Shown here: positions 1-64,000 of the stretch, one piece after another
Layout of the letters: each line of letters starts with the position of its first letter
Position numbering within the stretch: position 1 is the stretch's first letter
Assembly (NCBI GenBank): GCA_003249035.1
Contig: QBMK01000014.1
Span: forward strand, 1 to 64,000
Length of the DNA: 64,000 bases
Origin: Pseudanabaena sp.
Lineage (GTDB): Bacteria; Cyanobacteriota; Cyanobacteriia; Pseudanabaenales; Pseudanabaenaceae
Direction of reading: 5' to 3'
Position numbers and translations under genes: made by a program
Notes under the pieces: generated by a model
What the model saw: the letters and a program-made list of their open reading frames with translations, nothing else
Databases searched by the model: none
Told to the model about the DNA's origin: nothing

Positions 1-72
1 AGGGCTAGTTTCTCTCTTCTCCAAAAACTTGCTATTCCTTCCACGTAACATCAGTTAATAAAATCTTTCCTT

Positions 73-1236
73 ATGAAACGCATTACCCTGCTTGGCTCCA
101 CTGGTTCGATTGGCACACAAACATTAGATATCGTTGCTGAGTATCCTGAAAAGTTTCAGGTGGTGGGGATGACAGCGGGGGGAAACATCGAACTGCTCGC
201 AAAACAAATCCGCCAGTTTCAACCCGAAATTGTGGCGATCGCTAGTGAAAGTAAAATTTCCGAACTAAAAGAGGCGATCGCAGATCTTGCTGTAAAGCCA
301 ATCCTGCTAGCAGGAGCCGAAGGCGTGGAAACAGTAGCCGCCTATGGGGACTCAGAGGCAGTGGTAACGGGAATTGTCGGCTGTGCTGGACTATTACCGA
401 CGATCGCGGCAATTAAAGCGGGAAAAAATATTGCGTTGGCAAATAAGGAGACTTTAATCGCTGGTGGTGAAGTAGTTGTGCCATTGATGAAAAAGCATGG
501 GGTGAAGTTATTGCCTGCGGATTCTGAACATTCAGCGATTTTCCAATGTTTGCAAGGAGTTCCAGAAGGTGGACTACGGCGGATTATTCTCACAGCTTCA
601 GGTGGCGCATTTCGCGATCGCCCCACAGAGGAACTCGCGTTGGTAACTGTTGCTGATGCATTGAAGCATCCTAACTGGGCGATGGGCAAGAAGATCACGA
701 TTGACTCAGCAACCCTCATGAATAAGGGATTGGAAGTAATCGAAGCCCATTATCTCTTTGGGGTTGATTATGACCAAATCGAGATTGTGATTCATCCTCA
801 AAGTATTATTCATTCGCTGATCGAATTAGAAGACACCTCAGTACTTGCTCAACTTGGCATTCCCGATATGCGGTTGCCCTTGCTCTATTCCTTATCCTAT
901 CCCGATCGCATTCCTACCGAATGGGAACGTCTCGATCTCGTCAAATGCGGTACTCTCACCTTCCGCGCTCCCGATCATCAGAAATACCCATGTATGGAAT
1001 TAGCCTACGCCGCTGGTCGTGCGGGTGGAACCATGCCTGCGGTATTGAATGCCGCTAATGAGCAAGTAGTAGAACTATTTTTGCAAGAGAGAATTCGTTA
1101 TGTCCAAATTGCCGATTTGATTAAACATGTATGCGATCGGCACAATTGCGTTTCTAAGCCAGAGCTTGAAGATATTCTTGAAGCTGACAAATGGGCGAGA
1201 AATGCAGTGATCGAACAAGTTCTAATTAAAGTTTAG
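73..1236 (+). CDS. dxr: 1-deoxy-D-xylulose 5-phosphate reductoisomerase
   Basis: Cytosolic enzyme of the MEP isoprenoid pathway; it rearranges and reduces DXP to MEP with NADPH and a divalent metal. The 387-residue protein has the family's usual length. Visible are the nucleotide-binding GSTGSIG (residues 8-14), the NKET motif near 124, the metal and substrate segment [10 protein letters not shown] near 149 and [10 protein letters not shown] near 211. The ATG at 73 gives the canonical [12 protein letters not shown] start. The hydrolase gene begins about 50 bases downstream on the same strand, so cotranscription is possible. Identification is by family motifs and is secure. Confidence 0.97.
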
Positions 1237-1287
1237 ATAAGCCTTTCGCAGATTTAAAGCAAATATCATTATATGCAGGAGATGGTA

Positions 1288-2283
1288 ATGACACCGATTA
1301 TTTACTCGGAAGAGTTTGCCAAACACTTTACTGGAGAAGCTCACCCCGAAAGGGCAGAAAGAATAGTAGCTACCTTTAATGCGCTTAGAAAAACTTCGTG
1401 GGCAGATAAGATTCAGTGGTTAGAGCCTAGTTCAATGGAGACCCCACTAGTTCTTTCGCTAATTCACGAAGTTCATATTCCAGAATACGTTCAAGCCGTC
1501 GAGGAATTCGCTAACAATAATGGTCAACATGCTGATAATGATATTCCCACAAACATTCAAGTCACAGAAATAGGTGGGTTTCGTATTGTTGATGGACAAT
1601 ATCAATATTTTGATGCTGATGTCTCAGTTTGTCGTGATAGTTATAACGTCGCACTACTAGCAGTTAGAGCTTGGATGGATGGCGTAGACTTAGCCATATC
1701 TAATGGTCGTCCAGCTTTTGTTCTTGCTCGTCCACCAGGACATCATGCTTTATCCAATCGTGGCATGGGATTTTGCTTGTTTGGAAATGCTGCGATCGCA
1801 GCCAATTATGCATTGAAACAATCTGAAATTAATCGAGTTGGAATTTTAGACTGGGACATTCACCACGGAAACGGAACACAGGCATTGGTCGAAAATAATC
1901 CTGATATTGCTTTTTGCTCATTGCATGAGATGCAATGTTATCCAAACACAGGTTACCCATCAGAGAAAGGAAAATACGACAATGTATTAAACATTCCGAT
2001 CTTGGCAGGTAGCAAACTAGCTAGATATGAGCAAGCATTTGAGACTGAAGTTCTACCATTTTTCACGAAGTTTCAGCCTGACTTACTAATTGTGAGTGCT
2101 GGGTATGATGCTAATTTGGCTGACCCATTATCAGAAGTTTGCTTACAGCCGAGTGATTATGGCAAATTAACCCAGTACTGTCTTCAATTAACTAACAAAA
2201 TTGTTTTTGGACTAGAAGGCGGTTACGCTGTTAAGGAATTAACTGAGTCAGTAGTGGCAACAATCGAACAGTTAAATATGTGA
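1288..2283 (+). CDS. Histone deacetylase-family (acetoin utilisation-like) zinc hydrolase
   Basis: Member of the arginase/deacetylase fold. Bacterial relatives remove acetyl groups from lysines, polyamines or small amides; the substrate here cannot be told. Characteristic segments are RPPGHHA (about residue 148), DWDIHHGNG with the zinc-binding Asp and His (about 189) and SAGYDAN (about 270). I start it at the ATG at 1288 because AGGAG lies seven bases upstream; in-frame ATGs at 1273 and 1282 would add five or two residues and bury that site. The gene ends two bases from the stop of pipX on the opposite strand, with no terminator between, so the two transcripts must overlap. Confidence 0.88.
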   Translation: MTPIIYSEEFAKHFTGEAHPERAERIVATFNALRKTSWADKIQWLEPSSMETPLVLSLIHEVHIPEYVQAVEEFANNNGQHADNDIPTNIQVTEIGGFRIVDGQYQYFDADVSVCRDSYNVALLAVRAWMDGVDLAISNGRPAFVLARPPGHHALSNRGMGFCLFGNAAIAANYALKQSEINRVGILDWDIHHGNGTQALVENNPDIAFCSLHEMQCYPNTGYPSEKGKYDNVLNIPILAGSKLARYEQAFETEVLPFFTKFQPDLLIVSAGYDANLADPLSEVCLQPSDYGKLTQYCLQLTNKIVFGLEGGYAVKELTESVVATIEQLNM

Positions 2284-2285
2284 GG

Positions 2286-2555
2286 TCATTGGGAAAAAGT
2301 GCGTTTGTATATATTTCGTAAATCTTTTTGATCGTTATGAGAACCAATATGTCGCAGCGATCTCATTTGATTTTCGACCATGAGCTTAGCATCTGCTCTC
2401 GGAACTGATTCAAACGAAATACCATTAGGACTAATAGTAGTCAATAAAAATAATCTTTGAGAGAAGAGTGTAGTAAACAAACCATGGAACTCATCGACCC
2501 TACATAAGCAGGATATTAAACCAAAGTTAAGATGATTTAAATAGTGTTCAGCCAT
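2286..2555 (-). CDS. pipX: PipX, PII-interacting nitrogen-control co-activator
   Basis: Small cyanobacterial adaptor of 89 residues, the family's usual size. PipX binds either the transcription factor NtcA, stabilising its 2-oxoglutarate-bound active form, or the signalling protein PII, so it links nitrogen and carbon status. The sequence keeps the family pattern: YLNH near the start, FGL, then LFTTLFSQRLF in the Tudor-like domain, a VENQMRSLR helix and a terminal RTF. I recognise it from this spacing and have not aligned it. It converges on the deacetylase-like gene with a two-base gap. No obvious promoter was seen upstream. Confidence 0.88.
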   Translation of the reverse strand: MAEHYLNHLNFGLISCLCRVDEFHGLFTTLFSQRLFLLTTISPNGISFESVPRADAKLMVENQMRSLRHIGSHNDQKDLRNIYKRTFSQ

Positions 2556-2607
2556 TTTGTAAATTGGATAATTTAGTGAATTGAATTTGTCAGTTTTTTA
2601 CTCTATC

Positions 2608-2643
2608 AAAAAGGTTGATACGCGATGCGTATCAACCTTTTTT
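2608..2643. terminator. Hairpin terminator below the desaturase remnant
   Basis: Perfect inverted repeat with the core GATACGC-gat-GCGTATC and A/T runs on both sides, so it could work in both directions. It lies directly beyond the stop codon of the interrupted desaturase and upstream of pipX. Three-base loop. Confidence 0.8.
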
Positions 2644-3220
2644 AATTTTTGAGCGCAGGAGGCATGATTACCTTAGTTGCTAATCCTAAGCTCCGTAGTA
2701 TTTGGATTGCCCACCAAGTAACATCAACTTCCCACCATCGCCAGCCAGCCTTCGCCACATGGGGATAAGCATGATGATTATTGTGCCAACCTTCACCATA
2801 GGTAACGATCGCAGCCCACCAGAGATTTCGTGAATTATCATTGGTCTCAAAGGTGCGATATCCCCACATGTGCGTAACTGAGTTGATAAACCAAGTGCTA
2901 TGCCATAGTAATACCGATCGCAGACACATTCCCCAGATCACATATGACCAACCACCGAGGAGATATAAGGTAACTCCTAGAGGAATTTGCAATAGTAGAT
3001 AGTACTTATCTAGCCATAGATAAAAGGGATCGCGGGCTAGTTCAGGAGCATATTTGCGGTACAGGTTGGGATTGAAAAATTCTTCTTTAGGATAGATCAT
3101 CCACAGCATATGGCTCCACCAAAATCCTTTGCGAGCGGAGTAAGGATCTTTCTCTTCATCTTCAGTATGAGCATGATGCAAGCGGTGACCAGCGATCCAA
3201 AAGATTGGACCACCTTGTAA
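2642..3220 (-). pseudogene. Acyl-lipid/acyl-CoA Delta9-type desaturase, C-terminal fragment (split by IS)
   Basis: C-terminal two thirds of a membrane fatty acid desaturase. It carries the second histidine box HRLHH and the third, HNNHH, which with the first box in the other fragment bind the di-iron centre. The reading frame runs out of the insertion sequence at 3220, so this piece has no start of its own. Joining 95 residues from the N-terminal fragment to this part at the duplicated TTACA restores one open frame of about 286 residues, the normal size for a cyanobacterial DesC-like enzyme. The frame is clean on both sides, which suggests a recent insertion. Confidence 0.9.
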
Positions 3221-4930
3221 CCCACATTCCGCTCGTAATGGAAGGGTAAAATAATTAGAGCGAAGCAAAAAAGAGGAGGCAGATATTAATACAGAGATGA
3301 AAGTATCGAACCTAGACCATCTAGGGATCGTGGCAGGAATCATCGACGAGATGGGAATCGTGGAAGAAATAAACACGATAATCGGGAGAAGCTCAAGAGA
3401 AAAAGTAAGCGCAGGGGTAATCATCAAAGCTATGCTACTGAATGGACTAGGATTTGTATCAGCACCCCTGTATATGTTTAGTAAATTTTTTGAAGGAAAA
3501 CCAACCGAGCACTTATTGGGGGAAGGAATAACAGCTGAGCAAATCAACGATGACCGCATCGGACAAGTACTAGATGATTTACATGAAGCAGGACTAAGTG
3601 AGACATTTTTAGGAATCAGCCTGAAAGCAGTAGCAAAATATGAAATCAAGGTAGAAACAGGACATATAGACTCAACCTCATTTCACGTAGATGGGGAATA
3701 TGGCAGAGAGGAAGAAGGGAGTATCGAAATTACACATGGATATTCACGCGACCATCGACCCGACCTGAAGCAATTTATGATGAACCTAATGTGCGTAGGA
3801 GATGGAGACATCCCCGTGATGATGGAAGTGGTAAGTGGAAATCAAGCCGACAAAGCAAGATTTGCAGAATTATTACAAGAACTCAAGGAACAGTGGACAT
3901 TTGAGGGAATATGCGTAGGCGATGCAGCGCTATACAGTGAAGAAAATCTGTTAGCAATGACAGGACTAAAATGGCTAACCAGAGTGCCATTAAGCATCAA
4001 AACCGCCAGTGAATTGGTGTCAAGCACAACTGACCTACGAGAAAGTAAATTTAAGGGATACAGAACAGCTGAATCTGTGAGTGAGTATGGTGGAGTAAGA
4101 CAACGATGGATTTTAGTTGATAGCCAAGCAAGGCGTAAGTCAGACATCAAAAAGTTAGACAAAAAGCTTGAGCAAATTCAGCAAAACTGTCATCAAGAGT
4201 TACAGGTTTTAGCGAGACAAGATTTTGCCTGTGCTGCTGACGCGATCACTGCTGCCGAAAAATTATCAACCAAGATGAAATGGCATCAACTCGACCATAT
4301 TCAGACAGTAGAAAAACCACATTATGCGAAACGGGGTAAGCCACAACCTGATGCTATACCCACCAGTATTAGTTATCGGCTTACTGCGACGGTGCTTCCT
4401 ATAGACTCAGAAATCTTGGCTCAAAGACAACGCTGTGGCAGGTTTATTTTAGCCACGAATATTCTTAATTCCTTACAATTCACGGCTGATGATGCTTTAC
4501 GGGAATACAAGGCTCAGCAGGGAACTGAGCGTAGTTTTCGTTTCCTCAAAGACCCTTTATTTTTTACTTCGAGTGTTTTTCTCAAGTCTGCTAAACGCAT
4601 TGAGGCTTTGGGCATGATTATGGTGCTTTGCTTGCTCGTTTATAATTTAGCCCAACGTCAACTCAGACTTGCCTTAGCTATCGCTCAAGATACTATTCCC
4701 AATCAATTGGGTAAACCCACTAATTCTCCAACTTTGCGTTGGGTTTTTCAATGTTTTATGGCGGTTCATTTAGTTTCTTTTCAGAACCTGACTCAAGTTG
4801 TTAATTTGTCTCCTCTTCGCCTTCACATTTTGAATTTCTTTTCTCCCTCCTGCCAACGCTATTATTTGCTCCCTGCTCCTGTTTCGTAATTGTTTTTATC
4901 CTTCCATTACGAGCGGAATGTGGGATGTAA
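3216..4930. mobile_element. IS1634-type insertion sequence with 5-bp target duplication
   Basis: Intact element from about 3221 to 4925. Its ends are inverted repeats: the left end starts CCCACATTCCGCTCGTAATG and the right end reads the same on the other strand, 25 identical bases followed by a few more matches. The pentamer TGTAA stands on both sides (3216-3220 and 4926-4930) as the target duplication. One extra base at the right end breaks symmetry. It carries a single full-length transposase and interrupts the desaturase gene. Confidence 0.93.
3297..4889 (+). CDS. IS1634-family (IS4-superfamily) DDE transposase
   Basis: Transposase of 530 residues filling the insertion sequence. The N-terminal part looks like the DUF4277 domain common in IS1634 proteins. 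Likely catalytic residues are Asp in HIDSTSF (about residue 124), Asp in VGDAALY (about 209) and Glu in GTERSF (about 409), matching the D-D-E layout of the superfamily. The frame is uninterrupted and both inverted repeats are present, so the element may still be active. It is transcribed opposite to the desaturase it breaks. Family assignment is by recognition; the subfamily was not checked. Confidence 0.9.
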   Translation: MKVSNLDHLGIVAGIIDEMGIVEEINTIIGRSSREKVSAGVIIKAMLLNGLGFVSAPLYMFSKFFEGKPTEHLLGEGITAEQINDDRIGQVLDDLHEAGLSETFLGISLKAVAKYEIKVETGHIDSTSFHVDGEYGREEEGSIEITHGYSRDHRPDLKQFMMNLMCVGDGDIPVMMEVVSGNQADKARFAELLQELKEQWTFEGICVGDAALYSEENLLAMTGLKWLTRVPLSIKTASELVSSTTDLRESKFKGYRTAESVSEYGGVRQRWILVDSQARRKSDIKKLDKKLEQIQQNCHQELQVLARQDFACAADAITAAEKLSTKMKWHQLDHIQTVEKPHYAKRGKPQPDAIPTSISYRLTATVLPIDSEILAQRQRCGRFILATNILNSLQFTADDALREYKAQQGTERSFRFLKDPLFFTSSVFLKSAKRIEALGMIMVLCLLVYNLAQRQLRLALAIAQDTIPNQLGKPTNSPTLRWVFQCFMAVHLVSFQNLTQVVNLSPLRLHILNFFSPSCQRYYLLPAPVS

Positions 4931-5212
4931 AGCTGTTGCACCGACTAAAGCGATCGCATATTCAAGCCATTTAGGAACTTGAAAGCTGCGATGACTAAGT
5001 AAACGGTGATATCCCAAACAAATACCAATACTGCCTAAGAACCAATGCAGCAAGATCATAATTCCCAATGCTGACCATGAGAAAAACCAAGGTGCTAATA
5101 GAGCTAACCCATGCACGATTGTGAAGATAACTATTGATACCCAGCTAAGCTTTAGCGGCTCAGGAGTGAGTGCAGAAGATGGAGGAATATAGCCTGAAAA
5201 TAATCTTGTCAT
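4926..5212 (-). pseudogene. Delta9-type desaturase, N-terminal fragment (split by IS)
   Basis: N-terminal third of the split desaturase. It starts at the ATG at 5212 and has two hydrophobic segments (residues about 24-45 and 48-66) and the first histidine box HRLLSH. After the alanine-leucine at about residue 95 the frame runs six codons into the insertion sequence and stops. The product would lack the second and third histidine boxes and so cannot bind the di-iron centre. This strain must rely on another desaturase if it makes Delta9-unsaturated lipids; whether it has one cannot be seen here. Confidence 0.9.
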
Positions 5213-5329
5213 GGTTTGTAAACTAATAATTCTAGAGATTGGAAGATGAGCCTCTTATTTCCGAAACTTGTCTATTCGCACCTCGCAACAAGAAACTAAA
5301 TCCACCAGAAAACTGACCAAATATTGTGT

Positions 5330-5378
5330 CTAGAGGTGAGGATGTACGGTGTGAAGCGCCGTATATCCTCACCTCTAG
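5330..5378. terminator. Hairpin beyond merR
   Basis: Inverted repeat CTAGAGGTGAGGAT...ATCCTCACCTCTAG with an inner GTACGG/CCGTAT stem, 35 bases past the stop of the MerR gene. It could end transcripts of merR. There is no clear T-run, so the role is inferred from position. Confidence 0.5.
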
Positions 5379-5413
5379 ATCCTGTGCTACCAAGATTTGA
5401 AAAGAGATACTAT

Positions 5414-5929
5414 TTAGAGAGTATTGGAAGATTTCTCTCTATCTAGATTTGAGATATTTTGTGTGTCTGAAGATCCTTGTGTAGCTCCTTGCCAAGTGCT
5501 ACAAGCTTGATGAAACTCATAGCGAGGATCTTCTGGCACAGAACAAGGTTGTTCTTCTCTTGTGCAATCTTTGCATTCAATATTACTCTCACAATGACTA
5601 ATCAACGGACGAAGCTCGTCAAGCAATATTTGCAGTTGCTGAATAGTCTCTTCGATGGATTTTGCTTTTTTGAGAAGACAATCATGCACAGCTTGACAAG
5701 TCTGTGATTTTCCGTCCTTAGCTGCAAGAATTTCTCTGATGTCGTCTAAGCTCAGACCCATCGCCTTGGTATGAGTGATAAATGCTAATCGATCTATATC
5801 CTCTTGGCTAAACAGGCGATAGCCTGCTTCAGTTCTATGAGGTGAGGGTATTAGCCCAATTCGCTCATAGAAATAAAGCGTTTGAGGATTTAGCCCTAAT
5901 TTGCGAGCGACTTCACCAACTTGCAGCAT
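5414..5929 (-). CDS. MerR-family transcriptional regulator, metal-responsive type
   Basis: DNA-binding activator/repressor of 171 residues. The N-terminal winged helix (VGEVARKLGLNPQTLYFYERIGLI, given here only in outline: VGEVARKLG and YFYERIGL) is followed by a long dimerisation helix and a Cys-rich tail with TC, DC, HC, EC and DC groups between residues 77 and 130, as in regulators of the ZntR/CadR/MerR group. The metal cannot be named. A palindromic operator lies 40-60 bases upstream. No metal exporter or reductase gene lies next to it, so its target is elsewhere or lost with the neighbouring IS activity; self-regulation is likely. Confidence 0.85.
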   Translation of the reverse strand: MLQVGEVARKLGLNPQTLYFYERIGLIPSPHRTEAGYRLFSQEDIDRLAFITHTKAMGLSLDDIREILAAKDGKSQTCQAVHDCLLKKAKSIEETIQQLQILLDELRPLISHCESNIECKDCTREEQPCSVPEDPRYEFHQACSTWQGATQGSSDTQNISNLDREKSSNTL

Positions 5930-5968
5930 TGCTATCCTTGCTTTTTTACATCCAACAATTACAGCTTA

Positions 5969-5992
5969 GACCTTATACTATGGTATAGGGTC
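5969..5992. promoter_or_regulatory. MerR-type operator/promoter of the regulator
   Basis: Dyad GACC-(T/C)TATAC-at-GTATA-GGTC, 24 bases, upstream of merR. Read on the minus strand it sits between TTGACC (-35) and TAAGCT (a plausible -10) with about 20 bases between, the over-long spacer typical of MerR-controlled promoters. Binding is inferred, not tested. Confidence 0.7.
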
Positions 5993-6184
5993 AAGAGGAT
6001 CAGCAAAGTTTCTGTTTTGCAAAGGGTTTTGTCATTATGCTTGGTTACGTCCTCATCGCGTTATTTCTCAAGGGAAAGCTTCCTTTGTATTTGGGCTTTT
6101 TTGAGTTTGTTCATAATGCCTAGAGAAGGGGTAGAGCTTTGCTAAGTGCTTTGTTAGACCCTCTACTTTCTTTACCTCCCCGAA

Positions 6185-7033
6185 TCACCTATTGAACATT
6201 GCAATTAACGTCCGCCATGCATCAAGCAGGATTGGAGGAGTTATCCTTTTAGTAAACTCGCGACTGTGATGAATATGCACAGGTAGTTTTTCTCCTGGAC
6301 GTACCTTCCAAAGACTTTGATGATGATCGGTACTTAGAACTGAAGCTGTAGCGGTATAGTAGTTCACTGCTAATGATCTCCGAGTGCGATCACATGGACA
6401 AGTCAGGGGATTAGGATGTCCGTGATAAGATGTATCCGTCGAAGTAAAGATGACGCAACGATTAAAGATAGGTAAAACTTTTTTCTGGCAGCTTGACATG
6501 TCGCGATCCCAAAGTTCAAAATGCCCACCATATTCTTCTTTCCAATCCTTATTTAGATAGAGTAAAAGATTTACCCTATGTTCAAGATTTAGTCGAGCAA
6601 GATGGTTATAGTCGGCATGAATCTTCATAAAGCCACCAGGTTTAATTTGATGAAGCCCCGCACCTTGAAAATGAGGATCAGCAATCAATCCTTTAATTCC
6701 CGTAAGAGCCTCTAAGAAATTCAGGAACATTGATGAGCTTAACTGATACAGTAATAACCTAGTTGCATCTCCAAGCTGGCTTTCTGAGACAGAGCCTAAC
6801 TTGTTCTCTCTAGGGTTATTGTAAGAAACCCAGTCAATTTGATCGGATCGAGCGAACTCGTCCAGAACTTGGCTAAGGATATCCTCTGGCAGAAAATCAT
6901 CTATTACAATATGAGGAAACGGGGTTTCGTTTATGTAAGTTTCATGTAGACCTTTCCCTTTTTCCTCAAATTGATTGAGGTCGATAAAACTAAGTTTATT
7001 TTGCTCAGTCAATTGTGAAAGTTTATTTTGCAT
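6185..7033 (-). CDS. 2OG-Fe(II) oxygenase family protein
   Basis: Protein of 282 residues with the double-stranded beta-helix signature of 2-oxoglutarate-dependent oxygenases: FPHIVIDDFLP near residue 40, the iron ligands HAD (about 138-140) and the distal His in YHGHP (about 208), and the co-substrate arginine in RRSLAVNYY (about 225). The family hydroxylates proteins, nucleic acids or small molecules; the substrate here is unknown. The C-terminal 45 residues are basic and look like an extension beyond the catalytic core. It stands alone, followed by the merR region, and is preceded by repeat-rich DNA. Confidence 0.82.
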   Translation of the reverse strand: MQNKLSQLTEQNKLSFIDLNQFEEKGKGLHETYINETPFPHIVIDDFLPEDILSQVLDEFARSDQIDWVSYNNPRENKLGSVSESQLGDATRLLLYQLSSSMFLNFLEALTGIKGLIADPHFQGAGLHQIKPGGFMKIHADYNHLARLNLEHRVNLLLYLNKDWKEEYGGHFELWDRDMSSCQKKVLPIFNRCVIFTSTDTSYHGHPNPLTCPCDRTRRSLAVNYYTATASVLSTDHHQSLWKVRPGEKLPVHIHHSREFTKRITPPILLDAWRTLIAMFNR

Positions 7034-7138
7034 TTCTCTGTCTCAATATTCAATATCTCAATACAAACCGATAATCTTAACTTTCGGGTGATCGATTACT
7101 TAGAGGCATAGCCATATCAACCATTGGCAAAAAAAATA

Positions 7139-7415
7139 ATACGCGATGTGCAATTAAAAGTCTGAAAGCCATGATTTCTCGTCAGCAATTCTCATTATAA
7201 AAATTTTGTCTTGACTTAGAGTTAGCTATTGAGAATACTCACAATAGCTTCTCTTAAAAAGCCCATGCCTTCGTTAGAAATTTGACGACTTAGGCAATTC
7301 AAAAGTCATAATGAAAATTACTGGATTTCTTTTACTGCAAAAATGAGGAGTTTGAATTTTTGGTAGCTCAAACAACCTCAGGGCAATACCTCAAAAACAG
7401 TTGCACATTACGTAT
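7139..7415. repeat. MITE-like repeat, family A copy 1, with a nested insertion
   Basis: Ends are inverted: ATACGCGATGTGCAA on the left and TTGCACATTACGTAT on the right. Its body matches the copy at 7748-7873 (AAAGTCTGAAAGCC and GAGTTTGAATTTT segments), but here about 150 bases of family-B repeat interrupt it, flanked by the short direct repeat GATTTCT. No coding capacity. Confidence 0.8.
7184..7322. repeat. MITE-like repeat, family B copy 1, nested in family A
   Basis: About 140 bases starting AGCAATTCTCATTAT and ending CATAATGAAAATTA, i.e. with imperfect inverted ends around TTCTCATTATG. The same sequence recurs at 22448-22582 with roughly nine of ten bases alike. It interrupts family A and is flanked by GATTTCT on each side. 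Confidence 0.8.
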
Positions 7416-7547
7416 TCAGTTTAATCTATATAGAATAAATTCAAGTAATGTAAATCAAAAAAATTATTCTTAATTTATATATATATTGATTATCTATTAA
7501 TTCAGTAGACATTGCAACCACTGGAAGTTAGCAGAAAGTTATATAAA

Positions 7548-7735
7548 TAGGACTTATGCATTGACAAAATCTCATCTTATGAATTGGATATATTTAGTAG
7601 TAAAAATACTTTTTGCTCGGGCTATAAGAGGCTTTTTATCAAAAAGTCACTTACTACAGCGTCTCTATAACTAGTCTCAAATGACGTATTCTCGTTAACG
7701 CATATTTAGTACAATCTGACAATGCGTAAGTCCTA
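7548..7735. repeat. IS630/Tc1-like MITE
   Basis: A 188-base unit with inverted ends TAGGACTTATGCATTG and CAATGCGTAAGTCCTA, bounded by TA on both sides. TA target sites and short GC-balanced inverted ends are typical of non-autonomous elements moved by IS630/Tc1-type transposases. No transposase fragment was found inside it. Confidence 0.7.
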
Positions 7736-7747
7736 ATAGAGTTATTC

Positions 7748-7873
7748 ATACGCGATGTGCAACTAAAAGTCTGAAAGCCCTGATTTCTTGTACTGCACAA
7801 ATGATGAGTTTGAATTTTCGGCAGCTCAAACGACCTCAAGGCAATAGCTCAAAAATAGTTGCACGTCACGTAT
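7748..7873. repeat. MITE-like repeat, family A copy 2 (uninterrupted)
   Basis: A 126-base unit with inverted ends ATACGCGATGTGCAAC and GTTGCACGTCACGTAT. It aligns to both halves of the copy at 7139-7415 and so shows what that copy looked like before the nested insertion. Confidence 0.8.
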
Positions 7874-7944
7874 TTGATGGTCACAGCATCAAGGGAACCT
7901 ATAGAGTTTTTTATAACTTCAGGTTCATTTGCTGATGTTAAGTT

Positions 7945-8088
7945 AAGGGGTTGAGGGTATTTCCATTTGCTTTACCTGAAGGCAGTGTAATTTATGTAGA
8001 CAAGACTTACAACGATTATGAAATTGAGGATTTGTTGCTTGAAGCCGAGAATATCCAGCTCTCGGCTATACGAAAAAGCAATTCATAA
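7945..8088 (+). pseudogene. IS982-family transposase remnant
   Basis: The frame ending at the TAA at 8086-8088 reads ...LPEGSVIYVDKTYNDYEIEDLL... and then ...IRKSNS. That resembles the stretch around a catalytic Asp of IS982-type transposases (LPEGS-x-Y-x-DKxY-x-DY, then RKxNS). No start codon and no further domains remain, so only about 45 codons survive. Both the DKxYNDYE and RKSNS blocks are in the right order and spacing; family assignment is from memory. Confidence 0.6.
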
Positions 8089-8138
8089 CGTCTTGTTGTA
8101 TAAAAGTGAACTTAGGGTGGAAATTTAGCGTAGCAGAT

Positions 8139-8203
8139 AAATTTACGATTCATGATGAAGAAACGCCACTTTGAGCAATTTCTTCATCATGAATCGTAAA
8201 TTT
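8139..8203. repeat. Long perfect hairpin upstream of the SSADH gene
   Basis: A 25-bp stem without mismatch (arms 8139-8163 and 8179-8203, starting AAATTTACGATTCATGATG) around a 15-base loop. It ends about 135 bases before the start codon of the dehydrogenase. It could be a mobile hairpin or a leader structure; nothing decides. Confidence 0.6.
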
Positions 8204-8337
8204 AGTTGAATTATAGGTATATTTGACGATCGCAAGGCTTAAGATCTTATATACACAAACATTTTGTATAGCGAGTTTTGCTTACCTTTGGTGAGTCTAA
8301 AACTTGTTGTAGCCTTCTCAGGAATGGAGAAAAGATC

Positions 8338-9702
8338 ATGGCGATCGCATCAATCAATCCTGTAACGGGAGAAGTATTAAAGACTTTCGAGCCTTTGACG
8401 GATCAAGAACTTGAGTATAAATTGGCGCTTGCCGATAGCACCTTTGCTACCTATAAGCATAGTAGTTTTAGCGATCGCGCCCAATGGATGAACAACGCTG
8501 CCGATATTCTGGAGGCGAAAAAAACAGAATTCGCGATTATCATGACCATCGAAATGGGGAAAACGCTGAAAAGCGCGATCGCGGAAATAGAAAAATGCGC
8601 TAATCTCTGTCGTTTTTATGCCCAACATGCATCACAATTTTTAGCGGACACAACCGCGCAAACCGACGCTAGTCTCACCCTAATTCGCTATCAACCTATG
8701 GGAATTATTTTGGCGGTGATGCCTTGGAATTTTCCTTTTTGGCAAGTATTTCGCTTTGCCGTGCCTGCGCTGATGGCGGGGAATGTGGGGTTGCTGAAAC
8801 ATGCTTCTAATGTGCCGCAATGTGCCTTAGCGATCGCGGAAATCTTCCACGCGGCGGGTGTGCCTGAAGGTGCATTTCAAACTTTGCTGATTGGGGCAGA
8901 TCGCGTGGCGAATTTAGTAGCGGATAGTCGCGTCAAAGCAGCCACATTAACAGGCAGTGAACCAGCGGGGCAAAGTCTAGCGGCGATCGCAGGGCATCAT
9001 CTTAAAAAAGTTGTCTTGGAACTAGGGGGAAGCGATCCCTTTATTGTGCTTAAGAGTGCAGATTTGGACTTGGCGGTAAGTACCGCAGTAACGGCGCGGG
9101 TAATGAACAATGGACAGACTTGTATTGCGGCGAAGCGATTTATTATCGAAGAGGCGATCGCCAATCGGTTTATTGCTAAATTTGTGGAGAAATTCAAGAC
9201 TCTAAAAGTTGGCGATCCCATGCAACCTGAAACTGACGTGGGACCACTTGCTACACCACAAATTTTAAATGAACTAGATGCACAAGTGAAAGCCACTGTA
9301 GATTTAGGTGCAAAGGTCTTAGTCGGAGGTTATCGACTTAAAGAGAAAGGTAATTTCTACGCACCGACGATCTTGACCGATATTCCCTTGGGTGCACCGC
9401 CCTACCAAGAAGAATTCTTTGGCCCCGTCGCTTCCGTATTTCGCGTTAAAAGTTTGACCGAGGCGATCGCCCTTGCGAATAGCACCAATTTTGGCTTGGG
9501 GGCAAGCTTTTGGAGTAATGATCAACAAGAAATCGAAACTGCGATCGAACAAATCGAGGCGGGTGCAGTCTTTGTCAATGGTATGGTCAAATCCGATCCG
9601 CGTGTTCCTTTTGGGGGCATTAAGCGATCGGGTTTTGGGCGTGAGCTAGGACTCGAAGGCATTCGCGAATTTGTGAATATCAAAACTATTTGGATTAAGT
9701 AA
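8338..9702 (+). CDS. gabD: Succinate-semialdehyde dehydrogenase (NAD(P)+)
   Basis: Oxidises succinic semialdehyde to succinate, the second step of the cyanobacterial route that replaces 2-oxoglutarate dehydrogenase. Aldehyde dehydrogenase marks are PWNFPFWQ (about residue 125), the catalytic Glu in LELGGSDPF (about 224) and the catalytic Cys in NNGQTCIAAKR (about 262). I use the ATG at 8338 (454 residues) rather than an upstream TTG at 8278: it gives the usual start of this family and GGAG lies ten bases before it. The next gene encodes the partner decarboxylase, which fixes the substrate assignment. A hairpin follows the stop. Confidence 0.9.
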   Translation: MAIASINPVTGEVLKTFEPLTDQELEYKLALADSTFATYKHSSFSDRAQWMNNAADILEAKKTEFAIIMTIEMGKTLKSAIAEIEKCANLCRFYAQHASQFLADTTAQTDASLTLIRYQPMGIILAVMPWNFPFWQVFRFAVPALMAGNVGLLKHASNVPQCALAIAEIFHAAGVPEGAFQTLLIGADRVANLVADSRVKAATLTGSEPAGQSLAAIAGHHLKKVVLELGGSDPFIVLKSADLDLAVSTAVTARVMNNGQTCIAAKRFIIEEAIANRFIAKFVEKFKTLKVGDPMQPETDVGPLATPQILNELDAQVKATVDLGAKVLVGGYRLKEKGNFYAPTILTDIPLGAPPYQEEFFGPVASVFRVKSLTEAIALANSTNFGLGASFWSNDQQEIETAIEQIEAGAVFVNGMVKSDPRVPFGGIKRSGFGRELGLEGIREFVNIKTIWIK

Positions 9703-9707
9703 AATCT

Positions 9708-9742
9708 GTTTGGAGTCGTCAGCTTTGCTGACGACTCCAAAC
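9708..9742. terminator. Hairpin after gabD
   Basis: Perfect 16-bp stem GTTTGGAGTCGTCAGC with loop TTT. No long T-run follows, so it may act as RNA end-stabiliser rather than a strict terminator. Confidence 0.6.
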
Positions 9743-9788
9743 CAAATAAACCATTTAAGAATTACTTTCTGGTGCTAAAAGCCCTAAG

Positions 9789-9865
9789 AGATCCCCCTCA
9801 ATCCCCCTTAAAAAGAGGGAAGAATTTAATTCTCCCCCCTTTTTAAGGGGGGCAGGGGGGGATCT
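9789..9865. repeat. Dispersed cyanobacterial palindrome (AGATCCCCC type)
   Basis: Imperfect palindrome from AGATCCCCCTCAATCCCC to GGGGGGGATCT with an A/T-rich middle. Sequences of this kind are familiar as dispersed repeats in many cyanobacterial genomes. It lies in the gap between the two TCA-bypass genes. Confidence 0.65.
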
Positions 9866-9905
9866 AACGCGATTCTTAAAATAGATTTAAATTTGTGAGG
9901 AAGAT

Positions 9906-11546
9906 ATGAACACCGCAGAATTATTAGTCAAATGTTTAGAAAATGAGGGCGTAGAATATATCTTCGGACTCCCTGGGGAAGAGAATATGGCGGTTCTTAA
10001 TGCCCTTGAAAACTCATCGATTAGATTCATCACTACTCGCCATGAGCAGGGTGCAGCCTTTATGGCGGATGTCTATGGAAGACTGACTGGTAAACCAGGA
10101 GTATGTCTATCGACGCTAGGACCTGGAGCCACCAATTTGATGACGGGGGTTGCCGATGCGAATTTGGACTGCGCACCATTAGTAGCTATTACAGGGCAAG
10201 TGGGAACTGACCGAATGCATACTAATTCCCATCAATATCTCGATCTAGTTGCCATGTTTGCGCCAGTAACTAAATGGAATGCGCAAATTGTCCGCCCTAG
10301 TATTACCCCTGAAATTGTGCGTAAAGCCTTTAAACTGGCTAAATCTGAGAAGCCAGGAGCGGTTCATATTGATTTACCCGAAAATATTGCCGATATGGAA
10401 GTGACAGGACTACCACTATTGATAAAAGGCGATCGCAATTCGATGTATGCATCTTATCGCAGCCTGTCGGAAGCAGCTCTGTTGATTGCTCAAGCAAAAA
10501 ATCCTTTGATTTTGGTGGGGAATGGGGCGATTCGTTCTCAAGCAAGTCAAGCTTTGACAGATTTTGCAACGCGCTTAAATATTCCTGTGGCAAATACCTT
10601 TATGGGCAAGGGTGTTATTCCTTACCGTCATCCTTTAGCACTTTGGTCAATCGGTTTACAGCAGAGGGATGTGATTAATTGCGCTTTTGACGAAACAGAT
10701 TTGGTAATAGCCGTTGGCTATGACTTAATCGAATACTCACCCAAGAGATGGAATCCCAAAGGCACGATTCCGATTATTCACATAGCGGAGTTAACTGCGG
10801 AAGTTGATAGCAGCTATATGCCGCAGGTAGAAATTGTCGGCGATATTTCTGATTCATTAATGGAGATTATGCACCGTTGCGATCGCACTGGCATGACTGC
10901 TCCCCATGCGATCTCCTTACGTCCACAAGTTCTCGCAACCTATGAGCAGTATGCGCATGATGAAGGTTTTCCAATTAAGCCGCAAAAAATTATCTACGAT
11001 CTGCGTCAAGTTATGGCAGCCGAAGATATTGTGATTTCCGATGTGGGAGCGCATAAAATGTGGATGGCGCGGCATTACCATTGCGATCGCCCTAACACTT
11101 GCATTATTTCCAATGGCTTTGCGGCGATGGGGATCGCCATCCCTGGGGCGATCGCCGCGAAACTAGTCAATCCCGATCGCAAAATTGTCGCAGTCACAGG
11201 TGATGGCGGCTTTATGATGAATATGCAGGAACTAGAAACCGCAACTCGTATCGGTACGCCCTTTGTGACTTTGATCTTTAATGATGGCGGTTTTGGACTG
11301 ATTGAATGGAAGCAACAAATCCATTATGGTCGATCGGCTTTTATCAAGTTTGGCAACCCTGATTTTGTGAAACTTGCCGAAAGTATGGGACTTAAAGGCT
11401 ATCGCGTTACTTCAGCAATGGATTTAATTCCGACGCTTAAGGAAGCTCTAGAGCAAGATGTTCCTGCCGTTATCGATTGCCCCGTTGATTACCGTGAAAA
11501 TATGCTTTTTTCTCGCAAAGTCGGTGAGTTATCTTGCCCGATGTAA
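9906..11546 (+). CDS. 2-oxoglutarate decarboxylase (ThDP-dependent, acetolactate-synthase-like)
   Basis: 546-residue ThDP enzyme. It has the three-domain layout of acetolactate synthases: FGLPGEEN and RHEQGAAFMADVYGR in the N-terminal domain, a central nucleotide-like domain, and the ThDP motif GDGGFMMN...NDGGFGLIEW near residues 436-465. Cyanobacterial proteins of this type next to succinate-semialdehyde dehydrogenase convert 2-oxoglutarate to succinic semialdehyde and CO2, closing the TCA cycle (established for Synechococcus 7002). I call the function from the pairing with gabD; by sequence alone acetolactate synthase would be the rival, but there is no small subunit nearby. Start ATG has GAGGAAG just upstream. 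Confidence 0.87.
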   Translation: MNTAELLVKCLENEGVEYIFGLPGEENMAVLNALENSSIRFITTRHEQGAAFMADVYGRLTGKPGVCLSTLGPGATNLMTGVADANLDCAPLVAITGQVGTDRMHTNSHQYLDLVAMFAPVTKWNAQIVRPSITPEIVRKAFKLAKSEKPGAVHIDLPENIADMEVTGLPLLIKGDRNSMYASYRSLSEAALLIAQAKNPLILVGNGAIRSQASQALTDFATRLNIPVANTFMGKGVIPYRHPLALWSIGLQQRDVINCAFDETDLVIAVGYDLIEYSPKRWNPKGTIPIIHIAELTAEVDSSYMPQVEIVGDISDSLMEIMHRCDRTGMTAPHAISLRPQVLATYEQYAHDEGFPIKPQKIIYDLRQVMAAEDIVISDVGAHKMWMARHYHCDRPNTCIISNGFAAMGIAIPGAIAAKLVNPDRKIVAVTGDGGFMMNMQELETATRIGTPFVTLIFNDGGFGLIEWKQQIHYGRSAFIKFGNPDFVKLAESMGLKGYRVTSAMDLIPTLKEALEQDVPAVIDCPVDYRENMLFSRKVGELSCPM

Positions 11547-11559
11547 GTATCGGGTTTTA

Positions 11560-11593
11560 AAAGTTCAAAATGGCTGCGCCATTTTGAACTTTT
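11560..11593. terminator. Hairpin after the decarboxylase gene
   Basis: Perfect stem AAAGTTCAAAATGGC with loop TGC, followed by T-rich sequence. A smaller hairpin (CCCGAT/ATCGGG) includes the stop codon just before it. The stem belongs to the AATGGC-NNN-GCCATT class seen repeatedly in this window. Confidence 0.7.
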
Positions 11594-11621
11594 GTATAAA
11601 AATATATTTTCAGTCAAAATC

Positions 11622-13346
11622 ATGAATGAGATCAATGCGATCGCAGTTTTAGATAAGGTTTCATACATATATCCCAACGCGAAAGACACAGTATTAAAAG
11701 ATATATCACTAACGATTAAGAAAGGCGAGTTTTTAGGCATAATTGGCGCGACAGGAGCAGGTAAAACTACGCTGTGTCTTGCCCTTACTGGCATCGTTCC
11801 TCAGTTTTATGGTGGACGTTTTTTTGGCAAAATTGCGATCGCAGGTTTAGATACCCTCGACCATCCCGTGAGCGAATTAGCGCGTCATGTGGGAATTGTT
11901 TTTGAAGATCCTGAAATCCAGATTACTGCTACCTCTGTTGAAAATGAAATCGCCTTTGCTCTCGAAAATCTCTGCGTTCCGCGCGAAGAAATTTTGCGGC
12001 GAATTCCCATTGTTTTAAAATCAGTTCGTCTCGAAGGATTTGAAAAGAAAAATCCGCAAGAGCTTTCGGGCGGTCAAAAACAACGTTTAGCGATCGCGGC
12101 TGCTCTCGCGCTACAACCAGATTTACTAATACTCGATGAACCAACTTCACAACTCGATCCCATTGGTTCTCAAGAAGTATTTGCTACAGTCAGGGAATTA
12201 AAAGAAGAACTGGGCGTAGCAATTGTGATGGTTTCCCATGCTGCTGAAGAAATGGCAGAATTTTGCGATCGCATTGCCTTACTCTCTCATGGTAAATTAA
12301 TCGCAGTTGGCACTCCCGATGAAATTTATTCACAGGTAGATCTGCTGCAACAGAATAAGCTACGTCCTCCTGAAGTCGCTCAAGCTTTTAGCCAAATCCA
12401 GCAAAAGGGAATTAATATTCCCAAGATTCCTGTTACCTTGGAGGCTGGAATTAAAGCCTTAAGTGAACTGCGATCGCAAATTCAACCAATAGAGCCGCCC
12501 ATATTTACCACTCCCATTCGGAGCAATAAACCGCCCGTTCTCTCAGTCCAAAATCTAAAACATACCTACGATGACGGCACGGAAGCACTCAAAAATGTCT
12601 CGCTAGATATCCATAAAGGCGAATATGTGCTAATTGTCGGACAGAATGGTGCAGGCAAAAGCACTCTTGTTAAGCATTTCCTGAATTTGCTAAAACCCAC
12701 ATCAGGGAAAGTATTAGTACGCGATCGCGATACTAAAGATCTATCCGTCAGCGATCTTGCTCAATCCATCGGTTATCTCGCTCAAAATCCCGACAACCAA
12801 ATCTTTAATACTTCCGTTGAGAAAGAAGCTGCTTTTGCGCTGCCTTTTCTTGGATATGCGCCCGATATCGTCAAGAAAGAAACTGAGCGCAGTCTTAAAG
12901 CCATGCAGCTATGGGAGGAGCGCCATGCTCATCCATTATCTTTACCAAAGGGAGAACGTGGTCGCATCGTTATTGCGGCGCTATTAGCCATGAATCCTGA
13001 GATCATCATTTTCGATGAACCGACCACAGGACAAGACTATCAAGGAGCTTCTTCGATTTTAGAAGTCAGTCGTCAGCTACACCAAATGGGTAAAACCGTG
13101 ATTGTGATTACCCATCATTTGTACCTCATGCCTGACTACGCCGATCGCGCGATCGTCATGGGCAAAGGCACTATTTTACTAGATGCACCTTTGCGCCAAG
13201 CTTATCATCAAACTGATTTGCTAGAGTCCACCTACCTCACGCCGCCGCAATCGGTGGAGCTATCGCAAAAGCTTAGTGAAATATGCGATCGCGAATATTC
13301 TCTAATAACTCCAAAAGAATTCGCCAATTGTTTTATCCCTTCATAA
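11622..13346 (+). CDS. ECF-type ABC transporter, fused double ATPase
   Basis: Two ATP-binding domains in one chain, like the A-components of energy-coupling factor transporters (vitamins, Co, Ni). Domain 1: Walker A GATGAGKTT near residue 41, signature LSGGQKQR near 148, LLILDEP. Domain 2: Walker A GQNGAGKST near 340, a diverged signature LPKGERGR near 440, IIIFDEPTTGQD. Start set at the ATG at 11622; a TTG at 11592 lies inside the terminator hairpin of the preceding gene. No transmembrane T-component or substrate-binding S-component is adjacent, so the substrate is unknown and the partner must be encoded elsewhere. Confidence 0.85.
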   Translation: MNEINAIAVLDKVSYIYPNAKDTVLKDISLTIKKGEFLGIIGATGAGKTTLCLALTGIVPQFYGGRFFGKIAIAGLDTLDHPVSELARHVGIVFEDPEIQITATSVENEIAFALENLCVPREEILRRIPIVLKSVRLEGFEKKNPQELSGGQKQRLAIAAALALQPDLLILDEPTSQLDPIGSQEVFATVRELKEELGVAIVMVSHAAEEMAEFCDRIALLSHGKLIAVGTPDEIYSQVDLLQQNKLRPPEVAQAFSQIQQKGINIPKIPVTLEAGIKALSELRSQIQPIEPPIFTTPIRSNKPPVLSVQNLKHTYDDGTEALKNVSLDIHKGEYVLIVGQNGAGKSTLVKHFLNLLKPTSGKVLVRDRDTKDLSVSDLAQSIGYLAQNPDNQIFNTSVEKEAAFALPFLGYAPDIVKKETERSLKAMQLWEERHAHPLSLPKGERGRIVIAALLAMNPEIIIFDEPTTGQDYQGASSILEVSRQLHQMGKTVIVITHHLYLMPDYADRAIVMGKGTILLDAPLRQAYHQTDLLESTYLTPPQSVELSQKLSEICDREYSLITPKEFANCFIPS

Positions 13347-13661
13347 ACTTCGGCAACTCAGATCTTTCCGCATTAGCTGCCTTAACTTTTATCTTGCTCC
13401 GAAGTCATGACATAGCTCTAGGATTTTTTATAGCTACTCCCTTCCCACCCAAGAATTAGTGGTGCGGCGCAGAGCGCCGCACCACTAATTCTTGGGTTTT
13501 ATGTCTGAGCTCACTTATTGACAGCCATCACTTACCATCCAGAATGATTTGACTTCGGGATAAAAAATTTTCTGGGACGCATCCCAAAACCACAAAAATT
13601 CCAGTGATCGCATACACTAGTAACAAATCTCTACGCAAGCTAAAGCATAAATCGTTATCGA
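13347..13661. other. Intergenic region before uvrA
   Basis: 315 bases with one strong palindrome (13448-13496, listed separately) preceded by the 17-mer ACTCCCTTCCCACCCAA, which recurs at 63259. The remaining 165 bases before uvrA probably hold its promoter; no LexA-like box was recognised with confidence. Confidence 0.5.
13448..13496. repeat. Palindromic hairpin, GGCGC core class
   Basis: Perfect 23-bp stem CCCAAGAATTAGTGGTGCGG... with loop AGA, followed by TTTT. It may terminate the ECF ATPase transcript. Same class as those at 16575, 20576, 32931, 39290, 42680 and 63292. Confidence 0.75.
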
Positions 13662-16523
13662 ATGCCAGACCATACCCATATCCACGTTAGAGGTGCTAGA
13701 CAGCACAATCTCAAGAATGTTGACCTGACGATTCCACGCGATTGCCTGATCGTGTTTACGGGTGTGTCTGGCTCTGGCAAATCATCTCTAGCTTTTGATA
13801 CGATTTTTGCTGAAGGGCAGCGGCGCTATGTGGAGTCGCTGAGTGCCTATGCACGTCAATTTTTGGGGCAAGTCGATAAGCCCGATGTGGACTATATCGA
13901 GGGCTTAAGTCCAGCAATTTCCATTGACCAAAAATCAACTTCCCATAATCCACGATCGACCGTTGGCACTGTCACCGAGATCTATGATTATTTGCGGCTT
14001 TTGTTTGGTCGTGCTGGTTCGCCGCACTGCCCGATCTGCGATCGCAATATTGCGCCACAGACCATCGATCGGATGGTGGACTCGATTATGGAGCTGAGCG
14101 ATCGCACTCGCTTTCAACTATTAGCTCCGGTGATTCGTGGCAAAAAGGGAACTCACAAAAAATTATTAGCTAGCTTGGCTTCAGAAGGATTTGCGCGAGT
14201 GCGCGTTAACGGAGAAGTACGCGAACTTAGTGACAATATCGAACTTGAGAAGAACAAGCTTCATGATATTGAAATTGTTGTAGATCGTCTGACTCGCAAA
14301 GCCGATATTCAAGAACGTTTGACCGATTCCCTCGCTACATGCCTTAAACGCGCTGAGGGCATTGCAATGGTCGAGATTCTTGACTCGCCAGATTCCAATC
14401 AAGATGATACGAGCAATCTATTGACATTCTCTGAAAACTTTGCCTGTCCCGAACATGGCGCAGTAATGGAAGAACTATCACCGCGAATGTTCTCATTTAA
14501 TTCTCCCTATGGCGCTTGTCCCGCCTGTCATGGTCTTGGCAGTGTCAAAACTTTTAATCCCGAACTGCTTGTTCCCAACCCTTCTCTGCCAGTTTATGCT
14601 GCGATCGCACCTTGGGCAGATAAAACTCATACTTATTATATTTCTCTCTTAGCCAGTGTTGGCGAATATGCAGGCTTTGAAATTACTGCACCTTGGGAAA
14701 AGCTCACCCAGTCTCAGATTGATATTATTCTTTATGGTACTACTGAGAAGATTTTAATTAAGCCAGACTCACTGTACCGCGATCGAACTGAGGGATATTA
14801 CAAACGCTATGAGGGTGTGATTGCTATTCTCGAACAGCAATATAAAGAGGCTGGAGAATCTCAAAAGCAAAAGCTAGAAAGCTATCTAATTGAGCAGTCC
14901 TGTTCCGTCTGTGAAGGAGCAAGACTAAAGCCAGAATCTCTTGCCGTTCGTATCGGTGGTTATAACATAATTGATTTTGTGTCAACTCCAATTGGAACCT
15001 GTCGCGATCGCTTAAAGAATTTAGAACTCGATCATCGCACCCGGCAAATAGGCGATCGGGTATTACAAGAAATCGAAGCCAGACTTCAATTTCTGCTTGA
15101 TGTGGGCTTAGACTATCTCACTCTCGATCGCTCCACTATGTCTCTCTCTGGCGGAGAAGCTCAACGAATTCGGCTTGCTACCCAGATTGGCTCAGGACTA
15201 ACGGGTGTTCTTTATGTTCTCGATGAGCCGAGCATTGGGTTGCATCAACGCGATAACTCCCGCCTCTTAGCCACTTTAACGAAGCTACGAGATCTCGGTA
15301 ATACCTTAATCGTAGTTGAACATGATGAAGAAACCATCCGAGCTGCCGATTACTTAGTCGATATTGGACCTGGTGCTGGAGTACATGGCGGTCGAATCGT
15401 CGCTCAAGGAAATGTCAAGGATGTTGAGAAGCATCCTGAATCTCTCACAGGTGCATATCTATCTAAACAAAAGCAAATTCCCACACCTTCAGAACGCCGT
15501 AAAGGTAATGGCAAACATTTAGAAATTTGTAATGCCTATCTCAATAACCTTAAACATGTCAACGTCAACCTTCCCTTAGGAAAGCTAGTCTGCATCACAG
15601 GTGTATCAGGTTCAGGTAAATCCACTCTCATTAATGACCTGCTTCATAATTCCCTAGATCACCATTTTTCGCGTAAAGTACCTGCTCCAAAAGGTATAGA
15701 AGAAATCAAAGGACTTAGTGCTCTCGATAAATTCATCGTCATCGATCAATCTCCTATCGGACGCACACCACGTTCTAATCCTGCTACTTATACGGGCTTA
15801 TTTGATGTCATTCGTGAAACCTTCGCGCTCACCACAGCTGCGAAAACGAGAGGTTACAAGGCAGGACAGTTCTCTTTTAACGTTAAAGGTGGTCGCTGTG
15901 AAGCCTGCTCTGGGCAAGGTGTGAATATTATTTCGATGAATTTCCTGCCTGATGTATATGTGCAGTGCGATGTTTGTAAGGGTGCAAGGTATAACCGTGA
16001 AACTCTACAAGTTAAGTATAAAGAGAAGACGATCGCAGATGTTCTAGATATGACCATCGAAGAAGCAATGCACTTTTTTGAGAATATCCCTTCTGCTCAC
16101 GCAAAGTTAGGAATGCTAGTAGATGTCGGTTTAGGCTATGTCCGATTAGGACAGTCCGCCCCCACGCTCTCAGGAGGAGAAGCGCAAAGGGTAAAGCTAG
16201 CGACAGAGCTGGCACGACGCGCGACGGGGAAAACTCTCTATCTCATTGATGAGCCGACAACGGGTTTAAGTTTCTACGATGTGCATAAGTTACTGGATGT
16301 GATGCAGCGACTTGTCGATAAAGGCAATAGCATCATTGCGATTGAGCATAATCTGGATGTGATTCGTTGTTCTGATTGGGTGATTGATCTTGGCCCAGAG
16401 GGCGGCGATCGCGGTGGTGAAATCATTGCGGAGGGGACACCTGAGCAGGTTGCCAAGGTCAAAAAATCGTATACCGGCAAATATCTCAAACAGGTTTTAG
16501 CTGAATATCCACGCAGTAGCTAG
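13662..16523 (+). CDS. uvrA: Excinuclease ABC subunit A
   Basis: Damage-recognition ATPase of nucleotide excision repair, 953 residues, the usual length. Two ABC modules: Walker [10 protein letters not shown] near residue 34 and GVSGSGKST near 647; signatures [11 protein letters not shown] near 497 and [11 protein letters not shown] near 836, each followed by a DEP Walker B. Zinc-binding pairs are visible at CPEH.../CPAC (about 262 and 286) and CEAC/CDVC (about 746 and 769), and a [14 protein letters not shown] segment near 413. It acts with UvrB and UvrC, not encoded in this window. Start ATG at 13662 gives the conserved [17 protein letters not shown] opening. Confidence 0.98.
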
Positions 16524-16574
16524 TCGCAATATCCAGTGAGGGCTGTGCGATTTCATTAAGTACCAAATATAAAA

Positions 16575-16615
16575 CCAGAATGTGTGGGGCGGCAAAGCCG
16601 CCCCACACATTCTGG
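16575..16615. repeat. Palindromic hairpin downstream of uvrA, GGCGGC core class
   Basis: Perfect stem CCAGAATGTGTGGGGCGGC with loop AAA. It lies about 50 bases past the uvrA stop and belongs to the same class as 42680-42722, with which it shares the outer CCAGAA/TTCTGG arms. Confidence 0.75.
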
Positions 16616-16706
16616 AAAATCTGGTTTGGGACTTTATTTTTTCGCAAGTCCCTAAGGTCTTAGAAGATATCACTGCGAATGGCTCTAAAAGCTGAATAAA
16701 ATTCTC

Positions 16707-16748
16707 AACAAAAAAAAGGCGAGTGCTAAGCACTCGCCTTTTTTTGTT
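16707..16748. terminator. Strong rho-independent terminator
   Basis: Stem GGCGAGTGC-taa-GCACTCGCC flanked by eight A and eight T, so able to end transcripts from either side. It separates uvrA from the metal transporter ATPase and insulates its promoter. Confidence 0.88.
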
Positions 16749-16777
16749 GGCGAAGTGCTAAATTACGAGTATAATTT

Positions 16778-16796
16778 TGAAAACGATTATCATTTC
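16778..16796 (+). promoter_or_regulatory. Fur/Zur-like box upstream of the metal ABC ATPase
   Basis: TGAAAACGATTATCATTTC resembles the AT-rich partial dyads bound by Fur-family regulators; cyanobacterial Zur sites have a TGATAA-N-like/TTATCA form. It ends 16 bases before the start codon, where bound protein would block initiation. The nature of the regulator is inferred from the gene's function. Confidence 0.5.
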
Positions 16797-16812
16797 TTGA
16801 GCATCAGCATCT

Positions 16813-17571
16813 ATGCTTGAAGTGCAAAACCTGTCAGTTCGATACCGCGAAGCTTCAGCTCTGTCGGACATTTCTTTTAGCCTCAAATCTGGCTCATTGG
16901 TGGGATTGATTGGTCCCAATGGAGCAGGGAAAAGCACATTACTGAAGTCGATGCTCGATCTAATCCCTACACAAAAAGGTCAGGTTTTTTATCACGAAAG
17001 ACCACTCAAACAGCAGCGCCAAAAAGTTGCCTATCTTCCACAGCGATCACAGATTGATTGGGACTATCCTGTGACTGTTTGGAATGTGGTGATGATGTCG
17101 CGCACTTTACATAGTGGCTGGTTTGGGAAAATTAGCCGTAAATCAAAGGAAATTGTGCGCGAAGTATTGGAGCGCGTTGAACTTTATGACTTACGCGATC
17201 GCCCTATTAAGCAGCTTTCAGGAGGACAGCAACAGCGCGTATTTTTAGCGAGGGCACTGGCTCAACAGTCGGATATTTTATTGCTGGATGAGCCAATGAC
17301 CGCAGTTGACAAAAAGACTGAAGCTTTAATGTGGAATATTTACAATGAGCTTAAGCAAGAAGGCAAGACCTTGTTAATAAGTTGTCATGAATGGGGTAAT
17401 ACGCTCGATCGCTACGATCAGTTATTACTACTCAATCGCCATTTAGTCGCCAGTGGGACACCTCGTCAAGTATTAACCCCTGCCAATATCAAGAAAGCCT
17501 ATGGGGTATCGGTTGAGCAAATTAATCATAGCGATCGCGATCGCGCTGAAGAAGAATTATTATTTTGCTAG
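16813..17571 (+). CDS. Zn/Mn-type metal ABC transporter, ATP-binding protein
   Basis: 252-residue ATPase of the ZnuC/MntA group, which powers uptake of zinc or manganese across the inner membrane. Walker A GPNGAGKST (about residues 35-43), Q-loop YLPQRSQIDWDYPVTVWNVV typical of this group (given in outline), signature LSGGQQQR near 134, LLLDEPMTAVD Walker B. No permease or binding protein follows; a matching permease is encoded at 41354 on the same strand, 24 kb away. The Fur/Zur-like box upstream favours zinc but does not prove it. A hairpin-rich repeat follows the gene. Confidence 0.88.
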   Translation: MLEVQNLSVRYREASALSDISFSLKSGSLVGLIGPNGAGKSTLLKSMLDLIPTQKGQVFYHERPLKQQRQKVAYLPQRSQIDWDYPVTVWNVVMMSRTLHSGWFGKISRKSKEIVREVLERVELYDLRDRPIKQLSGGQQQRVFLARALAQQSDILLLDEPMTAVDKKTEALMWNIYNELKQEGKTLLISCHEWGNTLDRYDQLLLLNRHLVASGTPRQVLTPANIKKAYGVSVEQINHSDRDRAEEELLFC

Positions 17572-17616
17572 AACTGCAACAAGAGCATGGAAACTATACA
17601 ACTACGCTCTTTTTGC

Positions 17617-17721
17617 GGTTTTTAGTTAACAAAAGTGTCGTCACACTTTAGTTAACTAAAAACCAAATCCAGTAAGGATTTTAAAAACATAAAATGGCTT
17701 CGCCATTTTATGTTTTGGTAT
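17617..17721. repeat. Composite double-hairpin repeat, copy R1
   Basis: Hairpin a (GGTTTTTAGTTAAC...GTTAACTAAAAACC around an AGTGT/ACACT core), linker CCAAATCCAGTAAGGATTTTAAAA, hairpin b (ACATAAAATGGC-ttc-GCCATTTTATGT), ending TTTTGGTATTA. Same architecture as R2-R4. Located between the metal ATPase and arfB. Confidence 0.85.
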
Positions 17722-17793
17722 TAAGTAGCTATGCATAGCTACTTAGATATAAAATAGATAGAATAGACAAATCGATGCGCTTTAGACAATTTC

Positions 17794-18207
17794 ATGATCC
17801 AAATCTCTAAATATAAATCTATTGCGATCGAAGAAATTAGTATTACTGCCATCCGCTCTCAAGGTGCAGGTGGTCAAAACGTTAACAAAGTATCCACAGC
17901 AATTCATCTACGCTTCGATATTAATGCGTCTTCCTTATCACCTATCTACAAAGAACGTTTACTTGGCTTAAGCGATCGACGCATCACCAAAGATGGCATT
18001 CTTATCATCAAGGCACAACAGCATCGCACTCAAGAGCAAAATAAAGAAGATGCTCTAAAACGTCTCCAGTTGTTAATCCAAAGTGTGGCGATCGTACCAA
18101 CTAAACGTAAACCGACGAAACCATCACGGAGCGCTCAAAACAGACGGATTGATAATAAAACTAAGCGTGGTGAGATCAAAGCTTTAAGGGGGAATATTAC
18201 CGAGTAA
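17794..18207 (+). CDS. arfB: Alternative ribosome-rescue factor ArfB (peptidyl-tRNA hydrolase)
   Basis: 137-residue protein of the YaeJ/ICT1 group. It enters stalled ribosomes without mRNA in the A site and releases the nascent chain with its GGQ motif, seen here in AGGQNVNKVST at about residues 26-28. The C-terminal 35 residues are rich in Lys and Arg (KRKPTKPSRSAQNRR), matching the tail that threads the empty mRNA channel and separating it from RF1/RF2. It backs up the tmRNA encoded at 33046. Its TAA is followed immediately by the ATG of queE. Confidence 0.92.
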   Translation: MIQISKYKSIAIEEISITAIRSQGAGGQNVNKVSTAIHLRFDINASSLSPIYKERLLGLSDRRITKDGILIIKAQQHRTQEQNKEDALKRLQLLIQSVAIVPTKRKPTKPSRSAQNRRIDNKTKRGEIKALRGNITE

Positions 18208-18822
18208 ATGGATAGAGTTAATTGTCTAAATCCCTTGCCAATTGTTGAGACTTTCCATTCTGTGCAAGGAGAAGGTTCATGGATGGGAGCTAATGCGTTT
18301 TTTATTCGCTTAGCGGGTTGTGATGTAGGTTGTTCTTGGTGCGACACCAAAATCTCTTGGAATATGAAAAAACATCCTGAAATAGCGATCGCGGATCTAG
18401 TAAATGAAGCGGTCAATGCAAAACCTGCAATGGTAGTGATTACTGGAGGAGAGCCATTGATGCATGATTTAACTGAGTTGACGCGTGAGTTAAAAGAGCA
18501 AGGGCAGCGAGTTCATTTAGAGACATCTGGAGCACATCCATTTAGTGGTAGCTTTGACTGGGTGACCTTCTCGCCAAAGCAGTTTAAACATCCCCATGAA
18601 AGTATTTACGAACAGGTCAGCGAGCTTAAGGTTGTGGTTAAAGATGCGTCGGATTTAGTTTGGGCAGAACAGAATGCTGAGAGAGTTTCTTCCAATGTCG
18701 TGAAATACTTACAGGCTGAGTGGGAGACTTTTAGTAGTAAAGATCTCGTACTGAAATATGTTCTAAGTAATGCTAATTGGCGCGTGAGTATCCAAACTCA
18801 TAAGTTATTGGGAGTAAGGTGA
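18208..18822 (+). CDS. queE: 7-carboxy-7-deazaguanine synthase (radical SAM)
   Basis: Third enzyme of queuosine precursor (preQ0) synthesis; it contracts 6-carboxy-tetrahydropterin to CDG. 204 residues, short as usual for this family. The [4Fe-4S] motif CDVGCSWC at about residues 38-45 follows the QGEG and AFFIRLAGC segments typical of QueE; a GGEP motif lies near 75. It starts one base after the arfB stop and its TGA overlaps the GTG start of queC, so the three genes very likely form one transcript. Confidence 0.95.
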
Positions 18823-19496
18823 GCAAGATGTCAGATGCAGAACTTTCTAAAAGAAAAGCGGTGATTTTGCTATCAGGTGGGCTAGATTCTGCTACATCGG
18901 CAGCTCAGGCGATCGCCGATGGCTATGAAGTAATCGCTTTATCATTGCGCTATGGTCAGCGCCACGAACGCGAATTGCTTGCCGCTCGGCAAGTTGCCAC
19001 AGCTTTAAATATTCGTGAACATTTTGTAGTAGACGTGAATTTAGCTCAGTGGGGTGGCTCAGCTTTGACCGATGAAAGTATTGCCGTACCGACAGAAGGT
19101 GTACAAGTGGGTGAAATTCCCATTACCTATGTCCCTGGGCGAAATACAGTATTTATTGCGATCGCCTTATCTTTAGCTGAAGCAAAGAATGCTGAAGCGA
19201 TCTATTTGGGAATTAATGCAGTTGACTATTCTGGGTATCCCGATTGTCGCCCTGATTATTTGGAAGCTTTTCAAAAGTTAGCGGCGCTTTCATCTAAAGT
19301 TGGGATAGAAGGAAATGCACCAAAATTGATTGCCCCTTTGGTGATGGATTCTAAAACTGATATTGTCCGACGAGCAAGACGTTTAGGGGTGCCGATTGAG
19401 CTTACATGGTCGTGCTATCAGGGTGGTGACGTACCTTGTGGTGTTTGTGATTCATGTCGGATTCGGGATAAAGCTTTACTTGAAGCAGATGCCTAA
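18819..19496 (+). CDS. queC: 7-cyano-7-deazaguanine (preQ0) synthase
   Basis: ATP-dependent ligase that turns CDG into preQ0 on the queuosine pathway. 225 residues from the GTG that overlaps the queE stop; an ATG nine bases on is an equal candidate and is preceded by AAGGTGAG. The PP-loop LSGGLDSAT lies near residue 18 and the zinc ligands CYQGG...CGVCDSC near 198-212. The product feeds tRNA queuosine. Its neighbour queE does the preceding step. A tRNA gene follows 90 bases downstream. Confidence 0.95.
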
Positions 19497-19584
19497 ATCA
19501 TTGGAAAGAGATCGCTTATGTTGATCAAAATTCCTAGCGAATATTGCAAAATATTTACATGAGCTATGCTACGATAAGAAATGC

Positions 19585-19658
19585 GGCAGCTTGGCTCAGG
19601 TGGTTAGAGCGACGGTCTCATAATCCGTAGGTCCCGGGTTCAAATCCCGGAGCTGCTA
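19585..19658 (+). tRNA. tRNA with CAU anticodon (elongator Met, or Ile2)
   Basis: 74-base cloverleaf: acceptor GGCAGCT pairs with AGCTGCT (one G-U), D arm GCTC...GAGC, anticodon loop CTCATAA giving CAU, T arm CCGGGTTCAAATCCCGG, discriminator A. No encoded CCA. The anticodon stem has one T-T mismatch next to the loop. CAU may mean elongator methionine or a lysidine-modified isoleucine tRNA; the body looks more like elongator Met. Upstream GCGG is not part of the acceptor. Confidence 0.92.
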
Positions 19659-19669
19659 TATAGATTTAT

Positions 19670-19704
19670 AAAGTATAGGTGAAGCTTAGCTTCACCTATA
19701 CTTT
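19670..19704. terminator. Hairpin after the tRNA
   Basis: Perfect 16-bp stem AAAGTATAGGTGAAGC with loop TTA, ending in TTTT. It lies 11 bases beyond the tRNA and before the vipp1 promoter region. Confidence 0.75.
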
Positions 19705-19760
19705 TATGATGTTCGTGATAATATGTAGACAATTTACTTCCTAACGCAAAGGACCGGATT

Positions 19761-20525
19761 ATGGGATTACTCGATCGCATTGGTATGGTGGTCAAGTCCA
19801 ATGTAAATGCAATGGTTTCGGCGGCTGAGGATCCAGAAAAAATTCTGGAGCAATCAATCATTGATATGCAAGAAGATTTGGTGCAATTGCGCCAAGCTGT
19901 TGCGCAATCGATGGCTGCACTCAAACGCCAAGAGCAACAATATAATCAAAGTGCTTCGCAAGCACAAGAGTGGGAAAAACGGGCAATGCTAGCTCTCCAA
20001 AAAGGAGATGAAAATCTAGCAAGGGAAGCACTTAGTCGTAAGAAAACCCATGGCGATGCTGCCGCGACCCTAAAAACTGGCTTAGATCAGCAGTCAGGTC
20101 AAGTAGATACGCTCAAGAAAAACTTAATTGCGATCGAAGGCAAGATCTCTGAGGCAAAGACCAAGAAAGAGATGCTCAAAGCTCGTATGCAGTCTGCTAA
20201 GGCTCAAGAGAACCTTAACAATATGCTTGGCAAGGTTAATACCAACTCCGCCTCTGCTACTTTTGAGCGCATGGAAGAGCGGGTCTTGATGGCTGAAGCC
20301 AGAGCTGGTGCAAGTGCTGAGCTTGGCATGGATAATCTCGAATCTCAGTTTGCTCAGCTAGAGGCTGGTAGTGGGGTTGATGATGAATTAGCCGCACTCA
20401 AAGCGAAAATGATGACTGGTAGCCCAGCATCTCAAGGTGCTTTGCCTCCATCCGATGCTGCTAAACCAACGGTTGGAGCTGCGATCGATGCTGAGCTAGA
20501 AGCTCTACGCCGTCAAATGGGTTAA
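19761..20525 (+). CDS. vipp1: Vipp1/IM30 membrane-remodelling protein
   Basis: ESCRT-III-like coiled-coil protein of 254 residues that forms rings or filaments on thylakoid and plasma membranes and supports thylakoid formation. It has the IM30/PspA start (MGLLDRIGMVVKSNVNA in outline), the AAEDPEKIL helix, long heptad stretches to about residue 190, and a separate C-terminal helix (AAIDAELEALRRQMG) after a Pro/Ser linker. That extra helix distinguishes Vipp1 from PspA. A paralogue without it follows 227 bases later on the same strand. Confidence 0.9.
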   Translation: MGLLDRIGMVVKSNVNAMVSAAEDPEKILEQSIIDMQEDLVQLRQAVAQSMAALKRQEQQYNQSASQAQEWEKRAMLALQKGDENLAREALSRKKTHGDAAATLKTGLDQQSGQVDTLKKNLIAIEGKISEAKTKKEMLKARMQSAKAQENLNNMLGKVNTNSASATFERMEERVLMAEARAGASAELGMDNLESQFAQLEAGSGVDDELAALKAKMMTGSPASQGALPPSDAAKPTVGAAIDAELEALRRQMG

Positions 20526-20546
20526 TTGATTTGTCCGATGGTGCTC

Positions 20547-20662
20547 TATAGCAACGTAAGCTTTTCTTAGGACATAAAACCCAAAAGATAGGTGGCGGCG
20601 CTTCGCGCCGCCACCTATCTTTTGGGTTTTGATTTTTTCTATCTAACTCTCGCATTGCTATA
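20547..20662. repeat. MITE-like unit carrying a palindromic hairpin
   Basis: Outer ends TATAGCAACGTAAG and CTCGCATTGCTATA are inverted repeats, with TA at both edges as in IS630-type elements. The centre is a 26-bp perfect stem (20576-20630, AAAACCCAAAAGATAGG...) with loop TTC. The left part (TATAGCAA...CTTAGGACATAAA) recurs at 42647. It lies between the two vipp1/pspA genes and probably ends the first transcript. Confidence 0.75.
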
Positions 20663-20752
20663 TATTTGAATCATGTGGTAAAAGAAAAAAAACTGAAAAC
20701 TTGCGCATGATATTATGTAGGCAATTCACTCTTTAGGACAAAGGAAAGGATT

Positions 20753-21457
20753 ATGGGACTACCTGAACGCATTATTATGGTGCTCAAGTCCAATCTAAAT
20801 GCAATTGTCTCGGCTGCCGAAGATCCTGAAAAGATTTTGGAGCAATTAATCTTTGACATGCAAGAAGATCTGGTGCAATTGCGCCAAGCTGTTGCACATG
20901 CAATTGCAGCATTAAAAATCCAAGAGCAAAAATACAATCAAAGTACTGCACAGGCTCAAGAATGGGAAAGCCGAGCAATGTTGGCTATCCAAAAAGGAGA
21001 TGACGACCTTGCAAAAGAAGCGCTCAGCCGTAAAAAGACTCACGTTGAATCAGCAAATACTCTAAAAGCAGGCTTACAACTACAAACAGTGCAAGTTGAG
21101 TTGCTCAAGAAAAATCTAACTGCGATCGAAGGGAAGATTACTGAGGCTAAAACCAAGAAAGAGCTACTTAAAGTCCGTTTACAAACGAGTAAGTCTCAAG
21201 AAAAGCTCAACAATATACTTGGCAGCGTAAATACTAATTCGGCAGAGGCTACTTTTGTCCGTATGGAAGAGAAGGTTCTAAAAGCTGAAGCTTTGGTAGG
21301 TGCTACAGCCGAGCTTAATGCTGATGAACTAGCCTCTAAGTTTGCCCAGTTAGAATCAGGTAGCGATATTGATGACGAATTGGCTGCTCTCAAAGCTAAA
21401 TTAATGATCGTGAGTTCTCCTTCTCAGGTCGCTTTGCCGCCATCTGATAATACGTAG
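20753..21457 (+). CDS. PspA/IM30-family protein, tandem paralogue of Vipp1
   Basis: 234 residues, clearly the product of a tandem duplication of the preceding gene: MGLPERIIMVLKSNLNA against MGLLDRIGMVVKSNVNA, shared AAEDPEKILEQ, EALSRKKTH and VNTNSA blocks. It ends at PPSDNT and lacks the C-terminal helix of Vipp1, so its form is PspA-like. The 45 bases before the ATG (TTATGTAG-CAATT...GGATT) also match those before the first gene, so promoter or leader was duplicated too. Possible roles are membrane-stress repair or mixed assemblies with Vipp1; neither is shown. Confidence 0.87.
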   Translation: MGLPERIIMVLKSNLNAIVSAAEDPEKILEQLIFDMQEDLVQLRQAVAHAIAALKIQEQKYNQSTAQAQEWESRAMLAIQKGDDDLAKEALSRKKTHVESANTLKAGLQLQTVQVELLKKNLTAIEGKITEAKTKKELLKVRLQTSKSQEKLNNILGSVNTNSAEATFVRMEEKVLKAEALVGATAELNADELASKFAQLESGSDIDDELAALKAKLMIVSSPSQVALPPSDNT

Positions 21458-21523
21458 CTAATGCAAAGCTAGAAGTACTGATCTGCATTTCTTTGATAAA
21501 AGTAACAACAATAATGCGCGATC

Positions 21524-22183
21524 TCAATTTTTAGATTTTAGTAATTGCACTCTCTCTAAGTCTCGCTTAACTTCAAAACTAAGTTCGCGATTTTTAGGAT
21601 CGGTACTCAGTGCTTTATTGAGATAGATTTCCGCTTCGCGCAATTTGCCCATCAAAATCAATTCACTACTCCAACGATGGTAAGTTACAGCTTTCCAATG
21701 TATTACCTCTGGGGAGTTAGGAAACCTTTCACTCATCCCCTCGACAACCGCGATCGCAACTACATATTTTTTTTGCTTAAGCAAATCCTGTACACGTCTC
21801 AACATATCCAATTTGAGTTTCAGTTCTGGATCGCTATTAATTGGATCAACTTGATTATTAACTTGCTTTACCTCAATCTTAATTTTGGGATGAGGCTGAG
21901 GCGGTTTGCTGGGGGCTTTGGGTGAAGGAGGTGCGGGTTGCGATCGCGCCGTATTTACTGATGTATTTTTGGCGAACAGCTCCTTACTCAAATCCTCTTT
22001 ATCCGCATCTTTGAGCATTTTGTAAGCTTCTTGTACCAGACGAAACTTATCTGTTGCCGTAGGATCATTTTGATTTACATCAGGGTGATATTTACGCGCT
22101 AGGCGGCGATAAGCCACCTTAATGTCATCTAAAGTGGCATTTCGTGGAATTCCTAAAAGTCGATAGCATTCTGATATGTGCAT
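21524..22183 (-). CDS. J-domain protein
   Basis: 219-residue protein. The N-terminal J domain (residues 3-68) has the HPD motif in YHPDVNQ that stimulates Hsp70 ATPase. A Pro-rich, Lys-rich linker (about 75-105) leads to a helical C-terminal region that may hold one or two TPR-like helix pairs (LRRVQDLLKQKKYVVAIAVV, LMGKLREAEIYLNKAL, both in outline). It is not a full DnaJ: no zinc-binding CxxCxGxG. It probably recruits DnaK to particular clients. The small gene at 22195 lies 11 bases upstream on the same strand. Confidence 0.85.
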   Translation of the reverse strand: MHISECYRLLGIPRNATLDDIKVAYRRLARKYHPDVNQNDPTATDKFRLVQEAYKMLKDADKEDLSKELFAKNTSVNTARSQPAPPSPKAPSKPPQPHPKIKIEVKQVNNQVDPINSDPELKLKLDMLRRVQDLLKQKKYVVAIAVVEGMSERFPNSPEVIHWKAVTYHRWSSELILMGKLREAEIYLNKALSTDPKNRELSFEVKRDLERVQLLKSKN

Positions 22184-22194
22184 GAAGAAATTAA

Positions 22195-22362
22195 CTATGC
22201 AGGCTTCGTCCGAATCGTATATTTGCCATTTAAAGTTTTGCTTGAACCTTTATTAGCTTCTACAAGCTTTGTGAATTTGTTTAGCGCTTCTTCTTTAGTA
22301 GCATGTTCCGAAATTACATGAACTTTACGACTTCCAGAGAGTTCGAGGACAACTTGGTACAT
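22195..22362 (-). CDS. Small conserved-looking protein of unknown function
   Basis: 55 residues from the ATG at 22362; longer versions to 22410 add residues with no family character. The product MYQVVLELSG... is basic at its end (GKYTIRTKPA) and has alternating beta-strand-like and helical stretches, so a small folded domain is plausible. It precedes the J-domain gene by 11 bases and is probably cotranscribed with it. I do not recognise a family. Confidence 0.6.
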   Translation of the reverse strand: MYQVVLELSGSRKVHVISEHATKEEALNKFTKLVEANKGSSKTLNGKYTIRTKPA

Positions 22363-22447
22363 GAGTAAATGATGGGAAACAGCCTTAAACCATTCAAGAC
22401 AGTCTAGCAAACATATCGTCCAAATAAAGAATGTTCAATTATTTATC

Positions 22448-22582
22448 AGCAATTCTCATTATGAAAATTTTGTCTTGATCTAGCGACAGCTATTGAGAAT
22501 ACTCGCAATAGCTGTTCTTAAAAAGCCTATGCCTTCGTTATTAATTTGACGGCTTAGGCAATTCAAAAGTCATAATGAGAAA
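22448..22582. repeat. MITE-like repeat, family B copy 2
   Basis: Starts AGCAATTCTCATTATGAAAA and ends CAAAAGTCATAATGAGAA, so TTCTCATTATGA is inverted at the two ends. Close match to the copy nested at 7184-7322. It lies directly beside composite repeat R2. Confidence 0.8.
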
Positions 22583-22685
22583 CCAAAACACAAAATGGCT
22601 ACGCCATTTTGTGTTTTTAAAAACCCTACAGGGTTCGGTTTTCAATTCACAAAAGTGTGACGACACTTTTGTGAATTGAAAACCG
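22582..22685. repeat. Composite double-hairpin repeat, copy R2 (inverted)
   Basis: Opposite orientation to R1: hairpin b (ACACAAAATGGC-tac-GCCATTTTGTGT), linker AAAAACCCTACAGGGTTCGG, hairpin a (CAATTCACAAAAGTGT...ACACTTTTGTGAATTG). Flanked by family-B repeat on one side. Confidence 0.85.
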
Positions 22686-22735
22686 ATTGTTGAGCTGCTC
22701 ATTGAGAGTTGCCAAGCATGAGCGCTGCTGTTGTC

Positions 22736-24274
22736 TTACGGCTGAAGCTCTATCTCACCAGGTCGCCAAGTCTTGTTGAACCATGGTTCAAGTGGCCCGT
22801 AGAGGCGCAGGATCATAAACCAACCTTGACCAGGAATCGTTTGTACCCAGTTGTTCTCAAGTCCTTTTGGTGGGCGCGGGCCAAAATAGACATCCACAGA
22901 TCCGTCCGCGTTGGTCTTCAGCCCTTTGTTCTGGCTGCTCACACTCGGAGCTTTCTGATCGGTCTGAACCATTGATCGCGTTTGGTTATCATACACAATG
23001 ACAGACCAGAAATCCTTCACAGGTACGTTGGGTGGCAAGCGCAACTTGTAGTTTTTCCCGCCCTCGAACGGGTTGCCCTTGGAGTCCTGTACTGCCCATG
23101 GATACTGCGATCCCTTGCCGACAAACTTCATCTCCATGGCGGGAGTAACGCCAGTGGCAAAGTAGTAATAGAAGATGTAGCCATCCATGTTCGTCACACC
23201 AGGTGCGGTCTCGAACTTATAGCCGCCAAAGAACGGCAGGCGCCACGCGCTATCTGGGAAGAAGTAGGCATCTTTTGAGCGCACCTTGAAAGCGATGGTA
23301 CGCGCCGTTACTGCGCCGATGTTTGCCGCGTCCGTGAGAATCTTTTTCATTCGCTCGTCGGGAGCGAAGGGCTTGCCCTTGACAATACCAATGGAGGCAA
23401 TCAGGCCAAGCGTCGTCGGATCGCTTCCTTCCGTGGGTTCTTCCTGAATAACTTTGTTCAAAAGCTCCCAGAATGCGTAGTCGCCTGGTGCGACAAAGTT
23501 AGCGGGCACTCCTGAGGCATTGGCGAACTTGATCGCTGGAGGATTCGCAGCATCCGAAAGTTGATAGATCTTCAGATGCTTCTTCACCGACTCAACACCG
23601 GGCTTCGTGGAGCCATTGACAAGGAAGGAGCGAAAGAAAAGCCAGTTACCGAACGTGCTCGGCCGCACGACTACAAAACCCTTTGGAACCTCGCCCTTGT
23701 AGCCGGGCGGAAGAAAGAGGTACTTTCCACCTTTACCCCGATCCTCGCCGGTAATGCCCACATCGACAACCCAGCGATACCAGAAATCGTTCACGCCGCC
23801 CAGGACTTCGGGCGGAACCTCCACGACCACTGGGCCTTTCTTCGTGTCGAGCCAGATGAAGTTGTAGATGGTGTTATCGTTCGCCGTGAGTTCCACCGTT
23901 CGGGCATCGACGAGATTTTCCCAAATGACATTGGTCTGATTGTCCGGTCCAAACTTGCGGATTGAGTCGCGCATACCAGCCTGATTCACCATCGGAATCG
24001 CTAAAAGATAAGCCTGTAGGGCGCGAGAACGGTCGAGATTGTCGTAGATTTTCTCGACGGTGTCTGCCATAGGATAGCCGTGCCTCAAATTCAGGGTGCC
24101 AATGGAGCTTTCGACCTTGTCAGGCACTGCGACTCCTGGGGCGATGGGAGTCGTGAACTTAAACTGAGGATTATCCTGAGATCTAACAGGTGCCTGCCCG
24201 AAGGCTCCGCCTGATGCGAATAACATCATGGCGGTTCCTCCCGCCCAAATGCCAATCCGACTTCTTGCGTGCAT
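22736..24274 (-). CDS. DUF1254/DUF1214 secreted protein, probably acquired
   Basis: 512-residue protein with a signal peptide (MHARSRIGIWAGGTAMMLFASGGAFGQA in outline; cleavage near residue 27). It has the DUF1254 N-terminal and DUF1214 C-terminal regions (YPMADTVEKIYDNLDRSRALQAYL and ENNWVQTIPGQGWFMILRLYGP in outline), whose function is not established. The gene is visibly richer in G+C than its neighbours, uses GCG/GCC/CGC codons freely and shows no GCGATCGC, unlike surrounding genes of similar length. This points to import from a GC-rich bacterium, possibly a proteobacterium. Signal peptide implies periplasmic location. Confidence 0.85.
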   Translation of the reverse strand: MHARSRIGIWAGGTAMMLFASGGAFGQAPVRSQDNPQFKFTTPIAPGVAVPDKVESSIGTLNLRHGYPMADTVEKIYDNLDRSRALQAYLLAIPMVNQAGMRDSIRKFGPDNQTNVIWENLVDARTVELTANDNTIYNFIWLDTKKGPVVVEVPPEVLGGVNDFWYRWVVDVGITGEDRGKGGKYLFLPPGYKGEVPKGFVVVRPSTFGNWLFFRSFLVNGSTKPGVESVKKHLKIYQLSDAANPPAIKFANASGVPANFVAPGDYAFWELLNKVIQEEPTEGSDPTTLGLIASIGIVKGKPFAPDERMKKILTDAANIGAVTARTIAFKVRSKDAYFFPDSAWRLPFFGGYKFETAPGVTNMDGYIFYYYFATGVTPAMEMKFVGKGSQYPWAVQDSKGNPFEGGKNYKLRLPPNVPVKDFWSVIVYDNQTRSMVQTDQKAPSVSSQNKGLKTNADGSVDVYFGPRPPKGLENNWVQTIPGQGWFMILRLYGPLEPWFNKTWRPGEIELQP

Positions 24275-24991
24275 TAATTTCTCCTTACTTGGTGTGAATC
24301 AGGGTTTACTTCCTGAGCTTCCGCGTCCTGAGCGGTGCATACAAATTATAAATTATACGCAGATGCAGTAAAAATACCTGCAAACTGCCAAACTATGGCA
24401 AAACCGCATGATTTTATATTTGTCAAACTCTTGCTTTCGTCCGCAGCGTCACATATTTTTACAATTCGCATTACCATCGTCAATATATTCTCAATTACTA
24501 CTCAAATCCAGCTTAGCTGAGGACTAACTCTAAGGTGCGCTTAGTTCTTTAGTTGAAAATCCAAAAAGCGATCTAATAAACATTCAATCTGCTAGAGATT
24601 TGCTAAGGGCGATCGCTATTACAAAGGGGTGCGACCTTCACTTGACAAACCATTGTTGCGTAAGGATTCTGGCTTTCCCTTTCAGGAAATAATTTTTGAA
24701 TGGATTTGATGAAAGCTATGCTAGGCAGGGATTTCGCTAATTTTAGAAGGTATCATATGAAGGTCGCACCCAATGAGAATTGCTGATTATTTATCTCTTG
24801 AATAGCTGACCATAAGTGTATTAGGGCACAAAATTCAAAATTGTTGCGATGAGATTCACCTGTTACAACGATTTGGGGATCAATTATTTTATGGAGGTCT
24901 CTTTACAAAACGGAGATTGATCCCAAATAAAACAGTTGTCCATAGAGGAATGTAAATGATAGGATCTGTGACTGTTTGTTTAAAGTGAAAA
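24275..24991. other. Gap between the DUF1254 gene and aqpZ
   Basis: 717 bases. It contains a MITE (24627-24771), next to an AATGAGAATTGCTGAT sequence that matches an end of repeat family B, and a hairpin (24872-24928, stem TTTGGGGATCAAT) in the likely aqpZ leader. I see no gene; short frames here have no plausible product. Confidence 0.6.
24627..24771. repeat. MITE with GGGTGCGACCTTCA ends
   Basis: 145 bases bounded by exact 14-bp inverted repeats GGGTGCGACCTTCA (24627-24640) and TGAAGGTCGCACCC (24758-24771). No coding capacity, no visible target duplication. One edge abuts a family-B end sequence. Confidence 0.75.
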
Positions 24992-25720
24992 ATGTCTATA
25001 GTTAAAAGATGCGTTGCGGAGTTTATCGGTACCTTTTGGCTTGTATTTGGTGGCTGTGGGAGTGCTGTGTTTGCAGCCGCTTTTCCTGAACCTAGTAATG
25101 CTATAGGGATCGGTTTTGTGGGTGTTGCCTTGGCATTTGGTTTAACAGTGATGACTATGGCTTATGCGATCGGGCATATTTCTGGATGTCATCTTAATCC
25201 CGCTGTTTCAATTGGGCTATGGATAGGCAAACGCTTTCCTGCTTCTGATCTATTCCCTTACATTGGCTCTCAAATATTCGGCGGCATTGCTGGAGCAGGG
25301 ATTTTACTGTTGATCGCTAGTCAAAAGCCTGGTTTTGTGCTTGGTGCAAATGGTTTGGCAATCAATGGCTTTGGTGAGTTGTCACCAGGTGGCTATGGTC
25401 TACTAGCTGTATTTCTTCTCGAGTTTGTTTTGACTTTCATGTTTTTGATGATTATCTTAGGATCGACAGATCGCCGTGCGCCTCAAGGGTTTGCCCCGAT
25501 CGCGATCGGTTTAGGACTGACATTAATCCATTTAATTGGTATTCCCGTAACCAATGTTTCTGTAAATCCTGCACGTAGTTTTGGACCTGCACTTTTTGTC
25601 GGTGGTGCAGCGCTATCACAGGTTTGGCTTTTCTTTGTAGCTCCAATTTTAGGGGCGATCGCCGCAGGATTTTTGTATACCTATCTGTTTCAAGAACCAA
25701 CCTTGACGGATGTTCAATAA
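24992..25720 (+). CDS. aqpZ: Aquaporin Z-type water channel
   Basis: Inner-membrane channel of 242 residues with six hydrophobic segments and the two NPA half-helix motifs: HLNPAVS near residue 69 and VNPARSFGP near 192. The arginine after the second NPA belongs to the selectivity filter, and the small residues around it favour water over glycerol. A family-typical acidic start ([15 protein letters not shown]) is present. It stands alone; the leader holds a hairpin and two hairpins follow the stop. Confidence 0.93.
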
Positions 25721-25765
25721 TCCCCAGTTTTTAAAGTGTTACTTTGCAACACTTTAAAAACCTTC

Positions 25766-25799
25766 AAAAAAAAGGCGACGCTAAGCGTCGCCTTTTTTA
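25766..25799. terminator. Bidirectional terminator between aqpZ and typA
   Basis: Stem GGCGACGC-taa-GCGTCGCC flanked by eight A and six T, between two convergent genes. A second hairpin (TTTTTAAAGTGTT/AACACTTTAAAAA, 25728-25760) lies just before it. Confidence 0.88.
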
Positions 25800-25804
25800 T
25801 TTGT

Positions 25805-27598
25805 TTAGCGCTTTGCAAACTTTTTGGTGAGCTTGCGTAGACGAATCGATTCAGGAGTTACTTCAAGGATTTCATCGGGCCCAATGTATTCCAATGCACG
25901 TTCGAGACTCATCTCGATCGGTGCTTGCAACTGAACGATGTCATCAGCACCAGCTGCACGCATGTTGGTGAGCTGTTTGCTCTTACACACGTTCAACTCC
26001 ATATCTTGAGGACGGTTGTTTTCACCGATGATCATGCCTTTATAAACTTTCGTTCCAGGCTTAATAAAGAACACGCCGCGATCTTCAGCGTTTTTCAAGG
26101 AGAACTCAGTGGCTGTGCCTTCTTCAAAGGAGATCAATACACCATTACGACGGGCGCTGATTTCGCCAGCCGAAGGACGGTAATCGAGGAAACTATGATT
26201 CATGATGCCAGCGCCGCGAGTAGCCCGCATGAAGTCACCACGGAAGCCAATTAGTCCCCGAGCAGGAACGACAAACTCTAGCTGCGATCGCCCAGTACTG
26301 GACATTTGCATATCAACCATTTCGGCGCGGCGTTGACCGAGACGCTCGATACAGCCACCGACTGCATCTTCAGGAACATCAAGAACAAGAGCTTCGTATG
26401 GTTCGCACTGTTTGCCATTGAGTTCGCGGTAAATAACTTGAGGCTGTGTAACTTGGAATTCGTAACCTTCGCGGCGCATGGTTTCGATCAAAATACCAAG
26501 GTGTAATTCACCACGCCCTGCTACTGCAAAGCGATCGGGGAACTCTGGATTTTCTTGAACACGCAATGCTACGTTGGTTTCGAGTTCGCGCATCAGGCGA
26601 TCTCGTACTTGACGAGTGGTAACTAACTTGCCTTCTTGACCAACAAACGGCGAGTCATTAACACAGAAAGTCATCTGCAAAGTGGGTTCATCCACCTTGA
26701 TCATAGGTAGCGCTTGAGGCTCATTTGGGCAGGTAATGGTTTCGCCAATGTTCGCGGTCGCAAAACCAGAAACCGCGACAATGTTACCAGCGGAAGAGCT
26801 TTGCAATTCGACTCGTTTAAGACCATCAAAGCCCAAAAGCTTAGTGATTTTGCCTTTAATCATCGAACCATCTCCAGAGATCAGCGCGGCTTGTTGACCA
26901 GAGGTAATTGTCCCGTTGTGAATTTTGCCGATGACAATGCGACCGAGGTATTCGGAATAGTCAAGGGTGGTAACTTGCAATTGCAAAGGCTTTTCAGGAT
27001 CGCCAACAGGTGGGGACACATGATGTAAGACAGCCTCAAACAGAGGCTTCATATCAACGCTTTCGTCTTCTAGTTTTTCTTTGGCAAATCCACCCATGCC
27101 CGAAGCAAAGATGTAAGGAAAATCACATTGATCGTCATCTGCGCCAAGTTCTAGGAATAGATCGAGAACTTTACTAACTGCAACATGGGGATCTGCAAAT
27201 TCGCGATCGATTTTGTTAATTACGACCATTGGCCGTAAGCCCTTTTCTAGCGCTTTTTTCAACACAAAGCGAGTTTGGGGCATTGGACCTTCATTGGCAT
27301 CAACGATCAGTAGACAGCCTTCTACCATGCCAAGTACACGCTCAACTTCGCCACCAAAGTCGGCGTGTCCGGGGGTGTCAACGATATTGATTAGAGTATC
27401 TTTATATTTAACGGCAGTATTTTTTGAAAGGATGGTAATGCCACGCTCACGCTCTAAGTCGTTGGAGTCCATCACACATTCGACGAGGGCTTCACCTTCA
27501 CGAAAAGCGCCTGACTGTCTGAGGAGTGCGTCTACTAGAGTGGTTTTGCCGTGATCGACGTGGGCGATGATGGCGACATTGCGGATAGGGAGAGACAT
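25805..27598 (-). CDS. typA: Ribosome-associated GTPase TypA/BipA
   Basis: Translational GTPase of 597 residues, close to EF-G in its first domains. It binds 70S ribosomes and supports 50S assembly and growth in cold or stress. G-domain motifs: AHVDHGKTT (G1), RERGITI (switch I), [15 protein letters not shown] (G3), NKID (G4). The TypA-specific C-terminal domain replaces EF-G domain IV; RMRKT-like ribosome contact residues appear as [11 protein letters not shown] near the end. Alone in its transcription unit, ended by the shared terminator. Confidence 0.97.
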
Positions 27599-27702
27599 GG
27601 GTGATGTATCGAGTTGATCGAAAAACTTATTATTTCTTTATCTATTATGCTCGAGTTTGTCAAAAAACTTTGTATTTATGACCACTTGGAGTAATCATCA
27701 AT

Positions 27703-27743
27703 ACAAAAACAAAGACAGCTCTTAGGGCTGTCTTTGTTTTTGT
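27703..27743. terminator. Terminator after the site-2 protease gene
   Basis: Perfect 17-bp stem ACAAAAACAAAGACAGC with a seven-base loop, T-run on the far side. It lies 29 bases past the protease stop on the minus strand and can also end upstream readthrough. Confidence 0.85.
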
Positions 27744-27771
27744 TTGTTAAATGAACCCTTTAAAGCTTTTG

Positions 27772-28860
27772 CTATAGAGGACTTAACCCACTTTGTTGAA
27801 GTAAGTTAAATGAGTCTTTGAAAATCATCACTACGCCTAAACCCAGCAGAATTACTAATCCGCCTTGCATGACATTATTTTGTAGTTCTTCAGGTAATGG
27901 TTTTCCTCCTCGTAAAGCCTCGATCGCTAAAAACACTAATTGACCACCATCAAGAGCTGGTAAAGGCAAAATATTGATGATTGCGAGGTTAATACTAATA
28001 ATTGCTGTGAAATCAAATAATGCTGCGGCATCAGACTTTACTAGCTCAGAACCCATTGCCACGATAGCCACAGGGCCCGAAAGTTGACTAGCTGTATTCT
28101 GAAAATTAGTAGCAAGTTGCTTTAAACCTTGAACTGTCATCACTACTAGTCTTTCAAAGCTCTGAGTAGCACTATCAAACGCTTCCCCAATATTCTTGAC
28201 AGCGCGGCGGTGGGGTTTACCCGTAAAGTCGAGTCTCACGCCGATTTTGCCTTTACCTGTTTCGCCCTGTGGCAAAAGTGACAAGGAGAGAGACTTTCCA
28301 TTGCGATCGACAATCAGATCAACGGATTGGTTGGCATTTTTGGCAATTAACGTTTGAAAGCGATCGAGCGTTGTTAAGCCAGTATCAAATTTAATTCCAT
28401 TAGCCGACAAGACAATATCGCCTGCTTGTAAACCAGCAATGGCTGCAGGAGCATTTGGTTCAAGAATTTTACTAATTTTTACCCCAGCTTGATCGACAGT
28501 GCCGATGCCGACACTCAGAGTCATCACCAACAAAACTAAGTAAGCGAAGACAAAATTGGCAATCACTCCTGCGCTGATGACGATCGCTCGATCCATAATC
28601 GGACGATTTTTCATCAAATTGGGATCGTCAGCAGGAATGTCGCTTTCTTCGTCATCATCGGGAAAGCCAACATAACCGCCAAGGGGAATTGCTCGGAGCG
28701 CATATTCTGTTTGTTTACCTTGATATTTCCATAGCACTGGACCGAACCCAATCGAAAATCGATTGACATGAATGCCCTGTACTCGAGCAGCCATAAAGTG
28801 ACCAAGTTCATGAACCAAAATCAGAATCGCAAGAACGGCAATTGCAGGCAAGGCGGACAT
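27772..28860 (-). CDS. rseP: Site-2 intramembrane zinc metalloprotease (RseP/S2P, M50B)
   Basis: 362-residue membrane protease that cuts transmembrane anchors, for example of anti-sigma factors. HELGH (about residues 18-22) in the first membrane segment binds zinc; the third ligand lies in LPLPALDGGQLVF near residue 300. A periplasmic PDZ domain occupies roughly residues 115-200 (KILEPNAPAAIAGLQAGD in outline). C-terminal membrane segment near 335. No anti-sigma factor is adjacent, so its substrate is not indicated. Confidence 0.93.
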   Translation of the reverse strand: MSALPAIAVLAILILVHELGHFMAARVQGIHVNRFSIGFGPVLWKYQGKQTEYALRAIPLGGYVGFPDDDEESDIPADDPNLMKNRPIMDRAIVISAGVIANFVFAYLVLLVMTLSVGIGTVDQAGVKISKILEPNAPAAIAGLQAGDIVLSANGIKFDTGLTTLDRFQTLIAKNANQSVDLIVDRNGKSLSLSLLPQGETGKGKIGVRLDFTGKPHRRAVKNIGEAFDSATQSFERLVVMTVQGLKQLATNFQNTASQLSGPVAIVAMGSELVKSDAAALFDFTAIISINLAIINILPLPALDGGQLVFLAIEALRGGKPLPEELQNNVMQGGLVILLGLGVVMIFKDSFNLLQQSGLSPL

Positions 28861-29136
28861 AGGCTTCGCTCAAATAGTTGATAGTTTCTTAAAATTTTAA
28901 TGTTGTATGCAATACATCAAAGATTGCTTAGTTTGCGATCGTAGCACAACCAAAAAGTCAAATGCTTGACAAAGCTTTTCGTTCGTCATCTAACTCAAAG
29001 AATGGCAAGACCCTATAAGCCTCAATACTTTTTTAATTATTGGATGGGTTGCATTACAAAAACTTATGTTAAGATTAGTTAATATACGTAATAAATTATT
29101 TCAATTAATTAACTTTTATTAATTAGGTGCGCTGAC

Positions 29137-29664
29137 ATGAACAATACTACTCGCATTGCTGCTTCTCTTTCCCGCCTCGTTTTGAGTTCAGACTCGGCGC
29201 CTGTTTCTTTAACACAAGGATCTTTGTTGCTATTAAGAGTTGTTTTAGGAACGGTAATGGTACATCACGGGTTTGATAAACTTGCTGATATATCTGATTT
29301 TGCAGAATCCTATGTGGCAGCTATTGGTATACCATTTCCCATCTTCTTTGCCTACTGTGCTGCAATTACTGAAGTAGTTGCTTCACCATTACTAGCCTTA
29401 GGTTTATTCGCTAGACCAGCCGCTTTGGGGCTACTGTCAACAATGTTAGTAGCCAACTATCATCATATTGTGACCAGTGGATTCTCCATCCCGACCCTCG
29501 AATTGTCATTACTTTATGCAGCAGCTTTTGCATTTTTTGCTGTGTATGGTGGCGGCAAATATTCGATCGATACCTTGATCACGAAATCATTAGATAAATT
29601 CTTGTCCGTTGGTTCAAGCGTTGACATGAAGCTACAACCAGAAAGAGTTACTGTTAATAAGTAG
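29137..29664 (+). CDS. DoxX-family membrane protein
   Basis: 175 residues with four hydrophobic segments (about 29-47, 64-88, 92-112, 117-135). The family includes subunits of quinol oxidase and thiosulfate:quinone oxidoreductase, but most bacterial members have no assigned role. Family features are LRVVLGTVMVHHGFDKL near residue 32 (in outline) and ARPAALGLL near 97. The gene stands alone behind an AT-rich promoter region with TTAATT repeats. Its TAG is the first base triplet of a 32-bp perfect hairpin. Confidence 0.8.
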   Translation: MNNTTRIAASLSRLVLSSDSAPVSLTQGSLLLLRVVLGTVMVHHGFDKLADISDFAESYVAAIGIPFPIFFAYCAAITEVVASPLLALGLFARPAALGLLSTMLVANYHHIVTSGFSIPTLELSLLYAAAFAFFAVYGGGKYSIDTLITKSLDKFLSVGSSVDMKLQPERVTVNK

Positions 29665-29728
29665 ATATTTAACTAAAAAGCAAAAAGGGGCGCTGAGCGC
29701 CCCTTTTTGCTTTTTAGTTAAATATCTA
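29662..29728. terminator. 32-bp perfect hairpin starting in the doxX-like stop codon
   Basis: Arms 29662-29693 and 29697-29728 pair without mismatch around loop TGA; the central part is AAAAAGGGGCGC-tga-GCGCCCCTTTTT. It probably ends transcription. The length without any mismatch is unusual for a terminator. Confidence 0.85.
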
Positions 29729-30082
29729 TAGCTCTAACTTTTCGGATTTGAATGAGATTCTTGTAATTTAGGCAAAACAGTATCGCAGACTACGTCTTTG
29801 AATAAAAAAATAACAAAAATTTTTTAGATTGTTATTTCGAGCTGTCTAAAAATCAAAAAGTACAGGTGACACTTCTCAATTCATCTTTATTTTTGGTGAT
29901 ATTGCGTAAATATTTTCAAGATCAGCAACTAATTCAAGATGACTACGCTAGAATATGTGCGGATGAGTATTTCTAGATTGCATGTTTGTTTTCAGTATTG
30001 ACAGTTGTCTTCTGTTTCATCGTGACAGGCTTCTTTCCGAAATATCTATCTCTACACATATCTGATTGTTGAAGCAAGTATT
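29729..30082. other. Leader and promoter region of the RRM protein gene
   Basis: 354 bases with no gene. AT-rich, including AATAAAAAAATAACAAAAATTTTTTAG; the last 100 bases probably hold the promoter and leader of the RNA-binding protein. Nothing more specific was recognised. Confidence 0.4.
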
Positions 30083-30397
30083 ATGTCTATTTATGTTGGT
30101 AATCTCTCTTACGAGGTTACAGAAGATGATTTGAAAGGCGTGTTTGCTGAATATGGCAAAATTACGCGCGTTCATCTACCAATTGATCGTGAGTCAGGTC
30201 GTCCACGCGGTTTTGCTTTTGTCGAAATGGTTGACGAAAAGGAAGAAGATGCAGCTATCGAAGCTCTAGACGAAGCCGAATGGATGGGTCGTGCACTTAA
30301 AGTTAATAAGGCTAAGCCTCGCGAAAGTTCTGATTCCTTTGGCGGCGGTGGCGGTCGAGGTGGATTTAAGGGCGGTGGCGGCGGTCGTCGTTACTAA
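30083..30397 (+). CDS. Cyanobacterial RRM RNA-binding protein (Rbp, glycine-rich tail)
   Basis: 104 residues: one RNA-recognition motif (residues 2-80) with RNP2 IYVGNL and RNP1 RGFAFVEM, then a tail GGGGGRGGFKGGGGGRRY. Proteins of this type bind single-stranded RNA; the glycine-rich version is associated with cold response in cyanobacteria. Which RNAs it binds is unknown. Monocistronic, with a long leader upstream and a shared terminator downstream. Confidence 0.93.
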   Translation: MSIYVGNLSYEVTEDDLKGVFAEYGKITRVHLPIDRESGRPRGFAFVEMVDEKEEDAAIEALDEAEWMGRALKVNKAKPRESSDSFGGGGGRGGFKGGGGGRRY

Positions 30398-30399
30398 AT

Positions 30400-30436
30400 A
30401 AAAAAGAAGGGGTGCTAAGCACCCCTTCTTTTTTTA
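30400..30436. terminator. Shared terminator between rbp and the ferredoxin gene
   Basis: Stem AGAAGGGGTGC-taa-GCACCCCTTCT flanked by A and T runs. It lies between two convergent genes; the right arm reaches the ferredoxin stop codon. Confidence 0.9.
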
Positions 30437-30832
30437 TATGTTATTGGTAATTGCACGTCTTAGTGCTGCGCCATCGCCAATAATACCTAAATTTTGAATA
30501 ACTTGATATTTTCTAGCTTCTTCAAGTTTGTTAAGGTCGTTGTAGTTCACCCACGCTATGCAGTCAACTGGGCAAGTATCGATCGCCTCTTGCACTAGAT
30601 CCTCTTCATCCCCATCTTGAGCGATTACTCTAGCGCGTCCATAATCTTCTTCTAAAAAAAAAGTACTGCTTGCCGTATGCGCACAGTGACCACAACCAAT
30701 ACATACTGTTTCGTCAACAAACACAGCGTTTTGTCGCAGTTCCCCACCAAGTTCAGGTTCAAAGCCTGTGCGATCACACATCTCTGACTCTGAACTAGTG
30801 GGAATCTTAGTATGTATTGTCAAATTATCCAT
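30434..30832 (-). CDS. Single-cluster [4Fe-4S] ferredoxin, cyanobacterial type
   Basis: 132-residue electron carrier. The ligand set CIGCGHC (about residues 41-47) and a CPVDC segment (about 87-91) fits one [4Fe-4S] cluster. The upstream TGFEPELGGELRQNAVFVDE block (in outline) and downstream KLEEARKYQVI are typical of a cyanobacterial and plastid family sometimes fused to J domains. It overlaps the ycf35 gene by eight bases and is last in the DUF2997-ycf35-ferredoxin cluster, which suggests it supplies electrons to whatever Ycf35 does. Confidence 0.88.
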   Translation of the reverse strand: MDNLTIHTKIPTSSESEMCDRTGFEPELGGELRQNAVFVDETVCIGCGHCAHTASSTFFLEEDYGRARVIAQDGDEEDLVQEAIDTCPVDCIAWVNYNDLNKLEEARKYQVIQNLGIIGDGAALRRAITNNI

Positions 30833-31211
30833 TCCAACGCTGTAGAACTAGGCGAACTGAGCCATCTTCACGCACTTGCTTTTCGGATAGTGCAAATCCC
30901 TGTTCGCTAGATTCACCCATGACTGTGGCGATCGCATAGCCTTGAGTGACTTTTCTTAAGAAACTCTCTACCGTCCAAGGTTGTTGCCAAAACTGCATGT
31001 CAGCAACTAGGGCATATTCAGATCCATTCCACTGAAAGCCAACATCATAACCATTGTCTTGCTCAATTACCACTTCAGCAGATGTGGTCGTGCCTTCATG
31101 TCCACGCATGGGTGAAGCGCCAGATTTCCAGTTGACTCCTAAGTCAGTTAGCGCCTTTTGCAAAGGTTCTAGGCTGCGGATTTGGGTTTTTACTTGGCTG
31201 AAATGTGACAT
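30825..31211 (-). CDS. ycf35: Ycf35 (DUF1257)
   Basis: 128-residue protein conserved in cyanobacteria and some red-algal plastids, function not established. The start MSHFSQVKTQI, the MRGHEG segment and the WQQPWTVESFLRKVTQ.YA region (in outline) identify it. Soluble, no membrane segment or Cys cluster. It overlaps the ferredoxin gene and is preceded by a DUF2997 gene, a repeated combination that suggests a common redox-linked task. Confidence 0.87.
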   Translation of the reverse strand: MSHFSQVKTQIRSLEPLQKALTDLGVNWKSGASPMRGHEGTTTSAEVVIEQDNGYDVGFQWNGSEYALVADMQFWQQPWTVESFLRKVTQGYAIATVMGESSEQGFALSEKQVREDGSVRLVLQRWNG

Positions 31212-31317
31212 AGGGTTTATCCTGACTTCGATCTAAACGGCTAACGGTCGAAAACTATAACTTTTTTGTCTTATATATCTGCTATATCTGCGGAAACTGG
31301 GAATTTCATCTATTTTA

Positions 31318-31551
31318 CTACCATTGGCTAAAGCCAGAAGCGTCTGTATCTGACACTCGATCGAGTTGCGTAGCCGACTGAGATATTACCTGCTGTTGAG
31401 CAAAATTTTCGGAAGTTAACTCTCGATGAGCGACTATACCGAGCTTTGCTTCGATCGCGGCGGTTACCTCAGCACAACTAGAACCGATTATGCCCGTTAC
31501 AAGCTCTTCGACTCGTCCATCTGGGTAAATAATGAATTCCAGATTTTCCAT
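31318..31551 (-). CDS. DUF2997 small protein
   Basis: 77 residues. The first 50 match the small DUF2997 family by features such as IIYPDGRVEE and CAEVTAAIEAKLG; the tail is acidic and looks disordered. Function unknown. It lies 106 bases upstream of ycf35 on the same strand, in the usual order for this cluster. Confidence 0.75.
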   Translation of the reverse strand: MENLEFIIYPDGRVEELVTGIIGSSCAEVTAAIEAKLGIVAHRELTSENFAQQQVISQSATQLDRVSDTDASGFSQW

Positions 31552-31765
31552 GCTGGTTCTAGCTATTGAGTTAATAAACAGTTTGACGCAAAGTTCCCAT
31601 AAACGTCAAGAAATTAGATTGCAAAATAAAAATGCTTTTCTGATGCTTGTGATAGAGCGATCGCAATGCTCTGCAACTGTTTTCAGCTTTTGATTAACTT
31701 CTTAAATTTAGTTTAAATTTCTTGTCTTTACCAAAACTGCACAAAGACACACCCTAAGACATAGC

Positions 31766-32269
31766 CTACTCAAACGGAAATTGTAGGTCGAGGATCTGGG
31801 CGATCTCGTAGGGACATTCTGAAGGCAGATCATCAATATCTAGGGGCGTTTCTCGCAGCACCAAATTAATCCCTTGTCGAAATCCCTTTTGGACAGCTTC
31901 ATCAAGATAAGGTTTTAAACTGGGATTTTCTTTTAAAATATCCAAAATCTCGTCCCGTTGCTCTCGAATAGTTGCTCTCCAACTTTTGCCGCGCAACTCA
32001 GGCTGAAACTGGCACTTCAACAGATGTCCGATTAAAACTCCTAGTTGATTGCGTAGTTCCTGCTTTTGCTGCTTACCCAAAGATGAAATCTCCTCAACTA
32101 AATTTTCGATATCTAAGGCTTGCCATTTACCCAAACGCAATAACTCAGACTGTTCCTGAGTCCAAGCATAAAAATCTTGTTCATATTGATTAGCCGATGG
32201 ACTAGCTTGATCATTAGCGTGATTATGGCAATCGTCTTGCAAGTTTTGTTTCAATTCTGTTTTCAGCAT
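31766..32269 (-). CDS. DUF29 family protein
   Basis: 167 residues with the DUF29 pattern: DFYAWTQEQSELLRLGKW near residue 31, then LVEEISSLGKQQKQELRNQL (both in outline), and a helical C-terminus. The family is common and often multi-copy in cyanobacteria; its function is unknown, although some members lie near mobile or toxin-like genes. AGGAAG lies before the ATG at 32269. The upstream membrane-protein gene on the same strand ends 16 bases earlier. Confidence 0.85.
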   Translation of the reverse strand: MLKTELKQNLQDDCHNHANDQASPSANQYEQDFYAWTQEQSELLRLGKWQALDIENLVEEISSLGKQQKQELRNQLGVLIGHLLKCQFQPELRGKSWRATIREQRDEILDILKENPSLKPYLDEAVQKGFRQGINLVLRETPLDIDDLPSECPYEIAQILDLQFPFE

Positions 32270-32285
32270 CGATACTTCCTTATTA

Positions 32286-32882
32286 CTAATCAGCTACCTT
32301 TACTGTGCCATATTTCATATCTATAGAGACAGCAACCTTGACTTTGTCGCGGCTTGCCTCAATAGGAAAAGTTGCAATATCGCCTTGGAGAATTGGCTTA
32401 TTAAATAAGCAAGGACAAGATAGAAGATTTGTCATGACTGGCAAAATCCCAACCCTACGCTTGATATCGGTAGCATAAACATCACATGCACCACGAGAAT
32501 CAGGGAAACAGGAAGTTTCGTAAATATATAGAGCCGTGGGCAGCCCTTGAAATTGGTATGTAGCAACGTAGCCGTAATCAATTCTAAATGTTAAGAGAAA
32601 GTACAGTAGTGGTGAAACTAAAACGGAAATTGCGAAAATTGCTAAAAATGGGAAAAAGATAAATGGGCGAAATAGCTTGATTCTCTGGCTAGGTGCAGTC
32701 TGCGATCGCCACCTGAATGCAAAAACTATCGTCAGGATAAAAAATATCAATATAGCGATCGGCTGGACTATTTCCCACGTCGGAATCATCTGCACAAACC
32801 ACATACCGACAAGCGCAGGCAAGCAAGATAGGAGAATTATCTGCTTTAGATATTGAGGATTTGCGAATATTTGTTTATACAC
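32286..32882 (-). CDS. Hypothetical membrane protein
   Basis: 198 residues from a GTG. Two or three hydrophobic segments (about 14-32, 38-55, 72-95) are followed by a probably extracytoplasmic domain with four cysteines (SCFPDSRGACD and SCPCLFN) that could form disulfides. No family recognised. It precedes the DUF29 gene closely and may be cotranscribed; no functional hint follows from that. Confidence 0.6.
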   Translation of the reverse strand: MYKQIFANPQYLKQIILLSCLPALVGMWFVQMIPTWEIVQPIAILIFFILTIVFAFRWRSQTAPSQRIKLFRPFIFFPFLAIFAISVLVSPLLYFLLTFRIDYGYVATYQFQGLPTALYIYETSCFPDSRGACDVYATDIKRRVGILPVMTNLLSCPCLFNKPILQGDIATFPIEASRDKVKVAVSIDMKYGTVKVAD

Positions 32883-32930
32883 TTCTTGGCTAGTCCTTAG
32901 TATTTTTTAGCAATTTGCTATAAATATAGA

Positions 32931-32961
32931 TTGAATGGCGGCGCTTCGCGCCGCCATTCAA
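32931..32961. repeat. Palindromic hairpin, GGCGGCGC core class
   Basis: Stem TTGAATGGCGGCGC with loop TTC, followed by ATTGGGTTTTATG, a sequence also found after the hairpin at 13448. It lies between the hypothetical membrane gene and the tmRNA terminator. Confidence 0.75.
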
Positions 32962-33001
32962 TTATTGGGTTTTATGGACTAGTACACTTAGCAACAGATA
33001 T

Positions 33002-33036
33002 AAAAAAGGCACTTGCTAAGCAAGTGCCTTTTTTTA
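33002..33036. terminator. Terminator of the tmRNA gene
   Basis: Stem GGCACTTGC-taa-GCAAGTGCC flanked by six A and seven T, ten bases beyond the 3' end of the tmRNA on the minus strand. Confidence 0.88.
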
Positions 33037-33045
33037 TTAGGTTAA

Positions 33046-33430
33046 TGGAATCGGGCAGAGTCGAACTGCCGTCCGCACTAGCGCCTAACCTCCCAGTCAT
33101 TCACAGGTTTATCCGATTTGATCCGCACGGAGGGAATTACTAATTATCTCTAGTAGCCAAAGATGCACTGATAAAGTCTTGAGCAAATAACCTACCAGAG
33201 AAAGTTATAAGCAGCATCCGTTGGGGGTTGGAGTGACATATTTAACGGAGTCATACATCACACCTCGAAACCGAAAAGGTTCTTAGGCAGCTACAGGAGC
33301 GGCTTTACGAGAGAAAGATACAATGTTGTTCGCATGTACTTGTTTGAATCATTGATTTACGAGAGATAATTCGCTCTCGACCTGCATCAAGGGATAGCTT
33401 CTACTAACACGTCGAAACCCTTACGATCCC
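33046..33430 (-). ncRNA. ssrA: tmRNA (trans-translation RNA)
   Basis: One-piece tmRNA of about 385 bases on the minus strand. The 5' end GGGATCG pairs with the 3' CGATTCC; the T arm GGCAGTTCGACTCTGCC precedes it, and no CCA is encoded. The tag reading frame follows the CTCTCG region: (A)NNIVSFSRKAAPVAA and stop, close to the usual cyanobacterial tag (NNIV-F-RKAAPVAA). It rescues ribosomes on broken mRNA together with SmpB and complements ArfB. Ends placed by acceptor pairing. Confidence 0.95.
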
Positions 33431-33452
33431 TTATGATTTAATAATAGCATAA

Positions 33453-33541
33453 TTTGATGAAATTACGCCGACGGCGTAATTTCATCAAACCCAATTTGTT
33501 TCTTTTCAGTGTCTTCGGAGCTGAAAAGAAACAAATTGGGT
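33453..33541. repeat. Two adjoining perfect hairpins upstream of the 33667 gene
   Basis: Hairpin 1: TTTGATGAAATTACGCC with loop GAC (33453-33489). Hairpin 2: ACCCAATTTGTTTCTTTTCAG with an 11-base loop (33489-33541). They share the base at 33489. They lie 23 bases from the tmRNA 5' end, in its promoter zone, and 125 bases before the next gene. Confidence 0.75.
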
Positions 33542-33666
33542 TCATCCTGAGAATAGCTTTTAATTTTCGCGAGCTACTTCCTTTTGATTGCAAAAGGGAT
33601 AATATAATTTTTTTGTTTCAGCACTTGTTGCTTTAAAGAAAATAATGATAAGGAGAGGCTTATAAA

Positions 33667-34560
33667 GTGGCTGTTGCAAGTACAGAGACAGAATATATAT
33701 CTTCCAAGGAACTCAAAGAGTTACATGGTTTTACTGACCCGACGATCAAAAAGTTTTTGGGTGAGTGCGATATAACTCAGAGCAATCCCAAAAGTAAAAG
33801 TGCGGCTCCAATTAAACTCTATAGTATTGAACGGGTTAACGCAGTTTTAGCGGATCAGGCTTTCATCGCATGGCAGAGCAAGAAGCAAGCTTCAACTTCA
33901 AAGCAAAAGCAAGCTGCTGTTAATATTGCTTTAGTTCCTAAGCCTGATTCTATTGATACTAGACAAGCCACACAAATTGAAGCTTTTGATTTTGAGGGTG
34001 GGCTATCAGACTTAAAAACTGCGGATTGGGATGATTTTCAATGGGAACATTTTCGCAATGATGGAAATAAATTCTCAGAAGAGCAGAAATTACATGCCGT
34101 TACAACAGTTAAAAAGATGCTGGCTGCTTCCTATTGGTTTGCACCTGAGGACTTTTTTAAAGCGTTTAGTCAATATGGCAAGGGTACCGCAGATAGCTCC
34201 GATTTAGTTAGTACATATAAATCCAGCATATTAATAAATGGATGGAAGGGAATTCCCCTAGTAAGTTTGATGATTTGCGATCGCAAATCTCCTACCAAAA
34301 TGATGCTAGATTCTGGACATCACCGCTGGAATGCTCTCAAGGAATTATGGGAGGCGAAGGAGCTTCCTAACGATTTTAAAATTCCTGTCTTTGATTTAAA
34401 GCGATTGCGTCCAATCGTGAGAGATCAATACAACCCAAGCCTAGAATTTGCATTGCGTTATGCAGTCACAGGCGGCACATTAGGTCATGATTTTGCCCTG
34501 AGAGTAATTGCTAAAAATTGGTTTACAAGACTTTGCACTGGTATTGACTGCTCTTACTGA
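33667..34560 (+). CDS. Unknown protein with a ParB-like SGHHR segment
   Basis: 297 residues from a GTG with AAGGAG twelve bases upstream. The N-terminal 60 residues (SSKELKELHGFTDPTIKKFLG) look like a helix-turn-helix; a basic Gln/Lys linker follows to about 95. The rest is one globular domain containing LDSGHHRWNALKELW near residue 213, resembling the GxHR segment of ParB/Srx-fold proteins. I know no matching family. The start and end of the domain look intact, though the C-terminal NWFTRLCTGIDCSY could be a truncation. It stands alone between tmRNA and radA. Confidence 0.6.
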   Translation: MAVASTETEYISSKELKELHGFTDPTIKKFLGECDITQSNPKSKSAAPIKLYSIERVNAVLADQAFIAWQSKKQASTSKQKQAAVNIALVPKPDSIDTRQATQIEAFDFEGGLSDLKTADWDDFQWEHFRNDGNKFSEEQKLHAVTTVKKMLAASYWFAPEDFFKAFSQYGKGTADSSDLVSTYKSSILINGWKGIPLVSLMICDRKSPTKMMLDSGHHRWNALKELWEAKELPNDFKIPVFDLKRLRPIVRDQYNPSLEFALRYAVTGGTLGHDFALRVIAKNWFTRLCTGIDCSY

Positions 34561-34612
34561 GCTTGATAAATAAAAATTCCTAAGCAGTCGATGTTGTGGC
34601 TTAACTTGCTTT

Positions 34613-34715
34613 ATACCAATTCACGAAAGTGTGACAACACTTTTGTGAATTAAAAACCAAACCCAGTAAGGGCTTTTAAAACTAAAAATGGCGTAGCCAT
34701 TTTTAGTTTTGGTAT
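34613..34715. repeat. Composite double-hairpin repeat, copy R3
   Basis: ATACCAATTCACGAAAGTGT...ACACTTTTGTGAATT (hairpin a), linker CCAAACCCAGTAAGGGC, hairpin b ACTAAAAATGGC-gta-GCCATTTTTAGT, ending TTTTGGTAT. Same orientation as R1. The last base is part of the radA stop codon, so it probably ends radA transcription. Confidence 0.87.
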
Positions 34716-36148
34716 TATTCGTCGCTAGGCTTAGCAACTTCAAACTTAGTGCGCGGCAAAGCCGCTACGATCGCATCGAGAACTTTACTTACAGGAACGA
34801 TCTCCATTCCATAGTCCTGCATCACTTGCATACTGGGAATAATCGCCCGTTTGAAGCCAAGCTTAGCGGCTTCCTTGAGTCGTAAATCTAGTTGAGATAC
34901 TGGACGAACCTGTCCGCCGAGTCCCACTTCACCGATCATCACTGTGCGCGGATCGACTGTGCGATCTCGAAAACTTGCTGCTACTGCGATCGCTACACCA
35001 AGATCCACCGCAGGTTCCGCCACATTCAATCCACCTGCCGCCGCGACATAGGCATCAAGTTTTGACAAAGGAATTCCAATCCGCTTTTCGAGAACTGCGA
35101 GAATTTGCAGAAATCGATTTGTCTCAATCCCTGTTGTGGTGCGGCGCGGCGAAGAATAACTGGTGGGACTGACGAGGGCTTGTAATTCCACAACAATTGG
35201 GCGGGTTCCCTCACAGGCGACAATCGTAGCGGTTCCAGGGACAGATTCATCTCTATTACCAAGAAATAATTCGGAAGGATTGGAAACTTCGCGTAAGCCG
35301 CGATCGATCATCTCAAATACGCCGATTTCCTGCGTTGCGCCAAAGCGATTTTTGACCGATCGCAATAGTCGATGGGTAGCAAAGCGATCGCCTTCAAAAT
35401 AGAGAACCGTATCCACCATATGTTCTAAAACTTTGGGCCCCGCGATCGAGCCTTCCTTAGTCACATGTCCAACAATAAATAGAGATATATTCTCTCGCTT
35501 AGCCACGCGCATCAGTGCCGCCGTGCATTCCCTAACTTGCGAAACAGAACCAGGGGCTGCATTTAAATTAGAGAAGTAAAGTGCCTGAATACTATCAATT
35601 ACAGCGACTTTGGGACGTAATGATTGTAGTTCTCTGAGAACTGTTTCTAAATCAGTTTCGGCTAATAAATAGAGATCGTCAGAATTTTCTTCTAAGATAC
35701 CTAATCGTTGCGATCGCAGTTTTACCTGCTGCGCTGACTCCTCGGCACAGACATAAAGCGTAGGATAGCGGCTCATCAATTTTTGCGCCATGCCCAATAA
35801 CAGCGTACTTTTCCCAATCCCCGGTTCGCCACCAATCAGCACAAGAGAACCTGCGACAATACCACCACCTAAGACGCGATCGAGTTCTTCATAGCCAGAA
35901 GGCGATCGGGCTTGGTCGTTGTCAGTAATTTGCGAGAGAGTTAAGGATTCTCTAGGTTTGGCTTTGCCTGAAGATTTGGCTGTACCGAGATGCGAGAATG
36001 TGGCGATCGCATTGGTATTTGTTGATATGACAGGAATTAATTCCTCTTGCAAGGTTCCCCAACTAGAGCAAGAGGGACATTTCCCATACATCTGCGGGAA
36101 GTCTTCACCGCAGTTATTACAAACATATCGACTTTTTGCTTTTGCCAT
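34715..36148 (-). CDS. radA: DNA repair protein RadA (Sms)
   Basis: 477-residue RecA-like helicase that extends branches in recombination. C4 zinc finger CNNCG...CPSC (residues 10-27), Walker A GGEPGIGKST near 105, the RadA-specific KNRFG motif near 264, and a Lon-protease-like C-terminal domain (about 340-460). Alone in its unit; the stop codon overlaps repeat R3. Identification is secure. Confidence 0.97.
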   Translation of the reverse strand: MAKAKSRYVCNNCGEDFPQMYGKCPSCSSWGTLQEELIPVISTNTNAIATFSHLGTAKSSGKAKPRESLTLSQITDNDQARSPSGYEELDRVLGGGIVAGSLVLIGGEPGIGKSTLLLGMAQKLMSRYPTLYVCAEESAQQVKLRSQRLGILEENSDDLYLLAETDLETVLRELQSLRPKVAVIDSIQALYFSNLNAAPGSVSQVRECTAALMRVAKRENISLFIVGHVTKEGSIAGPKVLEHMVDTVLYFEGDRFATHRLLRSVKNRFGATQEIGVFEMIDRGLREVSNPSELFLGNRDESVPGTATIVACEGTRPIVVELQALVSPTSYSSPRRTTTGIETNRFLQILAVLEKRIGIPLSKLDAYVAAAGGLNVAEPAVDLGVAIAVAASFRDRTVDPRTVMIGEVGLGGQVRPVSQLDLRLKEAAKLGFKRAIIPSMQVMQDYGMEIVPVSKVLDAIVAALPRTKFEVAKPSDE

Positions 36149-36188
36149 TTTTTAATTCTATTTTTATGAATTAATGTAATCTCTAGAT

Positions 36189-36749
36189 TTAACAGCCTGC
36201 ATCACCAATTACCGCTAATTCTTGGAAACTATCTCCTGTTTTAACTAACATCACCCCTGTACTAATACCAAGAGATTCAATTTCACCTCTTTTTCCCTGA
36301 ACTACGGCTACTCTTACCTCAATTTTTTTGTCTTCACTGACAAAAGTTTGGAAACTCTTTTGCCCATAGAAATCATTACCCACTGCTTCGACAAGGCTAA
36401 ATCGAGTCATTTTACTATTGATTTTCATCAGCATCGAGTTAGGAGAAATTCCATTAAAAAATAAAAAATTTTGAGTTCCCTTTGTGGCTTTTGCTTGTAA
36501 GGTCATGCCACATCCACCACCCTTAGCGGCAAACAACTCATCAATGGTGAAGGTATTAATATCTGCAAATGCTGAGGAGATCGCCTGTTTCTTAACAGGT
36601 TGATTGGCAGGAATGGATTTATTCTCCGCTGTGGTGGGAGTAACTTGAATTAATGGAAGAGTGTTGGCAGTATCAACTTGATTGGCAAATAAAGAACAAC
36701 CCAAAAGAGCCATAGGCAATAAAAGTAGCATTGAGGTATTCTTCATCAT
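36189..36749 (-). CDS. Hypothetical lipoprotein
   Basis: 186 residues with a lipoprotein signal: MMKNTSMLLLLPMALLGC, lipobox LLGC with the modified Cys at about residue 18. A Thr/Pro/Asn-rich linker leads to a compact domain with GGGCGMTL and GDAGC, whose two cysteines could form a disulfide. No family recognised. The gene lies 40 bases from radA on the same strand. Confidence 0.65.
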   Translation of the reverse strand: MMKNTSMLLLLPMALLGCSLFANQVDTANTLPLIQVTPTTAENKSIPANQPVKKQAISSAFADINTFTIDELFAAKGGGCGMTLQAKATKGTQNFLFFNGISPNSMLMKINSKMTRFSLVEAVGNDFYGQKSFQTFVSEDKKIEVRVAVVQGKRGEIESLGISTGVMLVKTGDSFQELAVIGDAGC

Positions 36750-36991
36750 ATCTTTATCAAATTATTGGGCTAGATTTTTCTGTTTAATGTACTATCTTCA
36801 ACATAGCGACTTGAATCAGTAGAAGTTTTATGTGGGTCATATTTATGGTTTAGATGTATTACGATAGATATAAATTTAAAAAGGATATAGCTTTTTGTTG
36901 ATGAAACGTAACTTACCTTTTTAATGCTAGCTATTTGTGTTTAACGCTTAGCTAACACAAGCTACTTTCGTTGATGATCGCATAAGCCAAA

Positions 36992-37591
36992 TTAGTTTTG
37001 TGCGATCGCAAACATATCATCTAGAGCGATCGCCACATCAGGAAAAGCTTGCATAGTAGCAGTATCATTGCTATTCAAAATCAACTCTTCACAATAGCTT
37101 CCATCCTCTGGTTGACGGAAAACGTAAACTTGTCGCTTTTGTAAATCGAGAATCCAATATTCTAAAACTTGATTTTTGCCATAAATACGTGCTTTTTGCT
37201 TGCGATCTTTTGAGATAGTCCAATCGGCAACTTCTATCAACAAATAAATATCAGGGGCTTCAGGATGTCTAAAGGAATATTCATTAGCATCAAACCTGAC
37301 AACAGCAATATCTGGTTCTGGCTCAGAATCATTCCCTAATGTCACGGGTAACTGTATGCGAATTTCGGCGCGATCGCTTAGCAATTTAAACAGTAATCTA
37401 CTACTGCGTTGCACACTTGCTGCATGAAATGGTCGTTGTGGACTCATACAAACAATTTTTCCTTCCAACAGTTCTACGCGATCGTCCTCATCCAAAACTC
37501 CTGCCTCGATCATTTGGTGATAGTCAGCAACCGACCAAAGATGAATTTGAGGTTCTTGTTCTTGTTCTGTTTCAATTACAGTTGCTTGCAT
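36992..37591 (-). CDS. Uma2-family protein (DUF820, PD-(D/E)XK fold)
   Basis: 199 residues from the ATG at 37591; a GTG five codons upstream is also possible. Uma2 proteins have a restriction-endonuclease-like core, here seen as DDRVELLEGKIV, EPEPDIAVV and IYLLIEVADWTI (conserved acidic residues near 43, 99 and 118). They are very numerous in cyanobacteria, and their role is not established despite the nuclease label. It stands alone with a short run of repeats of no note around it. Confidence 0.9.
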   Translation of the reverse strand: MQATVIETEQEQEPQIHLWSVADYHQMIEAGVLDEDDRVELLEGKIVCMSPQRPFHAASVQRSSRLLFKLLSDRAEIRIQLPVTLGNDSEPEPDIAVVRFDANEYSFRHPEAPDIYLLIEVADWTISKDRKQKARIYGKNQVLEYWILDLQKRQVYVFRQPEDGSYCEELILNSNDTATMQAFPDVAIALDDMFAIAQN

Positions 37592-37800
37592 GATATTTCT
37601 GCTCACAGCTTTGTTATATTGATTTTAGCAAATGATAATAAAGCCGTGCGATCTCCTATCTTTTCGTGCGCTTTAATGAAATGTAAAGCACCTTCTTAAT
37701 GCACGGAATTTGTCTGAATAACATCCCGCCATATAGGTGGATTGTACATAAAAATTCAGGTTAACAAGATATTGCTTAGAGGGCTTGTTTTGCCAATCTC

Positions 37801-38343
37801 CTAAACAGATTGGTTCGATTTGACCAGTTTTAGAATTGAGCTTCTGAGATTGTGTATAGCCTGAGTATTTTCTTCGTCAGATGTATAGGTATCGTCGTGA
37901 GATGCTTCGTGAGTTGCTTGAGTTTCTGACTTCAACGCGAGGCGATCGCAAAGATCGTCAATATGGGATGCTAAAGTGACTGGCACATGAGGGGCAACTA
38001 AGTCAAGGTTAGGATGGTTTTGCAAGTCATCACATGGGCAGCAAACGGGAGTCCTTGGACCTATATCGACGGACGGTATCAGCAAATTGCAACGAGCGCA
38101 GGCAATAATCTCCCATTTATTGTCCAGCAAATCGCTAATAGTTTGGTCAGTACCGCTTAAATAAGCTTCTTCGGCTTTAATGGTACTAATTTCATCCCAG
38201 AGTTTATTGAATGAAGGCGAATATTTTTCTCCTTGTAAAATCTTGTAAATATGCACTTGTTCGTCCTCGGCTGAAAGGCTCACGGTTTTTCCCATCTGCA
38301 TCCATTGTGCGACATAATTTTTGACTAAGGTTCTTGATGCCAT
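37801..38343 (-). CDS. Unknown protein with a putative zinc-binding Cys motif
   Basis: 180 residues. The middle contains CARCN...CCPCDD near residues 82-105, a possible zinc ribbon. The flanking regions are acidic and helical, and the C-terminal third is rich in Asp, Glu, Thr and His (ATHEASHDDTYTSDEENTQ), probably disordered. No family recognised. It is divergent from the DevA-like gene with 148 bases between. Confidence 0.6.
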   Translation of the reverse strand: MASRTLVKNYVAQWMQMGKTVSLSAEDEQVHIYKILQGEKYSPSFNKLWDEISTIKAEEAYLSGTDQTISDLLDNKWEIIACARCNLLIPSVDIGPRTPVCCPCDDLQNHPNLDLVAPHVPVTLASHIDDLCDRLALKSETQATHEASHDDTYTSDEENTQAIHNLRSSILKLVKSNQSV

Positions 38344-38491
38344 ATATTTGAACCTTCAAGGAATAGTTGAATAGATTTCATTGCACAGGTCATAAATGCA
38401 CCTGCCATAATTGATATAGTCTGAGAGCTTCATTGATAGTCTGAATAAATCTTATAATTTGTCATTTATTTTGCTCATAGGTCTTTAGAAT

Positions 38492-39286
38492 ATGCTCGAC
38501 ACTTTTTCCGATACTGCAACACATCCTTTGTCTCCAACTGTCGAGCCATCAGTCCAAATTCGTAATTTAAATTTCCATTATGGAGAAGGAGATTTATTTA
38601 AACAGGTTTTATTTGATATCAATTTAGAGATCTACCCCGGGCAGATTGTGATCCTTACTGGTCCATCTGGCTCAGGTAAGACCACTCTACTTACTTTAAT
38701 CGGCGCTTTAAGGACGATCCAAGATGGCAGCCTCCAAGTTTTGGGTCAGGAGCTGAAAGGGCTAAATCCTAAAAAGCTGGTACAAATACGCAAAAATATT
38801 GGTTTTATCTTTCAAGCACATAATCTTTTTTATTCCTTGACGGCAAGACAAAATGTAATGATGTCTACGGATCTATTCCCCCATCAAGGTGGAAATGCAA
38901 TGGCGGCTAATAAAGCTGCTGAAATTTTGGGTCAGCTTGGACTAAGTGACAGGGTTGACTATAAGCCTCATGCCCTGTCAGGGGGACAAAAACAGCGGGT
39001 GGCGATCGCAAGAGCTTTGGTCAATCGTCCGCGTTTAATCCTTGCCGATGAGCCAACGGCAGCACTAGATAAAAAATCTGGGCGTGATGTAGTGACTTTG
39101 ATGCAAAAAATGGCAAAGGAGGAAAACATCACAATTCTGATGGTGACCCACGACAATCGGATTCTGGATGTCGCCGATCGCATTATTAACTTGGTGGACG
39201 GCAATTTAGAATCAGATAATGTGATGAATGATTTTCTGTCAACTCGTGACGCTTCAGGCGTTGATTCGCGTACATTTATGTTGTAG
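38492..39286 (+). CDS. devA: DevA-type ABC transporter ATP-binding protein
   Basis: 264-residue ATPase of the MacB/DevA group. Walker A GPSGSGKTT near residue 62, GFIFQAHNLFYSLTARQNVMM Q-loop typical of DevA (in outline), signature LSGGQKQR near 160, LADEPTAALD. In heterocyst formers DevBCA exports glycolipids with TolC; in other cyanobacteria relatives export unknown compounds. No DevB adaptor or DevC permease is next to it, so its partners lie elsewhere. The name marks family, not heterocyst function. Confidence 0.85.
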   Translation: MLDTFSDTATHPLSPTVEPSVQIRNLNFHYGEGDLFKQVLFDINLEIYPGQIVILTGPSGSGKTTLLTLIGALRTIQDGSLQVLGQELKGLNPKKLVQIRKNIGFIFQAHNLFYSLTARQNVMMSTDLFPHQGGNAMAANKAAEILGQLGLSDRVDYKPHALSGGQKQRVAIARALVNRPRLILADEPTAALDKKSGRDVVTLMQKMAKEENITILMVTHDNRILDVADRIINLVDGNLESDNVMNDFLSTRDASGVDSRTFML

Positions 39287-39289
39287 AGC

Positions 39290-39320
39290 AGAATAGGTGG
39301 CGCTTCGCGCCACCTATTCT
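39290..39320. terminator. Hairpin after the devA-like gene
   Basis: Stem AGAATAGGTGGCGC with loop TTC, beginning four bases after the stop codon. Short member of the GGCGC palindrome class. Confidence 0.7.
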
Positions 39321-39367
39321 AAAATCCAAAAAGCTGATGTACTTATTTTATTAGGAGTTGATTTTTG

Positions 39368-40723
39368 ATGAGCAGACATCTAGAAGAGCAAGCACTAGAA
39401 GCATCATTTTATAAACTTGCCGATCGCTTGATTGATAGTCTGCATCACGGCGAATGCCTAACTATTAATTTAGAGAGTGAGCGTAGCCAATTCACTAGAT
39501 TTAATCATGCTAAAGTCAGACAATCAGGGGTGGTCGCCGATGGGAACGTGACCATTTTGCTAATTTACAATCAGCGCGAAGCTTTTGCCAAGTTTCCCTT
39601 TACAGGCGATCGCGAAATTGATATGACTTATGCGATCTCTAATCTCGGTTATCTCAGACAAGAAGTCGCCCAAATCCCCGAAAATCCTTATCTAGTCCTT
39701 CCTGAAGACCAAGGCTCCAGTCGTGAGGTTTATCAAGGAAATTTGTTAAATCCCGAAGATGCGATCGCCACAATTCTCGCACCAGTGAATAATGTTGATT
39801 TTACAGGATTCTATGCTTCAGGTTCGGTAATTCGGGCTAATGCTAACTCCGCAGGTCAAAGACATTGGTTTGCGACGGATTCTTTCTTTGTTGATTATTC
39901 GATGTTTGTCCAGACTGATTCAGGAGAAAAAGCGGTTAAGGGTATTTATGCTGGCAAAGATTGGGAAGCAGAAGCTTATAACTTACAGATTAATCGCTCT
40001 CAGCAACAATTAATCGCGTTGCAAAAACCAAGCATGACTGTAGAAAGGGGACAATATCATACTTATTTTGCACCTGCGGCTTCATCGGAGCTATTGGGAT
40101 TTTTAGCATGGAGTGCGGGGGAGTCTGGTTTGCAGCAGAGTAGTAGTGCTCTTTTGAAATTAAAAAATCAAGAAAGAACTCTGTCGCCATTGCTATCTAT
40201 TAGTGAGAACTTCACCTATGGGAATGTGCCTCGTTTTAACGATTTAGGAGAAGTAGCTCCAGAATATTTATCTATTATTGCTGAAGGGAAGCTAGTTAAC
40301 ACGTTAGTGAGTTCGCGCAGTGCCAAGGAATATGGCAAGATCGCCAATGGTGCAGATGAAGGTGAGTCCATGCGATCGCCTGAAGTTGCAGCAGGAATTT
40401 TAGCGGAGGCTGACATTCTCAAACAATTAGATACGGGACTCTATCTATCAAATTTGCATTATCTAAATTGGAGCGATCGCAGTGGCGGTCGCATCACTGG
40501 AATGACTCGCTATGCTTGTTTCTGGGTTGAGAATGGCGAATTTATTGCTCCCATTGAAAATCTGCGCTTCGATAATAGTATCTATGACTTTCTTGGCGAA
40601 AAGCTCGAAGCTTTTACCGATTTTCGAGAATTTATTCCGAATACAGGAACCTATGAAACGCGATCGCTTGGCGGTATTCTCGTTCCAGGAATGCTAGTCA
40701 AAGACTTTACATTCACTCTTTAA
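39368..40723 (+). CDS. TldD/PmbA-family protein (TldE-like)
   Basis: 451 residues from the ATG at 39368, with AGGAG ten bases upstream. The family's best-known members, TldD and TldE, form a protease that processes peptides such as microcin B17 and CcdA. Recognised by FTGFYASGSVIRANANS near residue 140, the KEYGKIANGADEGESMRSPEVAAG region near 318 (both in outline) and the GGRITGMTRYACFWVENGE end. The HExxxH metal site of TldD is not seen, so it resembles the non-catalytic TldE/PmbA subunit. No TldD partner is in the window. Confidence 0.82.
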   Translation: MSRHLEEQALEASFYKLADRLIDSLHHGECLTINLESERSQFTRFNHAKVRQSGVVADGNVTILLIYNQREAFAKFPFTGDREIDMTYAISNLGYLRQEVAQIPENPYLVLPEDQGSSREVYQGNLLNPEDAIATILAPVNNVDFTGFYASGSVIRANANSAGQRHWFATDSFFVDYSMFVQTDSGEKAVKGIYAGKDWEAEAYNLQINRSQQQLIALQKPSMTVERGQYHTYFAPAASSELLGFLAWSAGESGLQQSSSALLKLKNQERTLSPLLSISENFTYGNVPRFNDLGEVAPEYLSIIAEGKLVNTLVSSRSAKEYGKIANGADEGESMRSPEVAAGILAEADILKQLDTGLYLSNLHYLNWSDRSGGRITGMTRYACFWVENGEFIAPIENLRFDNSIYDFLGEKLEAFTDFREFIPNTGTYETRSLGGILVPGMLVKDFTFTL

Positions 40724-40839
40724 AATACAGTGATTTGTTATGCCTCAGAAAGATGAACAGCTTCAGCAATTATTCGAGCGTTAGGTATTGTTTCTGAACT
40801 CATGTAGGATTGCTGTAGTCCAAAATATAGTTAACGAGC

Positions 40840-41349
40840 GTGCAATCTTCTCACCCTATTTCAACTAAATCAGAGCATCTATCTGTAGCCGATCGCATTG
40901 AATCTTTTAAAGCTGGGTTTCTTGGAGCGATCGCTAGTGTTTTCGCATTTTTTGCGATCGCGCTATTACATCACTTTTTGAAGAATTTTCTGACTGCGCA
41001 ACTAATCAGCAGTTTTGAGCTTAGCAGTCCCTTAATTTTGCTAATCAAACTGGGGATGATTGGCTTTTCAGGTTTTTTGTTTGCGGTTACCTATCGCTAC
41101 ATTGTGCGGCGAGATCGCAACTCCCATCTCAAATCAGGCGCAATCTTAGCCTTTGCCTGTATCCGTAGTTTTGCCACCATTGATCTAGACTTGCCTAAAC
41201 TTACACTCCTGCCTTTAGTCCAATTAGTTTTTGCGATCGCCATCTTGTTACTTGAAAATATTGCATGGCTAGCGATCGTCCAAAGTATTCTCGAAACTGC
41301 AATTCAGCACAAATGGATCGCAGCATTTGGCTCAGCAAAGGATTTATAA
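40840..41349 (+). CDS. Small membrane protein preceding the metal permease
   Basis: 169 residues from a GTG, with four hydrophobic segments (about 26-47, 65-86, 101-118, 124-145) and a basic loop RRDRNSH. I do not recognise the family. Its TAA is four bases before the ATG of the metal-transporter permease, so the two are almost surely cotranscribed. That makes an accessory role in metal uptake, or a chance operon neighbour, the options; no catalytic or metal-binding residues stand out. Confidence 0.75.
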   Translation: MQSSHPISTKSEHLSVADRIESFKAGFLGAIASVFAFFAIALLHHFLKNFLTAQLISSFELSSPLILLIKLGMIGFSGFLFAVTYRYIVRRDRNSHLKSGAILAFACIRSFATIDLDLPKLTLLPLVQLVFAIAILLLENIAWLAIVQSILETAIQHKWIAAFGSAKDL

Positions 41350-41353
41350 ATTT

Positions 41354-42196
41354 ATGACTAATCAAATCTGGCAATGGATCGCCGAGCCGCTTGGATTGGA
41401 ATTTATGCGTAATGCCCTTATTGCAGGTGGCTTAGCAGGAATTATTTGTCCAGCGATCGGTTGCTTTTTGATTGTGCAGCGGATGGCTTTGCTAGGGGAC
41501 GTGATGACGCACACAGTGATGCCGGGGATGACAATCGCCTTTTTTTATAAAATTGATGTCGCAATCGGTGCGTTTATATCGGGGATTGGAAGCGCATTTT
41601 TAATTGCATGGTTGCGATCGCAGACTCGCGTGAAAATCGATGCGGCGATGGCACTGACATCTTCGAGTTTCTTTGCGATCGGGATTCTGTTGATTTCATT
41701 ACTCAAAATCAAGATTGATCTGCATGGCTTTTTGTTTGGCGATATTCTTAGCGTTTCCCAGACTGATACGATTCGAGCAGGAATAATTACAGTGATCGTG
41801 CTGGCTGCGATCGCCATATTTTATAAGCAATTATTGTTTTACACCTTTGATCGGATTGGGGCGCAGGCTTTAGGATTGCCAGTTAATCTGATCTATTTAG
41901 GATTAATGGCAGGCGTCACCTTAACGATTATTGCTAGTATGCAAACGATGGGAGTGGTGTTAGTGGTTTCTCTTTTAGTTGGGCCCGCGATTACCGCTTA
42001 TTTGCTAGTCAAAGAATTACATCAGATGATTTTTGTAGGGGCAGGCTTAGGTGTTACTGCAAGCGCGATCGGTTTATATGTCAGTTATTATCTAAATCTA
42101 CCTTCTGGCCCTGCGATCGTCCTAGCAGTGCTGCTGTTGTTTTTAATGACTTTAGTTTTTAGTCCTAGTCAAGGGTTACTCACAGGCTCCAAATAA
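41354..42196 (+). CDS. Zn/Mn-type metal ABC transporter permease
   Basis: 280-residue permease of the ZnuB/MntB family with eight or nine membrane segments. Typical stretches: FLIVQRMALLGDVMTHTVMPG near residue 37 (in outline), and the GVVLVVSLLVGPAITA region near 205. It is the natural partner of the ATPase at 16813, which has no permease next to it. No solute-binding protein is present in the window. Start at 41354 follows the upstream stop; a TTG at 41327 would overlap it. Confidence 0.88.
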   Translation: MTNQIWQWIAEPLGLEFMRNALIAGGLAGIICPAIGCFLIVQRMALLGDVMTHTVMPGMTIAFFYKIDVAIGAFISGIGSAFLIAWLRSQTRVKIDAAMALTSSSFFAIGILLISLLKIKIDLHGFLFGDILSVSQTDTIRAGIITVIVLAAIAIFYKQLLFYTFDRIGAQALGLPVNLIYLGLMAGVTLTIIASMQTMGVVLVVSLLVGPAITAYLLVKELHQMIFVGAGLGVTASAIGLYVSYYLNLPSGPAIVLAVLLLFLMTLVFSPSQGLLTGSK

Positions 42197-42225
42197 AAAG
42201 CGACGCATAGCGCCGCTTTTTATTT
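42191..42225. terminator. Hairpin after the permease gene
   Basis: Stem AAATAAAAAGCG(A)CGC with loop ATA and one mismatch. The stop codon of the permease lies inside its left arm. Confidence 0.75.
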
Positions 42226-42253
42226 AACGTAAATGTAAGGTGAGATGCAAAGT

Positions 42254-42553
42254 TTACGCTTCAGTTGTTTCTTCAGGTTTGCTTTCTTCAGTTATCTCTT
42301 CAGATACTTCCGCAATAACTTCTTCCACGACTGGCTGTGGTTTGGTGGGTTTAGGACCTCTTACTAAAGCAAGATTTACGGGTTGTTTTACTTCTTCGTC
42401 CCGTGAGCCGCGTTTATCTCTTTTGTCCTTGCCACCACCACTTCTGGGAGAACGCTTTTTGTCGGAGTCATCAGACTGTCTGGCGCTAGGGGTGGCTTCG
42501 TTGATTTCGGGTTTTAGCTGACGGTCTGCTTTCTTGATAGGACGTTCTACCAT
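42254..42553 (-). CDS. Charged low-complexity protein
   Basis: 99 residues from the ATG at 42553; the longer frame to 42640 adds no recognisable part. Nearly all Lys, Arg, Asp, Glu, Ser and Pro: a basic N-terminal half (RSPRSGGGKDKRDKRGSR) and an acidic C-terminal half (EEVIAEVSEEITEESKPEE), with one hydrophobic island VNLALVRGPKP between. Such a layout suggests a disordered RNA- or ribosome-binding protein, but that is inference. I recall similar short proteins in cyanobacteria without assigned function. Confidence 0.6.
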   Translation of the reverse strand: MVERPIKKADRQLKPEINEATPSARQSDDSDKKRSPRSGGGKDKRDKRGSRDEEVKQPVNLALVRGPKPTKPQPVVEEVIAEVSEEITEESKPEETTEA

Positions 42554-42646
42554 TGTTAAATTCCTGATTAACTTGACGTATTTGTATCCTAGCCTGTTTA
42601 GGCATAATCCTGCGACAAAACTAGAAAGGATACTTTGCACACTTTC

Positions 42647-42722
42647 TATAGCAAAGCAAGGTTTGCTTAGGACATAAAGCCAGAAATGAGTTGCGGCGCG
42701 AAGCGCCGCAACTCATTTCTGG
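42647..42722. repeat. Repeat related to 20547-20662, with palindromic hairpin
   Basis: Starts TATAGCAAAGCAAGG...GCTTAGGACATAAA as in the unit between the two vipp1/pspA genes, then a perfect palindrome CCAGAAATGAGTTGCGGCGC-gaa- and its complement (42680-42722). The right inverted end is not recognisable here. Confidence 0.75.
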
Positions 42723-42784
42723 AGTTTAGTTTTGTACCAGCTAACACTTTTTTTCTACAAAACAAGAGAATTATTTACGAACAT

Positions 42785-42831
42785 AAAAAATCGTTAAAAA
42801 TTTTGTTGTGCATAATTTTTAACGATTTTTT
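42785..42831. terminator. Terminator after cupS
   Basis: 18-bp stem AAAAAATCGTTAAAAATT, four bases beyond the cupS stop on the minus strand, with an AT-rich loop and flanks. Weak in G+C, so termination efficiency is uncertain. Confidence 0.65.
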
Positions 42832-42835
42832 TGGC

Positions 42836-43297
42836 TCACGCCTTACCGACTATACCGACTCTGCCAGATTCCATAATTGGATAAAACCAATGAGGACGCA
42901 TCAGCATGACATTGTCGATTACATGAATCACGCCATTATCGGCTTCAATATCGGCAGCAATCACCGTGGCATTATTTGCCTCGAAGCATTCATCAGAGGC
43001 ATTAATATCAATTTGTGTGCCTTCTAGAGAAATCAAAGATTTCACGCCGATTAAATCTTCTTTTTTGTATTTTCCTGAAACTACATGGAAGGTCAAAATC
43101 CTAGCTAGTTGAGGAATATTCTGGACTAGTGTAGTGATTGTTCCATTAGGTAATTTTGCAAAAGCATCATTAGTGGGGGCAAACACGGTGAAAGGCCCTG
43201 GACTTTGTAATGCTTCCACTAAGCTCGCAGCCGATACAGCTGTTACTAGTGTGGAGAATGCCTCGTTACTAACGGCAATATCAACAATTGTGGTCAT
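42836..43297 (-). CDS. cupS: CupS, fasciclin-domain subunit of the NDH-1MS CO2-uptake complex
   Basis: 153 residues, a single fasciclin (FAS1) domain: [44 protein letters not shown] and [12 protein letters not shown] (in outline). Without signal peptide. Fasciclin proteins are usually secreted adhesins, but position after ndhF3-ndhD3-cupA identifies this as CupS, reported to have a fasciclin-like fold and to belong to the inducible CO2-hydrating NDH-1 complex. A tail [14 protein letters not shown] extends past the domain. It lies 88 bases downstream of cupA. Confidence 0.85.
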
Positions 43298-43385
43298 ATC
43301 TAATTCCTTTTTAATTGAAGTGACTTCCTAATACCCCCTCCACAGTCCCTTCTCATTTCAAGAGACTGAAGGATGAAGAATTTAA

Positions 43386-44702
43386 TTACCGATAATTTTG
43401 ATCCTGAACCATAGATAATCTGGCAGCCTGATCCATTCCATATTTTGGATTACAGAAGCGATTCAGTTGCCCCTCAAAATAATGGCGATTTGCCAATAGA
43501 TGCTTAGGATTAGGATCATCTAACGGATAGAGCAACGCCGCTCTTCCGGCTTGAATTACTGCCGAGGTAACGTTATACATCGATCGCTGAAAACTAACGG
43601 CTAACTGAATTAGCATGTCATCTTCACCGCGACAATGTTGTTTGTAATAGTCCACCAGATATTGCGGCAAGAAGTGATACATGTCTTGATGCAGCAATGT
43701 GGGCGGAATACCTGCGGAACCGACAGGAAACTTGTCCGCATATAAAATTCCATAGTGGAAATCATTCTGATCGTCAGGAACTTCATGGGCTTGAGCGTTG
43801 TAAGACTTCGTGCCACGGAAAGGTGCAGTGCGGTAAAACACTGCCTCTACATAGGGGAAAGCAGCTTCATAAAGCCAAGTGAAAGCCTTAGATTTGGGGA
43901 CAATATCAAACCACTCACCACCGATATTCACACGGTGATAAATGGGACGACCCGCGATCGCAAATATGCCATTCACCAAGAAATCCATCGCATCGGGAAC
44001 GCCCTTAAATCCACCTTCATCATAAATATCCGACATCTCAAAGAATACGGGAGCCATGATTTCCCAAAATAGCCCAAGAACCGAAGTCATGGTTGACTGA
44101 CGACATTGCTCCATGAACATATCAGGAAAGAGTTTGTATAGTCCCAACATCACAGGATTATTTTTAAAGAAAGCCCGAATAGCGCTATCGGCATTCTGCT
44201 TATATTCCTCAGAATCCATGTAAGGCTCTAACTCTCCGCCCATGCCACGATGCCAGAGCATTGCCCTCATACATTCTTCTGCGAACTCCATATTGATGCG
44301 ATCGTGATAGAGATGATGGAAAATTTTGGGAATCTTGGCTTTGAGTTCTCCCTTGTCCATAAAAGCTAGGAGTTCAGGATGGGCTGTATCGCCACCACGC
44401 CAGAAACGCAGATCGGCATCATCGCCAGCATAGTGATTAGGCAAGTCTAAATATTCTTGGGGAATAAAATATTTAAAAGCAGGAATTGGCTCTAAAAATA
44501 CTTGTTCAGCTATGTATAGCAAATCCCGCCAATAGAAATCCATTGGGACAGCATATGCCTTATAAAGTCCAATGATCTGCATGAGATTCTCGGGCGTATC
44601 AGGCAGCATCGAACCACCTGCTTCGAGGCGATGAATGACTTCTGCGTAGGGATGAGTAGAAGGCGGCAGTTTGGTTGTGGGTTCAGTTAGAGTAGCTGTC
44701 AT
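43386..44702 (-). CDS. cupA: CO2 hydration protein CupA (ChpY)
   Basis: 438-residue peripheral subunit of the specialised NDH-1 complex. It is thought to catalyse hydration of CO2 to bicarbonate, driven by electron transport, on the cytoplasmic side of thylakoids. Recognised by overall family appearance: SMLPDTPENLMQIIGLYKAYAVPMDFYWRDLLYIAEQVF, the DDADLRFWRGGD segment and HQDMYHFLPQYLVDYYKQ (in outline). CupS downstream makes CupA (high-affinity, inducible) more likely than CupB. It lies 77 bases below ndhD3. Confidence 0.92.
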   Translation of the reverse strand: MTATLTEPTTKLPPSTHPYAEVIHRLEAGGSMLPDTPENLMQIIGLYKAYAVPMDFYWRDLLYIAEQVFLEPIPAFKYFIPQEYLDLPNHYAGDDADLRFWRGGDTAHPELLAFMDKGELKAKIPKIFHHLYHDRINMEFAEECMRAMLWHRGMGGELEPYMDSEEYKQNADSAIRAFFKNNPVMLGLYKLFPDMFMEQCRQSTMTSVLGLFWEIMAPVFFEMSDIYDEGGFKGVPDAMDFLVNGIFAIAGRPIYHRVNIGGEWFDIVPKSKAFTWLYEAAFPYVEAVFYRTAPFRGTKSYNAQAHEVPDDQNDFHYGILYADKFPVGSAGIPPTLLHQDMYHFLPQYLVDYYKQHCRGEDDMLIQLAVSFQRSMYNVTSAVIQAGRAALLYPLDDPNPKHLLANRHYFEGQLNRFCNPKYGMDQAARLSMVQDQNYR

Positions 44703-44779
44703 CGTTGATTACCTTTGATGTATCTAAATGGTTGATTCTAAAATTGCTTCTAATTAATTAGACATCTTCATAAATTGCA

Positions 44780-46309
44780 CTAATGCAGATCGATAGAGTT
44801 TAGCGGTTTGATTTCTTCATTTACGAGACTTGCACTAGCTACGATCGCAATTTCAGGAACACGAGCTATGAGTTGAGTCGCACTCGCTTGGCTCCAACGA
44901 ACTAACCAAGAAGGTTGGACTCCTAAAATCAAAATTAATGCTGTCAAAATCAACGATGGCACTTGCTCTAGTCCACTAACTTTAGGGTAGTAAGCTGTAT
45001 GGTTATCCAATTTGCCAAAACAAGTACGATTGAGCAAAATCACGAAATAAACAGCAGTAAGTCCCGTACCAATCATCGATAATATCGTGGGGATAGGGAA
45101 TTTACTAAAGCTACCTTGGAAAATCAAAAACTCTGATATGAATCCAATCAGCCCAGGAATACCTGCACTTGCCATACCACCTAAGATTAGTAAGGCACTG
45201 GTAGAAGGTAAACCGCGTATAGGATTAAGTAAGCCATTCAGAACATCGAGATCTCTTGTGCCAACTTTCTCTTCGATGATGCCGACTAAATAGAAAAGTA
45301 GCGCCAACACTAAGCCATGACTCACCATTTGAATTATCCCACCGACCATGCTCAGAGGAGTGGCTGAGGCTGCCGCGAGGAGAATATAGCTCATGTGACC
45401 AATGGAACTATAGGCAACCATGCGCTTGATATCTTTTTGAGCGATCGCAACCATCGCACCATAAAGAACGCCTAAACCTGCCCAAACCGCGACCCAAGGA
45501 GATAGCAAAGACCAAGCATCAGGGAAGAAACCTACACAAAAGCGAAACAAGCCGTAGGTTCCTAATTTGGCAACAATCCCTCCAAGCATCATTACCGTTG
45601 GGGTTGTCGATTCTACATAAGCATCTGGTAGCCATGTATGGAACGGGACAAAAGGCGCTTTAATCGTAAAGCCTAATAACAGAACTACTAGGAGCGTAAC
45701 TTGAATCTCTATCGGTAATGAGAGAGTTTGCAATGTCGCATAGTCGAAAACTGGCGTAGGATTTGCAGTTAACCATCCTAGAGCAAGAAATCCTACTAAA
45801 ATCAGAATTCCTGACATAGCAGTGAAGATTAAGAACTTCATCGCGGCATAACTACGTTGTGCACCACCCCATACAGCAATGACTAAATAAAGAGGTATCA
45901 ACTCAATTTCATAGAACAGAACAAATAGCAGGGTATTGGTGGAGAGAATTGCGCCACTTACTCCTGCATGAATTAAAAGCATTAATATGTGAAAGAGTTT
46001 GTTGCGTTCTTTGATTTGCCGATCGCAAAAACAAACGATTAACCAAGTGAGCAAACCATTAAGAACAACTAAGGGCAAAGATAGTCCATCGACTCCAAGG
46101 CTATAATTTAAGCCGAGATTTTCTATCCAAGGTAAAGTTTCTGTTAATTGGAAAGTGGGAATCTTAATATCAAATTGACGTAAGAGGATGAAATCAAGGA
46201 ATAAGATCGCCGTAGCAATAATCGCCGATCCTTTCTTGACTTGAGTTTGCGGGAGAAATGCGATCGCTAAAGCCCCGATGACAGGCAACCAAATTAGAGC
46301 GCTGAGCAT
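44780..46309 (-). CDS. ndhD3: NAD(P)H-quinone oxidoreductase subunit 4, NdhD3 type
   Basis: 509-residue proton-pumping membrane subunit with about fourteen hydrophobic segments, from the ATG at 46309 with AGGA upstream; a TTG at 46336 would overlap the ndhF3 end. Conserved antiporter-type features include EIELIPLYL with the key glutamate near residue 138, and the KAPFVPFHTWLPDAY segment (in outline) near 227. With ndhF3 and cupA it replaces the D1/F1 pair of the respiratory complex and adapts NDH-1 to CO2 uptake. Confidence 0.94.
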   Translation of the reverse strand: MLSALIWLPVIGALAIAFLPQTQVKKGSAIIATAILFLDFILLRQFDIKIPTFQLTETLPWIENLGLNYSLGVDGLSLPLVVLNGLLTWLIVCFCDRQIKERNKLFHILMLLIHAGVSGAILSTNTLLFVLFYEIELIPLYLVIAVWGGAQRSYAAMKFLIFTAMSGILILVGFLALGWLTANPTPVFDYATLQTLSLPIEIQVTLLVVLLLGFTIKAPFVPFHTWLPDAYVESTTPTVMMLGGIVAKLGTYGLFRFCVGFFPDAWSLLSPWVAVWAGLGVLYGAMVAIAQKDIKRMVAYSSIGHMSYILLAAASATPLSMVGGIIQMVSHGLVLALLFYLVGIIEEKVGTRDLDVLNGLLNPIRGLPSTSALLILGGMASAGIPGLIGFISEFLIFQGSFSKFPIPTILSMIGTGLTAVYFVILLNRTCFGKLDNHTAYYPKVSGLEQVPSLILTALILILGVQPSWLVRWSQASATQLIARVPEIAIVASASLVNEEIKPLNSIDLH

Positions 46310-46323
46310 AGTTTTATTCCTGA

Positions 46324-48159
46324 TTAAATAGCCCAATTGAACAGTAATAGAAGTAGAACTCCAATGCCAACCATGATCGTCAAGGTATAGAGCTGTAACT
46401 GACCAAAGGTGCTGTAACGGAGATTTTGTCCACTAAATAAAGTCGCTAGTCCAAAGAAATTTCCTACGCCATCGACAAAAAAGCGATCAAACCAGTAAAT
46501 CCCTTTCGATACGCCATCGACAAGTCCCACAATCGTGACCTTGTAGAGTTTTGGTGTGTAGAAATCATTGGCAAGAAATTTTTGTAAATCTATCCAAGGT
46601 AAAACTACAGGTTTAGGAACTTGCTGATTGAGATAGAGATATCCGCCCGTAGCCAGACCGGCAATACTTGATCCGCTTAGCAGCAGAGCATTAGGACTAA
46701 GTATCAGTGCCCAATCAGTTATAACTCCCCAAGAAGTAAGCATTTGTGGAACATGCAACACGATACCTGCAAGAAAAGCCATTGGTATAACGATTAACCA
46801 TAGAGGCTCAACGGATCTTTCGGTCATCTGCTTTGGTTTACCTCCCCAAATCAGCCCGAACACACGCATGAGGCTACATGCCATCAAGCCATTAATTAAA
46901 AGCAGCAATTCTGCCAAGGCTGGATTATCTTGCCAAAGATAAGTAATCAAATCGACCATAGCCCAAAATCCACCCAACGGTGGAAATCCAATCAAGCCGA
47001 CCATGCCTACTAAAAAGCAGATTCCTGAAATTGGACGACGACTCCATAAGCCACCCATCAAAGTTATATCTTGACTAATATTGTTAGAAATAATGCTACC
47101 AACCGACATTAGTAAGAGCGCGATCGCCAAGGCATGGGACAAAATCAAAATGTAAGCACTATGAGTATCGCCAGTACCAACTGAGATAAAGATTAGTCCC
47201 ATAAATGCGCTGGTTAGATATGAGAGAGATCGCTTCACGTCAATCTGAGCGATCGCAATTAGCGTTGCACCTAATGCTGTAGCCGCACCTACGGCAACTA
47301 TTACGTGCTGAGTGAAGGATGACAGCGCAAAAAGAGGCTGCAATTTTATCAGTATCCAAGCACCTGTGGCTACAACTACGGAATTCCGCAGGACAGTACT
47401 TGGCAGGGGACCTTCCATCGCCTCATCTAGCCAGAGGTGTAAGGGGAATTGGGCACATTTTCCCATAGGACCAACCATCAGAGCTAAGGTTACCAAGGTT
47501 ATTGTCGTTGGATTGACATCTGCGGTCTTAGCCCATTCGGCGAGCTCAGTAAAATTCCAAGTTCCAGCAAGAGGGAATAAGCCAACAACACCTACCAATA
47601 GAAATAAATCGCCAATACGCTTTGTTAAAAAAGCATCTCTTGCACCTGTAACAACGAGAGATTGGTTGTACCAAATTCCCACGAGAAGGTAAGTTCCGAG
47701 CGTTAAAATTTCTAGAACAACGTAACTAAAAAATAGGGAGTCACATAGAACCAAGGAGCACATACCTGCTTCAAAAAGAGCCAGCAGAGCATAAAATCGC
47801 CCCCAGCCCCAGTCCATTTCCATGTAACCGACAGCATATATCTCAGCAAGCAGGTTAATCCCTGTGATCAGGACGATTGCCCCTACGGTGATCGTCGATA
47901 CCTGCAAGTCAAGGGTAAAGTTTAGCCCACCCACTGCTAACCAAGGAAAAGACAATAAATGTGCTGGCTGTCCCCAAACTACAGTCAAAGCGACGATCGC
48001 ATGAACTAATGAGCAAAAAGTCATGAAAATATTGATGTAGCCTGCTGGTCTTGGACCCGTTTTACGCGTAATGCCTGGGAACCAGACGATCGATAACATT
48101 GCTCCTATCAAGGAGTAGCAGGGAATAAGCCAGATCGTGTCCAGCCAGTTATTTATCAT
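46324..48159 (-). CDS. ndhF3: NAD(P)H-quinone oxidoreductase subunit 5, NdhF3 type
   Basis: 611-residue membrane subunit, first gene of the NDH-1MS operon. Family marks are LLVGIWYNQSLVVTGARDAFLTKRIGD near residue 155 and FPLHLWLDEAMEGPLPSTVL near 240 (in outline), with many hydrophobic segments and a long C-terminal helix region. The F3/F4 class is shown by company: ndhD3, cupA and cupS follow. Expression is normally raised at low CO2; a LysR-type dyad lies 25-46 bases upstream. Confidence 0.94.
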   Translation of the reverse strand: MINNWLDTIWLIPCYSLIGAMLSIVWFPGITRKTGPRPAGYINIFMTFCSLVHAIVALTVVWGQPAHLLSFPWLAVGGLNFTLDLQVSTITVGAIVLITGINLLAEIYAVGYMEMDWGWGRFYALLALFEAGMCSLVLCDSLFFSYVVLEILTLGTYLLVGIWYNQSLVVTGARDAFLTKRIGDLFLLVGVVGLFPLAGTWNFTELAEWAKTADVNPTTITLVTLALMVGPMGKCAQFPLHLWLDEAMEGPLPSTVLRNSVVVATGAWILIKLQPLFALSSFTQHVIVAVGAATALGATLIAIAQIDVKRSLSYLTSAFMGLIFISVGTGDTHSAYILILSHALAIALLLMSVGSIISNNISQDITLMGGLWSRRPISGICFLVGMVGLIGFPPLGGFWAMVDLITYLWQDNPALAELLLLINGLMACSLMRVFGLIWGGKPKQMTERSVEPLWLIVIPMAFLAGIVLHVPQMLTSWGVITDWALILSPNALLLSGSSIAGLATGGYLYLNQQVPKPVVLPWIDLQKFLANDFYTPKLYKVTIVGLVDGVSKGIYWFDRFFVDGVGNFFGLATLFSGQNLRYSTFGQLQLYTLTIMVGIGVLLLLLFNWAI

Positions 48160-48183
48160 ATAATCTCTATCTGTTTATTAAAA

Positions 48184-48205
48184 ATCATAATTAAATTTCT
48201 ATGAT
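48184..48205. promoter_or_regulatory. Candidate LysR-type (NdhR/CcmR) site upstream of ndhF3
   Basis: ATCATA-N10-TATGAT, a perfect dyad with half-sites spaced as in the TCAATG-N10-ATCAAT type described for cyanobacterial CO2 regulators, but not identical. Position 25-46 bases before the ndhF3 start suits a repressor that releases at low CO2. Function inferred. Confidence 0.45.
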
Positions 48206-48374
48206 TATTGCAAATTTAAAGCTAAATGAAAATAGGCAATATCATCAGTTTTTGTCTATGAATGCTATAAGATATTCTTAAAATACAAAATAGATGGATA
48301 GGCGAGCTCTGAAACTAAAATTTTCAATCAAGTAAAAAAATGGGGCGCTTCAATTGTTGGCTAAGACTTAAGCC

Positions 48375-48764
48375 CTACTTATAGAAAACGAAATGTTGCT
48401 TAATAACATCAAGTTTACTGCATTCCCAATAGTCAACATGAGAAATAATTAATTCACCTGTTGCATCAAGGGAGAGCTCGCTCCAACCAGTAACCGCAAT
48501 TCTGGGCTTCCAAGGTAAAGGCGCATCCCAGCTCATAGTCCATTGAGTTTTGATTAGATTATCATTACGAGTAATGCCATGGAGATCGAGCTTAAGATTT
48601 TTAAACCAAAAGGTAATGAAGCCAATCATCTTTTGATATTGCTTGATACCACGAAAGTTATAGACAGGATCTTTAAAATAGACATCTTCGCTATAGATGC
48701 TGTAGGTCTGCGCTTCAGGGAATTTTGCGTAATCAGCTTGCACAATATCCAGAATATTAGTCAT
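48375..48764 (-). CDS. DUF2358 protein (SnoaL-like fold)
   Basis: 129 residues from the ATG at 48764; a longer frame to 48788 adds eight unlikely residues. The cyanobacterial and plant DUF2358 family has a cone-shaped NTF2/SnoaL-like fold: VQADYAKFPEAQTYSIYSEDVYFKDPVYNFRG and the WTMSWD...PRIAVTGWSELSLD core (in outline). The aspartates and tyrosines could line a small pocket, but no activity is known. Monocistronic, upstream of ndhF3 on the same strand and in the same direction. Confidence 0.78.
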   Translation of the reverse strand: MTNILDIVQADYAKFPEAQTYSIYSEDVYFKDPVYNFRGIKQYQKMIGFITFWFKNLKLDLHGITRNDNLIKTQWTMSWDAPLPWKPRIAVTGWSELSLDATGELIISHVDYWECSKLDVIKQHFVFYK

Positions 48765-48979
48765 TATTTGCGATCGCCCCTCGCACATTAGCTAGTATTT
48801 ACTTTAACCCTATGGTTAACAAGATCAAAAACCTTGAAACTGAAACTGAGTAAGATTTTTACGGCGCAAAGCCCTATAAAATTTTGCTCATAATAATTAG
48901 AAACATAAAATTTATAAAACTTAAATGAGATAAATAATTTTGAGTTTGAATGAGTTGTGCTAATCACAAACATTCCAAA

Positions 48980-49675
48980 TTATTTGACTAGCCCTGCTCT
49001 GAGAGCGCGTACTGCAGCTTGAGTGCGATCGTCAGCGCATAGCTTATTCAATATATTCCTCACATGGGTTTTAACTGTACCAACAGTAATGTAAAGTCTC
49101 TGAGCAATTTCGGCATTGCTATTGCCATTAACAATCTCAGATAAAACTTCTAACTCACGCTCAGTTAGAGGAGTCGCTTGCAAAACTTGTTTGTAGTCTG
49201 CTTCAGCCGCATCAATTTCAACGGTTGCTTCACGGCGACGTACCTGCTGCAAGACAATATTCGCGATCGCTGGATCGATCCATGAGTTGCCTTCAGCAGT
49301 TAGCTTCAGAGCTTGCACCAGATTTTCGGAACTAATATCTTTGATGCAATAGGAATCAGCACCTGCGGCAAAAGCAGCTAATACAGTTTCCTGACTATCG
49401 GTCAACGTCAAAATTAAAACTTTAGTTGCTCTTCCTGCTTCAGTAGCCAAAGCTTTGATTTGGCGTGTTACCTCTACACCATCCATATCAGGTAAGCCCA
49501 AATCAACAATCGCTACATCAGGATGTTGACTATTTACCAAAGACACTCCTTCTGCGCCCGTGGCAGCCTCACCAACAAACACAAGCTCTCCTTGCTGTTG
49601 CAAGGCGATCTTCATGCCCATGCGGGTCAGGTCATGGTCTTCAATTAGGACAACACGAATAGAACTCATAAGCAT
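48980..49675 (-). CDS. NarL/FixJ-type response regulator
   Basis: 231 residues: receiver domain (about 5-125) with acidic pocket ED and phospho-acceptor Asp in VAIVDLGLPDMDG near residue 57, T and K in LTLTDS and YCIKDIS; then a LuxR-type HTH (about 165-225) with TPLTERELEVLSEIVNGNSNAEIA and VGTVKTHVRNILNKL (in outline). An acidic linker separates them. No histidine kinase is adjacent; the kinase at 51209 is 1.5 kb away on the same strand, across an SDR gene, so pairing is not indicated. Confidence 0.9.
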   Translation of the reverse strand: MLMSSIRVVLIEDHDLTRMGMKIALQQQGELVFVGEAATGAEGVSLVNSQHPDVAIVDLGLPDMDGVEVTRQIKALATEAGRATKVLILTLTDSQETVLAAFAAGADSYCIKDISSENLVQALKLTAEGNSWIDPAIANIVLQQVRRREATVEIDAAEADYKQVLQATPLTERELEVLSEIVNGNSNAEIAQRLYITVGTVKTHVRNILNKLCADDRTQAAVRALRAGLVK

Positions 49676-49760
49676 TTTTGCAGATTATGCATAGTCTGTA
49701 TTGATACCAGAATCTCACAGAAGGGGCATAAAAAAACAAAATACCTATCACAGAAAATTA

Positions 49761-49863
49761 ATACCAAAGCACAAAATGGCTACGCCATTTTGTGCTTTTA
49801 AACCCCTTACTGGGTTTGGGTTTTAATTTACAGAAGTGTTATCACACTTTTGTGAATTGGTAT
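49761..49863. repeat. Composite double-hairpin repeat, copy R4 (inverted)
   Basis: ATACCAAAGCACAAAATGGC-tac-GCCATTTTGTGCTTT (hairpin b), linker ACCCCTTACTGGGTTTGGG, hairpin a TTTACAGAAGTGTT...ACACTTTTGTGAATTGGTAT. It ends directly at the stop codon of the SDR gene, as R3 does at radA. Confidence 0.87.
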
Positions 49864-50637
49864 TTAGACAACTTTAGGAGCTGCGATTAGTAAAATCTTT
49901 TCCATTAGGAATGGAAAGAGCCGATGAACCCATACTGCGAGATGACTTTGCCATCCAACAAGGATTTCGGGAGTCTCACGATCTAGACCTGCAATCAAGG
50001 CTTTTGCGACTTGCTTGGGTGTCATCATCGACACCCAGCGAAACCACTCCAAATCATGAGCCATATCTGTATCCGTTAGAGATGGAAGTAACGCAGTCAC
50101 CTTGATATTGTAGGCTGCCAATTCACCACGCAGTGCTTGAGTGAATCCGATGACCGCAAATTTAGTTGCAGAATAGGTCGCCATCGTTGGCGCAGCGACT
50201 TTCCCCATGAGACTAGAGACATTGACAATTCTGCCATTGCGTTGCACTGCCATACGCCTTGCCACCATACGTGTGATCGCATACATGCCAAGCAAATTAA
50301 TCTCGATTTCCGATTGCACATCTTGAAAGCGCGATCGCAAAAATGACGATTGATGAGCCACACCAGCACAATTAATCAACATATCAATTGGACCAAAATC
50401 ACGCCATACTTGGGCGATCGCAATATTCACCTCAATTGTCCGAGATAGATCTAGAGGCAAAGTCACTGCTTCTATTCCTAAAGCTTCTATTTCTGAAGCA
50501 ACAGAATTTAAACGCTTTAGATCGCGAGCAACCAAAATCAGGCATTTTGCTCCTTGTTGAGCTAGTTCCAACGCGATCGCCCTTCCAATACCCCTTGAGG
50601 CTCCAGTAATTAGAGCCGTTTTTCCACGAACATTCAT
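49864..50637 (-). CDS. Short-chain dehydrogenase/reductase
   Basis: 257-residue NAD(P)-dependent oxidoreductase of the classical SDR type. Cofactor motif TGASRGIG (residues about 11-18), NCAG near 89, catalytic Ser in VNVSSLMG near 138 and YSATK near 155 (Tyr-Lys pair). The long hydrophobic C-terminus (LAVWVHRLFPFLMEKILL) resembles membrane-associated members. Substrate not predictable. Followed directly by repeat R4. Confidence 0.9.
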   Translation of the reverse strand: MNVRGKTALITGASRGIGRAIALELAQQGAKCLILVARDLKRLNSVASEIEALGIEAVTLPLDLSRTIEVNIAIAQVWRDFGPIDMLINCAGVAHQSSFLRSRFQDVQSEIEINLLGMYAITRMVARRMAVQRNGRIVNVSSLMGKVAAPTMATYSATKFAVIGFTQALRGELAAYNIKVTALLPSLTDTDMAHDLEWFRWVSMMTPKQVAKALIAGLDRETPEILVGWQSHLAVWVHRLFPFLMEKILLIAAPKVV

Positions 50638-51208
50638 AAAACCTCCAAGATTGAGGTCTCACTAGTTTTACTATTTTTTATTAATGCAAGTTTTTTAGCC
50701 TATGCCGCTAACTAAAACTTACACAAAGTAAATTCTGTGAGACGGTTAATAATCTCGTTGCAAACAAATTGTGACCAAACTTCTATATGCGTTGAGTTTT
50801 AAAAGTTTTTGTTCAGCCACGTTGCTTACAACCAGTAAGCAGTCAATAACTAGTCTTTGAAGCCCATCCCCAGTTCTGTCATGCCGTTACCTCCTTTAGG
50901 AAACATTGTCTATGCAGCAATAAAGGAAAATTAATACAGACTTTTAACATGCCAAACACCCTACATCTATTTCTTCAATATGTAAAGTATTGTAAAATAC
51001 ACATTCAACCTATCTTTACATAGCAGTTAAAACTTAGGCAATGCAGTTAGTTATTACCCCACCTACTTTACGAGTTTTTATTTGCGCTAAATTCAATAGA
51101 AGATCGCAATAAGTTTTAAATAAAAATAATCCTAAAGAGTTATTCCTAAAGATACAAAAACAGAAATTATAGATTTCAAATTACAAACAACCAGATTTTT
51201 TAAGCTTT
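50638..51208. other. Long gap between the SDR and sensor-kinase genes
   Basis: 571 bases. One mini-ORF with a perfect ribosome-binding site (50850-50882) and a small hairpin after it are listed; the rest is AT-rich with no recognised feature. The SDR promoter probably lies here. Confidence 0.5.
50850..50882 (-). other. Ten-codon mini-ORF with a perfect Shine-Dalgarno sequence
   Basis: AAAGGAGGT stands eight bases before an ATG that opens MTELGMGFKD and stops at TAG. Such a complete anti-SD match is rare in this window. A hairpin TGCTTAC-tggtt-GTAAGCA follows ten bases after the stop (50822-50840). It could encode a leader peptide controlling the SDR gene 213 bases downstream, a tiny protein, or be chance. 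Confidence 0.35.
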
Positions 51209-52345
51209 TCACAAACTATCTGCCGAAGGTAAAACAACTGTAAATTTTGTACCCATGTTGACTTCACTTTCTACCATGATTTTCCCAGAGTGAGCTTCTA
51301 CAGCTTGCTTTACTATATATAAACCCATACCTAAACCCTTCACAGCGCCAACATTATCACCTCTTAAAAACGGCAAAAATAGTTTGTTTAAATATTCCTG
51401 AGGAATGCCTATACCATGATCACAAATACTTAGAAATAACTGCTGTGAATCACAAGTTAACTCCACATCAACGGTACTTCCTTCGTATGAATATTTCACA
51501 GCATTGGAAACCAAGTTCATAAATATATGCCATAGTAACTTCTTGTCAATTTGCAACTTTTGACTTTGAACTTGACTATGAAATTTAATGTGACACTTAC
51601 GCATACTATCTTCTGACTGAAAGTTGTTAACCTCAACCAGTTGTCGGCAATAGGCGATCGCATCTACACTTTCAGGATTAAATGGAAATTTTCCTGACTC
51701 CGAACAAGCAATAAATTTCACTTCCTCAAGCAACCAGTTAATATCTTTAATCGCTAATTGAATAGAAGCAAGATTCTTGGCACTATTTTTTTTAGTTATT
51801 TTCTCTTCAAAGTTTTGTAATTTCCAAGTTAATAATCGAATTACTGACATTGGCGTTGAAAATTCATGGGATACCATTGCAAGTAAACTGGACTTTAAAA
51901 TATGAAGCTCCTTTTCTTTGTTCAGAGTTTCTTGCAATATTTTTTCTTCCTGATACTTCTTGAGAGCCAGCATGATCGCGACATTAACTTCTGCATATCT
52001 AAGAGGCTTCGTGAGATATCCATAGGGAGAAGTAGAGATCGCCCGTTTTATAGTCTCAGGATCGCTAAAAGCAGTTAGATAAATTATGGGGATAGGCGCT
52101 ATTTTATGAATCTCACTCACTGCAATGATTCCGCTATCTGAGCCTCTTAATTTGATATCCATCAAAATAATATCTGGGCGTTGACGATGGATTGCGGCGA
52201 TCGCGCCATCACTACTATCAACTATGGACAGAACTGTATAGCCTAGATCGACTAAAACATCTGAGAGAGCATTTGCCGTAACAAGTTCATCTTCTACAAT
52301 CAAGACATTAGCGATCGTATCCGTTTTAACTGCCATGATTTTCAT
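51209..52345 (-). CDS. Receiver-histidine kinase hybrid (REC-HisKA-HATPase)
   Basis: 378-residue soluble protein with a receiver domain first (about residues 13-130; phospho-Asp in IILMDIKLRG near 62), then a short coiled coil, a HisKA dimerisation domain with the phospho-His in SHEFSTPMSVIRLL (about 158) and an ATPase domain with N box MNLVSNAVKYS, GIGIPQEYLNKLF and GLGMGLYIVKQ (G1/G2). It has no membrane segment, so it takes its input from another kinase or partner through the receiver. Its own target regulator is not adjacent. Confidence 0.93.
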   Translation of the reverse strand: MKIMAVKTDTIANVLIVEDELVTANALSDVLVDLGYTVLSIVDSSDGAIAAIHRQRPDIILMDIKLRGSDSGIIAVSEIHKIAPIPIIYLTAFSDPETIKRAISTSPYGYLTKPLRYAEVNVAIMLALKKYQEEKILQETLNKEKELHILKSSLLAMVSHEFSTPMSVIRLLTWKLQNFEEKITKKNSAKNLASIQLAIKDINWLLEEVKFIACSESGKFPFNPESVDAIAYCRQLVEVNNFQSEDSMRKCHIKFHSQVQSQKLQIDKKLLWHIFMNLVSNAVKYSYEGSTVDVELTCDSQQLFLSICDHGIGIPQEYLNKLFLPFLRGDNVGAVKGLGMGLYIVKQAVEAHSGKIMVESEVNMGTKFTVVLPSADSL

Positions 52346-52591
52346 TCTGTCCCTATTACGCTTAGTCTAAATGGGTCAAAAAAACTCTTGGGATATTTAA
52401 TTATACGATTAATACATAAAATTAGTCCAAAAGAATTAGCACATAGATTGTCACTGATTGACATCTTTAGGCTTTGATATCTATGTTTTTTGTGAATCTA
52501 TTGATTGATTGCCTTGACATGATAGGATAGTAAATCTTTGCTTCTAAATCTAAATTAATAGAAGCCAATTACTGCCCGTAAGGAAAATTCA

Positions 52592-52996
52592 ATGACCGTT
52601 AAGCGTTTGTACGAAACCATGTATATCCTGCGTCCCGATCTTCCCGATCAGGAAGCCGATGCCGCGATCGCTAAATATCAAGACTTCTTAGTACAACAAG
52701 AATCTGAAGATATTACAATTCAACATCGTGGGCGCCGTAGATTAGCCTATGACATCAAAGGTCATCGTGAAGGTATTTACATTCAAGTAAATTACACTGC
52801 AACTCCTAAGACTATCGAAAGTCTAGAGAAATCTATGCGTCTAGCCGATGATGTTATTCGTTATATGACTATTAAACTAGATCCAGAAGCTATTGAAGAA
52901 GATGCAGAAGCAATCATTCCTGATGCCGAAGAATCAGTTGCCGCTAATGATGTAGCCGTTGCAGATGTGGCTGTGGCTGTGGCTGCTGCTGAATAA
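52592..52996 (+). CDS. rpsF: 30S ribosomal protein S6
   Basis: 134 residues; bS6 binds 16S rRNA with S18 in the platform of the small subunit. The core (residues 1-97) has [28 protein letters not shown] and [11 protein letters not shown] (in outline). The acidic Ala/Val-rich tail [18 protein letters not shown] is longer than in many relatives. Monocistronic, without rpsR, and ended by a 64-base perfect palindrome. Confidence 0.95.
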
Positions 52997-53016
52997 GATC
53001 AATATCGGCACGCCGT

Positions 53017-53080
53017 CTAATATTTTGCCAATAAAAAAATCCTCGACTAGTCGAGGATTTTTTTATTGGCAAAATATTAG
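53017..53080. terminator. 64-bp perfect palindrome between rpsF and hli
   Basis: Two 32-base arms without loop or mismatch: CTAATATTTTGCCAATAAAA... and centre CCTCGACTAGTCGAGG with seven A and seven T on the sides. It serves both convergent genes, rpsF and hli, as a bidirectional terminator. A zero-loop perfect palindrome of this length is unusual. Confidence 0.88.
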
Positions 53081-53084
53081 AAAA

Positions 53085-53237
53085 TTACAGAATGCCCCAG
53101 AAGTGCAATACGCCTTGACCACTAATTAATTCGATCGCAACAGCAGAAACGAATCCGATCATAGCTAAGCGCCCATTCCAGTTTTCAGCACCAGAAGTGA
53201 AACCCCAATTCCAAACATTACGGTTTTCGTCAGACAT
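53085..53237 (-). CDS. hli: High-light-inducible one-helix protein (Hli/Scp)
   Basis: 50-residue thylakoid protein. It keeps the chlorophyll-binding helix motif [13 protein letters not shown] (E and N/R ligand pattern) and [21 protein letters not shown]. Such proteins bind chlorophyll and carotenoid and protect photosystem assembly under high light. ATG at 53237, TAA at 53085, so too short for most ORF cut-offs. Converges on rpsF; the promoter would lie in 53240-53350. Motif is unmistakable. Confidence 0.93.
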
Positions 53238-53527
53238 AATCGAATTACCTTTACAGTTAATTTATTTATATTTAGTAATGTAACAGATTGGTTTACCATT
53301 CGCAATCTTTCTTCATATTATCCACCTTTAGACAGGCAAGCTTGAAACTCGTAAAGGCAACTAAGTCATAGAATAGATTTCCTACTTCTACTTGGTGGAT
53401 TGGCAAACACTGTATTTATAGCTGCCATCTAACTTAGATGACGAAAGCTATTAGGTGCGATCGCTAACGAATTGGGTAGAATCTCAAAGATATCTCAGCA
53501 ATAATCTACGCAAGGACAAAATTCACT

Positions 53528-55060
53528 ATGCGAAAAATATGGATGCGGCTTCTAGCTGGATGCTTAGCACTATTAGTCAATTTGACAACAACTGGTGCAG
53601 TATGGGCAGCTAGCCCCAAGAAGTCTGGAGAAGCAAAGTTTCAGGGTGTTCCACTTCAGTGCTTCGTGTCATTGGCAGATTCAGGATCATCTCCCGAAGC
53701 CAAGGTTGCAGCCTATACTGAAATTGCAGGCAAATATTTAGAGTTGCAGCGTCCAGAGCAAGCCAAAAAAGTTTTAGAAAAAAGCTTAACTACAGCAAAT
53801 ACAATCACCACGCCATCCCTTCAAGCTTTTGCCCTATTGGATACAGCAGGTCGTCTAACCAAAGCTGAGCAGCCTAAGCTAGCAGTGAGTGCTCTAAATG
53901 ATGCTTTAACGATCGCCAAAACATTACCCGATCCTGTCGATAGAGTTTTTGCCAATATCAAAATTGCACAAGCCTATGGTGAAGCAAGTAAAAAAGAGAA
54001 TGCGCAAAATTTACTAGCTGATGCAACTAAGGCAACACCTGAGATCATTGATTCCTATGTCAGATCGCGGGCTTTTTCGGCGATTGCTAATGTCTATACC
54101 GAAATAGGTGATGATTTTAATTCTGAAGCTTCGATTTCAGCAGCAACAGATTTGTTGCCGATGATCGAAGATCCCAATCTCAAATCTAGAGCTAGGGTTG
54201 AAATTACTGGCAGCTATGCACTAGCAGGAAATCATGCCAAAGCGATCACTTCCTTAAATGCGGTCTTCCAAGAGTTTGACTCCATGCGAGATAATGCGAT
54301 TGCTTCTGCTAAAGAAGCTGCAAAGAATGCCAAAACTGCCAAGAAAACCGCTCCTAAGCTAGCTAATAAAGCTTTAAAAAATGATGCACCCAAAGAAGAA
54401 AAAGCTGCACCAGATCCTAAAGCTGTCGAACAAGCAGCGATCGCTAATGCTGAACTATTGAAAACGAGATCATTATTTTTGGTTGCTAGTCAATATTTAG
54501 TGTCCAAGCAGTATGACAAAGCATTAGAAGTAATTGCCAATCTTGATCCTAAGTCAGTTGAGAAAAGTGTGGGCGTAGCTAATGTGGCGATCGCCTATGC
54601 CAAGGACAAGAAAACCGAGGAAGCGATCAAATTATTTGATCAAAGTGTGCAAGGTTTAAGCAGCGTTGCCCCTTCTATTGATGTATTTACGTTACTAGTA
54701 GAAATTGGTCGTCAATATCAAACAATCGAAGCCCCCGAAACGGCAGCTAAAGCTTGGGATCAAGCCTTAGCGATTGCCCAAAAACTCCCACAACCAGTTG
54801 ATCGCCTTTTTGCTCTCAACATTATCGCCAGTACCTATGGTGAATTTGGATTAACTGAAAAAGTTGAGACAATTTTGCAAGAGAGTATGGCGATCGCCAA
54901 AACTGCCCCCGATCCCAACATTCGCTCCAGAGCTTACTCGGATATCAGCAGTACTTATTGGGCGATCGGTCAACGAGATAAAGCCAAAGAAATCGCTCAA
55001 AGCATCGAAAATATTACTGAAAAAGAACAACTAGAAAAGTTATTTACTTGCGCTAAATAG
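53528..55060 (+). CDS. Secreted tetratricopeptide-like repeat protein
   Basis: 510 residues with a signal peptide (MRKIWMRLLAGCLALL, cleavage after about residue 28, AASP). The mature part is helical repeats of about 35 residues, TPR-like: AKKVLEKSLTTA, ALTIAKTLPDPVDRVFA near 135, ALAIAQKLPQPVDRLFA near 415. N- and C-terminal halves share the pattern (A-AK-LP-PVDR-FA-I-IA--YGE), which suggests an internal duplication. A Lys/Ala-rich, probably disordered linker (about 255-305) lies between. Likely a periplasmic scaffold; partner unknown. Confidence 0.78.
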   Translation: MRKIWMRLLAGCLALLVNLTTTGAVWAASPKKSGEAKFQGVPLQCFVSLADSGSSPEAKVAAYTEIAGKYLELQRPEQAKKVLEKSLTTANTITTPSLQAFALLDTAGRLTKAEQPKLAVSALNDALTIAKTLPDPVDRVFANIKIAQAYGEASKKENAQNLLADATKATPEIIDSYVRSRAFSAIANVYTEIGDDFNSEASISAATDLLPMIEDPNLKSRARVEITGSYALAGNHAKAITSLNAVFQEFDSMRDNAIASAKEAAKNAKTAKKTAPKLANKALKNDAPKEEKAAPDPKAVEQAAIANAELLKTRSLFLVASQYLVSKQYDKALEVIANLDPKSVEKSVGVANVAIAYAKDKKTEEAIKLFDQSVQGLSSVAPSIDVFTLLVEIGRQYQTIEAPETAAKAWDQALAIAQKLPQPVDRLFALNIIASTYGEFGLTEKVETILQESMAIAKTAPDPNIRSRAYSDISSTYWAIGQRDKAKEIAQSIENITEKEQLEKLFTCAK

Positions 55061-55062
55061 CA

Positions 55063-55096
55063 ATAAAAAGGGCGTGCTTTGAACGCCCTTTTTATT
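55063..55096. terminator. Bidirectional terminator
   Basis: Stem AATAAAAAGGGCGT with a seven-base loop, T-runs on both sides, between the convergent repeat-protein gene and DUF177 gene. Confidence 0.82.
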
Positions 55097-55595
55097 CAGG
55101 TAGTTTTAAAGAATTTAAGATTTCCCACCGCTTATCTATGGGAAATTTTGAACCGTCAAGACTATTTGTATCTGTGATTTCAAGAGCAGGCGCGTCAGGT
55201 GCAATCTTCGGATAGGGAATAGCCAAAGTTAATTGTTCATATAGCCATGCAGCGGGGTCAAAATAACCAGTCGGAGAAAGAGACTCAACTAAGTCACCTG
55301 TTTCGATTTCCCGCTCTCTGGGATACTCGCTTTCTGGCAATGGCTCAGTTAACCAAATCATCTCAGAATTGTCGATCACTAACCTATAGTTAAACTGCAC
55401 CAACGTGCGATCGCAAGTTAAAGTCATAATCGTCGAAGCTTTAGAACTAACTTCGAGAAAAGAACCAACATGCCTAACGCTAATTACTCCCTGTATAGGA
55501 GTTAGCGTCTCTAGCCCCTCAATAAATTCTTTGAATTCAAACGTTTCAGTCGCATCTACCGCTCTAGCGATCTGAGGTATATATAACTTTTCCAT
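55092..55595 (-). CDS. DUF177/YceD-family protein
   Basis: 167 residues. The family (YceD in other bacteria) is linked to ribosomal protein L32 and 23S rRNA metabolism; in bacteria with rpmF next to it that context is clear, here it is not. Seen: ELTPIQGVISVRHVGSFLEVS...MTLTCDRTLVQFNYRL near residue 30-75 (in outline) and a C-terminal acidic part. It lies directly after the Jag/KhpB-like gene with an ATGA-type overlap. Confidence 0.8.
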   Translation of the reverse strand: MEKLYIPQIARAVDATETFEFKEFIEGLETLTPIQGVISVRHVGSFLEVSSKASTIMTLTCDRTLVQFNYRLVIDNSEMIWLTEPLPESEYPREREIETGDLVESLSPTGYFDPAAWLYEQLTLAIPYPKIAPDAPALEITDTNSLDGSKFPIDKRWEILNSLKLPE

Positions 55596-56158
55596 CAGCT
55601 CTGCACCAACTTCACAATTAAATGACGATTTGGCTCTCGACCCTGACTATGGGTTTCGATATCCGGAAAATCTTCTAAAAGCTGGTGAATATGTCTGCGA
55701 TCGGCGGACGACAATTGCTTAATGACAAACTCAGTTTGCATCTCGCGAACCTGCTGAACTGCATTGTCTGCCAAAGCCTGTAAGTCAGCTATACGATTTG
55801 AACGATAGCCATTTAATTCGACTGTATAAAAATTACGTTTTTCCGACTCTATTGTGTCTGAAGGTAAATGACGATTCAATAGAATACTGGACAAATATTG
55901 CAACGAATCAATTACTACACCATCTTTACCAATCAATCTGTTAATTTGCTGATCCTCCAAACTATCAGCACTTATCTCTAGCCAATAGTTCTTAGATCCA
56001 GCAGTAACTTGTTCTGGAGACACCTCGGCAAGACGAATATCAACCGAAGTCGCATAACCCATCAAACTTAAAATCTCTTGCAGCCAATTTGCACCTGCTG
56101 AAGTATCTTCCATAAATTCTACTTGCCTGATCAAATTTCTATCAAAATATAACTTCAA
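55595..56158 (-). CDS. khpB: Jag/KhpB-type RNA-binding protein (KH-R3H)
   Basis: 187 residues. A KH-like domain (about 60-110; GKDGVVIDSLQYLSSILL in outline) is followed by an R3H domain near the end (RRHIHQLLEDFPDIETHSQGREPNRHLIV). No N-terminal Jag domain of full size is present, only a short helical lead. KhpB binds RNA with KhpA and influences cell division and the export route; the gene commonly lies beside yidC, as here. The start at 56158 overlaps nothing and a hairpin precedes it. Confidence 0.85.
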   Translation of the reverse strand: MKLYFDRNLIRQVEFMEDTSAGANWLQEILSLMGYATSVDIRLAEVSPEQVTAGSKNYWLEISADSLEDQQINRLIGKDGVVIDSLQYLSSILLNRHLPSDTIESEKRNFYTVELNGYRSNRIADLQALADNAVQQVREMQTEFVIKQLSSADRRHIHQLLEDFPDIETHSQGREPNRHLIVKLVQS

Positions 56159-56161
56159 TAC

Positions 56162-56194
56162 TAAATTGGGTGACGCAAAGCGCCACCCAATTTA
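56162..56194. terminator. Hairpin between yidC and khpB
   Basis: Stem TAAATTGGGTGACGC/GCGCCACCCAATTTA with one mismatch and loop AAA. It lies in the 37-base gap between the two genes, so it may reduce readthrough or stabilise the yidC end. Confidence 0.65.
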
Positions 56195-56195
56195 G

Positions 56196-57497
56196 TTAAG
56201 AGCCTTTCTTCTTTTTCTTATTAGAAGAATTTGGCTCAAATGGTAAAGCAGACTTAGTCGGACTCTTTGTATCTTGTTCTTTATCGTCAACTACAACTTT
56301 AGCTTTGGCATCGACAGTCTTAGTCGTTTCAGGTTTGCTAGAGACGCTGGTTTTAGCATCAGACTTAGAGCTAGCTTTAACTGAAGGCGCAGAATTCGCC
56401 GAAACCGCAACCAACTTTTGCAAGTTTTCTGGAAGTGGTTCTTTAGCAACAATAAAAGCTTGCAAGGTTTGGAAAATATTTGCAATCAACATATAAAGCA
56501 TTACACCCGATGGCAATGGGAAAAACAAAAACATACCAGAGAAAATAATTGGTGTGAGTTTATTCATCGTGTCCTGTTGCGAAGCTTCAGGAGAAGGATT
56601 GCTGGGCTTGGGAGTAGATCCACTGGAAATATTTTGGTTGACATAAAGACTAACGCCAAATCCCAATACCATGACCACGATATCCCAATTAATACTGCCA
56701 TCGGCATTGGTAACCCCAGTTTTACCAAGAGCTTTAATAAATAGGAAGCCTTTATTTGATGCTAATCCTGGTACTGTTGCTTGAACAGTAACATCACCAG
56801 CTTGTTTGGCAATTACAGTTCCATCATCAAGAAGCTCAACTAAATCTTGCCCCTTCGTGATTTTCCATCTAGTCGTCAGCTCTACATCTGGATATTCGGT
56901 AGCTAAAGCGTTGAAATCTTTACCTTGGGAAGTCTGTAAAACAATCTTCGATTGATCCCCGATCGCTAGGTTTGTACCGTTTAAAGCGGTTGCCAGAACT
57001 GGGAAATGAACGCGATCAGCAAAATAAACGTTCTGACTAGGCGAAGTAAAAGGCTGATGTTGAATCTCAGCTTGATTTTCAGGAGTCGCAATCTGAAAGT
57101 TTAGAGAATAGTTGATATCCGCAAAGGGCGATCCCCTAAGGGTCGCAAACAACGCAAACAGAATAGGTAATTGGATTATTGCAGGTAGACATCCCGACAG
57201 AGGATTTCCAAATTCTTTGAAGTTAGCAGAGTTCACCTTGGCTAGCTCTTCTTGCTGCTTAGCAGGATCGCTCTTAAATCGCTCTTGCACTTCTTTGATT
57301 CTTTGTTGCATCACAGGGTTAGCAATTTTCATGCGACGCATACTGCGAAGCTGATTTGCACTAACAGGGAACAACACAAAACGGACAACCAACGTTAATG
57401 CAATAATTGCCAATCCATAGTTCGGCACGATGCCGTAGAAAAAATCTAGGAAAGGCAACATTATGTTGTTGGAAAGAAAACCTACACCGAAATCCAT
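56196..57497 (-). CDS. yidC: Membrane protein insertase YidC/OxaI
   Basis: 433 residues. Inserts membrane proteins alone or with Sec. Hydrophobic core segments: residues about 15-45, a cytoplasmic hairpin (KEVQERFKSDPAKQQEELAK), a second segment with GCLPAIIQLPILFALF near 103, and two near 270 and 320. Between the second and third segments lies an extra-cytoplasmic insert (about 150-260) containing DDGTVIAKQAGDVTVQAT, which resembles a Big2 immunoglobulin-like repeat. The C-terminus is Lys/Ser-rich and probably disordered. In the standard order with rpmH, rnpA and khpB. Confidence 0.95.
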   Translation of the reverse strand: MDFGVGFLSNNIMLPFLDFFYGIVPNYGLAIIALTLVVRFVLFPVSANQLRSMRRMKIANPVMQQRIKEVQERFKSDPAKQQEELAKVNSANFKEFGNPLSGCLPAIIQLPILFALFATLRGSPFADINYSLNFQIATPENQAEIQHQPFTSPSQNVYFADRVHFPVLATALNGTNLAIGDQSKIVLQTSQGKDFNALATEYPDVELTTRWKITKGQDLVELLDDGTVIAKQAGDVTVQATVPGLASNKGFLFIKALGKTGVTNADGSINWDIVVMVLGFGVSLYVNQNISSGSTPKPSNPSPEASQQDTMNKLTPIIFSGMFLFFPLPSGVMLYMLIANIFQTLQAFIVAKEPLPENLQKLVAVSANSAPSVKASSKSDAKTSVSSKPETTKTVDAKAKVVVDDKEQDTKSPTKSALPFEPNSSNKKKKKGS

Positions 57498-57601
57498 TTT
57501 CTACTTTACTGTTGGGTTTGCATCTGAATGATAACGGGTATCAATCATTAAAATTAGGATCGCCAAAAAAACATAAAGTTCTAGGACGATCCATAAATAT
57601 T

Positions 57602-58000
57602 TTAGGCTTTGCTACCGATCGCGCCACTTATGTCTTGCGCTTTGATGCTTAGCTTCGATTCAATGTATTCGTATGTTTCTCGAAATTTAGGCAAGGATTT
57701 TAGTTCAAGGCGAGATCCATCTTTGAGGGTCAGCACCATATCTCCCCAGCTACCAAAACCACGAGGTACCGTGACAATCTTGGCAATTTCAGCATACACA
57801 ATATCAGTACGCGTTTGACCTCTCCAACCACCTGTGACGGTAATGCGCCGGCTGGTGATGCGGTAACGAACCCACAATGCTCTTGAGATCGCGGCAATAC
57901 CAAATGGAATTGTGATCACAAAAACACTCATCAGCAAGCTAATGATTAGATCGCCAATGTGCGGTGCGCCTTCGTAGTAAACTTCCTCATTAACTGCCAT
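57602..58000 (-). CDS. PH-domain (YdbT-like) membrane protein
   Basis: 132 residues. Two hydrophobic segments close together (about 14-42) and then a bacterial PH domain: RYRITSRRITVTGGW near residue 45 and LKDGSRLELKSLPKF near 95. Members are thought to act at membranes, function mostly unknown. It lies between rnpA and yidC and overlaps rnpA by 11 bases, a cyanobacterial arrangement. Cotranscription with rpmH-rnpA is likely. Confidence 0.85.
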   Translation of the reverse strand: MAVNEEVYYEGAPHIGDLIISLLMSVFVITIPFGIAAISRALWVRYRITSRRITVTGGWRGQTRTDIVYAEIAKIVTVPRGFGSWGDMVLTLKDGSRLELKSLPKFRETYEYIESKLSIKAQDISGAIGSKA

Positions 58001-58340
58001 GCAAAACCTTCGCTTTTGCTAATAAATTCTTTAGGTCATCCCAAAGTTCTTGATAACTTGGCTTGCTCTGAACAGTAGTCACTGTTACAACTATTTGCAA
58101 TCCATCTTTTAATTGTGACAGAAGTTGACGAAGAATAGCTCGAAGTTGACGCTTAAATCGATTACGGGTTACCGCCAACTTGCTGACTTTTTTGCTAACA
58201 ACTATGCCTATCTTTGTTAAAGGGTCATTGATATCAAAAAGAATCCGCAAATTCAAATAACTGCCTCTATAGCGATCGCCTTTGGCATATACTTTTGCGA
58301 AATCTTCACGCCGCCGCAGACGGTTTTGATTAGGAAGCAC
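57990..58340 (-). CDS. rnpA: Ribonuclease P protein component
   Basis: 116 residues. Protein subunit that helps the RNA catalyst trim tRNA 5' ends. Start LPNQNRLRRREDFAKVYAKG and the RNR-type motif KLAVTRNRFKRQLRAILRQ (in outline, near residue 52) identify it. It follows rpmH by 76 bases on the minus strand, the classic pairing near the replication origin region in many bacteria; dnaA is not visible here. Confidence 0.95.
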   Translation of the reverse strand: MLPNQNRLRRREDFAKVYAKGDRYRGSYLNLRILFDINDPLTKIGIVVSKKVSKLAVTRNRFKRQLRAILRQLLSQLKDGLQIVVTVTTVQSKPSYQELWDDLKNLLAKAKVLHGS

Positions 58341-58416
58341 TAGAAATTAACAATTGCAAATCGAGTACAAATTATGGTTACGAATTAAATCTAGTAATAG
58401 CTGATCTAGCGATCGC

Positions 58417-58557
58417 TTATACAGTTGTGAGGTTAACCCGACCTCTGCTACGACGCGCTCTGATTACTCGGCGACCTGTAGGAGTTTGCATTCTGGCACG
58501 AAATCCAGAGGTGCGCTTCTTTTTGCGGACACTACCGCGTAGGGTACGTTTTGTCAT
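58417..58557 (-). CDS. rpmH: 50S ribosomal protein L34
   Basis: 46 residues, very basic: [20 protein letters not shown], then [20 protein letters not shown] and LTTV. Length and pattern fit bL34 exactly. It is too short for many ORF finders. First gene of rpmH-rnpA-PH-yidC-khpB-DUF177. Its leader (58558-58780) contains alternative hairpins. Confidence 0.96.
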
Positions 58558-58673
58558 AACCGTTACTTACTTATTTAGTTTCTAAGGATGTCATTTTTTC
58601 ACAGGCTTCTAAGTATAACACCTGTGTTTAGCCTATGTATAGTTTTACAAATAAGGCAAGCAATTCTCATTAA

Positions 58674-58768
58674 AAAATTGTTTTTTGAAAGTCAGCCTAA
58701 GGCTGACTTTCAAAAAACAATTTTGGTGCTTCTACAGCCAAAGGCTCTGGAAACACCAAAATTGTTTT
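58674..58768. promoter_or_regulatory. Overlapping, mutually exclusive hairpins between sigA and rpmH
   Basis: Hairpin I (58674-58724): AAAATTGTTTTTTGAAAGTCAGCC with loop TAA. Hairpin II: 58714-58728 pairs with 58754-58768 (AAAACAATTTTGGTG). They share 58714-58724, so only one can form in an RNA. On the minus strand hairpin II is made first. They stand upstream of rpmH, so attenuation is possible; it is inferred. Confidence 0.5.
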
Positions 58769-58775
58769 CATATAT

Positions 58776-58814
58776 AAAAAGAAAAGGGAGCGCCGGGCGC
58801 TCCCTTTTCTTTTT
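58776..58814. terminator. Terminator after sigA
   Basis: Stem AAAAAGAAAAGGGAGCGC with loop CGG; the right arm runs to the sigA stop codon. Strong GC core and T-rich end on the minus strand. Confidence 0.88.
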
Positions 58815-60000
58815 AACGAATGTACTCTTTTAATACACTATTGCGATTGGGATGTCGCAACTTGCGAAGAGCTTTAGCTTCGATTTGGCGGATGCGTTCG
58901 CGGGTGACATTGAAGATTTGACCGATTTCTTCAAGTGTCTTCATGCGCCCATCATCAAGCCCATAGCGCAGACGCAAGACATCACGTTCTCTGGGGCTAA
59001 GAGTTCCCAGAACACTTTCGAGGTCTTCACGCAAGAGGCTTTTAGCAACTTGATCGTCAGGTGTTTCACCTTCGGATTCAATAAAGTCACCGAGGCGAGA
59101 ATCTTCTTCCTTCCCAATGGGAGTCTCCAAGGAGATCGGCAACTGGGCTGATTTGGCAATAAACCGCAGCTTTTCGATTGTCATCTCCATGCGAGTGGCG
59201 ATTTCCTCTTCAGTTGGTTTGCGCCCCATCTCTTGAGAAAGCAACTTAGTTGTTTTCTTAATCCGCGAAATGGTTTCGTAAAGGTGAACTGGTAAGCGAA
59301 TCGTACGAGATTGATCAGCGATCGCACGAGTAATTGCCTGACGAATCCACCATGTCGCATAGGTCGAAAACTTATAACCCTTTTCATGGTCAAATTTCTC
59401 AGCAGCACGGATCAATCCCAGACTGCCCTCTTGGATTAAATCTTGGAAAGACAATCCACGATTCATGTACTTTTTAGCGATCGACACAACTAGTCGCAAA
59501 TTAGACTGCACCATCTTGTCTTTGGCACGGCGGCCAGAGTGGAGGCGCTTGCGAAACTCTCCAAGGGGCATATCCATTTTGACTGCCCAGTCTGCTTCCC
59601 TTACGTCGTCAGGATGGCATTCAACCTCAGTAGCTATTTCTTCGCGCTTTAACTCTAGCTCTAAAAGATCGGCGATTTTTCGAGCTAGCTCAATTTCTTC
59701 GTCAGCTCTTAGTAGGCGGATACGACCGATTTCTTGAAGATAGAGTCGAATCGAGTCTTCAGTAAAATGTTTTTTCTTAGTCTGGCTAGCTCGTTTTTTA
59801 GTCCCCCTTGCCTTGCCAGCTTTGTCAGGGTCATCGTCAGAGTCAGCGTCTTCATCTGAGTCATCAATTGAATCGTCCTTTTCGAGTTCGATATCATCAT
59901 CTAAGTCTTCAAGGTCTTCTTCAATTTCTTCAAGATTTCCGCCAAGTTTGCCAACAGGCAACTTGATTTCAATAGGTAGGTCGATGGCTGTTTTGCTCAT
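58813..60000 (-). CDS. sigA: Primary RNA polymerase sigma factor (group 1 sigma-70)
   Basis: 395 residues. Region 1.1 is replaced by an acidic stretch (about 25-65, many Asp/Glu), as in cyanobacterial SigA; region 2 has [24 protein letters not shown] and [14 protein letters not shown] (region 2.4, -10 binding); region 3 follows; region 4.2 [26 protein letters not shown] binds the -35 element (all in outline). Group 1 rather than group 2 from the length and acidic N-terminus. Single gene with its own terminator. Confidence 0.95.
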
Positions 60001-60326
60001 GCCAGATTCCTCAGATCCGTACTGTCTAAAACTTTGTGCTACGGGGAATTACACCTAGACGATTGTAGCTTGCCAAATATAAAAATGGTGGCTTGGGCTA
60101 CTAAGAATCACAAAAAACCTATCTAAGGGTTAATTTACAATTCTTGGATTTAATCAAATTAGTGTAATTCCTACTTATATATTTATAGTCTAATGATGTC
60201 AAACCTAATCATAAAAACTTTTACAACAAAGGAATTTTATTAGCAATTAATGCGATCGCCAAAAAAATCTACATAAAATCGATACGTTTAACAGATACAT
60301 TTATTAAGTATTATTAAATTTTGATT
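60001..60326. other. Divergent promoter region of sigA and the DUF2854 gene
   Basis: 326 bases with no gene. AT-rich; both genes start from it in opposite directions. No box was recognised with confidence. Confidence 0.4.
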
Positions 60327-60902
60327 ATGCTTAAACTTAATAAAATATCTCTAGCTTCAATTGGTTTATATGTTGGTGGAATTCTCTTTGTAGTTGGATT
60401 TTGGGCATACGCTAAAGGCAATTCCACATTAAATCTGGTTGGTTTTTTCTATGGTTTCCCAATTTTGTTAGGAGGATTCGCATTTAAATCTTCCGAAGTT
60501 ACCCCAATACCTGTCATTGTTCCTGAGTCTGAAGCTGTTGTGGCTTTGCGGGACGAACAAGAAACCCCAACACAAAAGCAGTTACGGAAAGATGTAACCC
60601 GCTATCGTTATGGAATTAAGGCGCACTTAGATGAAATTTTAGAAAAATTGGGGATGAGTCCTACAAATGAGGAACGTCCTGTTTTGACAGGTATATATGA
60701 AGAAATTTCTCAATCCGAAGAAACTAAGGGCGCATACAGTTTAGTTTTGCGTTTCCACTCTCCTTTAATGGACTTTGAGACTTGGCAACAAAAGCAAGAC
60801 AAATTAATGCGATTTTTTGGGCCAGGGATTGTGGCTACTGTTGCAGAATTAGCAAATAAGGAAGTTGATTTGAAGTTGATTTCGTTAGTTGGTAATGAGT
60901 AA
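60327..60902 (+). CDS. DUF2854 membrane protein
   Basis: 191 residues from the ATG at 60327 (a TTG two codons upstream is less likely). Two hydrophobic segments near the start (about 8-28 and 34-52), then a soluble domain with RKDVTRYRYGIKAHLDEILEKLG and FETWQQKQDKLMRFFGPG (in outline). The DUF2854 family is shared by cyanobacteria and chloroplasts; its role is not established. Followed by the tsaC-like gene 70 bases on. Confidence 0.83.
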   Translation: MLKLNKISLASIGLYVGGILFVVGFWAYAKGNSTLNLVGFFYGFPILLGGFAFKSSEVTPIPVIVPESEAVVALRDEQETPTQKQLRKDVTRYRYGIKAHLDEILEKLGMSPTNEERPVLTGIYEEISQSEETKGAYSLVLRFHSPLMDFETWQQKQDKLMRFFGPGIVATVAELANKEVDLKLISLVGNE

Positions 60903-60972
60903 TTGTTAATGTTTAATTACTCTTTGCATTTTCTTTGTAACTAATTTTAAAATTTGGAGACAACGGGATTCA

Positions 60973-61551
60973 GTGGCTTTAGTTTCTTTCGCGGCTTTAG
61001 TGGCATCTGCAAGATCGGGGAAATTAGTTAGTTTTCCAACAGATACAGTGCCTGCCTTGGCGGTGCGCCCCGATCGCAGTGCCGATATTTTTACGCTCAA
61101 GCAAAGATCTCTTGATAAGCCGTTAATTTTGATGGCGGCGCGTTGGGAAGAATTTCTCCCATTTTTAGATATAGCTCATCCTGCTTTGGAGATTTGGCAA
61201 CAAACTGCTCAGAAATATTTTGCAGGTGCGGTGACGCTTGTCTTGCCTGCTAGCGATCGCGGCTGTAGCTTAAATAGAGGTTTTCAAACTTTAGGAGTAC
61301 GAATTCCCGACAATAAAACTGCGATCTCAATTTTGCAGCAAACGGGGGGCGTGTTGACCACAAGTGTTAATAAAAGTAATGAGCCACCTTTGCGCAGAAT
61401 GCTTGAAATTGATGAGGCTTTCTCCTCAGTAATGGTTCTGGGTGATGGAATTAGTAATACTGAGCAATTAGGTAGTGGATTACCATCAACTGTAGTGGAG
61501 TGGACTGCGGATGGTTGGATAGTTCGCCGACAAGGGGCAGTTAGCTTTTAA
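60973..61551 (+). CDS. tsaC: YrdC/Sua5-type L-threonylcarbamoyladenylate synthase
   Basis: 192 residues from a GTG with GGAGA about twelve bases upstream. It makes threonylcarbamoyl-AMP from Thr, bicarbonate and ATP for the t6A base in tRNAs. The YrdC fold shows in GKLVSFPTDTVPALAVRPD near residue 17, KQRSLDKPLILM and TTSVNKSNEPP near 128 (in outline). Short TsaC form without the C-terminal Sua5 domain. Confidence 0.88.
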   Translation: MALVSFAALVASARSGKLVSFPTDTVPALAVRPDRSADIFTLKQRSLDKPLILMAARWEEFLPFLDIAHPALEIWQQTAQKYFAGAVTLVLPASDRGCSLNRGFQTLGVRIPDNKTAISILQQTGGVLTTSVNKSNEPPLRRMLEIDEAFSSVMVLGDGISNTEQLGSGLPSTVVEWTADGWIVRRQGAVSF

Positions 61552-61570
61552 TGCGCAAAGCGCTGAAACC

Positions 61571-61627
61571 AAACACAAGATTTTTTAAAATGGCTGCAAA
61601 GCAGCCATTTTAAAAAATCTTGTGTTT
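61571..61627. terminator. 27-bp perfect hairpin after tsaC
   Basis: AAACACAAGATTTTTTAAAA... TGGCTGC with loop AAA; arms pair without mismatch. It lies 19 bases past the stop and is of the TGGC/GCCA type seen in R1-R4 hairpin b. Confidence 0.75.
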
Positions 61628-61649
61628 CTTTTGATTGCAAATTTCTCCT

Positions 61650-61684
61650 AAACAAAAAAGGGCGCAAAGCGCCCTTTTTTGTTT
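61650..61684. terminator. Terminator of the peptidoglycan-binding protein gene
   Basis: Stem AAACAAAAAAGGGCGC with loop AAA; the right arm ends inside the stop codon region of the minus-strand gene. Bidirectional. Confidence 0.87.
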
Positions 61685-62981
61685 AGATTGTTTGCCAATC
61701 TCGTGAAAATTGTTCTAGATTGCCTGTAGTCAGCTCTTTTTCTAGCCATTGTAAGGCTGTTACTTGACTGGGAAATTTCTGGCTGTCGTAGTCTTGAAAC
61801 ACATCCACCAGAGAAATGGCGATCGCCTTTTGTTCTGAAGCAAGTGACCAACGTTGAAAAAACTGTTGCATAGTCATTGCTGGTAAAACTGCTTGAAGAT
61901 TTTCTACAGCGGTAAGCTGATTTGCAGAACGGGTATAAACTTTTATTGCATCTGTGAGGTTGATTAGTTGTAGTTGAGGCGCGCTGGCTTTAGGCTCACT
62001 GGGTTCAGTCGGCAGAATAAATGGTGTAGTTGTGGTTGCACCGATACCTGCGTTGAGGTTTGACCAATCTTGGCGAAATTGAGCGATCGCTTGTGGCAAT
62101 AGTTGGCTTTGTAACCATTGCAAAGCAAGATTTTGATTGAGCATTTGGGCGCTGTTGTACCTACTGAGCGCGTCTTGCAAAGATGTAGCGATGGTTTCTA
62201 GACCAGAGGCGATTTTCCAACGCTCAAAGAATTGCTGCAATATTTCTGGGGTAACACTTGCCTGTAAGTTGTTAAGCGCGGCGGTTTGATTTGATGATCT
62301 TGCACGGCTATAACTATTCGCAGCATCAACTAGACTAATTGCGCTTGCAGGCGGAACAGTTATTGGTGGTTCAACACTGGGATTATTAGTAATTACAGAA
62401 ACTGTTGAAGAAGGAACAAAAATCGAGGTTACAGGTGGGGTTGGAACTGTCTCAGGCGGAGAAGTCGATGGAGTCACAGATGTTGTAGTTGGCAATGGTT
62501 GGCGTACGATCTCCACAAATGTAACTGGTGGCGTAACATCGGCGATCACTGGCGCTTGCAATTTTTTCCATGTTTGTACTCCCACTTTGCCGTCGACCGT
62601 TAAGCCATTAGCGAGTTGAAATGCGGCGATCGCATCCCTTGTCCCCATACCAAAATCGCCATCTATGCGGCCTTGGTAATAGCCCTTGGTCTTGAGTAGT
62701 TGTTGCGCTTGAGAAACAGCAGCGCCTTTGGATCCCGGTAATAATGTTGGCAATCCCTGCGATGAAGTTGGGTTAGTTGCAAGCAGTCTAGCCCAGGTAG
62801 AACTACCAACTATCCCATCGGGCATTAATCCATTTGCCTTCTGAAATTTCAAGACAGCATTTGTTGTACCAGATCCAAAGTCGCCATCAATTTTGCCGCT
62901 ATACAATCCTTTACTTTGAAGAATTTGCTGCAACTCAGAGACAGCATTACCCTTACTACCTTGCCTTAATATCGAGTCCAT
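61683..62981 (-). CDS. Peptidoglycan-binding protein with four internal repeats
   Basis: 432 residues. Two PG_binding_1 domains at the start (about 1-68 and 76-140; repeats of GSKGNAVSELQQIL..GLYSGKIDGDFG..T), a Pro/Ser/Thr linker (about 150-215), and then four helical repeats of about 50-60 residues each with the pattern (S/N)L-DA--Y--(A/S)---NQ--AL--LQ----- (I/L)-QF---W. Repeats 1 and 3 end QQFF-RW--AS, 2 and 4 end QF--DW, so a two-repeat unit was duplicated. No signal peptide is seen. It may anchor something to the cell wall. Confidence 0.8.
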   Translation of the reverse strand: MDSILRQGSKGNAVSELQQILQSKGLYSGKIDGDFGSGTTNAVLKFQKANGLMPDGIVGSSTWARLLATNPTSSQGLPTLLPGSKGAAVSQAQQLLKTKGYYQGRIDGDFGMGTRDAIAAFQLANGLTVDGKVGVQTWKKLQAPVIADVTPPVTFVEIVRQPLPTTTSVTPSTSPPETVPTPPVTSIFVPSSTVSVITNNPSVEPPITVPPASAISLVDAANSYSRARSSNQTAALNNLQASVTPEILQQFFERWKIASGLETIATSLQDALSRYNSAQMLNQNLALQWLQSQLLPQAIAQFRQDWSNLNAGIGATTTTPFILPTEPSEPKASAPQLQLINLTDAIKVYTRSANQLTAVENLQAVLPAMTMQQFFQRWSLASEQKAIAISLVDVFQDYDSQKFPSQVTALQWLEKELTTGNLEQFSRDWQTI

Positions 62982-63034
62982 AAGTTAGCCTAAATCCATG
63001 AAATTTTAAGGTCTGTAATTGGCTCACAGTCTAA

Positions 63035-63085
63035 GCCTTAAAGAGCAGAAGTGGCGCTTTGCAACACTTCTGCTCTTTAAGGCTA
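63035..63085. repeat. Hairpin upstream of the peptidoglycan-binding protein gene
   Basis: 20-bp perfect stem AGCCTTAAAGAGCAGAAGTG with an 11-base loop GCGCTTTGCAA. It lies 54 bases before the start codon at 62981, on the side of its promoter. Confidence 0.65.
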
Positions 63086-63258
63086 AAAATAGAGTACACG
63101 AGCATCTAGTCGTTGCGATCGCAAGAAATATTTCAAAAATTCGGCGGCATCACGATTTGAATATCCACCAGAATATATACTCAAGACCTGACTTTGTCAC
63201 AAAAGCAGGAGCTAACTGTCCTACCTACAATAAGGTCTCAGTAGTTCGCAAGCGTCTT

Positions 63259-63353
63259 ACTCCCTTCCCACCCAAAGAATAGGCATTATAAAGTGAACAA
63301 TTAGGCGTGCCCGGCGAAGCCGGGCACGCCTAATTGTTCACTGGGAAGGGAGT
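63259..63353. repeat. Nested palindrome with an outer CTCCCTTCCCA repeat
   Basis: Outer arms ACTCCCTTCCCA (63259-63270) and TGGGAAGGGAGT (63342-63353) enclose an inner perfect stem AGTGAACAATTAGGCGTGCCCGGC with loop GAA (63292-63342). The left 17-mer ACTCCCTTCCCACCCAA recurs at 13436. Compare 13448-13496. Confidence 0.75.
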
Positions 63354-63448
63354 ACCTTGTCTATGAACTAAAGCTAAATTCTATAGTACGGAAAGCGTTG
63401 GGCAACGCCTTTCTTGTTTGGTATTTATGTCTTAATGAGCGAGGCTCG

Positions 63449-63988
63449 CTATAAATTCCATCCCTTAGATAATAAGTTCTCAGAGATTGACTCATGCAAT
63501 TGCTCCAGCAACACCCCAAATTCTGACGTATGTATATCTTTGCGCCACAACATCAACGCATCTTCACCCGTTACTTCGTAATATTTTGGCCTTCGACCAA
63601 TTTCTTTAAAGCCAAAACTTTCGTATAGAGCGATCGCAACATGATTCGATTCGCGGACTTCGAGGGTTGCCCATTCTAAACTGCGATCACGAGCTTTTTT
63701 AAGTAACCCCCAGACCAACGACTTACCAAAACCTTGACCTTGATATTCAGGGCGCACTGCCAATACTGTTATATGCGCTTCTTCAAGAACTGTCCATAAA
63801 CAGCCAAAACCCAGCAGTTCAAAATTTTCAGTAGTTAAGCCCAATACAAGACTACTGGGATTTTCAATTTCACGCTGATATGCTTCTAAACTCCAAAAAT
63901 CACCTAGACATGCACAATCAATTGCTCGTAGTTGCGATAAAAATTTTTGATCAATTTCACTTAGATAGATTCGGGTCGATGGGTACAT
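63449..63988 (-). CDS. rimI: Ribosomal protein alanine N-acetyltransferase (RimI-type GNAT)
   Basis: 179 residues, complete at the window's edge (start codon 63986-63988). GNAT fold: substrate loop DFWSLEAYQREIENPSS, acetyl-CoA motif A RPEYQGQGFGKSLVWGLLKKA near residue 93 (in outline) and the C-terminal NHVAIALYESFGFKEIGRRPKYY typical of RimI. RimI acetylates the N-terminus of ribosomal protein S18. The C-terminal 28 residues go past the fold and are not explained. Upstream of the window nothing can be said. Confidence 0.88.
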   Translation of the reverse strand: MYPSTRIYLSEIDQKFLSQLRAIDCACLGDFWSLEAYQREIENPSSLVLGLTTENFELLGFGCLWTVLEEAHITVLAVRPEYQGQGFGKSLVWGLLKKARDRSLEWATLEVRESNHVAIALYESFGFKEIGRRPKYYEVTGEDALMLWRKDIHTSEFGVLLEQLHESISENLLSKGWNL

Positions 63989-64000
63989 GTGGTAATAAAT

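Follow-up and report, generated by a model that had tools for sequence, protein, structure and literature searches.

Gene organization of the locus

The analyzed window, i.e. the whole stretch of 64,000 nucleotides, belongs to a Pseudanabaena genome and harbors two genes of the PspA_IM30 family in head-to-tail arrangement. The first, vipp1 (copy 1; 19761..20525, plus strand), a gene of membrane repair, encodes a protein of 254 amino acids with a C-terminal helix α6, and the second (copy 2; 20753..21457, plus strand) a tailless Vipp1 paralog of 234 amino acids. The two proteins are identical in 169 of 232 residues (73%) in a gap-free alignment, and both match nearly the full PF04012 (PspA_IM30) profile with 202 bits for copy 1 and 171 bits for copy 2, the cut-off being 33.9; the tandem family genes described at this place in an earlier note on the same DNA were thus recovered. 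Upstream of vipp1 lie a tRNA-Met gene (19585..19658, plus strand; ARAGORN) and, behind it, a hairpin formed by an inverted repeat (19670-19704). Downstream, a gene for a DnaJ-domain/TPR protein (21524..22183, minus strand; 77.5 bits to Pfam DnaJ) is oriented convergently with copy 2. Hsp70 systems act on Vipp1 oligomers elsewhere.

Copy 1 aligned to the Nostoc Vipp1 entry of the PDB (E 6.6e-86) as far as residue 253. Copy 2 ends after a PPSD motif which is common to both copies and is devoid of the Vipp1 tail helix. AlphaFold2 models displayed five helices in both copies (about residues 3-21, 25-81, 84-158, 164-202 and 206-219) and a sixth one (238-253) in copy 1 only, no helix being present past residue 219 of copy 2; since the models, with a mean pLDDT of 68 and 69, are of low confidence after about residue 150, only the helix boundaries were taken from them. 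The earlier observation that the second gene lacks the C-terminal helix of Vipp1 therefore stands, and copy 2 is a member of the PspA/IM30 family (PF04012) without the C-terminal linker and helix α6 by which a Vipp1 is recognized. Its best matches in the PDB are Vipp1 proteins (Nostoc, 233 bits; Synechocystis sll0617, 193 bits), as compared to 93 bits for the PspA entry 7abk, which we take to be from Synechocystis. A Foldseek search with copy 2 returned the engineered Vipp1-ΔH6 filament 8qbw as second-best match, and the structural alignment to 7abk gave 33% identity.

Upstream boxes and the intergenic repeat

Both genes are preceded by a leader/promoter box that reaches from a TGATAATATG-type element to the ATG. 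The box of vipp1 (19711..19760, plus strand) is conserved in the genus, and that before copy 2 (20703..20752, plus strand) agrees with it in 36 of 50 bases, as compared to only 16 of 47 in the preceding stretch, confirming the noted likeness of the sequences before both start codons. The repeat as a whole spans 300 nt at 81% identity (19716-20015 and 20708-21007). A box was present upstream of vipp1 in all 23 genomes inspected out of 26 from Pseudanabaena and upstream of copy 2 in all five genomes which have this gene, in G019 with a 1-base indel. Given this conservation of its own, the box says nothing about when the duplication took place. Each gene appears to carry its own promoter or leader, the role as promoter being read from the conservation of the box alone; a sigma-70 scan of the window yielded no plus-strand match at the vipp1 box and none that scored before either gene.

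Between the two genes lies a palindromic MITE-like repeat (20543..20668, no strand assigned), which has 63 matches at 41 distinct places of the genome and contains a perfect 26-bp hairpin (20576-20630) with a terminator score on both strands. The intergenic hairpin was scored in the window; in the remaining four genomes with the pair, a hairpin was recognized by visual inspection. By eye, copy 2 of G020 also carries an insertion of a palindromic repeat like that of the window at its 3' end, affecting the last residues only; the insertion point looks like a TA dinucleotide.

Distribution in Pseudanabaena and related genera

Among 26 Pseudanabaena genomes, vipp1 was identified in all and copy 2 in five (G000, G012, G015, G019 and G020), in each case directly after vipp1 and encoding a tailless protein of 230-239 amino acids. 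Named records with the pair are Pseudanabaena sp. UWO311, lw0831 and MAG M085S1SP2A07QC, with 87-88% identity to copy 2. The copy 1 proteins of the five pair genomes form one clade (100/99), as is also the case for their dnaJ genes (94/98, unstarred) in a tree rooted with the pair G009 and G013. In these latter two genomes dnaJ is located directly downstream of vipp1 with no copy 2 between them, and copy 2 thus occupies the position at which a tandem duplication would have placed it; the DnaJ-domain/TPR gene is probably the ancestral neighbor of vipp1. For the remaining 19 single-copy genomes, the flank downstream of vipp1 (about 0.6-3.4 kb) yielded no dnaJ. Remnants of copy 2 were likewise not found in single-copy genomes by blastn on the vipp1 flanks, some of them shorter than 1 kb, or by nhmmer around dnaJ, the full interval from vipp1 to dnaJ being covered in G002, G004, G014, G018 and G022. 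In the window, queE and queC (18208-19496) are situated between a release-factor-like gene and vipp1, as they are in G018, G005 and G010; tblastn did not find them at that position in the four further copy 2 genomes.

When 38 genomes of the order, which belong to a single family, were searched with copy 2, one Vipp1 was returned for each genome except one that is 77% complete and gave none. The remaining matches were the five copy 2 genes, G101_B, the extra copies of G013 and two weak matches (20-23% identity). Neither this search nor the trees revealed a protein of the PspA side, as defined below, in the 38 genomes. Besides a normal vipp1, G013 possesses a cluster of four or more vipp1-like ORFs, either diverged or broken, at the end of a contig (G013:C20:49000-54437, G013:C30), one of which encodes 262 amino acids with a tail-like end; the cluster is possibly a further expansion related to copy 2 (unstarred). 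In G101, which belongs to a neighboring genus, a second Vipp1-like gene follows directly after vipp1 (G101:C1:826000-828800) and has kept its tail (VDAELEALRKELGH).

Copy 2 is of Vipp1 descent

In a tree of 98 proteins, which comprised 23 of the 26 Pseudanabaena genomes (G006, G014 and G025 were omitted, each being score-equal to an included row) and hand-picked other cyanobacteria, the five copy 2 proteins formed one clade (100/100) within the Pseudanabaena Vipp1 clade (29 rows, 100/95), as expected for the local vipp1 duplication that had been proposed. This clade sits in a Pseudanabaenaceae clade (39 rows, 100/98), and a second cyanobacterial paralog clade is separate (21 rows, 100/99), the rooted tree leaving open in what order these three groups branch. 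An unrooted tree of 87 rows, in which no outgroup was used, 5 of 18 single-copy Pseudanabaena rows were kept and nine further, more diverged sequences were added, also placed the Pseudanabaenaceae on the Vipp1 side (51 rows, 100/98).

We refer to the second clade as the PspA side, since the PspA entry 7abk is matched by two of its proteins with 131-133 bits, as compared to 105 bits for copy 1; these two proteins still match Vipp1 entries higher, and Synechocystis PspA itself is not part of the trees. The lack of a tail would be in line with copy 2 belonging to this old clade, which the earlier note had named as the placement that would speak against its reading. However, copy 2 is 72-73% identical to the Vipp1 proteins of its genus, as compared to 36-45% for the eight PspA-side proteins of alignment A1, and its 93 bits to 7abk fall well behind those of the two PspA-side members. 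Forcing copy 2 together with 20 rows of the clade and their sister G043_1 was rejected with a p-AU of 0.00014 and a drop in log-likelihood of 83; the tree used for AU testing consisted of the 98 rows without 5 from the outgroup and 4 on long branches (G062, G057, Cal3974_1 and G030_1). Membership in the PspA-side clade is thus refuted at the present sampling of 20 clade rows without the Synechocystis PspA, and we regard it as virtually impossible.

Age of the duplication

The earlier note had further expected the second protein to stand beside the first in a phylogeny, and the trees do not show this: when free, they keep the two copies of a genome apart. A late origin, in which copy 2 and the copy 1 of its own genomes are sisters (p-AU 0.237 for proteins, 0.15-0.34 for DNA), and an older one, with copy 2 outside all Vipp1 proteins of the genus (p-AU 0.138) or joined to G101_B (p-AU 0.276), are both compatible with the data. 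DNA trees of vipp1 are less clear: third positions (79/90) as well as all positions (57/97) unite the copy 1 genes of the five genomes, but on first plus second positions G023 is placed within their group. Codon analyses of 18 of the 21 single-copy genomes and G101 gave a dS of 1.06-1.65 between copy 1 and copy 2, exceeding the 0.51-0.98 between copy 1 and 15 of the 18 single-copy members, which suggests either that the duplication is older than the five species or that copy 2 went through a burst of change; towards G003, G009 and G013 the dS of copy 1 is 1.28-2.35. Residues 64, 69 and 73 are specific to the genus, common to copy 2 and missing in G101_B, and eight such sites lie within copy 2. 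Five nucleotide sites are specific to copy 1, two of them being common to copy 2; with only five, they cannot decide the age. Overall, neither the trees (proteins; all, third, and first plus second positions) nor the clade-specific sites settle the age of the duplication within the family.

It is conceivable that copy 2 is an old paralog of the genus or of the whole Pseudanabaenaceae, akin to G101_B and the extra copies of G013, that has been lost widely. The high dS between the copies and the union with G101_B, which the AU test did not reject, would agree with this, as would the location of the second gene of G101, which directly follows vipp1 too, and two trees in which copy 2 groups with an extra copy of G013 (unstarred at 89/72 and 84/51). 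Several losses would be needed, however, and no remnant of them was found near vipp1 or dnaJ in single-copy members of the genus; G009 and G013, with which the dnaJ tree was rooted, have no copy between vipp1 and dnaJ, and the three genus-specific residues set copy 2 apart from G101_B. Such an old paralog therefore appears less likely than not. Horizontal arrival of copy 2 is ruled out, as the dS among copy 2 genes (0.13-0.47) is like that among copy 1 genes (0.18-0.42), which fits vertical descent.

Loss of the tail and its relation to the PspA side

Just past the stop codon of copy 2, a local alignment to the tail of copy 1 identified an out-of-frame remnant of the tail-helix coding sequence (21461..21475, plus strand). 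Shuffle tests yielded p-values of 0.007 for the window, 0.0145 for G012 and 0.0015 for G019, all from related rather than independent sequences, and no significant remnant in G015 (0.99) and G020 (0.16). The remnant in three of five genomes, together with the placement among Vipp1 proteins, shows that the tail was lost; the loss of helix α6 would most likely have occurred by a small deletion and a frameshift. Copy 2 resembles a deletion mutant made in the laboratory, Vipp1-Δα6, that would have come about naturally.

A missing tail is not restricted to copy 2. By eye, 9 of 22 PspA-side proteins (G043_1 and the 21-row clade) have the tail helix and 13 lack it, examples being the tailed loci L109, L114, L118 and L120 and the tailless loci L107, L116 and L142; a pattern search for the tail also flagged G031_b, G068_1 and Masti_1, where it matched helix α5, and overlooked G046_b and G126_1. 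A core tree of 45 rows requires at least five changes of tail state if copy 2 is left out and six if it is included, a count which does not tell gain from loss. Thus, the absence of the tail neither defines the PspA-side clade nor is a sure mark of PspA, its presence is no clean mark of Vipp1, and the loss of the tail in a second copy is not unique to Pseudanabaena. The proposal that one copy has turned PspA-like accordingly applies to the missing tail, but in sequence, fold match and phylogeny copy 2 has remained a Vipp1, with a helix α0 that has diverged from both. Nor does the pair reveal how PspA and Vipp1 originally separated. As far as the available text of the relevant studies goes, Vipp1 arose from PspA and differs from it by an added tail (PMC8281802, PMC13174344), which is the opposite direction. 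A separation of function between the two copies is possible.

Adjacent paralogs are not unusual in cyanobacteria. Twenty-seven of 44 genomes outside the genus contained at least two strong family members, and in 11 of these 27 two members were located within 1 kb on one strand; genomes without any family match (6 of 116 and 3 of 48) stay in the counts. The vipp1 and pspA genes of Synechocystis are presumably not adjacent, which had been taken as a contrast to the pair, but given these 11 genomes the contrast is a poor one. Adjacent PspA/Vipp1 paralogs in cyanobacteria have also been surveyed before, and the accessible part of that work suggests tandem duplication (PMC11237479); multiple Vipp1 copies per genome are mentioned in another article (PMC8281802, in part). 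The titles and abstracts retrieved on Pseudanabaena and Vipp1, or on tandem Vipp1/PspA in cyanobacterial genomes, contained no description of the Pseudanabaena pair. Like copy 2, the PspA-side proteins are often tailless partners adjoining vipp1; they belong, however, to a different clade, with which the union of copy 2 was rejected, and in the pairs represented on the trees the adjacent PspA-side gene precedes vipp1, G043 aside, whereas copy 2 follows it. Copy 2 is thus one more tailless second copy, distinct by its origin on the Vipp1 side, by its occurrence in a lineage without the other paralog and by its altered helix α0. In G053, a cyanobacterium of another family that is not among the tree rows, a strongly diverged second member of 222 amino acids (31% identity to copy 1) directly follows vipp1 (G053:C1:830500-832500).

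Selection on copy 2 and changes in helix α0

Pairwise dN/dS values were 0.10-0.21 among copy 2 genes and 0.006-0.04 among copy 1 genes. Copy 2 is therefore under purifying selection and has been kept in one group of Pseudanabaena species, its constraint being relaxed, as its dN/dS is several times that of copy 1. Of 50 columns that are at least 95% conserved in 64 other cyanobacterial members, 40 are unchanged in all five copy 2 proteins and 10 are altered in at least one; four are altered in all five (R56 to I or V, A141V, A146S and A148S), and E126 is replaced by A in four of the five, the copy 2 of the window being unaffected.

A further set of changes is common to all five copy 2 proteins and resides in the membrane helix α0 (L4P, D5E, G8I and V11L). 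The helix starts with MGLPERIIMV in all five and with MGLLDRIGMV in copy 1; the PspA/Vipp1 motif MGLFDRxxRV is not found in copy 2, and copy 1 departs from it too. Proline at position 4 occurs in none of the 64 other cyanobacterial members. According to the part of the text available to us, Phe4 and Val11 are needed for Vipp1 function, Phe4 in vivo, and helix α0 of Synechocystis PspA kinks at Gly8 (PMC13051332). With a proline at the position of the needed Phe4, copy 2 may bind membranes poorly.

Alternatively, copy 2 might be a duplicate in slow decay, under weak constraint and without a distinct role. The proline in all five proteins could be read this way, as could the dN/dS relaxed relative to copy 1, the lost tail with its remnant left behind, the repeat that hit the 3' end in G020 and the restriction of the gene to 5 of 26 genomes. 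On the other hand, the reading frame is open in all five species although dS exceeds 0.4 in the most distant pair, dN/dS is clearly below 1, and the changes are uniform and fixed while the core is largely unchanged. We thus consider decay to be quite improbable.

Proposed role of the pair

In its family, its core from α0 to α5 and its side of the tree, copy 2 is like the cyanobacterial Vipp1/IM30 proteins (Nostoc punctiforme, 6zvr; Synechocystis sll0617, 7o3w), which are also its best matches in sequence and structure; it differs from them by the lack of the linker and helix α6 and by its unusual α0. The engineered Vipp1-Δα6 (residues 1-219; PDB 8qbw), as described in the available sections of PMC11919738, has the same architecture as copy 2, a Vipp1 core without the C-terminal domain. 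The engineered protein was shortened in the laboratory; copy 2, in contrast, occurs in nature as a conserved gene, carries substitutions in α0 and has an intact vipp1 as its neighbor. The same sections state that Vipp1 1-219 forms more ordered and stabler polymers with reduced dynamics (PMC11919738), and removal of the tail helix favors rods and raises fusion rates according to an excerpt of a further study (PMC6374351).

With the duplication at the locus, the loss of the tail, the altered α0 and the constraint on the gene established, we infer by analogy to these mutants that copy 2 most likely functions as a modified ESCRT-III subunit which alters Vipp1 polymers. Copy 2 was born by duplication of vipp1, the promoter box included, and has fixed several changes in membrane helix α0; it would be transcribed separately from vipp1. 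With the ESCRT-III polymer core (α1-α5) kept, copy 2 could polymerize with Vipp1 or alone. Lacking the tail that keeps polymers dynamic and carrying an altered α0, it may shift membrane-bound polymers to stiffer, more ordered sheets or filaments and might thus serve as a specialized, membrane-stabilizing subunit beside the dynamic Vipp1, in a family in which no PspA-side gene was found. To this reading as a whole, i.e. a duplicated Vipp1 with its promoter box, placed between vipp1 and dnaJ and acting as a natural Vipp1-Δα6 subunit that modifies Vipp1 polymers, we assign a probability of about 0.5.

Alternatively, copy 2 might act by itself as a stress-induced membrane protector of the PspA type, forming its own rods and not mixing with Vipp1. 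It is tailless like PspA and has its own upstream box, and since no PspA-side protein was seen in the 38 genomes of the order, the role of PspA could be vacant there; Vipp1 is moreover reported to be able to replace PspA in E. coli (PMC6882379, in the part available). Yet copy 2 is not of PspA-side ancestry, its α0 reads MGLPERIIMV instead of the MGLFDRxxRV of PspA and Vipp1, and its upstream box is that of vipp1 and gives no sign of a separate stress control. We therefore hold an independent protector to be unlikely, and favor the role as a modifier of Vipp1 polymers because the core and the upstream box of copy 2 are those of Vipp1.

Chloroplast Hsc70 reportedly binds the tail of VIPP1 and controls disassembly. 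If such control holds in cyanobacteria, the loss of the tail would uncouple copy 2 from recycling by chaperones, a speculation that is worth noting in view of the DnaJ-domain gene next to it. A second Vipp1 paralog in one cell is also known from Chlamydomonas, with VIPP1 and VIPP2 (PMC6882379, partial text); this is a eukaryotic lineage, likened to copy 2 by description and not by sequence.

The cited work on the tail dealt with artificial truncations, and here a natural tailless Vipp1 has been kept by selection beside the full-length one. With the pair, it can be tested genetically if a cell benefits from having both tailed and tailless ESCRT-III subunits and if bacteria, like eukaryotes, can form composite ESCRT-III polymers. 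It might even be hypothesized, albeit as an unlikely reading, that a bacterial ESCRT-III of two subunits, dynamic and tailed versus stiff and tailless and possibly co-polymerizing, arose anew by tail loss; if true, the system would have come about by the loss of a tail and not by the gain that is thought to have made Vipp1.

Apart from the pair, a distant PspA_IM30-like protein is encoded elsewhere in the genome of the window (G000:C55:76572-77129; 33 bits, just under the Pfam cut-off), and a second family match is present in G004 and G010 as well.
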